Assembly (NCBI GenBank): GCA_024641285.1
Contig: JAHEDH010000010.1
Coordinates: forward strand, 1-43,266
DNA from: a bacterium
GTDB taxonomy: Bacteria > Actinomycetota > Acidimicrobiia > Spongiisociales > ZC4RG35
Reading direction: 5' to 3'
Length of the DNA stretch: 43,266 nt
Shown here: positions 1-43,266 of the stretch, piece by piece
How positions within the stretch are numbered: the first letter of the stretch is position 1
Layout of the letters: each line of letters begins with the position of its first letter
Made by a program: the position numbers and the translations under genes
Notes under the pieces: model-generated
Databases searched by the model: none
The model's input: the letters and a program-made list of their open reading frames with translations, nothing else
What the model was told of the DNA's origin: nothing

Positions 1-3000
1 CCCCGCCGAACCGGTTGATGGCAAACCCCCTGATCTCGACGCCGTCGCCGGTGATGACGAACCCGTCGCTGGTTCCTCCGGCAGAAGTGCCGTTCAACTC
101 GACTACCGGCGTCGTGGTCCAACCGGTCTGCGTGGTGGCATCCAGAACCACCGTCGACGAGATCGTCGGCAGCACCGAACCGGGCGTGATCGTCCACACG
201 CCTGCAACATGACCCGTCTCGGTTGCCGGCATGTCGAAGGTGATCGAGTCTGGTCCGGCCAGGGCGTTGGCCTCCTGGACCGCAGCCCGCAGCGTGCACT
301 CGTCGGCAGCCTCGGAGTTGACGCCTCCGGTGTCGCAGAAACCGTCCCCTGGGCTCGCGTCAGACGAATCACCGGTCGAGTTCACGACGAATCCCACCGG
401 GAATACCGTCACCGTCACGGTGGCGGTATTCGACGTATTCCAGCCATCGCCTGCGGTGTACGTGAAGCTGTCGAAACCGCTGAAGCCGCCCGCCGGGCTG
501 TAGTCGAAAGAGCCGTCGCCGTTGAGTGTGAAAGATACGGCGTTGGAGGGTCCGCTCAGGAGCGAGGCTGTCAGGGTCCCGCCTTCAGGGTCGAAGTCGT
601 TGGCCAGAACGCCCGAGGAGGCAACCGACAGCGGCGTGTCTTCAGCCGTCGAGTACGAATCGTCGGAGGCGACTGGCGGAGCGTTCGCCGCAGAGAACGC
701 AATGCTCTGATAGCTTCCGCCGCTGTCCACCGGAACCGACGCCAGGATCGAGGCATCGACCACACTCAGGCGGTATGCGAACTGCGACGTGGTGTCGGAC
801 TTGTTGTATCCGGTCCCCCAGAGATTTCCGGCCCGGTCGAAGCCAAGTCCGAAGATCTGGATTGGGTCCAGCTTGCCGAGATTGGTCGTGTTGCCGGTGA
901 TCTTGTCGATCTGCACCAACTGAAACTGCGTGGTGTCGGTGATGGTTCCGTACATCGCACCTGTGGTTGGATTCACCGCGATGGCGTTCACGTTGATCCG
1001 GGTGCCGAGTGCCTGAATCCGGATGTAGTCGATGCCCGCACCAAAGGCGTCCGCGACAACCGTCCCCGTCACCGGATCGGCTCTGAAGAGCAGGTCTTCT
1101 AGAGCCGAACGACTGTGAACGCCGTAGAGCAGTCCGGTGGTTGGATCGAAAGCTAGGCCGTTGACGTCATCGATGGTGATGGCGCCCGAAGCTCCGTCGG
1201 CTACGCCGAAGGACCCCAGGGGTGTCCACGTTCCGGAACTGCGAGAGACCAGGCCGAGTTGACCTGCCACGGCGGCGTATACGGCGCCGGTGGCCGGGTC
1301 CACGTCCATTGCCTTGATCGTTGACGTGCCGGTTCCTGATCCGATTGGCGCCTCGTTCGTAGCAGGGTTGAAATCTGCGGAGTCGATTACGGTGAGGAGA
1401 TCGTCGCCGCCGCCGACCCCTCCCGTGCCTGCGATCAGATATGCGTCCCCTACGAGAAGGGTCACGGTTGCCGTGTCGGACTGCACGCCGTCGGTAGCCG
1501 TATAGGTGAAGTTGTCCGCTCCCGTCCAGCCGGCCTCAGGCGTGTAGGTGACGTGGGTGCCGTTGTTGACAACGGTTCCGTTCGCGCTCTGGGTGACGGA
1601 CTGCACGATCAGCGGGTCCGAGTTGGGGTCGGTGTCGTTGGCGAGCACATCGATGAACACTGGCGTGTCGACCGTGGTCGAGGCGGTATCGTCGACTCCA
1701 ACAGGCGGTGCTGCCCCTCCCGGCCAATGGACCACGAAGGCCGTTGTGTTGGCGATGCTTCCGGGGGCGAGCGGGTCACGGTCGATCTGGAGGCTGGTCG
1801 ACCCGGTCACGCGGGTAGTGAACCAGCCGGTGCCGGGGTTGTCGTCTGCCGAGTAGTTCGTGCTACCGCCGGTCTGGGCGTATCCGGCGGCGCTGATCGC
1901 CCTGGTCGGATCGACTGCGTTGATCGTTTCCACCACAGAGTCGGTGGCGGAAGCCCATGCGGTCGTGATCTGTTGAACCTCGGTGCTGTCGGTGAACTCG
2001 ATGGCGTGCCATGCGATGTCGATCGCCTGTCCGGTGTTGATCCGGTCGAACGTCAGCGTCGTCGCATCGGTGACAGTGCCGCGCACCATCTTCTGACCGA
2101 TGTTCGTACTGGTACCTGAGTCGGTCTTGTAGCTGTAGACGAGCCAGGTCTTCGCCGGGTCGACCGCCGTGAGCGACGTAGTCGCACTCGAACCGGCAGT
2201 TCCGAGCGAGAGTGTGCCCGACTGGACGGCGCTGTCGTTGTACTGGACAACCTGCCACTCGAATACGTTGCCGCCAGTGCCGTTGAGCGCCAGCTCGAGG
2301 TTCGTCGACGTGGTGAGCCGGGCCCGTACCCAGTCGGAGTTCCCGTAGGTACCGCCCGAGGCGCGCATCGTGACGATCGGGAAGGCTCGCGTCTGGTCGA
2401 CGGAAGCGATCGCAACGTTCGAGGTGTTCGAGACAGGAGTGAATGAGCCTCGCTGAACCGATACCCCGCTCACGAACTCGACGACCGACCATTCGATGGC
2501 GACGTCGGCGGTCGGGGAGCCGTCCCGTTCGAAGGTGACAGTGGTCGCATCGGCCAGTCGCCCGCTGACCGACATTCCTCCCGGAAACGACTGGTGCCCG
2601 TTGATGTTGAAGACCAGGAACGACTTGGCCGGATCGACCGCCGTGATCGTCGCCGATACCGATGATGTCCCGCTGGCGAGCGTCGCCGTTCCCTTCTGGA
2701 TGTTGTCGAGCACCACAGGATCGAGCCCTCCAGTGACGGTGTACGCCGCAGAGAACTCGGAGGTCGACGAGAACCCGCTCGTCGCACCGGAGTCGATCCG
2801 GGTCGCGGTGGCGGTGATCACGTCGCCGGCCGAGCCGGCGAACGCATGCGTGAGACCGGTGCCAGACGCAGCAGTGACCGCCGACGCGAAGGTCTCGCCT
2901 TCGCCGTATCCGGTCGGATCGGCGCCGGACGGGTTCGTGAAGAACTCGACCCGGTACTGATCGGCGTTGGCCGGGACGTCGAGATCGAACGTCACCGTCA

Positions 3001-5362
3001 CCGTCCCACCGGACCCGACCGCAGAGGTGATCGCCGGGAAGTTGAGCAGGTCGTTGGTACCGGTGTCGCCGTCGCCCGAATCGTTCGCTGTGACCGCGTT
3101 GTTCTGGAGATCGATGCCGAGACCGGGGTCCTCGCTGCCATAGATGGAGTTCCCGAGAATCGAATTGCCAGTTCCTGCCGCCGACATCAGGCGAACACCG
3201 TCGCCCTTGTTGAAGGCGATGGTGTTTCCCGCCCCGGCCGACGTGCCTCCGATCAGGTTGTTGACGGCGCCTCCGGCGAGGGTGATTCCTGCCCCGTCGT
3301 TCTGAAGGTTGGCCGTTCCGCCTGCGTCCGTCCCGATGAGGTTGCCCTGGATCGTGTTGGTCGAGCTCAGCACGTAGATTCCGGCCGAGGTTGCCGTGTT
3401 CGACGTGTTGTTGCCGGAGATGACGTTCCCCGCGCCGGCAGCGGTACCGCCGATGGTGTTGCCCCCGCTGGTTGCGTCGAGATAGATACCGGGGTCCTGG
3501 TTCGGGACCATGGCGTTGCCTGCAGCGTTGGTGCCGATGTAGTTGCCGATGACCGTGTTGTTCGTGCCGCCGTCGCGGATGGCGATTCCGAATTGAGTAT
3601 TTCCCGAGATGATGTTGCGGTCGGCGGCGGTTACGCCTCCGATCGTGTTGTTGTCCGTCTTGATCGAGATGCCTGCGACCGGGAAGACGTCCATGAGGCC
3701 ATTTGGCCTCGAAAGGGTTCCGGTCACGTCGGTGCCGATGTAGTTGCCGACGATCTGGTTGCCACCGTTGACGTCGATCTCGATGCCGTCCTCGCCGAAG
3801 TTCTGAATCACGAGACCCCGGATGGTGGAGCTGCCGGCGTTGAGGCTGATCCCGTTCGGATCGCCGGACAGCGGCACGTTCGTGCCGTCGAGCACGACCA
3901 CGGGACGCCCCTGTGTGGAGAACTCGGATTGCGTGGTGCCGTCGATCGTGACCGGATCGGTGATGTCGGGGAGCTGCGTGCTCGGCTGGATCCGGAAGGC
4001 GACGGGCGATGCCTCGTAGTTGCCGTCCGAAGTCGGGATGTCGAAGTGGATCGTGTCAACGGTGGCAGAGGCGTTGGCTTCCTGGATCGCAGCACGAAGC
4101 GTGCACTCGGGATCGGATCCGACCATCCCACCGGTGTTGCAGATGTCGTCGCCGGGATTGTTGTCCCCGGAATCCCCCGTCGAGTTGACGGTCGCAGTGC
4201 CCGCGCTCGAAACCGTGATGGTCAAGTCGTCCACTCGGAGGTGCCTACCGCCAACCACGGTCGTGACGAAGCGGATCTGCGTATTGGCGGCGCGGTACGC
4301 CGCGATGTCGATCGACTCGGAACCGAAGGCGTTAGCAGCGTTGTAGGTCCGGAGCGGAGTCCAGCTCCCCCCGCCGTTGCTAGAGATCTGCAGCTGCACC
4401 TCACCTGTCGCATCGATCTCGTTGTGATACTCGTATTCGAGGGTTGCGGATCCCGAGCCGGACAGATCCGCCTGTCGGTAGACGTACGTACCGGTCGTGG
4501 CGGGCTTGATCTTCAGCGCTGGGGCATTTGCAGTCGGATTCTGAACATGAGACTCCACGAAGATCTCGCCGGAGGTGACGTTGGCGTCGTCCCCGACCTC
4601 GATCCACGGACTCGAGCTCCAATCGACCGAGCCTCCGGTGCCGTTGTATGCGACGGAAGTGAAATAGTCGGCATATGTGGCAGTGGGTGGGTCGTACGTG
4701 ACGGCCAGACTCGGCCGGACGCCTGATGATGCCTCGGACAGGTGCATCGACCAGTCGTCGGGGCTGTCGAGTTTCAGAACCCAACCGTAGTTCGGGGTCC
4801 CGTCGACCCACGCCTGTACGGCTGCCTGGAGGCCGGAGAAAGTGACGGCGGCATTCGAAACGTTCACGTTGGTCGAGGTCGACGCATCCGGCGAAGCTGC
4901 CGCTTCGACATCGTCCGTCTGGATACCGCCACCCATGGTGTTGTACGTGGACGACGCCGACCAGGTGACCAGCATGCGATGGAGCGACAGGGTGCCCGGC
5001 GAAGGGTTCGAGTTGTTGTGGACGGTCAGCGTTGCGCTCGTGATCGTCGATCCAGAAGGGATCTGACCAGGACCGGTTCCCAAGATCGAGTCGAAGCGGA
5101 GGAGCACGTACTCCGGGTCGGTCGAGACCAGATCGGCACTTGACGTGGCACCGAAGTTCGAGTTCGGTGATGTGCCATCGAGCCACGTGTCGAGCGTACC
5201 TGTGTAGCCGCTGACCCCCTGCGTGAAGCTCGTGGTTGCAGCGAGGGCGGGCTGAACGCCGAAGCCGATCGGGATCATGCCGATGATCAAACCGAAGGCG
5301 ATCGCGAGATAGAGGTGGCGTATGCGGGCCGACACCGTCCGTGGTGCGGAAGCGAAGATCAT
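1..5362 (-). CDS. Giant secreted surface protein with DNRLRE, CSLREA, beta-helix and cadherin-like modules (3' end beyond window)
   Basis: One uninterrupted minus-strand frame runs from ATG 5362 off the left edge, at least 1786 residues. Residues 1-41 form a signal peptide: basic N-terminus, hydrophobic core, cleavage after PALA. Residues ~43-240 resemble a DNRLRE stalk domain (TWLDG, LLRFD, LKLDSPDDW). A jelly-roll-like region follows. A CSLREA-type element lies at 392-431 (VNSTGDSGDN, then CTLRAAIQEANA), and a right-handed beta-helix at ~505-750 with repeated GNYIGT and NVISGN turns. About four ~80-90-residue repeats, each with a (T/S)(A/S)VDP or NAVDP core, span ~870-1200. Cadherin-like/Big_9 modules lie at ~1221-1302 and ~1558-1650, around a propeller-like segment (DVDPATGAVY, FDPTTGLLYG). 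A second CSLREA element begins at ~1655. It is probably exported and exposed on or released from the cell surface, perhaps in adhesion; function is inferred from modules only. The start overlaps the kinase stop as ATGA. Confidence 0.85.
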   Translation of the reverse strand, partial: MIFASAPRTVSARIRHLYLAIAFGLIIGMIPIGFGVQPALAATTSFTQGVSGYTGTLDTWLDGTSPNSNFGATSSADLVSTDPEYVLLRFDSILGTGPGQIPSGSTITSATLTVHNNSNPSPGTLSLHRMLVTWSASSTYNTMGGGIQTDDVEAAASPDASTSTNVNVSNAAVTFSGLQAAVQAWVDGTPNYGWVLKLDSPDDWSMHLSEASSGVRPSLAVTYDPPTATYADYFTSVAYNGTGGSVDWSSSPWIEVGDDANVTSGEIFVESHVQNPTANAPALKIKPATTGTYVYRQADLSGSGSATLEYEYHNEIDATGEVQLQISSNGGGSWTPLRTYNAANAFGSESIDIAAYRAANTQIRFVTTVVGGRHLRVDDLTITVSSAGTATVNSTGDSGDNNPGDDICNTGGMVGSDPECTLRAAIQEANASATVDTIHFDIPTSDGNYEASPVAFRIQPSTQLPDITDPVTIDGTTQSEFSTQGRPVVVLDGTNVPLSGDPNGISLNAGSSTIRGLVIQNFGEDGIEIDVNGGNQIVGNYIGTDVTGTLSRPNGLMDVFPVAGISIKTDNNTIGGVTAADRNIISGNTQFGIAIRDGGTNNTVIGNYIGTNAAGNAMVPNQDPGIYLDATSGGNTIGGTAAGAGNVISGNNTSNTATSAGIYVLSSTNTIQGNLIGTDAGGTANLQNDGAGITLAGGAVNNLIGGTSAGAGNTIAFNKGDGVRLMSAAGTGNSILGNSIYGSEDPGLGIDLQNNAVTANDSGDGDTGTNDLLNFPAITSAVGSGGTVTVTFDLDVPANADQYRVEFFTNPSGADPTGYGEGETFASAVTAASGTGLTHAFAGSAGDVITATATRIDSGATSGFSSTSEFSAAYTVTGGLDPVVLDNIQKGTATLASGTSSVSATITAVDPAKSFLVFNINGHQSFPGGMSVSGRLADATTVTFERDGSPTADVAIEWSVVEFVSGVSVQRGSFTPVSNTSNVAIASVDQTRAFPIVTMRASGGTYGNSDWVRARLTTSTNLELALNGTGGNVFEWQVVQYNDSAVQSGTLSLGTAGSSATTSLTAVDPAKTWLVYSYKTDSGTSTNIGQKMVRGTVTDATTLTFDRINTGQAIDIAWHAIEFTDSTEVQQITTAWASATDSVVETINAVDPTRAISAAGYAQTGGSTNYSADDNPGTGWFTTRVTGSTSLQIDRDPLAPGSIANTTAFVVHWPGGAAPPVGVDDTASTTVDTPVFIDVLANDTDPNSDPLIVQSVTQSANGTVVNNGTHVTYTPEAGWTGADNFTYTATDGVQSDTATVTLLVGDAYLIAGTGGVGGGDDLLTVIDSADFNPATNEAPIGSGTGTSTIKAMDVDPATGAVYAAVAGQLGLVSRSSGTWTPLGSFGVADGASGAITIDDVNGLAFDPTTGLLYGVHSRSALEDLLFRADPVTGTVVADAFGAGIDYIRIQALGTRINVNAIAVNPTTGAMYGTITDTTQFQLVQIDKITGNTTNLGKLDPIQIFGLGFDRAGNLWGTGYNKSDTTSQFAYRLSVVDASILASVPVDSGGSYQSIAFSAANAPPVASDDSYSTAEDTPLSVASSGVLANDFDPEGGTLTASLLSGPSNAVSFTLNGDGSFDYSPAGGFSGFDSFTYTAGDGWNTSNTATVTVTVFPVGFVVNSTGDSSDASPGDGFCDTGGVNSEAADECTLRAAVQEANALAGPDSITFDMPATETGHVAGVWTITPGSVLPTISSTVVLDATTQTGWTTTPVVELNGTSAGGTSDGFVITGDGVEIRGFAINRFGG

Positions 5363-6714
5363 GGCGAGATCGGCTCCATCTCGGCTGCGCGCCTGGCTGC
5401 CGGCGAGACCGCCCTTGCGAGCGGTACTCGCACGGCGAAGATGGTGTCACCGTTCGATCGCCGGTAGCTGACCTCGCCGCCCATCCCTTCGACCAGGGAC
5501 TTGACGATCGACAGACCGAGACCGACCCCACCGACCACTGCCTGCTGGAACGTGAGCGAGTGGATGTATCGCTGGAACAGGCGGTCTTCGAGTTCCTTGG
5601 GGATGCCGGGGCCGTCGTCGACGATCATCCACTCGTAGGAGTCGCCGACCACGTGGCCGCGTATCTCGAGCCGTCCACCGCCGTACTTGACCCCGTTCGA
5701 CAGCAGGTTGCGCAGTACTTGTCGAAGGCGTAGCCGATCGACCCAGATCTGTGCGTCTGCAACATCCACCTTGATGATGTGGCCGTTCTGAGTGAACGGT
5801 TGGGAGACCGCCTCGGCCTCCTCATTCACGGAGACCTCGCGTGGTTCAAACCGGAGCTGGCCGGCGGCGAGCCGGGAAGTCGTCAACAGATCCTCGACCA
5901 TCCGGGCGAGATCGGCGGCCTCCGAGTTCAACATCCCGAGCATCTCGCGACTGTCTTCGGTGAGCTCTCCGTCCATCTCGATCATCTGGCCGAGCCCGAT
6001 GATGGCGGTGAGCGGGGTGCGGAGTTCGTGCGACGTGTTGGCAACGAACTCGTCTCTCGCCTTGCCGAGCTCCTGTTCCGCCTGGAGACGAAGCTCGAGC
6101 TCCTTCTGCCTGAACTGACGGGAGACGATCTCGCGGTAGACCAGCACGATGGCCAGAGGGACGATGAGCGAGACGGCGAACCGGGCGAAGTCCCCGGTGC
6201 GGGCGCTACCCCCGTCGGCGGTGACGATCGCCTGCAGCGACGACTCGCGCGCTGCTTCGATCTCTGCCTTCGCCGCTCCGAAGCGCGAGACCAGGCGGTC
6301 CTCGGCGAGTGGCTGTGCGGCGGGATCCCCGGCAGCGACCAGCTCGACGATCTGGGTGGCGAGGTCATCGAAGTCCCTGGTCGCCTGGAGCTCGGGGCCG
6401 ACGTCTTCGACGAGCAGCTGGTCGAGCGAGGCCAAGGCAGCCCGGGTCGTCTCGAGCGAGACGCTCGTAGCATCACCGATGTCGAGGCTCTCGAGGTTCC
6501 GCTCGAGCGAGTCGAAATGCACGGCGTTCGCGACGTTGGCCCGGACGATCGTGACGATCCGGAGCGTCTCGTCGAGGTGGTGTAGTTCGCGGCTGTCGCC
6601 GGCGATGCGAGCGGTGGCGGTGGTGATGGCGAAGACCGCAGCGGACACGAGCAAGAGAGTCACCCCCACGACGGTGGTGACGACCCAAGCTCGGCGCGAC
6701 GACGCTCCTGCCAC
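5359..6714 (-). CDS. Membrane sensor histidine kinase
   Basis: Predicted two-component sensor kinase of 451 aa. An N-terminal membrane segment (VVTTVVGVTLLLVSAAVFAI) and a second one (FAVSLIVPLAIVLVY, residue ~195) bracket a ~150-residue helical extracytoplasmic sensor region. The cytoplasmic part shows the H-box (NTSHELRTPL, phospho-accepting His), N-box (RQVLRNLLSNGVKYGG), G1 (DDGPGIP) and G2 (GVGLGLSIVKSLVEGMGG) motifs of HisKA plus HATPase_c. GTG 6714 is chosen because an AAGGA Shine-Dalgarno precedes it at normal spacing; an in-frame ATG at 6756 has none at normal spacing. Its TGA overlaps the ATG of the giant surface protein, so the two are probably translationally coupled. No response regulator is visible beside it, so the partner is unknown. 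Confidence 0.9.
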   Translation of the reverse strand: MAGASSRRAWVVTTVVGVTLLLVSAAVFAITTATARIAGDSRELHHLDETLRIVTIVRANVANAVHFDSLERNLESLDIGDATSVSLETTRAALASLDQLLVEDVGPELQATRDFDDLATQIVELVAAGDPAAQPLAEDRLVSRFGAAKAEIEAARESSLQAIVTADGGSARTGDFARFAVSLIVPLAIVLVYREIVSRQFRQKELELRLQAEQELGKARDEFVANTSHELRTPLTAIIGLGQMIEMDGELTEDSREMLGMLNSEAADLARMVEDLLTTSRLAAGQLRFEPREVSVNEEAEAVSQPFTQNGHIIKVDVADAQIWVDRLRLRQVLRNLLSNGVKYGGGRLEIRGHVVGDSYEWMIVDDGPGIPKELEDRLFQRYIHSLTFQQAVVGGVGLGLSIVKSLVEGMGGEVSYRRSNGDTIFAVRVPLARAVSPAARRAAEMEPISP

Positions 6715-6873
6715 GATCTTCCTTCGATCTCGACTGAGGGCGCAGTGCGCGCCCATCCCCTTCAGTCGGCAGAAGGCTTCGAGAACGTTAGTTGCACTCG
6801 GTGACTATTCCCCGGTACACCAATGGACTAGTCCGAGCGAAACGGGATGACACGTAAGGGCTGTGGACGCCGC

Positions 6874-8121
6874 TCAGGCCTCGGGGACCAGCTCGAGGAT
6901 CTCTCCCGTCATCGACACGACATAGGTGCGGCCGCCGGGACTGCTCGAGATGTCCAAGGGGCTCTCGACCCGAACGCCCGTCGTGTATCCGACACCCGAC
7001 GTTCGATCGAAGACGAGGATCTCAGAGCGGCAGAAGTCGGAGAAGACGTACAGCCCGTCGAGAGCGGCCAGCTCAGTCCCGCGATACACCTCACCGCCGA
7101 CCACCGCACAGAACCCTCCGTCACGCCAGAAATCGAAGATCGGCTCGTGGTGCGGGCCGTCCAGATCACCGAGAAACGGCCGGTTGCCCTCGAAGACGCT
7201 CCAGCCGAGATTCGCCCCGACGTCCGTCGTCGGATCCAGCACCGAGATCTCCTCGACACACGCTTGGCCGACGTCGGCGATCCAGAGATCACCGGTGGTG
7301 GGATCGATGGAGAACCGGAACGGGTTGCGAATCCCGATCGCGAACACCCAAGGATGCCCATCCACTCCGTCGAGGTACGGGTTCCCAGGCGCGCCCGACA
7401 CCTCGAGGTCGTGGCCGAGCTCGAGCCGGAGCATCGAGCCGAGCGGTGTGAACGGATCCTGGGCGTTCTGCCACTTGTCGCCCTGTCCCCCGCCGTCGCC
7501 GAACGTGGCCCACAGGTACCCGTCGGCGTCGAATGCGATGGTCCCGCCGTTGTGCTGAGCCGAAGGCTGCTCGACGGTGAGCACCTCGACCCGGCCGGTC
7601 ACGGTCGGGACCCCGTCCTCGAGCGGCTGGGCGATGATCTTCGACTCGTTTGTCGTCGTGAAGTGGACCAGCAGATGCTTGCGATCGGGTGTCACGGCGA
7701 GACCGAGCAGACCCTGGTCGGTGTCGGTACCGGTCACCCCGGTCAAATCGATCACGGGAGTGACCGTGCCCGCAGCCAGATCCCACCGCAGCACCATGCC
7801 GTCCCGCTGACCGATGAATGCCGAGTCATCGTCGAAGAACTCCAGGGTCGTTGGAGCCTCGAGGCCGTCAAGTGCAACCTCTGTCGTGAATTCGAAGTCT
7901 CCGTCCGTGAACGACCGACGCGGGTGATCCTCACAACCGGCGTTCGCCTTGATGAAACCGGGGCGCTCGGTGCCAGGGATGCCGGCCATCGGGTCCGGCT
8001 TCGCCTCGATGTACGGAGCGGCATGGTCTTCGCCTCCGCCGAGCGCGATCGTCGCGAACACCAGTGTGGCGATGACGACGAACACGGCTGGCACCAGTAC
8101 CGCCGGCTTGAATCGACCCAT
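6874..8121 (-). CDS. Membrane-anchored PQQ-dependent sugar dehydrogenase-like beta-propeller protein
   Basis: 415 aa. An N-terminal signal anchor (AVLVPAVFVVIATLVFATIAL) is followed by a six-bladed propeller of the soluble glucose dehydrogenase / YliI (Asd) family. Family landmarks are QHNGGTIAFDADGYLWATFGDGG and AIGIRNPFRFSIDP, where the His and Arg line the cofactor site in the family. Four or more cysteines in the exported part (GCEDH, QACVEE, GGFCAVV, DFCRSE) suggest disulfides. The substrate cannot be told and PQQ use is inferred from the family. ATG 8121 is preferred over GTG 8163 because TACCGT lies exactly 7 nt upstream, as for other leaderless genes here, and it places the hydrophobic anchor near the N-terminus. 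It is divergent from the IMPACT-family gene. Confidence 0.85.
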   Translation of the reverse strand: MGRFKPAVLVPAVFVVIATLVFATIALGGGEDHAAPYIEAKPDPMAGIPGTERPGFIKANAGCEDHPRRSFTDGDFEFTTEVALDGLEAPTTLEFFDDDSAFIGQRDGMVLRWDLAAGTVTPVIDLTGVTGTDTDQGLLGLAVTPDRKHLLVHFTTTNESKIIAQPLEDGVPTVTGRVEVLTVEQPSAQHNGGTIAFDADGYLWATFGDGGGQGDKWQNAQDPFTPLGSMLRLELGHDLEVSGAPGNPYLDGVDGHPWVFAIGIRNPFRFSIDPTTGDLWIADVGQACVEEISVLDPTTDVGANLGWSVFEGNRPFLGDLDGPHHEPIFDFWRDGGFCAVVGGEVYRGTELAALDGLYVFSDFCRSEILVFDRTSGVGYTTGVRVESPLDISSSPGGRTYVVSMTGEILELVPEA

Positions 8122-8128
8122 GGCCAGA

Positions 8129-8134
8129 ACGGTA
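8129..8134 (-). promoter_or_regulatory. -10 box of leaderless sugar dehydrogenase-like gene
   Basis: TACCGT on the minus strand, 7 nt before ATG 8121. The spacing would put the transcript start at the start codon. No Shine-Dalgarno is visible. No convincing -35 hexamer was assigned. Confidence 0.5.
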
Positions 8135-8211
8135 GAACGAGCGCGGGGGAATCGAGTATTCACCTAGCCTCGTTCGACCACGCCGCAGCGCCCGAACCCG
8201 TGAACAACACC

Positions 8212-8835
8212 ATGAACGACGAACCCGCCAGTGATGTGATCCACACCATCGCCGAACCGGTCCGGAGCGAGATCGACAAGATCAAGGGGTCGCGATTCAT
8301 CTGCGACCTGGCGCCGGCCGATGACGATGCCACGGCCATAGCGTTCGTGGATGGGATCCGGTCTATCGAACCAAGTGCCACGCATCACTGCTGGGCCTAC
8401 CGGCTCAGCTCGGGACCGGCCCGATCGTCCGACGATGGCGAGCCCGGTGGCACGGCAGGTCCGCCCATTCTCCGCAGGCTCGAATCCGCCGACCTCTCCG
8501 ATGTCGTTGCAGTGGTCACTCGCTACTACGGCGGAACCAATCTCGGCACCGGTGGATTGGTCAGGGCATATGGCTCGGCTGCGGCGGCCGCGATCAATGC
8601 CGCCAGGATCGTCGCCCGCCGTCAGACGATCCGGTTCCGGTTGCGTCACCCCTACGAGGTGTCGGCCGCAATCGAACGCGTGCTCGCAGCGGAAGAGGCC
8701 GACGTGGTGGCATCTCGCTACGAGGCGGAGGTGACCCTCGACGTGCTGGTGCCGGCATCCGGGGCAGAAACGTTCGCTGCGTCGATCCGCGAAGCGACCG
8801 CAGGCACGGTGATCGCTGAACGCTCCGACCCGTGA
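8212..8835 (+). CDS. IMPACT/YigZ family protein
   Basis: 207 aa, the usual length of the bacterial YigZ branch. Residues ~20-130 carry the UPF0029 (IMPACT) domain with its signature GEPGGTAGPPIL followed by DVVAVVTRYYGGTNLGTGGLVRAYG. A smaller C-terminal ferredoxin-like YigZ domain follows. The eukaryotic relative IMPACT regulates GCN2; the bacterial role is not settled, although binding to nucleic acid or ribosomes has been proposed. ATG 8212 gives a normal N-terminus (MNDEPASDVIHTIAEP); GTG 8200 is an alternative. A TAGCCT box at 8165-8170 could be the -10. No good Shine-Dalgarno is visible. Confidence 0.88.
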   Translation: MNDEPASDVIHTIAEPVRSEIDKIKGSRFICDLAPADDDATAIAFVDGIRSIEPSATHHCWAYRLSSGPARSSDDGEPGGTAGPPILRRLESADLSDVVAVVTRYYGGTNLGTGGLVRAYGSAAAAAINAARIVARRQTIRFRLRHPYEVSAAIERVLAAEEADVVASRYEAEVTLDVLVPASGAETFAASIREATAGTVIAERSDP

Positions 8836-8870
8836 CAGCCCGACCAGTCGATACCCCACAAGCAGTCTTT

Positions 8871-8899
8871 TTGGTTCTCCTATGGCAAACCGCTAGAAT
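8871..8899 (+). promoter_or_regulatory. Sigma-70-type promoter of the 91-aa coiled-coil gene
   Basis: TTGGTT (8871-8876), a 17-nt spacer and TAGAAT (8894-8899) lie just after the YigZ stop. Transcription would start near 8906, leaving a ~30-nt leader before ATG 8937. Confidence 0.6.
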
Positions 8900-8936
8900 G
8901 GATGTGAAAGCTGTCTACACAGAAAAGCACCACTCC

Positions 8937-9212
8937 ATGACCACCGAGGAGCGCACCTTGACCGCCCGGGAGCGCCGCCGCCTCGAACAGAGCCTTCAGA
9001 AGGAGGCACGCTGGCTCCAGAAGACGATCTTCTCGCTCCGCAAGGCACATGACGCTCGGGAGAAGGTCGTCGACACGAACGGAGAGCCACTGCGTCCACT
9101 CGTCACCGTCGACGGCACACAGATCCCGATCGAACGGCTCGAGCAGCTGATCGACGAGCGAGTCGACCAGATCCGAGAGGAGCTCGGGACCGGCGACTAC
9201 CGGGTTCTGTGA
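8937..9212 (+). CDS. Small charged coiled-coil protein of unknown function
   Basis: 91 aa, rich in Arg, Glu and Lys. The first half is predicted to be one long helix (TARERRRLEQSLQKEARWLQ) and the second half contains a short strand region and another helix (IERLEQLIDERVDQIREELG). There is no signal peptide or membrane segment. I do not recognise the family. The start is uncertain: the frame is open upstream, but ATG 8937 fits a promoter with TAGAAT at 8894-8899. It lies between yigZ and the DUF3566 gene, on the same strand, with its own promoter. Confidence 0.6.
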   Translation: MTTEERTLTARERRRLEQSLQKEARWLQKTIFSLRKAHDAREKVVDTNGEPLRPLVTVDGTQIPIERLEQLIDERVDQIREELGTGDYRVL

Positions 9213-9348
9213 CGCGACGCTCCACACTCACAGACCGACGATCTCCGAGATCACCGTCGAGCGAGATCGTGCGTGCGCGGAGAACTGCAGCGACAGCGTC
9301 GAGCGGTGGACCTCACAACCGAGGCAACCCCGGATGTGACGGTGAGCG

Positions 9349-9376
9349 TTGGTATCGGCGGGACCTTCCCTACACT
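9349..9376 (+). promoter_or_regulatory. Promoter of the DUF3566 gene
   Basis: TTGGTA (9349-9354), 16-nt spacer, TACACT (9371-9376). The start codon 9418 lies ~35 nt downstream of the predicted start and is preceded by CAGGAG. Confidence 0.55.
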
Positions 9377-9417
9377 TGACGCAGGCACGCCGGTCGTGCC
9401 CCTGTCAGGAGTTCAAC

Positions 9418-9888
9418 ATGGCCGAAGTCAGGCGGGTTCGCCGCATCATCCGAAAGATCGACGCCTGGACCGTGTTCAAGGTGTCCTCGATCTTCTGGGC
9501 CGTGGCCGCGCTCGGACTCGTACTCGGCCTGATCATGTTCTGGTCCATCGTCACGGCGTCCGGGATTCCCGAGAAGATCACCGACTTCCTCGTGACCATC
9601 ACGCTCGTCGACGAAGGCAGCAACCCCTTCGGCGACGACGACGCCTTCTTCCGGCTCGCACTGTTCGGTTCGATCGCATGGGCGATCCTCGGGTGCGGCC
9701 TCACGACCCTCTCAGCCGTGATGTACAACCTGATCTCCGACGTCGTCGGCGGCGTCGAGATCGTCGTCCTGGAGGAGACACTCCAGCCCACGCTCACCCC
9801 GCTGGCGCCATCACAGGGCGGCTACATCACCACGACCGACATCACCGAGATCCCAACTCAGGAAAACCCGGTCACGACCCGTCGGTGA
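9418..9888 (+). CDS. DUF3566 family membrane protein
   Basis: 156 aa with two membrane segments (residues ~22-48, FKVSSIFWAVAALGLVLGLIM onward, and ~82-105, FRLALFGSIAWAILGCGLTTL). A basic cytoplasmic N-terminus (VRRVRRIIRKIDAW) and the position of the conserved WTVFKVS motif fit DUF3566, a family typically encoded next to gyrA in actinobacteria. Its function is unknown. ATG 9418 follows CAGGAG at 7 nt. The tail after ~110 is acidic and Thr-rich. Its last 17 nt overlap the convergent gene at 9872-10483. Confidence 0.8.
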   Translation: MAEVRRVRRIIRKIDAWTVFKVSSIFWAVAALGLVLGLIMFWSIVTASGIPEKITDFLVTITLVDEGSNPFGDDDAFFRLALFGSIAWAILGCGLTTLSAVMYNLISDVVGGVEIVVLEETLQPTLTPLAPSQGGYITTTDITEIPTQENPVTTRR

Positions 9889-10483
9889 CCGCCTCGGCGA
9901 TCAGCACACCCATCGACTGAACCCGATCGAGGTATTGGTCGGCCCGCTCCCACACCGGCCCGACGTGATCACCGAGCAGGGCGCCGGCAGCCAGACACAC
10001 ACCGGACAGAAAGAGGACGTCGTCGACGACCGCGATCGTCTCATGGCCATCGGCAACGACCACGCCGGCATACTGCGAGGACACCGGGCACAGCATGACG
10101 CCTTCGGACTTCGTGGCACGTCGCACCGCTCCCACCGGAGCGGGAAACACGGCGTAGGGCCCGGTGCCCGGCTCGTCGGAGGTCACCGTCCGATCCATCG
10201 AGACCCGGTCGCCGCTGAGACGGGTGGCGAGAGAACGCGCCAACCCGGTGAGGCCGGCAAACCCGACGACTCCGGACCCGTCGGGAGTGACGTTCCGAAC
10301 CTCCGTCGCCGGGCCGACGAGGACATCGAAGCCGCCGGAGTCCTTGGTGCGCATGACCCGACCGCCCCACGACTTCGGTGGTGACTTGCCGATGAGGCCG
10401 ACCATCGTCACGAGAGGAGACGATGCGAGGCTGGCCGCGGCGCGAGAGTGCACCTCATCGACGGGATCCACAGCCACTCGCAC
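9872..10483 (-). CDS. Unrecognised protein between gyrA and the DUF3566 gene
   Basis: 203 aa from GTG 10483. An open frame continues to ATG 10549, but TAGCGT lies exactly 7 nt before GTG 10483, and the protein from there begins with a beta-strand (VRVAVDPVDEVHSRAAASLA). Alternating short strands and Gly-rich turns (VVGFAGLTGLARSLATRL, GVVVADGHETIAVVDDVLFLSG) suggest an alpha/beta fold. There is no signal peptide and no clear membrane helix. No family or catalytic motif is recognised. It is convergent with, and overlaps by 17 nt, the DUF3566 gene. Third-position GC looks like its neighbours, so it is probably native and expressed. Confidence 0.6.
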   Translation of the reverse strand: MRVAVDPVDEVHSRAAASLASSPLVTMVGLIGKSPPKSWGGRVMRTKDSGGFDVLVGPATEVRNVTPDGSGVVGFAGLTGLARSLATRLSGDRVSMDRTVTSDEPGTGPYAVFPAPVGAVRRATKSEGVMLCPVSSQYAGVVVADGHETIAVVDDVLFLSGVCLAAGALLGDHVGPVWERADQYLDRVQSMGVLIAEAVTDGS

Positions 10484-10490
10484 CCGAAGA

Positions 10491-10496
10491 ACGCTA
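10491..10496 (-). promoter_or_regulatory. -10 box of leaderless unknown gene
   Basis: TAGCGT on the minus strand, 7 nt before GTG 10483. No Shine-Dalgarno is present in the interval. Confidence 0.45.
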
Positions 10497-10567
10497 ATCG
10501 GCCCCGAAGATGTCCCCAGATCCGCCGTTCTCACCGACACCGCGACCATCCATGCGGTTCACGTATC

Positions 10568-10745
10568 TGTGGATAACTCTGTGGAATATCGCGTTCCTGT
10601 AACGCGACGCTACAACGCGGGTCTCCCTGAAGATCTCAACGGTGAAGGGGTGTTTCCCGTCGCGAGCCGCCGACGATCAGACGGTTCGGATCACGGACCG
10701 CTCCAACCCGCTCAGTCTCCACAGATTTGTCCACAGATGTCCACA
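10568..10745. other. Cluster of five DnaA-box-like sites downstream of gyrA
   Basis: The 224-bp gap 10550-10773 contains TGTGGATAA (10568-10576, a perfect consensus box), TGTGGAATA (10580-10588), GTCTCCACA (10715-10723), TTGTCCACA (10727-10735, the typical actinobacterial box) and ATGTCCACA (10737-10745). It lies ~7.5 kb from the dnaA-dnaN gap. It may titrate DnaA or be an accessory origin element. The boxes are seen directly; the role is inferred. Confidence 0.55.
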
Positions 10746-10758
10746 AGTTACATCTGTG
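10732..10758 (-). terminator. Hairpin just downstream of gyrA
   Basis: A perfect 9-bp inverted repeat (CACAGATGT / ACATCTGTG) with a 9-nt loop, 16 nt past the gyrA stop in the direction of transcription. There is no U-tract, so it may be a weak or Rho-assisted terminator or an mRNA end protector. It also contains a DnaA-box-like site. Confidence 0.35.
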
Positions 10759-10773
10759 TCATTCCTCTGGGGA

Positions 10774-13227
<2,454 letters not shown>

Positions 13228-13251
13228 TGCTGACTCCAGTGTTGGTAGAGA

Positions 13252-13276
13252 AGTTGACAGTTGACAGTTGACAGTT
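13252..13276. repeat. Heptamer array A (unit AGTTGAC), gyrA leader
   Basis: Three exact AGTTGAC units plus a partial fourth; degenerate units at both ends extend it to about 35 bp (13245-13279). It lies 25 nt upstream of the gyrA start and is complementary to array B. Confidence 0.85.
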
Positions 13277-13360
13277 CCCCCGCGGTCGCATGGAACGTGC
13301 GACCGAGAGGTGGACGTCATGTCGACTCGAACGCCACAATGCTCGATGACGGTCAGAGCA

Positions 13361-13392
13361 GAACTGTGAACTTTGAACTGTGAACTGTGAAC

Positions 13393-13395
<3 letters not shown>
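13361..13395. repeat. Heptamer array B (unit GAACTGT), abutting the gyrB stop
   Basis: Five consecutive heptamers: three GAACTGT, one GAACTTT and a last GAACTCA that contains the gyrB stop codon (complement of 13393-13395). In the gyrBA transcript, B and A can pair over at least 13 of 14 positions, enclosing an ~84-nt loop. Confidence 0.85.
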
Positions 13396-15312
<1,917 letters not shown>

Positions 15313-15527
15313 TCACTGGCTGGCGGATCGGTCGACACCGACGTGAACGGTCGGTTCCCCCTGTTTCATCGGTGCGCAATGCTCATGAGCTCGGGCGAGC
15401 AATTCATTCGGTGATGTGAGCGTGGCGGCGTTCGACGGTCACGTCCGGAACCGTTCTACGGCACACCGGGCGCGCGCTGTCCGTGATTGGGTTTCGGGGC
15501 CGAGACGGGTCGAAATTCACTGTTGTA

Positions 15528-15556
15528 ATTCTAGCGGTTTCCGACCCGTCGCCCAA
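15528..15556 (-). promoter_or_regulatory. Promoter of gyrBA
   Basis: On the minus strand TTGGGC (15556-15551), a 17-nt spacer and TAGAAT (15533-15528). Transcription would start near 15521, ~218 nt before gyrB. The rest of the 338-bp gap 15304-15641 shows no gene or clear RNA structure. Confidence 0.6.
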
Positions 15557-15641
15557 GCTTCCAGCGAGCGCTGGAGAGCCGAATGGCGCGGTCACGGGGT
15601 ACTGGTCGAGACGGTGGGTCAACGAGGCCGCCACCCATGCG

Positions 15642-15995
15642 TCAGCCGCTGTGTCGGCTCGGTGGTTTCACGACCACCTCGCCGACGGTTCCGTCGCCCA
15701 ACTGGGCGTTGAGACGGTGCGCCAGGCCGGTGGTCCCGTAGCGAAGCATTGCCACGGCCTGCGGGCTCGAAGCCTCCAGCACCAGTTTCTTGCCGTGCAT
15801 CCCGATCGGAGTGGTCTGGGTGCCCCACGGCGTTCCTGACAACTCGACCCACTCGTCGCGAATCCGATTCCACACCGACGCCTCCACGACGCCCAGCCGA
15901 TCCATCAGCCGGCGGAGCGTGTCGTCGATCGGCAGCGGCTCGCTCCTGCCCCGCTTCGGTGGCGTCACGTCATCATCCGCGTACGACCTCACCAC
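15642..15995 (-). CDS. DUF721 (DciA-like) protein
   Basis: 117 aa. The DUF721 core runs from DTLRRLMDRLGV to the end (VWNRIRDEWVELSGTPWGTQTTP, LVLEASSPQAVAMLRYGTTGLAHRLNAQLG). DUF721 includes DciA, the ancestral replicative-helicase loader/operator, and in actinobacteria the gene lies between recF and gyrB as here. A role in loading DnaB at the nearby origin is inferred from the family. GTG 15995 follows GGGGGA and overlaps the recF 3' end by 23 nt; ATG 16031 is an alternative with a 59-nt overlap. Confidence 0.82.
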   Translation of the reverse strand: MVRSYADDDVTPPKRGRSEPLPIDDTLRRLMDRLGVVEASVWNRIRDEWVELSGTPWGTQTTPIGMHGKKLVLEASSPQAVAMLRYGTTGLAHRLNAQLGDGTVGEVVVKPPSRHSG

Positions 15996-17070
15996 CGGTG
16001 ATCCCCCACGGGACCCCCTCGAGCGGGACATCGGAGGGGTCCGCGGTCGTCACGAGCGTTTGAGCCTCGGGCAGCGCCAGGGTGAGGGCGGCGGACCGCT
16101 TCGGATCGAGCTCGGAGTACACATCGTCGAGCAGCAGGATCGGCGGCCGATCGATGAGATCCGTGATGGCCCGATGGGACGCCACTCGGAGGCTCAGGGT
16201 CAGGGTGCGCTGCTCACCCTGACTGGCGTGAAAGCGGGAATCGTGACCGTCCAGCAGGAGGATCGGCTCGTCGCGGTGTGGCCCGACCGTCGTCACCCGC
16301 CGCTCCCGATCACGCCTCCTGGACTCCGACAGCGCCTCTGACAGCCGCTGAGCGAACTCCGCAGGCGAGACTCTGGCGTCGAGCTCACCCTTCCAACCCG
16401 AGAGGTAGTCGAATTCCACTGCGGCGTCGGATGCGGAGATGTCGGCATGAACCGAGGAGACGTGGTCTCTGATGGCATCCACCGTCCGCGCCCGGCGGGC
16501 CATGACCTTGCCGCCGGCGTGAGCCATCCGCTCGTCCCAGACGCCCAGCGTGACGTCATCGCGGTCGTTCTGCTTCAGGAAGGCATTGCGTTGCCGGAGC
16601 GCCCGTTCGAAGTCGGCCTGATCGAGGTGGGAACCGGGCCACAGCTGCACGGCCGTTGCATCGAGGAAGTCGCGACGATACCCAGGCCCGCGTTTGATGA
16701 TGTCGAGGTCCTCGGGGAGGAAGGTGACGAAGCGCACGTGGCCGAGGAGATCGGAGGTGCGAGCCAGCCTCTGCGTGTTGATCCTCGCCTGCCTGCCGCC
16801 TCGTCCCCGCAGTTCGAGCTCGATCAGCGCCTCGGATGGGCCCGACGTGACCTGACCCCGGATGTACGCACGCTCGAAGTCGAAGCCCACCAGCGCGTGA
16901 TCCGGTGCTCCGCGGAAGGATCGAAGTGATCCCAGATACCCGACCGCCTCCAACAGGTTGGTCTTCCCGGCACCGTTGCGGCCGACGATGACATTCACAC
17001 CCGGGTCGGGCTGCCACTCGAGCCGGCCGTACGACCGAAATCCGGCCAGCGTCAGCCAGTCGAGCCGCAA
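15973..17070 (-). CDS. recF: DNA replication and repair protein RecF
   Basis: 365 aa, the usual length. An SMC-like ATPase that binds gapped DNA and helps RecR/RecO load RecA. Walker A is GRNGAGKTNLLEA, the ABC signature SQGEQRTLTLSLRVA and Walker B ILLLDDVYSELD. The family N-terminus (LRLDWLTLAGFRSYGRLEW) starts at TTG 17070, one base after the dnaN stop; the in-frame start at 17196 lies inside dnaN and adds a non-conserved extension. The dnaN-recF-DUF721 spacing indicates translational coupling. Confidence 0.95.
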   Translation of the reverse strand: MRLDWLTLAGFRSYGRLEWQPDPGVNVIVGRNGAGKTNLLEAVGYLGSLRSFRGAPDHALVGFDFERAYIRGQVTSGPSEALIELELRGRGGRQARINTQRLARTSDLLGHVRFVTFLPEDLDIIKRGPGYRRDFLDATAVQLWPGSHLDQADFERALRQRNAFLKQNDRDDVTLGVWDERMAHAGGKVMARRARTVDAIRDHVSSVHADISASDAAVEFDYLSGWKGELDARVSPAEFAQRLSEALSESRRRDRERRVTTVGPHRDEPILLLDGHDSRFHASQGEQRTLTLSLRVASHRAITDLIDRPPILLLDDVYSELDPKRSAALTLALPEAQTLVTTADPSDVPLEGVPWGITGGEVVRG

Positions 17071-17071
17071 C

Positions 17072-18151
17072 TCAGATCCGGACGGGCATGAGCAGGTAGA
17101 GGAAGCCAGGATCGTCAGCGCTGTCGAGCACGCTCGGCTTGAGACCGTCGATGAGCTGGAGCCGGACCGAGCCACCGGAGATCGCCGACACACCATCGGA
17201 CAGGTAGCGCGGATTGAAGGCGATCTCGAGCTCTTCGGTGCCCGAGAACGCTCCTTCGAGGAACTCTTTCTCCGCTCCCACGTCCTGCCGGCTGACCGCG
17301 ATCTCGACTCCCCCGGTGTTGATCTTCAACCGAACCGGGATGTGGTCCTCGGCGACGAGCGCCACACGACCCAGCGCCTCGAGCAGCCCGCCGCGATCGA
17401 CGATCAGCTCGTTCGGATAGCTATCGGGCAACAGGCTCTGATACTTCGGGAAGGTCCCCTCGATCATCCGGAGCCGGAGCGTTCCCCGATCCGATGAGAA
17501 GACACCCTCCCGACCGTCCAGTGAGACCTGGACCTTCGAGGCGCCGACGGTCCGGGGCAGCTCGCGCAGACCCCGGGCCGGGATGAGACCAGAGCCCTCG
17601 ATGCCCACGCCGGGCAGGTCGCGCACGGCCAAACGGTAGGAGTCGGTCGAAACGAGCCTGACGCCGTCCTCGGTCGACTCGAACAACACGCCGGTGAGGA
17701 TCGGTCGGGCGGCATCGGTCGAAGCCGCCGTGGTCACCTGTGCGATCGCCCCGGCGAGGGCTTCGCCGTCGACCTCGGTTCCGGGAAGCGAGGTCTGGCT
17801 GATCTCCGGGAAGTCATCCAGCCCGAGTTGCTTCAGCGAGAACCTGGGCCCGCTCCCGAGAATCTCGACGTCGCCGTCCTCGGCTCCGATGGTGACCTGG
17901 CCGGCCGGCATCTTGCGGACCGCCTGTTCCAGGATCTTGCCGGGGATCACCGCAGCGCCCTCTTGGAGCGTCTCGACCTCGGTCTGGGTCTGAACCGTCA
18001 TCTCTAGGTCCGTTCCGGTGACGCGCAGCGACGACCCGCTCACTTCACACTTGAGACCCTGGAGGACCGGAAGTGCCGATCGGGTTCCGACGGCACGGTT
18101 CGCCCTGGAGAAGACATCTCCGAGATCGTCTCGCTCTGCTCTGATACGCAC
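17072..18151 (-). CDS. dnaN: DNA polymerase III sliding clamp (beta subunit)
   Basis: 359 aa made of three clamp folds. The N-terminus (RIRAERDDLGDVFSRANRAV) and C-terminus (SADDPGFLYLLMPVRI) are typical. It forms a ring dimer that tethers DNA polymerase III and other DNA enzymes. The start is GTG 18151 with AAGGGA 9 nt upstream. It is separated from dnaA by a 191-bp gap carrying DnaA boxes, and is followed after one base by recF. Confidence 0.96.
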   Translation of the reverse strand: MRIRAERDDLGDVFSRANRAVGTRSALPVLQGLKCEVSGSSLRVTGTDLEMTVQTQTEVETLQEGAAVIPGKILEQAVRKMPAGQVTIGAEDGDVEILGSGPRFSLKQLGLDDFPEISQTSLPGTEVDGEALAGAIAQVTTAASTDAARPILTGVLFESTEDGVRLVSTDSYRLAVRDLPGVGIEGSGLIPARGLRELPRTVGASKVQVSLDGREGVFSSDRGTLRLRMIEGTFPKYQSLLPDSYPNELIVDRGGLLEALGRVALVAEDHIPVRLKINTGGVEIAVSRQDVGAEKEFLEGAFSGTEELEIAFNPRYLSDGVSAISGGSVRLQLIDGLKPSVLDSADDPGFLYLLMPVRI

Positions 18152-18342
18152 AGGGATTGTTCCCTTCTTCTATCTCTTGTTGTTTTCTTGAAATACTCAG
18201 TAGTGGTAGTAGGGGCTGTGGATTGTGGATGAATCCATCGATCCTCAGCCCCTAAGGGCGATTCTGGTCGATCCGGGGTGTGGATGGAATCCTTTCCGAT
18301 CCACAGGCCGATGCGGCCCTGCGGAGAGCCTGTGGATGACGG
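18152..18342. other. Candidate replication origin (oriC), dnaA-dnaN gap
   Basis: Five DnaA-box-like sites: TGTGGATTG (18217-18225), TGTGGATGA (18224-18232), TGTGGATGG (18279-18287), CGATCCACA (18297-18305, reverse) and TGTGGATGA (18331-18339). Next to them 18165-18210 is unusually T/A-rich for this sequence and could be the unwinding element. Mycobacterium and Streptomyces have oriC in this same gap. No GATC-type regulation is expected in this phylum. Confidence 0.65.
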
Positions 18343-19737
18343 TCATCTTTTCCTCAGGCTCTGTGAGAGTTCTGACACCCGGTCGAAGACCTCGCGATCG
18401 GTCTGCATGACGGACTTGACCTTCTCGATCGCATGCATGACCGTCGTGTGGTCGCGGGATCCGAAGTGCGCCCCGATCTTCGGGAGCGAGAGATCGGTGT
18501 GCTCCCTGCAGAGATACATGGCCACCTGACGGCATCGGGCGAGCGGCTGTTTACGCGACGGACCTTCGAGATCGTCCATCGTGTAGCCCCAGGCGGCGGC
18601 CGTAGCGGCGATGATCTCCGGGGCGTTGACGGCCTTCGATTCGTGACCGGGAAGCATGTCCTGGAGTACCCGCTCGGCCATGGGAAGGCTGGTGTGCTCC
18701 CCCGTCAGCGAGGCGAACGCCGTCACTCGGGTCAGTGCCCCCTCCAACTCCCGGATGTTGTCCGAAACCAAGCCGGCGATGAATTCGAGCACGTCCAGCG
18801 GAATCGGCATGGCGGCGTACTCGGCGTTGCGGCGCAGGATGGCCAGCCGGGTCTCGACGTCCGGCGGCTGGATGTCGGTCAGGAGTCCCCATTCGAATCG
18901 GCTGCGGAGCCGGTCCTCCAGTGTCACCAGATTGCGGGGGTGCCGATCGGACGTGATCACGATCTGTTTGCCCGACTCGTACAGGCTGTTGAAGGTGTGG
19001 AAGAACTCCTCGAGGATCTGCTCTTTGCCATCGAAGAACTGGACATCGTCGAGCAGCAGGATGTCGGTCGTCCGGTATCGGGTCTTGAACTCGTCGGTCT
19101 TCTTTCGCCGGATCGAGTTGATGAAGTCCGTCAAGAAGGTCTCGGATGTGACGTAGCGGACCTCCATGCCCGGATACATCTCGAGCGCCTGATAGCCGAT
19201 CGCGTTGAGGAGATGCGTTTTGCCGAGGCCGGCGTTGCCGTGGATGAACAGCGGGTTGTAGTTACGCCCGGGCTGTTCGGCGACCGCCATGGCCGCTGCG
19301 CTGGCGAATCGGTTCGATTGACCGACGACGAAGTTTTCGAATCGGTACTTCCTCACCAGCCTGGCCACCCGCTCGGGAGCGGGTGGTGCGGTCGGCAGTG
19401 GATCCGTGCTCCGCCTGCCGTACTCCATCGGCAGGGGCTCGTCGTCGGAGGGTTCCCCGATCGTGTACTCCAACTCCACTTCGCTGCCGTATGCGGTGAG
19501 GCATGCCTGTTCGATGTGCTGGCCGTGTTTGTCCATGACCCAGCGAAGGTGGAAATCGCTCGGGGCGCGCAGGGTCAGCCGCTGCCCGTCGAACGACGGC
19601 TCCAGTCGCTGGATCCACGTCTGCCAGGCTCCCGGGGTCACCTGTGATTGCATCACTTCGGTGAACCTGAGCCATTGTTCGCTCGTGACGATCTGCCCGC
19701 GATCGGGCAGTCCGTCGATCGGATGTGTCTGTGTCAA
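18343..19737 (-). CDS. dnaA: Chromosomal replication initiator DnaA
   Basis: 464 aa. Domain I (WLRFTEVMQSQVTPGAWQTWI) is followed by a short linker and AAA+ domain III with Walker A GNAGLGKTHLLNAIG, Walker B ILLLDDVQFF and sensor regions. Domain IV binds DNA with the DnaA signature HFGSRDHTTVMHAI. It opens oriC and recruits the helicase. TTG 19737 is chosen because a strong AGGAGGAG sequence lies 7 nt upstream; GTG 19755 would place that sequence inside the coding region. DnaA boxes flank the gene on both sides, consistent with autoregulation. Confidence 0.96.
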   Translation of the reverse strand: MTQTHPIDGLPDRGQIVTSEQWLRFTEVMQSQVTPGAWQTWIQRLEPSFDGQRLTLRAPSDFHLRWVMDKHGQHIEQACLTAYGSEVELEYTIGEPSDDEPLPMEYGRRSTDPLPTAPPAPERVARLVRKYRFENFVVGQSNRFASAAAMAVAEQPGRNYNPLFIHGNAGLGKTHLLNAIGYQALEMYPGMEVRYVTSETFLTDFINSIRRKKTDEFKTRYRTTDILLLDDVQFFDGKEQILEEFFHTFNSLYESGKQIVITSDRHPRNLVTLEDRLRSRFEWGLLTDIQPPDVETRLAILRRNAEYAAMPIPLDVLEFIAGLVSDNIRELEGALTRVTAFASLTGEHTSLPMAERVLQDMLPGHESKAVNAPEIIAATAAAWGYTMDDLEGPSRKQPLARCRQVAMYLCREHTDLSLPKIGAHFGSRDHTTVMHAIEKVKSVMQTDREVFDRVSELSQSLRKR

Positions 19738-20234
19738 CGGGGTGCTCCTCCTCACTCACTCCGTGCGCCGTTCGGCGCGCTATCCACAAAGCAGTCCACA
19801 CATGTGGAGAAGTGGGGGTGTCGCGCGGAGCGGCTGTGAAACTGTTCAGTTGTCTTCTGCTCTGCGCGAGCCGAGCGGATTCGGTGCGGGGAAGTCACCG
19901 TGACCTCCGCTCTCCGAGGGCGAATATAGAGCCGAGACCGGCCGGGCTTCAAGAGCGCGAACATCGCCTGCAATGGCGAGTTTCGCGACGGGCCCGACCG
20001 GCAGAACAGCCAGGTGCCACCGATGGTTTTCGGGTTGGCCCGAGGGGTCGGAAGTGGTCGATTGACCGGCTGTGTCGCCGAAAAGGGCCCTTGGTGAAGT
20101 TTCGCGAGGTTGTGGATAAACTTCGCGACCCGGTGCTCGCTTTGACAATGCGTCCACCTCGCCCGTAGCCTCAAGCCGTCAGTTTCCACGTCTCGGAAAC
20201 AACCGCTGACACCCTCCATCCCGGAAGATTCATC
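19738..20234. promoter_or_regulatory. dnaA-rpmH divergent intergenic region with DnaA boxes
   Basis: The 497-bp region holds CTATCCACA (19780-19788), CAGTCCACA (19792-19800) and a perfect TGTGGATAA (20111-20119). Three copies of YTTCGCGA occur at 19981-19988, 20100-20107 and 20121-20128, two of them flanking the last DnaA box. The rpmH promoter follows. No gene is supported here. It is a second candidate for part of oriC, or a DnaA-controlled divergent promoter region. Confidence 0.55.
20142..20171 (+). promoter_or_regulatory. Promoter of the rpmH operon
   Basis: TTGACA (20142-20147), 18-nt spacer, TAGCCT (20166-20171). It is the best consensus promoter in the window and is placed ~60 nt before rpmH, immediately after a perfect DnaA box. 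Confidence 0.75.
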
Positions 20235-20369
20235 ATGAAGAGAACATACCAACCAAAGGTCCGTCGTCGGAAGCGACGCCACGGGTTCCGACACCGGATG
20301 CGCACCCGCCAGGGACGAGCGATCATCAAGGCCCGTCGGGACAAGGGCCGCAAGCGGCTCGCCGCCTGA
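20235..20369 (+). CDS. rpmH: 50S ribosomal protein L34
   Basis: 44 aa starting [19 protein letters not shown] and ending [12 protein letters not shown], the almost invariant L34 sequence. It is strongly basic and part of the large ribosomal subunit. The ATG is preceded by GGAAG. First gene of the rightward operon rpmH-rnpA-yidD-yidC-jag. Confidence 0.98.
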
Positions 20370-20413
20370 TTCGAGCGATCGAATCCCTGAAATCGTCCCG
20401 GGAGTTCTCCCGC

Positions 20414-20698
20414 GTGATGCGAGCTGGCGTTCGTACGAGGTCAGGGCCGGTCACTGTGATCCGCCTCCGCACCGATCTGGGTCATCCCAGGATCGGGATC
20501 GTGGCGGGCAAACGGCTCGGGAATGCAGTCACCCGCAACCGGGTGAAGCGCAGGATCCGAGCGGCAGCGGCCGCAGCGACGCTCGATGCATCGACCGACT
20601 ACGTGATCGTGCCAACGCCAGACGCAACAACCGCCCGCTTCACCGACCTGGTGACAGCGATCGAGCTGGCCGCACGCTCCGAGGAAAGACACACGTGA
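20414..20698 (+). CDS. rnpA: Ribonuclease P protein component (start uncertain)
   Basis: Protein subunit of RNase P, which trims tRNA 5' ends. The RNR signature is clear: [20 protein letters not shown]. From GTG 20414 (GGGAG 9 nt upstream) the protein has 94 aa and lacks the usual first helix. The frame continues upstream to the rpmH stop and reads [14 protein letters not shown], a good match to the conserved RnpA N-terminus, yet no ATG, GTG or TTG exists in frame there. A non-standard start (CTG 20390, ATT 20369 or CTG 20366) is therefore likely. Its stop overlaps the yidD GTG. Confidence 0.88.
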
Positions 20699-20946
20699 AC
20701 GACCAGCGACGATTCAGCCCGGCAACACCGGCCGTGTGGCTGATCCGCGTCTACCAGCGCCTGTTCAGTCCGATGCTCGGCCGCAACTGCCGCTACTCCC
20801 CCACCTGTTCTGCCTACACCGCCGAGGCCCTCCAGGTCCACGGGCTCCTCCGTGGAACATGGATGGGCTTTCGTCGTATCGGCAGATGTCATCCGATGCA
20901 TCCGGGCGGCTATGACCCGGTTCCGACCCGTATGGAGATCAAATGA
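20695..20946 (+). CDS. yidD: Membrane protein insertion efficiency factor YidD
   Basis: 83 aa, the typical size. Conserved family sequence: [31 protein letters not shown], including the two Cys, then [16 protein letters not shown] small amphipathic membrane-associated protein assisting YidC. The GTG start overlaps the rnpA stop (GTGA), and its own stop overlaps the yidC start (ATGA), so translation is coupled. Confidence 0.95.
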
Positions 20947-21863
20947 GTTTCCTCGGCGATCTGTTCCACAGCCTCCAGGAGCTCCTGGCATTTGGGCTGG
21001 AGCGCTTCTATGACCTGATCCCGTCGTTCGGGATCAACATCATCATGTTGACCCTGACGATCAACTTCATCCTGTTCCCGTTGACGCTGCGCCAGACCAG
21101 GTCCACACGCGCCTTCCAGGAGATCCAGCCCGAGATCAAGCGGATCCAGAAGGAGTACAAGGACGATCCCGAGACGATGCAGAAAGAACTCATGCGCACT
21201 CAGCGTGAGGCTGGCGCCACTCCGGGTGGTTGTCTGTTGCCGATCCTGGTGCAGTCGCCGATCTGGTTTGCGCTCTTCCGGGTACTTCGCAACATCTCAT
21301 GGACCGCCAACGGCCAGCTCGAGCAGTTCAACACCGAGCCACTGCTCCACGCAGGCACTGCGCTGCGGGCAGCGGTTGAGCGCAACGACATCGACTTCCT
21401 CGGCATGCATCTGGGAACGAACATGAGCGAGGGCATCACGGCCGGCGGATGGGGTGCCCTTCCATATATTTCCATGTTGGTGCTGATGGTCGCCTCGCAG
21501 TACTTCCAGCAGTGGCATGCCCAGCGAGGTCAGACCAAGAAGAGCGATCTCACTCAGCAGCAGCGCCAGCAGCAGCAGACCCAACAGCTCATCACCCGCG
21601 GCCTCCCGCTCTTCATCGGGTTCGTGTCGTGGAACTTTCCCGCCGGCCTCGTGCTCTATTGGGCCACCTCGAACTTGTTCCGCGTCGGACAGCAGTTCGC
21701 TCTCTTTGCCATCGATGGACGACCCACTCCCCCATCGTCGGGTCCTCCCGACGGTGGGTCGCCGAAGAATCCTGATGATGGCGATGGTGACAACGGATCG
21801 AGTGCCAAGGGCTCGAAACCGCATCCGGTGTCACAGAAGAAGCAACGCCGCAGGAGGAAGTGA
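20943..21863 (+). CDS. yidC: Membrane protein insertase YidC/Oxa1
   Basis: 306 aa, the short Gram-positive form with five membrane helices and no large periplasmic domain. It has no visible lipobox. Family landmarks are [36 protein letters not shown] (cytoplasmic helical loop) and [22 protein letters not shown] (with the conserved Gln/Pro). It inserts inner-membrane proteins with or without SecYEG. A glutamine-rich cytoplasmic loop (residues ~198-216) and a Pro/Gly/Lys-rich tail ending in QKKQRRRRK, likely to touch the ribosome, are notable. Confidence 0.95.
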
Positions 21864-21868
21864 TCAGG

Positions 21869-22753
21869 ATGGAATGGGTAGAAGTACGAGGGAAAACCAC
21901 GGATGTGGCGATCGAAGCCGCCATGCACGAGCTCGGCGCCGACAGCCGCGACCTGATTGACGTCGAGGTCATCCAGGAGCCCGAGAAGGGCTTTCTCGGG
22001 TTCGGCGGCCAGGACGCCATCGTCAAGGTGAAGCTCAAGCCGAAGAGCTCGGGCCGCAAGCGCCGTCGGCGTCGCAAGGGCGACCGGCCGGAGGACGCCG
22101 GCAACCGCAACGACGGACAGAGTCGGGGTGGCCGCGGTCAGAGTGACGGCAAGCCGTCGGGCGGCGGCAAACCGTCCGGTGGAGGTCGGGGCGGAAACTC
22201 CCGACCGGCAGGCAATTCCGGCAACCGCCGGGACGAACGGCCCGCCAAACCACAACGTCAACGTGAGGAGAAACCAGAAGTGGACATCACAGATCAGGCT
22301 CCAGTCGTTGAAGAGTTTCTCACCGGGCTCGTCACTGCATTTGGTCTCGAAGGCGGGGTCGACGTTCGGATCGAGGACGAAGTCATCATCGCCGATGTCA
22401 CCGGCCCGCAAACCGAGGCGATGGTGGGCGTGCGCGGCTCGACGATCGAGGCGATCCACGAGCTCGCCAAGACCGTGCTGCAACGCCAGACCCAGTCTTC
22501 AGCCCGGCTTCGGCTCGATATCGCGGGCTACGGCGAGCGTCGTCGACAGGCACTGGCGATCTATGCCAACCAGCTGATCGATCAGCTGATCGAAGACGGC
22601 GGTGAGGTCACGCTCGAGCCCATGAGTGCGGGAGATCGCAAGGTGATCCACGACGCAGCCGCCGAACGCACCGGTGTCCGTAGCTACTCGGAGGGTGAGT
22701 CCCCCCAGCGGTACGTCGTGCTCGCCAACGTCGGAGGCGATGAGGAAGAGTGA
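21869..22753 (+). CDS. jag: Jag/KhpB RNA-binding protein
   Basis: 294 aa. The Jag_N domain (VEVRGKTTDVAIEAAMHELG, then EKGFLGFGG) is followed by a ~75-residue Arg/Gly/Lys-rich disordered linker. A KH domain follows (VTGPQTEAMVGVRGSTIEAIHELAK) and a C-terminal R3H domain (MSAGDRKVIHDAAAERTGVRSYSEG). In firmicutes KhpB works with KhpA on RNA and cell elongation. ATG 21869 has AGGAAG 8 nt upstream; GTG 21860, overlapping the yidC stop, is an alternative. The unusually long basic linker may bind RNA. The gene ends in a heptamer array and a strong terminator. Confidence 0.92.
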   Translation: MEWVEVRGKTTDVAIEAAMHELGADSRDLIDVEVIQEPEKGFLGFGGQDAIVKVKLKPKSSGRKRRRRRKGDRPEDAGNRNDGQSRGGRGQSDGKPSGGGKPSGGGRGGNSRPAGNSGNRRDERPAKPQRQREEKPEVDITDQAPVVEEFLTGLVTAFGLEGGVDVRIEDEVIIADVTGPQTEAMVGVRGSTIEAIHELAKTVLQRQTQSSARLRLDIAGYGERRRQALAIYANQLIDQLIEDGGEVTLEPMSAGDRKVIHDAAAERTGVRSYSEGESPQRYVVLANVGGDEEE

Positions 22754-22784
22754 GCAGTGAGTCATGAGCCATGAGCCATGATGA
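22750..22784. repeat. Heptamer array E (unit ATGAGCC) at the jag stop
   Basis: Five heptamers (GTGAGCA, GTGAGTC, two ATGAGCC, ATGATGA). The first contains the jag stop codon. It is followed directly by the terminator. Confidence 0.8.
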
Positions 22785-22787
22785 TGA

Positions 22788-22820
22788 ACGGGCACCGACG
22801 ATGTCGGTGCCCGTTTTGTT
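22788..22820 (+). terminator. Intrinsic terminator of the rpmH-jag operon
   Basis: A perfect 12-bp stem (ACGGGCACCGAC / GTCGGTGCCCGT) with a 3-nt loop, followed by a T-rich stretch (TTTTGTTG overlapping the stem end). Confidence 0.85.
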
Positions 22821-22843
22821 GTCCGGTGGCGGCCCAACCCTCA

Positions 22844-22859
22844 TGTTTCACGTGAAACA
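22844..22859. other. parS: parS site 1 (perfect)
   Basis: TGTTTCACGTGAAACA, an exact match to the conserved bacterial ParB-binding palindrome. It lies ~0.65 kb from parA and ~3 kb from the oriC candidates. Confidence 0.95.
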
Positions 22860-22887
22860 CTGCGAATTCGCAACCTTGACCGTGATG

Positions 22888-22893
22888 TAGCCT
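22888..22893 (+). promoter_or_regulatory. -10 box of leaderless rsmG
   Basis: TAGCCT exactly 7 nt before GTG 22901. Its last base is the first base of parS site 2. Confidence 0.55.
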
Positions 22894-22908
22894 GTTTCAC
22901 GTGGAACA
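22893..22908. other. parS: parS site 2, overlapping the rsmG start
   Basis: TGTTTCACGTGGAACA, one mismatch from the consensus. It spans the predicted transcription start and the GTG start of rsmG, so ParB bound here would sit on the rsmG-parAB promoter. Confidence 0.9.
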
Positions 22909-23500
22909 TCTCGAACATGTCCCGCTCTTCGTGAGCGAATTCCCGCTTGGATGCGAACTCGACGACGAGCAGCTCGGCTCCATCGAGCGATATGCCGATT
23001 GGCTGACCGGGGAGGCCGTACCAGCGGGAGGAATCGGTCCCCACGAAGGCGAGTCGCTGTTCGACCGGCACATCCTCGACTCATTGGCGTTCCTGGCACC
23101 GCTCGATCGCGTTCCCCGATCGCTGATCGATGTGGGTTCTGGCGTCGGACTCCCCGGAATTCCGCTCGCCGTCGTGCTCAAGGAGACAGAAGTGGTGCTG
23201 CTGGATCGATCAGGTCGCCGTTGCGCCCTGCTCAAGCGGGCAATTCGTGTGCTCGGTCTCGACAACGTCGAGATCGCCCAGGCCGACGTGGCCGCCGTCA
23301 CCCGATCGGCGGAAGTGGTGGTATCGAGGGCGTCCCTGCCTGCGCCCGACCTACTCCCGCACCTCCGGCGTATGACGGACCTGGGCATCGTGGCTGGAAG
23401 CACCGTCTCGGAGCCTGAGTTCGAGGGCTATCGCACGATGAAAATCGTCTCGAGATACCTCGAAACCCCCCGATGGCTGCTTATCATGCAGGCATCGTGA
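22901..23500 (+). CDS. rsmG: 16S rRNA (guanine-N7)-methyltransferase RsmG (GidB)
   Basis: 199 aa. It methylates N7 of G527 (E. coli numbering) of 16S rRNA using S-adenosylmethionine. The SAM-binding motif is LIDVGSGVGLPGIPLAVV, preceded by the family sequence FDRHILDSLAF. Loss of this enzyme in other bacteria gives low-level streptomycin resistance. It starts at GTG 22901, inside parS site 2, with TAGCCT 7 nt upstream and no Shine-Dalgarno. The end overlaps the parA GTG. Confidence 0.94.
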   Translation: MEHLEHVPLFVSEFPLGCELDDEQLGSIERYADWLTGEAVPAGGIGPHEGESLFDRHILDSLAFLAPLDRVPRSLIDVGSGVGLPGIPLAVVLKETEVVLLDRSGRRCALLKRAIRVLGLDNVEIAQADVAAVTRSAEVVVSRASLPAPDLLPHLRRMTDLGIVAGSTVSEPEFEGYRTMKIVSRYLETPRWLLIMQAS

Positions 23501-24291
23501 CTCGAGCTTCCGACGGCGCTCCGCTGATCGTCGCCATCGCCAACCAGAAGGGCGGTGTCGGCAAATCGACCACTTCGATCAACCTGGCCGCCGGCTTGGC
23601 GCTCCAAGGCGAACGGGTGTTGATGATCGACCTCGACCCGCAGGGAAACGCCTCTTCCGGCGTCGGGATCGACCGCGGTTCGATCGAATTGAGCGTCTAC
23701 GACGTGCTCTTGAAGTCTGCCGACATCCAGGATGCCATCGAACCGACGTCGATTCGCGACCTCTTCGTGGTGCCCGCCACCATCGACCTCGCCGGCGCCG
23801 AGATCGAATTGGTCTCGGTGTTCAGTCGAGAGCAGCGGCTGCGAACCGCCCTCGAGTCGGTCTCGAAGGAGTTCGACTTCGTCATCATCGATTGTCCGCC
23901 GTCGTTGGGACTGTTGACCGTGAACGCCATGGCGGCGGCGGACGAGCTGTTGATTCCCATCCAGTGCGAGTACTACGCCCTCGAAGGTCTCAGCCAACTC
24001 CTCGCCAACGTCGAGATGGTGCGGAGCAACCTCAACCGTGATCTCGAGCTCGGTGGTGTGGTGCTCACCATGTACGACGGTCGGACCAACTTGGCGAAAG
24101 ACGTCAAAGACCAGGTGAAGGAGTTCTTTGGCGACAAGGCGTACCGGACCGTGATCCCTCGTTCGGTCCGGCTCAGCGAGGCGCCCTCCTACGGGGAGCC
24201 GATCGAGACCTTCGATCCGATGAGCCGCGGGGGAATCGCCTATCGACAGCTGACGAGAGAGTTCCGTTCGCGCCACGGAAGAGAGGATTGA
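23497..24291 (+). CDS. parA: Chromosome-partitioning ATPase ParA (Soj)
   Basis: 264 aa, the short chromosomal type without an N-terminal DNA-binding domain. The deviant Walker A is KGGVGKSTTSINLA, followed by MIDLDPQGNAS and FVIIDCPPSLG. It binds DNA non-specifically as an ATP dimer and moves ParB-parS complexes. GTG 23497 overlaps the rsmG stop (GTGA); ATG 23473 is an alternative eight codons upstream without a Shine-Dalgarno. Confidence 0.95.
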   Translation: MTRASDGAPLIVAIANQKGGVGKSTTSINLAAGLALQGERVLMIDLDPQGNASSGVGIDRGSIELSVYDVLLKSADIQDAIEPTSIRDLFVVPATIDLAGAEIELVSVFSREQRLRTALESVSKEFDFVIIDCPPSLGLLTVNAMAAADELLIPIQCEYYALEGLSQLLANVEMVRSNLNRDLELGGVVLTMYDGRTNLAKDVKDQVKEFFGDKAYRTVIPRSVRLSEAPSYGEPIETFDPMSRGGIAYRQLTREFRSRHGRED

Positions 24292-24292
24292 C

Positions 24293-25147
24293 ATGAGCCA
24301 ACGACGCGGCGGCCTGGGACGAGGGTTGGAGGCGCTCATTCCGACCGGTGGGGGAGAGCCCCCATTTGCACTGCTGCCGGTCGAGCGGATCCAGGCAAAC
24401 GAACAACAGCCTCGGGTCAGGTTCGACCAGGAGACGCTCGAGCAGTTGGCAGCCTCGATCCGAGAGGTCGGGATCCTTCAGCCGATCGCCGTCAGCAGGA
24501 TCGAGGAGTCCGATTCCTATCGCATCATCAACGGAGAGCGGCGCTGGCGGGCAGCGAAGCTCGCCGGTCTCCATGCGGTTCCGGCGGTCATCCGGACGGT
24601 CGATGACGAGCGCCTGCTCACCGAGGCGCTGATCGAGAACCTCCAGCGTGAGGATCTCACGCCGCTGGAAGAAGGCGCCGCGTACAAGTCACTATTGGAA
24701 GAATATGGGTTGACGCACGAGCAGGTCGCGGTTCGAGTGGGCAAGAGTCGGTCGACGGTGACCAACGCCATTCGGCTGCTCGGCCTCCCGGCGAAGATCC
24801 AGGCGCTTCTCGAGAACGGCGATCTGAGGCAGGGTCACGCTCGCGCCTTGCTCGCGCTGGAAGACCGTACGTACGCAGTACATATCGCCCAGAGGGCGGT
24901 GGACGAGGGCTGGAGCGTCCGTCAGGTCGAAGATGCCGTGCGCCAACGCCAGGAGAGCCCGTCAGAAGCCCGTAAGCCGGTCGTGAGAGAAGTCAGGCCC
25001 GTGGAGATCATCGAACTCGAACAACGCCTCACAGAGGCACTGGGGACGAAGGTTTCGATCGCCTACCGGAAGAAAAAGGGCAAGGTGCAGATCGACTTCT
25101 CCTCACTGGACGAGTTGGAGCGCATCTACCGCACCATCTTCGGCTGA
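24293..25147 (+). CDS. parB: Chromosome-partitioning protein ParB (Spo0J)
   Basis: 284 aa. Residues ~25-115 form the ParB/Sulfiredoxin-like CTPase domain with QQPRVRFDQETLEQLAASI and GERRWRAAKLAG, the CTP-binding GERRxRA motif. A helix-turn-helix follows (THEQVAVRVGKSRSTVTNAIRL) and a C-terminal dimerisation domain. It loads at parS and slides as a clamp. ATG 24293 follows AGAGAGG and is one base after the parA stop. Two parS sites upstream of rsmG are its expected targets. Confidence 0.95.
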   Translation: MSQRRGGLGRGLEALIPTGGGEPPFALLPVERIQANEQQPRVRFDQETLEQLAASIREVGILQPIAVSRIEESDSYRIINGERRWRAAKLAGLHAVPAVIRTVDDERLLTEALIENLQREDLTPLEEGAAYKSLLEEYGLTHEQVAVRVGKSRSTVTNAIRLLGLPAKIQALLENGDLRQGHARALLALEDRTYAVHIAQRAVDEGWSVRQVEDAVRQRQESPSEARKPVVREVRPVEIIELEQRLTEALGTKVSIAYRKKKGKVQIDFSSLDELERIYRTIFG

Positions 25148-25150
25148 CGA

Positions 25151-25185
25151 GTTCACAGTGAACAGTTGACAGTTCACAGTTCTCA
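25151..25185. repeat. Heptamer array C (unit GTTCACA), after the parB stop
   Basis: Five heptamers (two GTTCACA, one each of GTGAACA, GTTGACA and GTTCTCA), starting 3 nt after the parB stop. It is inverted relative to array D. Confidence 0.85.
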
Positions 25186-25316
25186 TGCCGTCGTGGACGT
25201 GGGGTGCATTCTGCAATGCCCTCGATGGCGCGAGTGAGCTGGACCTGGGGGATTGTGCGTAACTCTGAGGAGAACTACATCGATGTGACTCGAAGACTTC
25301 CGAGACACCCGGGCAA

Positions 25317-25351
25317 GAACTGTCGACTGTGAACTGTCGACTGTGAACTAC
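25317..25351. repeat. Heptamer array D (units GAACTGT/CGACTGT), abutting the cwlM-like stop
   Basis: Five heptamers with GAACTGT and CGACTGT alternating; the last, GAACTAC, contains the stop codon of the convergent cwlM-like gene. It can pair with array C across ~131 nt. The remainder of the 200-bp gap shows nothing recognisable. Confidence 0.85.
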
Positions 25352-26298
25352 AGCGAAGAAAAGAAGTGGTCGATGCCGGCGACGGTCTTGCGGCCGAGCG
25401 TTTCGTCCAGGTCGTTGCGGGCGATGACGATGGCGGGGGAGCGGGTTTCGCGCAGCATCGCCGTCGCCCGGCCCTCCACGGTGCCTCCGATCTCGCGGGA
25501 GACCGCGCGCGCCAGGCGCTCACCGACCTCGCTACGACTACGGGGTGTCTCGAAGTAGAAGACCCGATCCTCATCCGACTGCTGGAACGAGACGATGAGG
25601 TCGGCCGCTCCACGATTCGCCCGGCCGGCCCGGACGCGCTCGGGCAGGTGCTCGTCTGCGCCGTGCGAGACCAGCGGCAGACCGCCCCGCTCCTGGAACT
25701 CGAGCGCAGCCGCGTTGGCTGCCACCCAGGCCTGTCGGGCCTCGTCGCTGGAGCGGGCGGCGGCGTCGAAGAACACCTTCGTCCCGACGATCGTCTTGTC
25801 CGAGGCGCGCAGCCATTCACGTTCCCGAATCGCCTCACGACCGGCGCGAATCGGCCCCCGCGTCACGAGTCGGAGCTCGGTGATCACCTCCGGCCCGGCG
25901 ATCCCGTCTTCGGTGAGGTTGCGATTGGCCTGGAATTCGTAGATCGCCCGCTGCGTGTCGGGCCCGTAGATCGAGTCCACTTTGCCGGCGTCGAAGCCGA
26001 GCCCGTTGAGGCGGCTCTGCAATTCGGCGACGTCCTCGCCACGGAGCATCGGCCGACGGAGATAGAGCAGTCGATCACCGAGGCGGTACCCCGCTTCGTA
26101 CAGCGCCCTCCAGGTGTCGGGCCCGATGATGCCGTCGGGGTTCAAACCCCGGGATCGTTGGAAGGACCGTGTCGATTCGGTGGTTGCCTGACCGAACTCA
26201 CCCCGGGCATCATCGGCCGGGTCGAACCCCAGCGCTGCCAGACGGTCCTGGATGTCACGCACAGCCTCCCCCGTCGACCCCGACCGATACAAACGCAT
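25348..26298 (-). CDS. CwlM-like peptidoglycan-binding protein with degenerate amidase domain
   Basis: 316 aa. Two PG_binding_1 domains (residues ~8-70, FQRSRGLNPDGIIGPDTWRAL; ~80-142, YEFQANRNLTEDGIAGPEV) precede an Amidase_3-like domain (~171-316). The zinc-binding positions look lost: the usual DAGHGG segment reads FFDAAARSS (176-184), and the later hydrophobic-SIHAD segment reads LIVSFQQSD (234-242). In Mycobacterium CwlM, encoded at the same place, regulates MurA without needing amidase activity, so a regulatory role is likely. There is no signal peptide, in keeping with a cytoplasmic protein. ATG 26298 has TACCAT 6 nt upstream and no Shine-Dalgarno. Confidence 0.88.
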   Translation of the reverse strand: MRLYRSGSTGEAVRDIQDRLAALGFDPADDARGEFGQATTESTRSFQRSRGLNPDGIIGPDTWRALYEAGYRLGDRLLYLRRPMLRGEDVAELQSRLNGLGFDAGKVDSIYGPDTQRAIYEFQANRNLTEDGIAGPEVITELRLVTRGPIRAGREAIREREWLRASDKTIVGTKVFFDAAARSSDEARQAWVAANAAALEFQERGGLPLVSHGADEHLPERVRAGRANRGAADLIVSFQQSDEDRVFYFETPRSRSEVGERLARAVSREIGGTVEGRATAMLRETRSPAIVIARNDLDETLGRKTVAGIDHFFSSL

Positions 26299-26304
26299 GA
26301 ACCG

Positions 26305-26310
26305 ATGGTA
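26305..26310 (-). promoter_or_regulatory. -10 box of the leaderless cwlM-like gene
   Basis: TACCAT on the minus strand, 6 nt before ATG 26298. Confidence 0.45.
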
Positions 26311-26321
26311 CGCCCTCGTGT

Positions 26322-26672
26322 GCGTGTCGACCTTGTCGCAACTGACGGCGTGTCCTCCGGCCTGGCGGCCGAAGCGTGTCGTGCTCGCTGGCGCTCGCAG
26401 CGTCTCTTCGCCTTCGGCGGCGCAGCCGCCGAACCGGCATCAGCGTGTCCGCTCGTTCGCTGCGCTCACATTGCAGCGTGTCGTCACTTCGTGAGCGTGT
26501 CTTCGCTTCGCGAGCGTGTCCGAGCCAGAAGCGCGCCGCTCACCTCAACGCTTCGGAGGTCCAGGTCGTCGATTCGGTGCAGACACGCCGCCGAAGGCGA
26601 TCACACGCTCCGGCGGAGGCCGCCAGGCCGGAAGCGGAACACACGCGGCGATGCGAAGCGAGGACGACACGC
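26322..26672. repeat. Inverted field of GCGTGTC heptamers and small hairpins
   Basis: The 420-bp gap between trxA and the cwlM-like gene has no supported gene. Seven exact GCGTGTC copies start at 26322, 26348, 26374, 26443, 26476, 26495 and 26514. The reverse orientation follows: exact GACACGC at 26582 and 26666, and one-mismatch CACACGC at 26602 and 26640. Several intervals fold into hairpins, for example TCAC-TTC-GTGA, TCGC-TTC-GCGA and a perfect 9-bp stem TTCGGCGGC/GCCGCCGAA. The last three forward copies have a 19-nt period. Confidence 0.8.
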
Positions 26673-26718
26673 TCGTGAGCGAGCCACCACGGCGCTCAAG
26701 CGAGCGCTCAGCGTTCGC

Positions 26719-27042
26719 TCACAGGAATTCGGCGAGTTCCTTTTCGAGCATGTGCTTGGGTTTGGCGCCGACGATGCGCTTCTTCTCGACGCCGTTCTGG
26801 AAAACGATCAGCGTCGGGATGCTCATCACGTCGAAGTTGGCGGGGATCTGCGGGTTCTCGTCGATGTTCAGCTTGCCGATCGTGATCTTGTCGGCATGCT
26901 CACCGGCGATCTCGTCGAGCACGGGTGCGACCATCTTGCAGGGGCCGCACCATTCTGCCCAGAAGTCGACGAGAACGGGGCGATCGCCCGAGATGGTGTC
27001 GTTGAACGAGGAGTCGTCCAGCGTGATCATGTTTTCAGCCAT
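26719..27042 (-). CDS. trxA: Thioredoxin
   Basis: 107 aa, a complete thioredoxin fold with the active site WAEWCGPCKM and the cis-Pro loop MSIPTLIVF. It reduces protein disulfides and is recycled by the thioredoxin reductase encoded immediately upstream. ATG 27042 follows GAAAGGA. Last gene of the GNAT-to-trxA operon. Confidence 0.96.
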   Translation of the reverse strand: MAENMITLDDSSFNDTISGDRPVLVDFWAEWCGPCKMVAPVLDEIAGEHADKITIGKLNIDENPQIPANFDVMSIPTLIVFQNGVEKKRIVGAKPKHMLEKELAEFL

Positions 27043-27088
27043 GGGTTTCCTTTCGAATCAATACCCGACAACCGCCCGGGGCCGTCGC

Positions 27089-28015
27089 TCATTCCAGTTC
27101 TGCAAGAAGGTTGCCGGCGTCGATCGCAGCCGCGCAGCCGGATCCTGCGGCAGTGATCGCCTGGCGGTAGATCGAGTCGGCCACGTCGCCGGCGGCGAAC
27201 ACGCCTTCGATGTTCGTGCGGGTCGACCGGTCCGTCAGCACGATGTAGCCCTTGTCGTCGAGGTCGATGACGCCTTCGAACAGCTCGGTGTTCGGCTTGT
27301 GGCCGATGGCAACGAAGACGCCGTCTACCGCCATCTCGGAGGTCTGGCCGTTCGTGGTGTCTGTCAGCGTCACGCCGGTGACCTCGTCCGTGCCATGGAT
27401 CTCGCTGACCTGGGCGTTCCAGATCACTTCGATCTTCGGGTGCTCGAGCGCCCGCTTCGCCATGATCGCCGAAGCGCGGAACTCGTCGCGACGGTGGACG
27501 ATGGTCACCTTTGAGGCGAACTTGGTGAGGAAGATCGCCTCTTCCATGGCGGAGTCGCCGCCGCCGACCACGATCAGTTCCTTGTCGCGAAAGAAGAAAC
27601 CGTCGCACGTCGCACAGGCCGACACGCCCCGGCCGGTGAGACGCTCTTCGCCTTCGATCCCCAGCCACTTGGCGGTGGCGCCGGTCGAGATGATGACCGT
27701 ATGCGCCCGGTATTCGTCGGCGCCGGCTCTGACGATGAAGGGCCGTTGCCCGAAGTCGACCTCGGTCACATCGGTGGTGATCAGCCGGGCACCGAACCGG
27801 TCTGCCTGCTTGCGGAACTGATCCATCAGCTCCGGGCCCATGATGCCGTCGGGGAAGCCGGGATAGTTCTCGACGTCGGTGGTGATCATCAGCTGGCCAC
27901 CCGACTGGCTGCCCTCGAACACCAGCGGGTTCAGGTCGGCACGGGCGGCGTACAGTGCAGCCGTGTATCCAGCGGGGCCGCTGCCGATGATGATGACGTT
28001 TTCGATGGCGCTCAT
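27089..28015 (-). CDS. trxB: Thioredoxin-disulfide reductase
   Basis: 308 aa. FAD-binding GSGPAGYTAALYAARA, redox-active CATCDG, NADPH-binding GGGDSAMEEA and second FAD motif GVFAAGDVAD. It passes electrons from NADPH to thioredoxin. ATG 28015 has AGGAAGAG before it and overlaps the stop of the upstream membrane-protein gene (ATGA); an in-frame start at 28045 would lie further into that gene. trxA follows after 73 nt. Confidence 0.96.
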   Translation of the reverse strand: MSAIENVIIIGSGPAGYTAALYAARADLNPLVFEGSQSGGQLMITTDVENYPGFPDGIMGPELMDQFRKQADRFGARLITTDVTEVDFGQRPFIVRAGADEYRAHTVIISTGATAKWLGIEGEERLTGRGVSACATCDGFFFRDKELIVVGGGDSAMEEAIFLTKFASKVTIVHRRDEFRASAIMAKRALEHPKIEVIWNAQVSEIHGTDEVTGVTLTDTTNGQTSEMAVDGVFVAIGHKPNTELFEGVIDLDDKGYIVLTDRSTRTNIEGVFAAGDVADSIYRQAITAAGSGCAAAIDAGNLLAELE

Positions 28016-28293
28016 GTCTCTTCCTGTGGATCTCGCTTCGACCATAGGAACGCCGCGCCGATGGCGAATAGTCCCGCGATGATCGCGAAGGCAGCCGCCG
28101 AACCGAGCGGGATGGCGAGCGCCTTGTGAATGGTCATGAACAAGAAGACGATGGCCAGCAGGGCGAAGACGATGGTCGGGAAGACGAGCGTGACGATCCT
28201 GATGGCGTTCGACGCCCGATCGACGGTCATCGCCCGGGCCTTGATCGCAGTGGATTCGAGCAGATCGGCGAAGCGGGTGGCGAAGTTCTCCAT
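28012..28293 (-). CDS. Small two-helix membrane protein (holin-X/DUF1469-like)
   Basis: 93 aa. A basic amphipathic N-terminal helix (FATRFADLLESTAIKARAM) is followed by two membrane helices (IVTLVFPTIVFALLAIVFLFM and SAAAFAIIAGLFAIGAAFLW) and a short charged tail. This resembles the actinobacterial holin-X/DUF1469 group, but the assignment is weak. It overlaps trxB by ATGA and follows the anti-sigma gene by 30 nt. Co-transcription suggests an envelope-stress link. Confidence 0.65.
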   Translation of the reverse strand: MENFATRFADLLESTAIKARAMTVDRASNAIRIVTLVFPTIVFALLAIVFLFMTIHKALAIPLGSAAAFAIIAGLFAIGAAFLWSKRDPQEET

Positions 28294-28323
28294 CGTCCCG
28301 AGACTAGCGCTGGCGGGCGAAGC

Positions 28324-29160
28324 TCACGGAAGCTCGTAGGTGGTGCAGTCGATGCTGGCGTACCCGAACTCGGCACCCGAATTGTCGAAGTAGACCTCCA
28401 CCTCGAACCCGTCGACCACCGCGGTGACGATCGCCCGGATGGCCCCGAGATCGGGGACCGCTTCGCGGCACGCCAAGGGGACTTCATCGGCGGCGCGTTG
28501 CAGCACGCCACTGCTCTCTGTCATCTGGGTGACCTGGTCGCGCACGTCCTCCAACTCTGCGGCGAATCCGGGGCGGTCGACCGCGCCGATGTCCTTCACG
28601 AGATCCGAGGGTGCGGCGATCGCTGCGGCGTCGCCGGCCGATTCCTCCATGGCGTCGGCTCCCACGGCGTCGGACTCGGCGAGCGGAGCCTCGAGCGATG
28701 CACCTCCTGCGTCATCTGCGTTGACGGCGACGGCTGCGGTGTCCAAGCCCTCAGTGGCCTGGTCGTTGGTGCCTCCGAGAACCGAGACGAGGCCGGCCAC
28801 GGCTACGACGCCGACGAGAGCGGCAGCGACGGTTCCCAGCCGTGTCCAGTCCCACGCCCGCCTGGGTCGGAGCGGCACAACGATGTTGGACGCTGGGACA
28901 TCGGACTCCGGCACATTGGACTCTTGGTCATCGGACGCGAGCTCGTCGAACACTGCCGAACGCAGTGCCGAGCGCTCGAAAGCGGTCAAAGTGGGGGACT
29001 CGAGATGGGAGAGCTGTTCGATGATGCCGCGCTGGTCGGCATAGTCGGCGACACACTGGGCGCATTCGTCGAGGCGGGACGACACCGCGGCCGGGGTCAC
29101 CGCCGGGTCTTCGAGGAGATCGAGGATCAGATCCTCGTCGTGGAATTCATGCATCGCCAT
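28324..29160 (-). CDS. Anti-sigma factor (zinc-finger type), membrane-anchored
   Basis: 278 aa. The N-terminal segment contains a CxxC pair in SRLDECAQCVADYAD with an earlier His-rich start (MAMHEFHDED), as in ZAS-type anti-sigma domains. A Ser/Pro/Val linker, one membrane helix (LGTVAAALVGVVAVAGLVSVL) and a ~150-residue acidic extracytoplasmic domain follow. ATG 29160 has GGAGGGACG upstream and overlaps the sigma gene by 14 nt. It is expected to hold the SigM-like factor inactive at the membrane. The linker is encoded by a 15-bp repeat (SDDQE, SNVPE, SDVPA). Confidence 0.82.
   Translation of the reverse strand: MAMHEFHDEDLILDLLEDPAVTPAAVSSRLDECAQCVADYADQRGIIEQLSHLESPTLTAFERSALRSAVFDELASDDQESNVPESDVPASNIVVPLRPRRAWDWTRLGTVAAALVGVVAVAGLVSVLGGTNDQATEGLDTAAVAVNADDAGGASLEAPLAESDAVGADAMEESAGDAAAIAAPSDLVKDIGAVDRPGFAAELEDVRDQVTQMTESSGVLQRAADEVPLACREAVPDLGAIRAIVTAVVDGFEVEVYFDNSGAEFGYASIDCTTYELP
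28878..28938. repeat. 15-bp coding repeat in the anti-sigma linker
   Basis: About four 15-bp units beginning GTCCRAY on the minus strand, each encoding five residues (SDDQE, SNVPE, SDVPA, SNIVV). Each unit splits as 7 + 8 nt, reminiscent of the intergenic heptamers but kept in frame. Confidence 0.6.
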
Positions 29161-29722
29161 CGTCCCTCCGACGCTCTGAACCGTCCTGGAGGTTCCCGAG
29201 TTCTCCCGCAAGCAGTTTCCTCCCGCGAAACACCCGCGACTTCACCGTCCCGACCGGCACTTCGAGGATTTCGGCGACATCGATGAGGGCGAGCCCCTGA
29301 ACATCTCGGAGGATGACTGCGGTGCGGAACTCCTCGGGGAGGGTGCGGAGCGCCGCTTCGACCGGCCCGCGGAGCTCGACGGAGACGAACCCGTCGCCAC
29401 TCTGGGGGTCGGCCGGGTCGATGTGGTCGGGCAGGGACTCGGCCCGTCTCCGTTTCGCCTTGCGGAGCATGTCGTAGCAGGTGTTCACGGTCACGCGATA
29501 CAGCCATGTGGTCACCGCCGCCGTTCCCTTGTATCGGTCGGCCTTCCTGAACAGCGTCACGAAGGTCTCCTGTGCGGCGTCGCGAGCGGCCTCGCGATCG
29601 CCCATGATCCGCAAGCAGACCGCGAAGACCATGTCTTCGGTTCGAGACATGAGCTCGGAAAAGGCATCCCGATCACCGTCGGCGACCATGGCGATCAGCT
29701 CGCGGTCGCGTGTGTCGGTCAT
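29147..29722 (-). CDS. ECF RNA polymerase sigma factor, SigM-like
   Basis: 191 aa. Sigma region 2 (DAFSELMSRTEDMVFAVCLRI to TWLYRVTVNTCYDMLRK) and region 4 (LRTLPEEFRTAVILRDVQGL, then EILEVPVGTVKSRVFRGRKLL). It directs RNA polymerase to a stress regulon. SigM is assigned by position: it is followed by an anti-sigma gene and trxB-trxA and preceded by an MviN-type pseudokinase, the mycobacterial sigM order. ATG 29722 overlaps the pseudokinase stop (ATGA). Confidence 0.9.
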   Translation of the reverse strand: MTDTRDRELIAMVADGDRDAFSELMSRTEDMVFAVCLRIMGDREAARDAAQETFVTLFRKADRYKGTAAVTTWLYRVTVNTCYDMLRKAKRRRAESLPDHIDPADPQSGDGFVSVELRGPVEAALRTLPEEFRTAVILRDVQGLALIDVAEILEVPVGTVKSRVFRGRKLLAGELGNLQDGSERRRDDGDA

Positions 29723-31044
29723 GAGCGGAAGCGTACTTCAGCGATCTCGACCCAATAGTTCTGGTCCCCGTTGAGCGGCAGCTCGGAGATCCAGAACACC
29801 CAGGTGCCACCCGACCGCTCCGGCAGCTGGAGATCGAGCGTGCCGGCCGGAAGCGCGACGCTGGCGAGGGTCTCCCAAGTGTTCGGGTCGACCTCCGTGG
29901 ATGTCCAGGCGACGTCGACGAGTGCCCCGCCGTTGTTGGCGGTGATCTGAACACTGACGGGGTCTCGTTGGAGCTCGATCGCGAAGCCGACGCCAGGCTT
30001 GAGCAGCTGGATCGGGTCGCGATACCTCTCGGTTCTCCAGAAGGTGTCAGGGTCGCCGTCGACGATGTCGCCGAGCCGCTCGTCGTTCTCCTCGCCACCG
30101 CCGAAGGGGTCGACCGATCGGATCGATGTGACACCGATGATCGAGGGCAGATCGGTGGGTGTTGCCGGACCAGAAGTGACCGAGGGGGAGGTCGTCGTGG
30201 TCGTCAGCACCACCCGCGGCTCGTTGTTCGGCTCGCTGCCTGCCGGGAACAGCACGGGGGAGTCACCGCCCGCCAGGAGGAGCCGGCCGATTGCGACCAG
30301 GCCGACGGCGAGAGCGACGAGGACGATGGCGATGATCAGAAGCCTCCGCGACGAGCCGGGGCGCTCGGGACGCGGTGCTCGAGTCGTCGGGGCGGCGTGC
30401 ATCGCCTCCGACAGCTGCCGCGCGGTCAGCTCACCGCGCTGTGCGCGGCGGAGTGCCCGGTCGACGAGCGGCGACAGGCCATCGATGACCTGCGACGGTG
30501 GCGGGCCGCCGGCGGGTGACCCGGTGAGCGCTTCCTCGAGGGCTGCACCCATGTCACGGACGTCGCCGTTGACGGTCGAATGGCGCTGTCGTCGGCCGAT
30601 GGCGCCGAGTTTGGCGACGTGGGAGACCGAGTAGTAGATCGCCGACGTGTCGATGCCACCGTGCACGACACCGGCCTCGTGCAGCGCGTCGAGCGCCTCG
30701 GCGAGCCCGGCGGCGTTCGGGAGGAAGTCGTCGGGCTCGACCCCCTGGCCGGCCCGAAGGCGGTCCGCGATGGTCATTCCGCCCGCCCACTCGGCGACGG
30801 CGACCATGCCGTGCTCGGTCTCGTGGGCGGTGAACACCGCTGCGAGATGGGGATGGTTGACGCGCGCCGCCGCCCGGATCGCGGACAGGAACCTCGAGCG
30901 GCGCTCCTCGTCGGCCTCTGGCCCGAGGATGCGAAGGAGCACCGGTCGATCGAGTGTCGTGTCGGTCGCGAGCCACTGCTCGAGATCCTCGTCTCTCCCG
31001 ATCCGCACCTCGAGTCGATAGCGGTCCGGAATGGGTGGTGGCAT
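29719..31044 (-). CDS. Transmembrane pseudokinase with extracytoplasmic discoidin-like domain (MviN C-terminal half)
   Basis: 441 aa. Residues ~8-220 resemble a protein kinase of the PknB group but lack catalytic residues: the Ala-Ile-Lys position reads LLRILGP, the HRDLKPEN segment reads HGGIDTSAIYYS, and there is no DFG. A Thr/Arg/Pro juxtamembrane stretch, one membrane helix (LLIIAIVLVALAVGLVAIGRLLL) and a Thr-rich linker lead to a C-terminal beta-sandwich (VDGDPDTFWRTERY, WVFWISELP) like discoidin domains. The same tail is fused to MurJ in mycobacterial MviN (Rv3910). ATG 31044 lies one base after the degV stop; the MurJ part is absent. Confidence 0.82.
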   Translation of the reverse strand: MPPPIPDRYRLEVRIGRDEDLEQWLATDTTLDRPVLLRILGPEADEERRSRFLSAIRAAARVNHPHLAAVFTAHETEHGMVAVAEWAGGMTIADRLRAGQGVEPDDFLPNAAGLAEALDALHEAGVVHGGIDTSAIYYSVSHVAKLGAIGRRQRHSTVNGDVRDMGAALEEALTGSPAGGPPPSQVIDGLSPLVDRALRRAQRGELTARQLSEAMHAAPTTRAPRPERPGSSRRLLIIAIVLVALAVGLVAIGRLLLAGGDSPVLFPAGSEPNNEPRVVLTTTTTSPSVTSGPATPTDLPSIIGVTSIRSVDPFGGGEENDERLGDIVDGDPDTFWRTERYRDPIQLLKPGVGFAIELQRDPVSVQITANNGGALVDVAWTSTEVDPNTWETLASVALPAGTLDLQLPERSGGTWVFWISELPLNGDQNYWVEIAEVRFRS

Positions 31045-31045
31045 G

Positions 31046-31873
31046 TCAGTCCGGGATGTGAGCCATACCGAGGACGCCGGGCCCCGAGTGTGTGCCCACG
31101 ACGGCTCCCAGTTCGGCGGCTGTGACCGCCATGCCGGACTCGGCGGTGATCCGGTCGACGACCGCCTCGAATCCGGGTGTTCGGCCGCCAAACACGCTGA
31201 GCCGTCCCGACGGCGCTCTCGAGAGGCATTCGGACACGATCCGCTCCACCGCCTTCGATCGGGTCCTCACCCGCCCGGCGGCGTCGATCGTCCCGTCACG
31301 CAACGTGATGATCGGCTTGATGTCGAGCAGTCCGGCGACCAGCGCCGAGGCTCCACCGATACGACCTCCGCGCTTGAGAAACTCGAGCGTGTCGAGCGCG
31401 GCGAAGAGAGTGACGCCGTCCACCCGGCCGATTGCGGCCTCGGACACATCATCGAGCGATGCCCCCGAGGCGGCGTGCTCGGCGGCGGCGATCACCTGCA
31501 GCCCGAGACCCATCGAGACCGATCGGCTGTCGAGGATCTTGACGGGCAGCCCGTCCAGCTTCTCGGCGGCGATCACTGCGGCCTGGTGGGTCGCAGAGAG
31601 GTCTGAGGAGATCGTGATGACGAAGATGCCGTCCGCTCCTTCGGATGCGAGCTTCTGGTAGGCGTCGAGGAAGGCGCCCGCGCTGGGCGCCGCAGTTTCG
31701 GGAAGGCCGGCACCTGCGGTGAGGCGGTCCCAGAACTGGTCGGTGGAGAGCTCGACGCTGTCGACGAACTCCTCGTCGCCGAATCTGATGGTGAGCGGGA
31801 CGATCGTGATCTCGTGTCGGGCGATCAGTTCGGCCGGGATGTCACAGGAGGAGTCGGTGACGATGCGGATCAT
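31046..31873 (-). CDS. DegV family fatty-acid-binding protein
   Basis: 275 aa, normal for the family. The N-terminal motif IVTDSSCDIPAEL, ITISSDLSATHQAA, DSRSVSMGLGLQV and LEFLKRGGRIGG match DegV/FakB. These proteins hold a fatty acid; in firmicutes FakB presents it to the kinase FakA, but no FakA gene is seen here. ATG 31873 follows GAGGAG and overlaps the GNAT stop (ATGA). Confidence 0.93.
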   Translation of the reverse strand: MIRIVTDSSCDIPAELIARHEITIVPLTIRFGDEEFVDSVELSTDQFWDRLTAGAGLPETAAPSAGAFLDAYQKLASEGADGIFVITISSDLSATHQAAVIAAEKLDGLPVKILDSRSVSMGLGLQVIAAAEHAASGASLDDVSEAAIGRVDGVTLFAALDTLEFLKRGGRIGGASALVAGLLDIKPIITLRDGTIDAAGRVRTRSKAVERIVSECLSRAPSGRLSVFGGRTPGFEAVVDRITAESGMAVTAAELGAVVGTHSGPGVLGMAHIPD

Positions 31874-32592
31874 GACGGAGTACTCCTCAGCAGGACGAGA
31901 TGTTGGGGGAGCGCCTCGAAGCGCTCGCTGGCGTACAGTCTGGCGGCTCCGTGATTGTCGAGTTGGGTATTCAGCAGAATGCTGCGCGCCGATCGCTTTC
32001 GAGCCCAGGCGATCGTCGACCGGAGCAACGATCGTCCGATCCCTCGACCCCCGTGGGCCGGCTCCACGGCGATCCTCTGCAGGTATGCCGTCGATTGGGC
32101 GATCCCGACGATCGAGAACCCGGCCACCCGGCCCTCCGACCTCGACACGAGGAACCCCGAGGTCGGTGTCGCTTCTCGGGCGTCGACGAGGCCGAGTCGC
32201 CCGATACGCCATTCGGGAACGAATGCCGCGTTGTCGACGCGCAGGGCATCGTCCCAGTGGGCGGCACTGCCCTCCTCGACCGGCTGGGTCGGCGCCTCGA
32301 CCGCGAGCGACAGGTCGCGCTCCATCAGCATCAACTCGCGATAGGCCTGGAAGCCGGCGTCGTCCCACACCCGCCTGGTTCCCGGGTGCAGCGGAATCGA
32401 CAGGACGGCCGGCACGTCCTGTGCGAACAGCCACTCCGCCGATTGTCTCAGAAACGCGGAGGAGCCGCGTTCGAGGCGCAACGAGGCGTCGGCCACGTCG
32501 TCGTTCGCCGGGCGGGCAACGGACTGTGACCACCCCGCTCTGAGCGTCACCCTCCCGGGCCACTCTCCGCGGGCAGATATCGTTCTGATCAC
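31870..32592 (-). CDS. GNAT family N-acetyltransferase
   Basis: 240 aa. The C-terminal half has the acetyl-CoA-binding motif YLQRIAVEPAHGGRGIGRSLL and the typical ending NHGAARLYASERF. The N-terminal ~90 residues form another, diverged part (SAFLRQSAEWLFAQDV), perhaps a degenerate GNAT domain. The substrate is unknown. GTG 32592 is the probable start, since frames further upstream run into the divergent hydrolase gene. A 5-codon open frame directly upstream ends in TGA overlapping this GTG. First gene of the leftward operon. Confidence 0.8.
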   Translation of the reverse strand: MIRTISARGEWPGRVTLRAGWSQSVARPANDDVADASLRLERGSSAFLRQSAEWLFAQDVPAVLSIPLHPGTRRVWDDAGFQAYRELMLMERDLSLAVEAPTQPVEEGSAAHWDDALRVDNAAFVPEWRIGRLGLVDAREATPTSGFLVSRSEGRVAGFSIVGIAQSTAYLQRIAVEPAHGGRGIGRSLLRSTIAWARKRSARSILLNTQLDNHGAARLYASERFEALPQHLVLLRSTPS

Positions 32593-32606
32593 GGAACTGC
32601 CGCCAT
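32589..32606 (-). CDS. Possible leaderless upstream ORF (MAAVP) of the GNAT operon
   Basis: On the minus strand TACTTT (32619-32614) is exactly 7 nt before an ATG at 32606. The frame encodes MAAVP and stops with TGA overlapping the GTG start of the acetyltransferase (GTGA). If real, it would feed ribosomes into the operon by coupling. Tentative. Confidence 0.3.
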   Translation of the reverse strand: MAAVP

Positions 32607-32625
32607 TGCTGGCAAAGTAGCGGGG

Positions 32626-33642
32626 ATGGCGCTGCTCTACTACAGCCACGAGACGTTCTCGCAACACGACACGGGTGCCTGGCACCCCGAGCGACCCGAG
32701 CGACTGGCAGCAGCCGATCGCGGTGTGATGACATCGGGAGTGAAGGTGGAGCGGGTCGTCCCGCCCGAGATCGCGATGGCCGACCTGACCCGACTTCACG
32801 ACGCCCGGTATGTCGCAGCCATCGAGCGGTTCTGCTCGCAGGGTGGAGGGTTCCTCGACCAGGACACCCACACCGGGCCCGGTTCGTGGGAGGCGGCGAT
32901 GCGGGCGGCCGGGGCCGGTATCGACGCCATCAAACGCCTGGCAAAGTCACCGACGGGCACCACGGCGTTCCTGAACGTGCGGCCCCCCGGACATCATGCG
33001 CTTGCGGCACAGGCGATGGGCTTCTGCCTCTTCAACAATGCTGCGATCGCCGCGGCCCGGCTCGTCGAGGACGGGCATCGAGTGGCGATCATCGACTGGG
33101 ACGTCCACCATGGCAATGGCACCCAGGATCTGCTCGACCACGACCCGAACGTGCTCTACGTCTCCCTGCACCAGTATCCCTTCTATCCGATGACGGGGCG
33201 TGTGTTCGACACCGGCGACGGTGTTGCGGCGGGAACCATGGTGAACATCCCGCTACCGGCCGGAACCGCCGGCGACGTGTACGACGCGGCGTTCGACCAG
33301 TTGATCCGACCGGTGACCGAGCGATTCGAACCAGACTGGATCCTCGTCTCCGCCGGCTACGACGCCCACGCAGATGATCCGCTGGCCGAGATGCGGCTCG
33401 CCTCGATCGACTACCACGGCTTCGCTGCCCGCCTCGCCGGCCTGCTCGCGCCCAACCGGATCATCACGTTTCTCGAGGGTGGCTATTCGCTCTCGGCGAT
33501 CACCGCATCCGTCGCCGCCACGATGCGCGGCTACGACGGCCTCGAATACGACGGGGTCGCGTCGACACTGACGTCCCCGCCGACCGCCTGGGAGGCGCTG
33601 GAAGAAGCCAAACAGGTCCAACGGTCGTACTGGGAGCTGTAG
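32626..33642 (+). CDS. Histone deacetylase-like zinc hydrolase
   Basis: 338 aa, a complete arginase/deacetylase-fold enzyme of the class II HDAC/acetoin-utilisation (AcuC-like) and polyamine deacetylase group. Active-site motifs: RPPGHHALAAQAMGFCLFNN (His pair), IDWDVHHGNGTQ (zinc Asp and His), SAGYDAHADDPL (zinc Asp) and FLEGGYS. It likely removes acetyl groups from small amines or lysines. The ATG follows AGCGGGG. It is divergent from the acetyltransferase, an antagonistic pairing that may be coincidence. The stop codon lies in the first heptamer of array F. Confidence 0.93.
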   Translation: MALLYYSHETFSQHDTGAWHPERPERLAAADRGVMTSGVKVERVVPPEIAMADLTRLHDARYVAAIERFCSQGGGFLDQDTHTGPGSWEAAMRAAGAGIDAIKRLAKSPTGTTAFLNVRPPGHHALAAQAMGFCLFNNAAIAAARLVEDGHRVAIIDWDVHHGNGTQDLLDHDPNVLYVSLHQYPFYPMTGRVFDTGDGVAAGTMVNIPLPAGTAGDVYDAAFDQLIRPVTERFEPDWILVSAGYDAHADDPLAEMRLASIDYHGFAARLAGLLAPNRIITFLEGGYSLSAITASVAATMRGYDGLEYDGVASTLTSPPTAWEALEEAKQVQRSYWEL

Positions 33643-33674
33643 GCGAGCCGGCTTCCGGCTTCCGGCATACAGCA
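33640..33674. repeat. Heptamer array F (unit TCCGGCT) at the hydrolase stop
   Basis: Five heptamers starting exactly at the TAG stop (TAGGCGA, GCCGGCT, TCCGGCT, TCCGGCA, TACAGCA). It is inverted relative to array G across 74 nt. Confidence 0.7.
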
Positions 33675-33748
33675 CCATGACGCCACGGCATTTGAACCGA
33701 CCGCCGAACGGTCGACCCTTCTGCGCTCCGTAGGCGAGCGCCGGCAAG

Positions 33749-33783
33749 AGCCGGTAGCTGGCAGCTGGCAGCTGGAAGCCGAC
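33749..33783. repeat. Heptamer array G (unit AGCTGGC)
   Basis: Five heptamers (AGCCGGT, two AGCTGGC, AGCTGGA, AGCCGAC), 73 nt before the PilT-like gene. Its reverse complement resembles array F. Confidence 0.75.
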
Positions 33784-33856
33784 CAAGGGTCTCAAGATCA
33801 CGGGTGGGCGGGACGATGCATAGGGAAACAGTCACCCAACGGAGCTCGTTTCTTCC

Positions 33857-34939
33857 ATGTCGACACCACTCGAACAACTCCTCCGGCGCGCCGTCGATGC
33901 CAACGCCTCGGACATCCATCTCAAGGTCGGGTCCCCTCCCGTCATCCGCATCGATGGCGAGCTCCGACGGATGCAGGACGTCGAGCGCCTGATGCCGCCC
34001 GACACCGAGACGTATGCACAGCAGATCTTCACGCAGAAGGCGGCGAACCAGTTCAATACCACCAACGAAGCCGACTTCGCCTACGGACGCCAGGAGCTCG
34101 GCCGCTTCCGAGTGAGCGCCTATCGCCAGCGCGGCTCGGTGAGCCTGGTCCTCCGGCGCGTCGTGCCCGGTGTGCCGTCCCTCGACCGGGTCGGTCTCCC
34201 GCCGATCGTGCGCAAGCTGGCCGGCGACCACAAGGGCCTTCTGATCGTCAGCGGTCCGTCCGGGTCGGGTCGGACCACGACGCTCGCTGCGATCGTGGAA
34301 CACATCAATCAGACCCGTCCGGTTTCGATCGTGACGATCGAGGACCCGATCGAGATCCTCTTCCCGGACAAGATGGCCGTCATCGCGCAGCGAGAGGTCG
34401 GGGTCGACGTGAAGGACTTCGCCTCGGCGGTCGACCGTGCCACGCGACAGGACGCGGACGTGATCCTGGTCTCCCAGCTCACAGACGCTGCAACCGTCGA
34501 GTCGGCGCTCGCCGCCGCCGAGACCGGCCACCTGGTGCTGGCTGCGATGCACACCTCCGATCCGGTCGACACGGTGTCGCGGCTCGTTGGCATGTTCTCC
34601 GGCGACCGGGAGCGGGCACTGCGTGCCCAGCTGGCGAACCACCTCAAAGGTGTCATCTCGCAACGCCTGATCGACTCGGCCGATGCGACCGGGAGGGTGC
34701 TCGCCTCGGAGGTGATGACCAGCAACAAACGGATCACCGAGTTGATCATGGTCGGCGGTGAGGCCGCACAGTTCGTCGAGACGATCCAGGACGCCGAGTT
34801 CTTCGGTATGCAGACGTTCGACCAGTCACTGCTCGACCTGGTCAAGCAGCGTCGCGTCTCGGTCTCGGCCGCGCTGCCGCACGTCCGCAACTCTCACGAC
34901 TTCCGCGCCAAGGCGCTCGAGGCGGGCGTCGAGGTCTGA
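33857..34939 (+). CDS. PilT/PilU-like ATPase with degenerate nucleotide motifs
   Basis: 360 aa, the length of PilT retraction ATPases. The N-terminal PAS-like domain opens with LRRAVDANASDIHLKVGSPPVIRIDGEL. The C-terminal RecA-like core has Walker A GPSGSGRTTT (133-142), where the invariant Lys is Arg139. The Asp box is IEDPIEILF. The Walker B region reads DADVILVSQLTD (199-210), where family members have a GE(M/L)RD-type sequence, so the catalytic Glu is Gln207. The His box is HLVLAAMHTSD. ATP hydrolysis is probably impaired; it may be a regulatory partner of a true PilT or PilB. No other pilus genes are in the window. ATG 33857 follows a distant GGAG. It is convergent with the MBL gene. Confidence 0.88.
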   Translation: MSTPLEQLLRRAVDANASDIHLKVGSPPVIRIDGELRRMQDVERLMPPDTETYAQQIFTQKAANQFNTTNEADFAYGRQELGRFRVSAYRQRGSVSLVLRRVVPGVPSLDRVGLPPIVRKLAGDHKGLLIVSGPSGSGRTTTLAAIVEHINQTRPVSIVTIEDPIEILFPDKMAVIAQREVGVDVKDFASAVDRATRQDADVILVSQLTDAATVESALAAAETGHLVLAAMHTSDPVDTVSRLVGMFSGDRERALRAQLANHLKGVISQRLIDSADATGRVLASEVMTSNKRITELIMVGGEAAQFVETIQDAEFFGMQTFDQSLLDLVKQRRVSVSAALPHVRNSHDFRAKALEAGVEV

Positions 34940-34942
34940 GCC

Positions 34943-36307
34943 TCAGGCCCCGGCACCAGCCAGTTTCGACAACTCGGCTGCACCCTTGTCCGTCAGCACG
35001 GCGGCGGTGAGACCGTGGCGTTCGAGGATGCTCGCTGCGATCGTCGCCCGGTATCCCGAGGCGCAGACCACACCCACCGACCGCGTCCGATCCAATGAGG
35101 AAGCGGCGGTCTCGTCGATGTCTGGCAGATGGACCTCGATGGCGTTGGCCAGCGGCAGTTCGTCGTGTTCCCAGTAGTCGCGCACGTCGAGAATCTGCTC
35201 AGGCGGGTTGGATGCCCACTCGGCGAGAGTCACGGTCTTCATCGAAGAGACGTCTCCGCCGACGGCGGACCATGCTTCGAGACCGCTCATCCAGCCGACG
35301 ACCCGGTCGTACCCGATCCTGGCCAGTTCGATCTGCAATGGCCGGACATCGGCATCCTGGTCGACGATGAGGACGAGCGGATCGTCGATGTCGGTGAGCC
35401 AGCCGACCCAGCTGGAGAAGCTGTCGCCGGTACCCACCCACAGTGAGCCCGGGATGTGCCCGGCCGCGAACGCCTCCCGGCTCCGGGCGTCGACGACGGT
35501 TACGGCGTCCAGCATCGTGGACAGCTGATGTGTGTCGATCTCCGGAGCCACTGCGGGAAACGCCGGGGCGCCGGCGAGATTGATCGGGGCCATGTAGCGG
35601 TAGTAGGCGGGGTAGCTGGGCAACCCGCTCAGCTGGTCCGCGACGAACGCCTCCTCGGTCGGGATCTGGAGCACCGGGTTCGACGTGCGCTCCTGTCCGA
35701 TCGTCGAACTGGTCGTTCCACCTGTTCCTGCGGCGCAGAACGATCCCTGTCCGTGCGTCGGGTGGAGCTGGACGTCGTCGGGTAGTGAAGCCAGGGCATT
35801 GACGGAACGGAACTGCAGCCGAGACAGGGTCTCGGCCCGCGCCGATCCGAGGAGATCCGACCTTCCGGCCGCGCCGACGAGTAGCGAGCCTCCACTGAAC
35901 ACTGCGATCTCGCGACCCTCGACGATCAGCACGTACGACGTGTGCTCGGGGGTGTGGCCCGGGGTGTGGATCGGCATGAGGGTCAACGATCCGATGTTCA
36001 GGGGCTCACGATGGAATGCCGGCTCGCTGCGATAGCTGGGCGCGGCGGCCGCCGGGACGATCATCCGCGCTCCGCTCCGTCGAGCCAACTCCGGCCCGCC
36101 CGAGACGTAGTCGTTGTGCACATGGGTTTCGAGGATCGCGCCGACTTCGACGCCCAGCCGATCGATCTGGGTCTCGAAGCGGTCGAGGTCGCGCTGTGGA
36201 TCGACGACGATCGCAACATCGGCATCCGACACGATGTAGCTGGTGTCGCCCAGCGCCGTGGTTCGCACCGGAATGATGGAGATCGTGTCGCTCATCGTGA
36301 GACTCAT
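34943..36307 (-). CDS. MBL-fold hydrolase (persulfide dioxygenase-like) with two rhodanese domains
   Basis: 454 aa. The N-terminal metallo-beta-lactamase domain (~1-240) has ETHVHNDYVSGG, HTPGHTPEH and HPTHGQGSFC. The HxHxDY form is usual in this rhodanese-fused branch. The first rhodanese domain (~255-350, VVDARSREAFAAGHIPGSLW) lacks a Cys in its loop (LIVDQDADV). The second (~355-450) has an active Cys, VVCASGYRA. It probably oxidises glutathione-type or other persulfides, or handles sulfane sulfur. ATG 36307 overlaps the stop of the rhodanese gene (ATGA); a second ATG lies at 36295. Confidence 0.9.
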   Translation of the reverse strand: MSLTMSDTISIIPVRTTALGDTSYIVSDADVAIVVDPQRDLDRFETQIDRLGVEVGAILETHVHNDYVSGGPELARRSGARMIVPAAAAPSYRSEPAFHREPLNIGSLTLMPIHTPGHTPEHTSYVLIVEGREIAVFSGGSLLVGAAGRSDLLGSARAETLSRLQFRSVNALASLPDDVQLHPTHGQGSFCAAGTGGTTSSTIGQERTSNPVLQIPTEEAFVADQLSGLPSYPAYYRYMAPINLAGAPAFPAVAPEIDTHQLSTMLDAVTVVDARSREAFAAGHIPGSLWVGTGDSFSSWVGWLTDIDDPLVLIVDQDADVRPLQIELARIGYDRVVGWMSGLEAWSAVGGDVSSMKTVTLAEWASNPPEQILDVRDYWEHDELPLANAIEVHLPDIDETAASSLDRTRSVGVVCASGYRATIAASILERHGLTAAVLTDKGAAELSKLAGAGA

Positions 36308-36612
36308 ACTGCCAGTCCAAGTGCTCGCATGCCTCCGCTGAGGTTGGCGACGTTGGCGAATCCCTGGTCGATCAGGAATCTGGCGGCATGCTGGCTGCGG
36401 TTGCCGCTTCGGCAGACGACGAGCACCGGGCGCGTGGTGTCGAGTGAGGCGAGTGCGTTGGGCAGCATCGTGAGCTGGACCTTCTTCGCTCCCGCCAGGA
36501 TGCCCTGCGCCCACTCGTGAGGCTCTCGGACGTCGAGCACGACGGCGTCGTGCTCGGACACCCAGGCCTCCCAGTCGCGTGCGGCCACCTGTTGGATCTT
36601 CTTGAAGAACAT
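36304..36612 (-). CDS. Single-domain rhodanese
   Basis: 102 aa. LDVREPHEWAQGILAGAKKVQLTML and the active-site loop VVCRSGNRSQHAARFL, whose Cys carries the persulfide. It transfers sulfane sulfur. ATG 36612 follows GGAGAGAG; the frame upstream crosses the divergent sigma gene and is not used. It is coupled by ATGA to the MBL/rhodanese gene, forming a two-gene sulfur-handling operon. Confidence 0.92.
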   Translation of the reverse strand: MFFKKIQQVAARDWEAWVSEHDAVVLDVREPHEWAQGILAGAKKVQLTMLPNALASLDTTRPVLVVCRSGNRSQHAARFLIDQGFANVANLSGGMRALGLAV

Positions 36613-36667
36613 GTCTCTCTCCGGGTCTGTTGCACTGGTTGGATGCCCCACAACCGGAGAAGTCGCG

Positions 36668-36673
36668 TACATT
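36668..36673 (+). promoter_or_regulatory. -10 box of leaderless ECF sigma gene
   Basis: TACATT exactly 7 nt before ATG 36681. Confidence 0.45.
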
Positions 36674-36680
36674 CTCGACC

Positions 36681-37169
36681 ATGACGACCGAGGTGTGGGA
36701 GTACCGCGAGCACGTGGCGAAGCTGGCACGTCACCTGTGCCGCGATCCCGATGACGGAGAGGACGTCGCCCATTCCGCACTCCTCAAGGCCTCCGAACGC
36801 ATCGAAGGATTCCGCGGTGAGGCAACTGTCGAGACCTGGCTTCACGCGATCACACTCAACGAGTGCCGAATGCTGCGAAGGAAGCGGCGTCCGTCTTCGC
36901 TCGAGGAGATCGGCGAGCCCGTCGACCGCGACGAGGGAAACGATCCGGAGTTTCTCGCCGAGGAGGCGGAGCTGCGACTCGAAGTGCTGCAGGCGATCGC
37001 AGGGTTGAGCGAGAAGGAGCGATGTGTGCTGCTCCTCCGCGAAGGCCAGGAGCTCTCGATGGAGGCGTTGGCCGAGCGTCTCGACATGACGGTCCCGGCC
37101 GTCAAGTCGATCCTCTACCGTGCCCGCCAGTCGCTCCGCAAGACGATGAGCACCCGAGACGACACCTGA
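36681..37169 (+). CDS. ECF RNA polymerase sigma factor
   Basis: 162 aa. Region 2 (EYREHVAKLARHLCRDPDDGEDVAHSALLKA, then VETWLHAITLNECRMLRRKRR) and region 4 (AIAGLSEKERCVLLLREGQELS, then ERLDMTVPAVKSILYRARQSL). No anti-sigma gene is adjacent, so control is unclear. It is divergent from the rhodanese operon, which may be a target. ATG 36681 has TACATT 7 nt upstream and no Shine-Dalgarno; the longer in-frame extension from 36630 covers the promoter region. A heptamer array follows 17 nt after its stop. Confidence 0.88.
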   Translation: MTTEVWEYREHVAKLARHLCRDPDDGEDVAHSALLKASERIEGFRGEATVETWLHAITLNECRMLRRKRRPSSLEEIGEPVDRDEGNDPEFLAEEAELRLEVLQAIAGLSEKERCVLLLREGQELSMEALAERLDMTVPAVKSILYRARQSLRKTMSTRDDT

Positions 37170-37186
37170 GGCCTCCCTGGTCTCAG

Positions 37187-37221
37187 CGTGTGACGTGGAA
37201 CGTGGAACGTGTGACGTGGAA
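37187..37221. repeat. Heptamer array H (unit CGTGGAA)
   Basis: Five heptamers (CGTGGAA three times, CGTGTGA twice), 17 nt after the sigma-factor stop. Confidence 0.85.
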
Positions 37222-37253
37222 CGCCAATCCGCGCTCCCCGAGTCGACGCCCGG

Positions 37254-37259
37254 TAGCCT
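37254..37259 (+). promoter_or_regulatory. -10 box of leaderless unknown gene
   Basis: TAGCCT exactly 7 nt before GTG 37267. Confidence 0.5.
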
Positions 37260-37266
37260 CGCCACC

Positions 37267-37914
37267 GTGAGCGACAGCGGGTTCTGGTATGTGGGCCACG
37301 CTCCCGACGCACTGGTGGCCGAGCTCCGACCGGCATTCTCGGCCTTCGCCGATCGCGTCGAGAGCGATCCCCGGGTGGGCCGCGCCCTGGAGACCTGGCG
37401 TGCGCTTCCGGCATCGATCCATGGGCCGGAGCCGGGACAACCGCCGAGCCCGGCGGCCCGAGAGCTCCTCGATGCGTTCTGGTCCGCCACCGCCGAGAGC
37501 GATCTGTTCTATGCCTGCGCCCTCGATGATCACGAGACGGCCACGTGGGACCTCGGCGAGCCGTACGAGCTCGACGATCCACCGCGGGCGTTCTTCGCCA
37601 CCACGCCGGGACTTCCGACGGTGTCGCTGCTGTACCTCGGCCTCGGCCCGGAGCGGGCGAAGTGGTTGCCGGGGCACATGGGCAGCTTCGCTCTGACCCA
37701 TGACCAGCTCGCCGAGCTGGGACACGCACTCAGGCATGCCCACGCTCTGCCGCCGAACGAGCGCGCCGCGGCGGTCAATCGCATGTACTCGTGGCTCAAC
37801 GCCGGCACCGCTCACGGGTTTCCCGTGGTCCACCTGCTGAACGCGCTGCCCGACCTCATCGGATCAGCCCTCAATCGCGGTCTCGGGCTGGTCGGCGCCA
37901 CGATGACCGCCTGA
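37267..37914 (+). CDS. Unrecognised soluble protein
   Basis: 215 aa. No family recognised. There is no signal peptide or clear membrane helix, although the C-terminal stretch (LLNALPDLIGSALNRGLGLVGATM) is hydrophobic and could lie on a membrane. It is rich in aromatic residues and has an acidic middle (YACALDDHETATWDLGEPYEL). GTG 37267 is preferred because TAGCCT lies 7 nt upstream; a start at 37195 would translate array H. It is followed after 48 nt by the CCA-adding enzyme, which has its own leaderless promoter. Confidence 0.7.
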   Translation: MSDSGFWYVGHAPDALVAELRPAFSAFADRVESDPRVGRALETWRALPASIHGPEPGQPPSPAARELLDAFWSATAESDLFYACALDDHETATWDLGEPYELDDPPRAFFATTPGLPTVSLLYLGLGPERAKWLPGHMGSFALTHDQLAELGHALRHAHALPPNERAAAVNRMYSWLNAGTAHGFPVVHLLNALPDLIGSALNRGLGLVGATMTA

Positions 37915-37949
37915 TCGACGGCCACCGTGCCCTCCCAGCAGCGTGCATC

Positions 37950-37955
37950 TACGCT
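37950..37955 (+). promoter_or_regulatory. -10 box of the leaderless CCA-adding enzyme gene
   Basis: TACGCT exactly 7 nt before ATG 37963. Confidence 0.5.
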
Positions 37956-37962
37956 CTTGGGC

Positions 37963-39375
37963 ATGGTTCCCGACAGATTCGAGTGGTTGCTCGCGCCCGG
38001 CAGTCCGACCACCGAGCTCGCCGGCAGATTCGCCGATGCCGGGCACGATCTGTATCTGGTCGGCGGTTCGGTGCGTGATGCCCTGCTCGGCCTGCCGCAC
38101 GACGATCTCGACTTCACGACGCCCGCCAGGCCGGACGAGATCAAGGCCATCGTCGAGGACCTCGCCGATGCCATCTACCCGATGGGGGAGAAGTTCGGGA
38201 CGATCGGCATGCGTCGTGGCGCCGCCGTGTACGAGATCACCACATTCCGCAGTGAGATCTACCGCGACGAATCCCGCAAACCGCATGTGACCTTCTCGGA
38301 CACCATCGACGAGGATCTGTCGAGGCGCGACTTCAGCGTGAATGCGATGGCGCTGCGCATCCCCGACGCCCAGCTGATCGACCCGTTCGGAGGCGCCGCC
38401 GATCTCGTCAAACGTGTCCTGCGTACGCCGCTCGATCCCGAGATCGCCTTCTCGGACGATCCGCTGCGCATGCTGCGGCTGTTCCGGTTCCAGGCGAAGC
38501 TGGACTTCGAACCGGACGCGGCGGCGATGGACGCAGTCTCCCGGATGGCCGAGCGGCTCGAGATCGTGTCGGCCGAACGCATCCGCGACGAGTTCTCGAA
38601 GCTGCTGGTCGCAGACGATCCCGGACCGGCCCTGTGGGGGTTGGTGGACACCGGGCTGATCGACCACTTCCTTCCGGAGATGCGCGCCCTGGCGATGGAG
38701 CAGGACCCGGTGCATCACCACAAGGACGTGCTCGCCCACACGATCGCCGTCACCCAGAAGGCCGCACCGCGACTCCGACTCCGGTTGGCGGCGTTGCTCC
38801 ACGACATCGGCAAGCCGGACACACGCGAGTTCGCTCCGGGTGGCGTCACCTTCCATCACCACGAGGTGGTGGGTGCGCGGATGGCGCGCAACCGGATGCG
38901 GGCACTGCGCTATCCCAAGGACCTGACGAACGACGTCAAACAACTGGTCTTCCTTCACCTGCGCCCGCACACGCTCAAGATGGGCTGGACCGATTCGGCG
39001 GTCCGGCGCTACGTCCGCGACGCCGGCCACCTGCTGGAAGACCTCAACGAGCTCGTGCGCTGTGACGTCACCACCGCCAACGAGAGGCGCGCCCGCGCGA
39101 TCCAGCAGCGGATCGACGAGCTGGAGGAGCGGATCATCGAGCTCCGCAAGCAGGAGGAGATCGAGGCCCTTCGTCCGCCGATCGACGGGAACGACGTGAT
39201 CGAGTATCTGGGCATCTCGCCCGGACCGATCGTGGGCGAGGTCATGAAGATGCTCCTGAACCGCCGGATCGACGATGGCCGGTACTCGGTCGCCGAGGCG
39301 TATGCGATGGTGCGGGAGTGGGCGCTCGAGAACGGCCTGAACGACCCCGGAGTGCCGCCTGCGGAGGAGGAGTGA
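37963..39375 (+). CDS. CCA tRNA nucleotidyltransferase
   Basis: 470 aa. The class II polymerase-beta head has LYLVGGSVRDALLG and the metal-binding DDLDFTT. RRDFSVNAMAL and DDPLRMLRLFRFQ are the conserved neck motifs. An HD domain follows (AALLHDIGKPDTREF), and the C-terminal part is helical and highly charged. It adds or repairs the CCA end of tRNAs. It is the pcnA homologue found near mviN-sigM in Mycobacterium; here ~7 kb of other genes lie between. ATG 37963 is preferred over GTG 37927 for the leaderless box. The stop overlaps the peptidase GTG. Confidence 0.93.
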   Translation: MVPDRFEWLLAPGSPTTELAGRFADAGHDLYLVGGSVRDALLGLPHDDLDFTTPARPDEIKAIVEDLADAIYPMGEKFGTIGMRRGAAVYEITTFRSEIYRDESRKPHVTFSDTIDEDLSRRDFSVNAMALRIPDAQLIDPFGGAADLVKRVLRTPLDPEIAFSDDPLRMLRLFRFQAKLDFEPDAAAMDAVSRMAERLEIVSAERIRDEFSKLLVADDPGPALWGLVDTGLIDHFLPEMRALAMEQDPVHHHKDVLAHTIAVTQKAAPRLRLRLAALLHDIGKPDTREFAPGGVTFHHHEVVGARMARNRMRALRYPKDLTNDVKQLVFLHLRPHTLKMGWTDSAVRRYVRDAGHLLEDLNELVRCDVTTANERRARAIQQRIDELEERIIELRKQEEIEALRPPIDGNDVIEYLGISPGPIVGEVMKMLLNRRIDDGRYSVAEAYAMVREWALENGLNDPGVPPAEEE

Positions 39376-40895
39376 GACGATCCGGAGTCCCCGCCCTGGC
39401 GGCGGCCGTCGTGCTGGCGTCATGCACCACCTCGGTGACTCCGGTCGACCTTCCGCCGCCGGACCCGACGGTGGCGCCGCCGGCCTCGACAGCGGTCGAG
39501 GAGGTCATCGGGGAGTTCGGCGCCCCGGGTATCGGCGACCGGCTCTATCCGGAGCTCGGCAACGGCGGCTACGACGTCGAGCGATACCGGCTCGAGCTCG
39601 AGGTCGGCACCGACTGGTCGGTGAACGCGGTCGCCCGGATCGACCTTGTCCCGCTCGAGAACCTGTCCGGGTTCAACCTCGACCTCGCCGGTCTCGATGT
39701 GGAATCGGTCGAAGTCGAAGGCTTCGAGACGGTCGCGTTCGAGCACCAGTCCCGGGAGCTGGCCGTCGATCTCGGGGGAACCGCCATCGCAGGCGTCCAG
39801 ATCTCGGTGACCGTCGGCTATTCCGGCACACCGCGCTCTGTTCCCGCCGATGCGGTCCCGTTCCGGCCGGGCTGGCAGCAGACCGACGACCTGGCCTATC
39901 TCTTCTCGCAGCCCGACGGCGCGCAGTCGCTCTTCCCGGTGAACGATCACCCGCTCGATCGAGCAGACGTGAGCCTCGCTGTCACGACCCCGACCGGTGT
40001 CGAAGCGGTCTCTGGCGGAACCGTCGTCTCGGAGTCACGGGGGGATTCGGGTGACACGGTCGTCTGGGAGATGACCGACATCGCCCCCTATCTGATCCCG
40101 CTGGCGATCGGTCAGTTCACCCTTGCCTCGGACCGGGTCGTCGACGGCGTCCGATACGACGTGTGGGTCTCAGACGATCTGGTCGATCTGCCCGCGGTCG
40201 ACACCTTCGAGATCCAGCCGGAGGTCATCGCGTTCTTCGAGCAGCGCTTCGGGCCCTATCCGTTCGACCGCGCCGGAGCCCTCATCGTCGACGACGACCT
40301 CGGCGCCGCCCTCGAGACCCAGACCATCCCGACCTACACCGCGACGTCGGCCCGATGGGGTGACGTCGTCATCGCCCATGAGCTCGCCCACCAATGGTTC
40401 GGAGATTCGATTGCGCTCGAGCAGTGGGACGACATCTGGCTCAATGAGGGGTTCGCCACGTTCGCCCACTGGCTGTGGCTCGAGGAGCGGTTCGGGTTCG
40501 AACGGTACGACTCGGAGGTCGAGGCGGCGTACCGGACGCTCAGCGGCATCGGGCTGACCGAGAGCGGAGTCACCCCGGCGGTCGCGGCGGATCGCGTTCG
40601 GGCGGCGTTCCCTCCGCCGGACGACCCCCGCGCCAGCGATCTGTTCAACCGATCGGTGTACGAGCGGGGCGGCCTCGCCCTGGTGGCGTTGCGGGACGCG
40701 GTCGGCGACGAGGCACTGTTCGATCTGATCCGGACCTACACGCAGCGCTACTCGGGGTCGTCGATCACCACCGACGCCTTCCTGGCGCTCGTCGATGAGG
40801 TCCTGGGAGACGAGCCGGCGGCGTTGTTGACGTCCTGGGTCGTCGATGTCGACATCCCGGCGCTCCCCGGCCGGGGTCTCGTACCACCCCGCTGA
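39372..40895 (+). CDS. Lipoprotein M1 family zinc aminopeptidase
   Basis: 507 aa. A short signal peptide ends in the lipobox LASC, so it is probably lipid-anchored outside the membrane. The M1 N-terminal beta-domain (YDVERYRLELEVG) is followed by the catalytic domain, with a GAMEN-like segment LETQTIP and HELAHQWFGDS followed 18 residues later by NEGFA (zinc His, His, Glu). The C-terminal helical domain of long M1 enzymes is absent, as in the short aminopeptidase N-like group. The GTG start at 39372 overlaps the upstream stop (GTGA) after a GGAGGAG. Confidence 0.9.
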   Translation: MRRSGVPALAAAVVLASCTTSVTPVDLPPPDPTVAPPASTAVEEVIGEFGAPGIGDRLYPELGNGGYDVERYRLELEVGTDWSVNAVARIDLVPLENLSGFNLDLAGLDVESVEVEGFETVAFEHQSRELAVDLGGTAIAGVQISVTVGYSGTPRSVPADAVPFRPGWQQTDDLAYLFSQPDGAQSLFPVNDHPLDRADVSLAVTTPTGVEAVSGGTVVSESRGDSGDTVVWEMTDIAPYLIPLAIGQFTLASDRVVDGVRYDVWVSDDLVDLPAVDTFEIQPEVIAFFEQRFGPYPFDRAGALIVDDDLGAALETQTIPTYTATSARWGDVVIAHELAHQWFGDSIALEQWDDIWLNEGFATFAHWLWLEERFGFERYDSEVEAAYRTLSGIGLTESGVTPAVAADRVRAAFPPPDDPRASDLFNRSVYERGGLALVALRDAVGDEALFDLIRTYTQRYSGSSITTDAFLALVDEVLGDEPAALLTSWVVDVDIPALPGRGLVPPR

Positions 40896-40898
40896 CGT

Positions 40899-41489
40899 TC
40901 AGCGCTTCGATTCGAGGACGCGTCGGATCTCACGAACCTCCCTGAGGATGTCGTTGAGGTCGGCGCTCTCTTCCCGGCGGATGGCGCCGCTGACGCTCGC
41001 TCTGAGGTCCTCGTGGAGCCCGGACCAGTCTTCGAGCCCCGCCAGCTTGCCCTCGTATCCGCTTCCCGTCATGCCTTGACCGGCAGTCTGGATCTGGATC
41101 GAGCCGATCCGCAGTGCCCGGTCGTACAGCGACCGTTGGAGTCGGAAGTCGGTGACCATCGCAAGCGGGATGTTCTGCTGGATGCGGGTGAGGATCCCCT
41201 TCCTGATGACGATCCGCTCCGGCTCGATGGCGTACTCGAGGTTCCGATGCCACAGGATCAGGATCGGCACGGCGATGACCCACATCATCAGGACGGCACC
41301 GCCGGTGATGCCCCAGATCAGCGGTGCGACGTTGCCCCGGTCGGCTTCGTCCAGGGTGAGTACGAGGATCAGATGGAGGACGCCTGCCGAGAGTGCGGTG
41401 ACGGCCGTGATGGTCGCGAGTACGAGATACTGCTTGGTGAGCCAGCGACGGTCCGGAGCGATCGTCGTTTCGGTGAATGGTGTTGTCAT
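40899..41489 (-). CDS. PH domain (DUF304/bPH2) membrane protein
   Basis: 196 aa. Two N-terminal membrane helices (LATITAVTALSAGVLHLILVL and LIWGITGGAVLMMWVIAVPIL) are followed by a bacterial PH domain (YAIEPERIVIRKGILTRIQQNIPLAMVTDFRLQRSLYDR, GSIQIQTAG). A charged C-terminal helix ends REVREIRRVLESKR. Function unknown. ATG 41489 follows GGGAGA. It is convergent with the peptidase gene, 3 nt apart. Confidence 0.87.
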   Translation of the reverse strand: MTTPFTETTIAPDRRWLTKQYLVLATITAVTALSAGVLHLILVLTLDEADRGNVAPLIWGITGGAVLMMWVIAVPILILWHRNLEYAIEPERIVIRKGILTRIQQNIPLAMVTDFRLQRSLYDRALRIGSIQIQTAGQGMTGSGYEGKLAGLEDWSGLHEDLRASVSGAIRREESADLNDILREVREIRRVLESKR

Positions 41490-41550
41490 GTTCGTCTCCC
41501 GGGTTGCCGGTCGTCGGAGCCGGACGGCCGATCGCGAACGCCTACGGGCG

Positions 41551-41598
41551 CTCGATCGTTCGACCCTCAGATCGTTCGATCGTCAGATCATTCGACCC
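41551..41598. repeat. Octamer/16-mer tandem repeat across the zinc-ribbon gene stop
   Basis: Six octamers on the minus strand (GGGTCGAA, CGATCTGA and close variants alternating), forming three 16-bp units. The second octamer contains the stop codon, so the repeat encodes the last codons of the protein. Confidence 0.75.
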
Positions 41599-41780
41599 TG
41601 TGCGAATCCGAGCACCTTCAGGCAGTTGGGGCAGAAGTACATCAGGGTGCGTCCCTGTCCCAGCGGCACGCCCCGCGCCCGGGCATAGACCGCGGGCAGG
41701 CTCTCGTCGCAGTGCGGACAGCGCGGAACCAGATCGGTGCGTTCCACGACGGCGAACGGCGCGGTCACGGCTTCGGTCAT
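41583..41780 (-). CDS. Small zinc ribbon protein
   Basis: 65 aa. Two CxxC knuckles (PRCPHCDES and YFCPNCLK) about 30 residues apart make a one-zinc ribbon. There is no other domain. It may bind nucleic acid or protein; function unknown. ATG 41780 follows a strong AAAGGAG; the frame further upstream crosses the argC promoter and is not used. The C-terminal residues GRMI fall within a tandem repeat. Confidence 0.75.
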   Translation of the reverse strand: MTEAVTAPFAVVERTDLVPRCPHCDESLPAVYARARGVPLGQGRTLMYFCPNCLKVLGFAQGRMI

Positions 41781-41875
41781 CTTCGACTCCTTTCCCCCCG
41801 ACTGTGCGTGCCGGAGCCCGGGTCTGGAAGGGTCGAACGTCTCATCCGGCATCTGATCTCGACCGACCCGTCCGA

Positions 41876-41899
41876 GGGTATGCGCATATGCGCATACCC
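41876..41899. promoter_or_regulatory. Perfect 24-bp palindrome, probable operator of argC
   Basis: Half-site GGGTATGCGCAT followed directly by its exact reverse complement. It ends 2 nt before the TATACT -10 box, where the -35 region should be. A repressor here would block argC transcription; ArgR/AhrC is the obvious candidate by context, but the match to known ARG boxes is not secure. Confidence 0.7.
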
Positions 41900-41901
41900 T
41901 A

Positions 41902-41907
41902 TATACT
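41902..41907 (+). promoter_or_regulatory. -10 box of leaderless argC
   Basis: TATACT, 6 nt before GTG 41914. It is near consensus, with the palindrome immediately upstream. Confidence 0.65.
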
Positions 41908-41913
41908 GGCCCG

Positions 41914-42939
41914 GTGTCCTTCTCTGTCGCAGTCATCGGTGCCTCCGGCTACGCCGGCGGCGAGGTCGTCCGGTTCATCGACGACCACCCCGAATTCGAC
42001 CTCGTCCATCTCGGCGCGCACTCCAAACAAGGTGGGCTCCTGTCGGAGGTGCATCCCCATCTGCGCGGTGGAGACCGCCCGCTCGGCTCCAACGACCTCG
42101 ACGACATCGGCGAGGTCGACATCGCCTTCCTCGCACTCCCGCACGGGGTCTCGTGGAAGATCGGACACGAGTTGGCCGAGCGAGGGACCAAGGTCGTGGA
42201 CCTGGGGAGCGACTATCGCCTCGACACCAACGAGCGATACGTCGACGCTTACGGCGCAGATCATCCTCTCCCCGACGAACTGTCGGGCTGGACCTACGGC
42301 CTGCCCGAGTTGTTCGACGTCGCCGGTGCAGATCGGGTCGCTGCTCCGGGCTGTTACCCGACCGCGGTCCTGCTCGCGGCGGCACCGCTCTACCGGGCAG
42401 GCGTCATCGGGCCCGGTGTCATCGTCGCCGACTGCATGTCTGGCGTCTCCGGTGCAGGACGTGGCGTCAAAGAAGCGCTGATGTACGGAGCGATCGACGA
42501 AGGTGTCTCCGCCTACAAGGTCACCGAGCACCGCCACCGCCCCGAGATCGAGATGGCGCTCGGCATGAGCGGCCCCGGTGAGCCCACGGTGGTGTTCACC
42601 CCTCACCTCGTTCCGATGCAACGCGGCGAGCTGGCGACGGTGACCATGCCATTGCGGGACGAGCTCTCGACAAGCGAAGCCAGGGACATCCTCAGGGACG
42701 CCTACGAAGGACGCCCGTTCGTCGAGGTGATCGACCAACCGCCGCAGACGAGATGGGCGGTGTCGTCGAACCGGGCATTCGTGACCGCCTTCGTCGACCA
42801 CCACGCCGGAGTCGTCATAGCGCAAGGCGCGATCGACAATCTCGTCAAAGGCGCAGCCGGTCAGGGAGTCCAGAACGCCAATCTGATGGTCGGGCTCGAC
42901 GAGACCGTCGGGCTTCCCATCTCGGGGTGGATGCCGTGA
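41914..42939 (+). CDS. argC: N-acetyl-gamma-glutamyl-phosphate reductase
   Basis: 341 aa. NADPH-binding N-terminus IGASGYAGGEVVRF, catalytic Cys in APGCYPTAVLL and VTEHRHRPEIE near the C-terminal half. It reduces N-acetylglutamyl phosphate to the semialdehyde, the third step of arginine synthesis. GTG 41914 is leaderless (TATACT 6 nt upstream), with a perfect palindrome over the -35 region. The stop overlaps the argJ start. Confidence 0.95.
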   Translation: MSFSVAVIGASGYAGGEVVRFIDDHPEFDLVHLGAHSKQGGLLSEVHPHLRGGDRPLGSNDLDDIGEVDIAFLALPHGVSWKIGHELAERGTKVVDLGSDYRLDTNERYVDAYGADHPLPDELSGWTYGLPELFDVAGADRVAAPGCYPTAVLLAAAPLYRAGVIGPGVIVADCMSGVSGAGRGVKEALMYGAIDEGVSAYKVTEHRHRPEIEMALGMSGPGEPTVVFTPHLVPMQRGELATVTMPLRDELSTSEARDILRDAYEGRPFVEVIDQPPQTRWAVSSNRAFVTAFVDHHAGVVIAQGAIDNLVKGAAGQGVQNANLMVGLDETVGLPISGWMP

Positions 42940-43266
42940 GCGTCACCGCCGCCGCCGGGTTCTCAGCCAACGGAATGCACTGCGGCATCAAAGCCGACGG
43001 CGTTGCCGACCTGTCGATCGTGTTCGCCGACACGTCGGTTCCCACCGCTGCGGTCTTCACGACGTCGCTCACCGCGGCACCGCCCGTCCGACTCAGCAAG
43101 AGCCGTGCGGCCTCGGGATCGAGCCGCGGCGTGATCGTCAACTCTGGATCCGCCAACGCCGGAACCGGGGCGTCGGGCTACCGGGACGCCGAAGACATGA
43201 CCACGGCACTCGCAGCCGCGCTCGGATGCATGTCACAGGAGATCCTCGTGTGCTCGACCGGGCCCA
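42936..43266 (+). CDS. argJ: Glutamate N-acetyltransferase / amino-acid N-acetyltransferase (5' part)
   Basis: The first 110 codons are present; the gene runs off the right edge. FSANGMHCGIKADGVADLSIVF and VIVNSGSANAGTGASGYRDAEDM match ArgJ, as does the final VCSTGP before the usual Ile-Gly. It transfers acetyl from N-acetylornithine to glutamate in the cyclic arginine pathway, and the precursor cleaves itself at an Ala-Thr bond further on (beyond the window). The GTG start overlaps the argC stop (GTGA). Confidence 0.93.
   Translation, partial: MSVTAAAGFSANGMHCGIKADGVADLSIVFADTSVPTAAVFTTSLTAAPPVRLSKSRAASGSSRGVIVNSGSANAGTGASGYRDAEDMTTALAAALGCMSQEILVCSTGP

Follow-up and report, generated by a model that had tools for sequence, protein, structure and literature searches.

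The trxA-cwlM gap holds a two-armed array of heptamers and hairpins

What occupies the gap between trxA and a cwlM-like gene in genome G000, where one heptamer recurs first in one orientation and then in the other, and what might such an arrangement do? The window (the whole 43,266-nt stretch of DNA that was analyzed) is contig C204 of this genome, a 3.4-Mb assembly in 224 contigs that is 89.5% complete. From ORF translations and gene order, which also supplied the gene names, the neighborhood (jag, rsmG, parA, parB, cwlM, trxA, trxB) appears to be of the actinobacterial oriC type. The gap measures 420 nt and runs from the start, at 26298, of the cwlM-like peptidoglycan-binding gene (25348-26298, minus strand; the name cwlM is inferred from gene order and sequence) to the stop, at 26719, of trxA (thioredoxin; 26719-27042, minus strand), the congener orthologs of the two genes being 94.6% and 97% identical, respectively. 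Neither the ORF list nor our gene model places a credible gene between 26298 and 26719, as originally predicted, and a coding explanation was set aside.

All seven exact forward copies of GCGTGTC that had been noticed were located, starting at 26322, 26348, 26374, 26443, 26476, 26495, and 26514, with the last three exactly 19 nt apart, and a forward copy with one mismatch (GCGTCTC) starts at 26400. They are followed, again as claimed, by GACACGC-type copies, two of them exact (26582 and 26666) and two with one mismatch (CACACGC at 26602 and 26640). The heptamer is not in excess over the window as a whole, with GCGTGTC/GACACGC observed 16 times against 16.9 expected; nine of these 16 sites are packed into 351 nt (Poisson, ~2e-17). 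The small palindromes with TTC or TGG(C) loops reported between the heptamers are also present. The original prediction had placed the element at 26322-26672; the heptamer field does lie there, but the element does not end at 26672 and reaches ~26718 through an outer hairpin by the trxA stop. The field is part of a composite element that occupies the gap, a two-armed hairpin array at 26318-26718 (no strand assigned) bounded by the flanking ORFs and missing from the same gap in the congener.

The forward arm (26322-26520, plus strand) was delimited by the positions of the eight forward linkers listed above, GCGTCTC included. Its modules comprise a 19-nt hairpin, CTC-CGGCC-TGGC-GGCCG-AA, at 26355-26373 (loop cGCCAg on the opposite strand), which recurs in the arrays of contig C70; a second 19-nt module, GTGCTCGCTGGCGCTCGCA, at 26381-26399, with an identical copy in array C197a; a 36-nt module at 26407-26442 containing the perfect 9-bp hairpin TTCGGCGGC-GCA-GCCGCCGAA; module A (CGCTCGTTCGCTGCGCTCACATTGCA) at 26450-26475, which pairs in part with module A' of the other arm; and two 12-nt hairpins, GTCACTTCGTGA at 26483-26494 and TTCGCTTCGCGA at 26502-26513 (all plus strand). 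A central spacer at 26521-26581 (no strand assigned), which differs in most of the elements compared, leads to the reverse arm (26582-26672, minus strand), itself delimited by linkers at 26582, 26602, 26640, and 26666. This arm carries, on the minus strand, a 13-nt module with the hairpin CGCC-GAA-GGCG (26589-26601), a 31-nt nested hairpin, TCCGGC-GGA-GGCC-GCCA-GGCC-GGA-AGCGGAA (26609-26639), with relatives in seven other arrays of this genome and in the congener, and module A' (GGCGATGCGAAGCGAGGAC, 26647-26665). The outermost hairpin in the predicted folds (26673-26721, minus strand) overlaps the trxA stop codon; the 3' end of trxA abuts the array. On the far side of the array, a -10-like hexamer of the form TANNNT (TACCAT, 26305-26310, minus strand) stands 6 nt before the cwlM start codon, and the congener matches it in both hexamer and spacing. 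Across the family, 13 of 25 loci have a TANNNT motif 6-9 nt ahead of the cwlM start, and the hexamer suggests a candidate leaderless promoter beyond the array.

The array belongs to a dispersed family

The window array gave 32 similarity matches in G000, and a census based on pattern and similarity searches, the genome-wide search that had been proposed for GCGTGTC plus hairpin, recovered about 15 GCGTGTC arrays. They lie on contigs C31, C69 (two), C70 (three), C79, C90, C115, C125 (two), C164, C197 (two), and C204 (the window). We counted 74 inter-linker modules over 15 loci, and the arrays are all intergenic. Closely paired GCGTGT sites occur 68 times genome-wide, some of them plain GGCGTGT tandem repeats, against six for a control pattern read backward, and exact GCGTGTC pairs occur 15 times against none for the control. 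These controls rule out base composition, which had been named as the explanation that would undo the prediction, as the source of the motif density.

A third linker, a G run (GCNNNGGG / CCCNNNGC), marks related arrays on C104, C71, C157, and C206; the window array is therefore one among several tag classes in the genome. Linkers in the G-run arrays include GCTTGGG and GCTCTGGG in one orientation and CCCAAGC and CCCACAGC in the other, around hairpins GGCCTGGCGGCC, on C104 (12090-12260), C157, C206, C71, and C195; the C104 array holds four near-perfect 26-nt repeats. One array locus is represented at two contig ends, the start of C206 (1-330) and the end of C149, which differ by an indel (GCCATGACTCGG versus GCCATGGATCGTGACTCGG) that suggests within-array strain variation in the sampled population. 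Pure heptamer tandem repeats of the GGCGTGT, CGCTCCA, CCAATAG, GGAAGCA, and CCGATAG types stand in other gaps of G000, at sites that include C47 (4550-4770), C23, C224, C16, and C104, and repeats of this kind may have given rise to the linker heptamer.

Stems vary in compensated fashion while the loops are constrained

In the two-armed arrays, GCGTGTC-linked modules precede the spacer and GACACGC-linked modules follow it, and the opposite order never occurs. The usual order is module A (GCTCGCTCGCTGGCGCTCGCATTGC), hairpin, hairpin, spacer, hairpin, 31-nt nested hairpin with the core GGA-GGCC-GCCA-GGCC-GGA, and module A' (GCGATGCGAAGCGAGC). The window copy goes beyond this, with the additional 19-nt and 36-nt modules on its forward arm. 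The commonest module is 12 nt long, which gives the 19-nt step, and 19-nt modules give a step of 26 nt.

An ungapped alignment of 18 distinct 26-nt units shows that four stem pairs are paired in 72 of 72 cells, of which 31 are changed on both sides, a result matched by none of 500 shuffles; sliding the partners by one to three columns lowers pairing to 24-56%. The 12-nt modules aligned in this way contain seven different 4-bp stems, all of them 100% paired. Three of the four pairs vary, whereas the loop-closing pair is a constant C-G in all 13 distinct 12-nt modules. MAFFT set the outer stems of the 31-nt module out of register, and the pair statistics accordingly leave that module aside.

Along the GACACGC strand, 12 of the 13 distinct 12-nt modules have GAA, GCA, or GGA as their triloop and the remaining one has AAA; that is, a TNC loop sits within the fixed C-G pair, or cGNAg on the GACACGC strand, with this single exception. 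The polarity of the loop relative to the tag is identical in both arms (all but one of the 12-nt modules having a TNC loop), and the 9-bp hairpin of the module at 26407, with GCA on the plus strand, departs from it. The 19- and 31-nt modules carry a cGCCAg loop, and GCCA is not a GNRA RNA loop.

Predicted folds join the two arms

In predicted minimum-energy folds, pairing joins the linkers of the forward arm to those of the reverse arm and the hairpins protrude at the junctions, as is plain in the elements on C31 and C164. At least half of the forward-linker bases are paired to reverse-linker bases in 10 of 11 elements, and for nine of the 11 the fold beats every one of 50 dinucleotide shuffles (the exceptions are C70a and C70c). 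The window element gave z = -4.5 and -4.2 on its two strands. With pairing restricted to 40 nt, most arrays fold no better than shuffled sequence, which indicates that single 4-bp hairpins are weak alone. We therefore dropped the strength of individual hairpins as an argument, and the support for structure comes from stem compensation and arm pairing.

The arrays stand at gene ends

Genes were called with a home-made hexamer gene model trained on long ORFs. On these calls, 17 arrays of G000 occupy 12 tandem gaps, five convergent gaps, and no divergent gap. Divergent gaps make up ~22% of sampled gaps of at least 60 nt against 0 of 17 here (P ~0.015, a value that depends on just 17 elements and on home-made gene calls). 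The nearest stop codon is within 30 nt in 15 of the 17, most arrays starting 0-30 nt past a stop, and the window array starts at the trxA stop itself with hairpins within ~80 nt of the stop codon, the distance expected of clustered-hairpin terminators. The calls for the congener G001 are less clean than those for G000; two of its arrays were called divergent, one of them owing to a missed short upstream gene. This placement agrees with that published for REPs, which occupy tandem or convergent gaps, in many cases <20 bp from a 3' end (PMC3733652), and with hairpin-cluster terminators (PMC8355165). The arrays contain no U tract, and hairpin clusters terminate without one (PMC8355165).

Sister species share the layout and exchange the linkers

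Genome G001 has the same layout with the linkers GCNNGATG / CATCNNGC, at loci that match those of MAG Ww501 (JAHEIN01), and its hairpins are again mostly of the cGNAg type (GTGC-TTC-GCAC; GGCC-GGA-GGCC). Two arrays in G000 itself, on C208 and C139, have linkers of this GCNNGATG/CATCNNGC type. At one orthologous locus, from the end of a gene encoding ...VDQFE...GF to a TetR-like gene, both species hold the layout and a 25-nt module A block (GCTCGCTCGCTGGCGCTCGCATTGC) that is identical between them, while the linkers differ. The next gap, from the TetR-like to a ppk-like gene, contains an array in G000 versus a plain GCCGCCAGG/CCTGGCGGC hairpin in G001. In the trxA-cwlM gap of G001, trxA is followed by a 17-bp hairpin instead of an array; in most other relatives, this gap is 31-203 nt long, with a plain terminator-like hairpin in two of those inspected. 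Together, presence and absence and the plain hairpins of relatives indicate that the arrays come and go, occupying terminator positions.

Searches of the family genomes found no comparable element outside the genus, with one 25-nt match in G044, and a scan of the genome collection for the GTGTC array gave no match. A second scan, with the shared 31-nt module, returned only MAG Ww501, the congener. No array match was found in the plasmid and phage collections. The 17-mer TCACTTCGTGAGCGTGT occurs as a single exact copy in each of nine viral contigs, mostly in a conserved CCCAC..TATACACTCACTTCGTGAGCGTGTGGG context; these matches were rejected as arrays, being lone hairpins in unrelated contexts. 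In G012, which belongs to another genus of the family, the trxA-cwlM gap (1807-2105, 299 nt) contains different repeats, of the CGCTCGAACAGACGC and GGTCGGTCGAC types, and other family members may hold repeat types of their own in this gap.

A probable transcript-end structure and its alternatives

On balance, we favor a REP/BIME-like composite palindromic mosaic at gene ends that probably acts as a two-way transcript-end structure, a reading drawn from placement, the compensated stems, and the replacement of plain hairpins by arrays. The unit is a short hairpin followed by GC and a tag (here GTGTC). Units are set head to tail in one arm and inverted in the other, around a spacer, and the arrays presumably spread to many gene ends through copying or recombination of tagged units. 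As RNA polymerase passes the trxA stop, the transcript would fold into a series of small hairpins, followed by a long stem that joins the GCGTGTC linkers of one arm to the GACACGC linkers of the other and leaves the hairpins projecting at the junctions. Transcription probably runs through the array, where this structure would end the transcript or protect its 3' end and so separate trxA from cwlM, and cwlM would apparently have its own start point just past the array. Because the element is symmetric, it could serve both strands, in agreement with its occurrence between convergent gene pairs. The earlier suggestion of an expressed structured RNA fits the compensated stems and the proximity to stop codons, with expression taken as likely. 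The suggestion of a REP-like element fits as well: the units are dispersed, intergenic, and polar, each a tag plus a hairpin near stop codons. Their tag matches neither GTAG nor CGTC, and no RAYT was found.

Another explanation, which we consider unlikely, is that the arrays act as single-stranded DNA, the GACACGC-hairpin units being copied or moved by an enzyme, as is thought for TnpA-REP with GTAG repeats, and gene ends being no more than tolerated insertion sites. The loop types leave room for such a role, since cGNAg and cGNNAg form unusually stable DNA minihairpin loops and, on the tag strand, C-G closes both the GNA triloops and the GCCA tetraloop. Tag and loop polarity hold in both arms of all arrays, the stems are free to vary but the loop and its closing pair are not, and array presence differs between two close species. 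Against this, variable stems are unexpected if one unit were simply copied, and neither a target duplication nor a clean insertion site was seen in the two orthologous gaps compared (trxA-cwlM and TetR-ppk). The linked TnpA-REP that the original prediction had pointed to was also looked for: a search for the Y1 (PF01797) REP-associated transposase drew no match from G000 (89.5% complete) and none from the 34 family genomes, whereas 5 of 14 control genomes matched. The different tag and the lack of a transposase match place the arrays outside the GTAG/RAYT class. A more speculative proposal, to which we give a similarly small chance, is that an actinobacterial lineage without RAYTs carries arrays of tagged hairpins that form a superfamily of their own, new to science, in which an activity on single-stranded cGNAg/cGNNAg hairpins would copy units and sometimes swap the whole linker set. 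If so, sister species would be sharing layout and locus with linkers that differ yet remain complementary between the arms.

A mutational origin appears still less probable. Here terminator hairpins would be the sites at which replication slippage and hairpin-templated template switching produced palindromes and iterated linkers, the original terminator alone having a function, and hairpin-templated mutation, rather than selection, could be the source of the perfect stems. The many heptamer tandem repeats in other gaps (C47, C23, C224, C16, and C104) are consistent with such a process, as is the presence, in one orthologous gap of the congener, of the module sequence GGCCGCCAGGCC as a plain terminator-like hairpin. 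However, one order of parts (A, hairpin, hairpin, spacer, hairpin, 31-nt module, A') is shared by unlinked loci and by both species, a pattern that local growth would not yield.

We give very little credence to the idea, also in the original prediction, of a protein-binding array, in which the heptamer would be the site of a nucleoid protein, gyrase, or regulator and the hairpins would be spacers. A constant heptamer at regular 19- and 26-nt steps is what such an array would have, but nothing more specific speaks for it; the congener, like two arrays of G000, has GCNNGATG in place of the whole heptamer set, which argues against one conserved site, and the spacing of binding sites does not need spacers with compensated pairing. 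A retron is unsupported, the only Rfam match being a sub-threshold snoRNA outside the array, and a CRISPR was rejected because the repeats are 7 nt and the segments between them are recurring palindromes of 12-36 nt.

Comparison with known repeat systems

REP-type repeats are best studied in proteobacteria, the GTAG class is tied to one transposase, and our literature search found none described for this lineage. Like REPs and BIMEs, the arrays consist of short extragenic hairpins in many copies with a polar tag at one end, form inverted clusters with the tags toward a variable spacer, and lie in tandem or convergent gaps near stop codons. They differ in having GTGTC, GATG, or a G run as the tag in place of the known GTAG or CGTC, units homogeneous in tag and variable in stem, a tag set that is exchanged between sister species, and no RAYT in the family genomes. 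RAYT-mobilized REPINs similarly place two inverted palindromic units about a spacer, but the arrays are longer, with several units per arm, and the Y1 transposase was not found. It is the exchange of the tag set between close relatives, together with the failure to find a known mobilizing enzyme, that sets the arrays apart from known bacterial palindromic repeats.

Clustered-hairpin intrinsic terminators also have several hairpins just past stop codons and do not require a U tract (PMC8355165), whereas the hairpins of the arrays belong to tagged modules that are repeated and dispersed, the two arms pair, and the size is far above that of an ordinary two-hairpin cluster. MITEs are dispersed, non-coding inverted-repeat elements of 200-400 bp as well, but neither constant terminal inverted repeats nor a target duplication nor a parent transposon was seen for the arrays; A and A' are imperfectly inverted, the ends vary between copies, and array-free orthologous gaps align uncleanly. 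Heptameric short tandem repeats share a seven-base unit repeated in gaps; in the arrays, by contrast, hairpins of 12, 19, or more nt separate the heptamers, whose orientation is reversed in the second arm.

Gene-end repeats of this kind, with another tag, free yet compensated stems, and no such transposase, offer a clean case for asking what maintains and homogenizes them, and the lineage also poses the question of whether gene ends are the function of such repeats or a mere refuge. The exchange of a linker set at one locus between sister species is a natural compensatory experiment on arm pairing.
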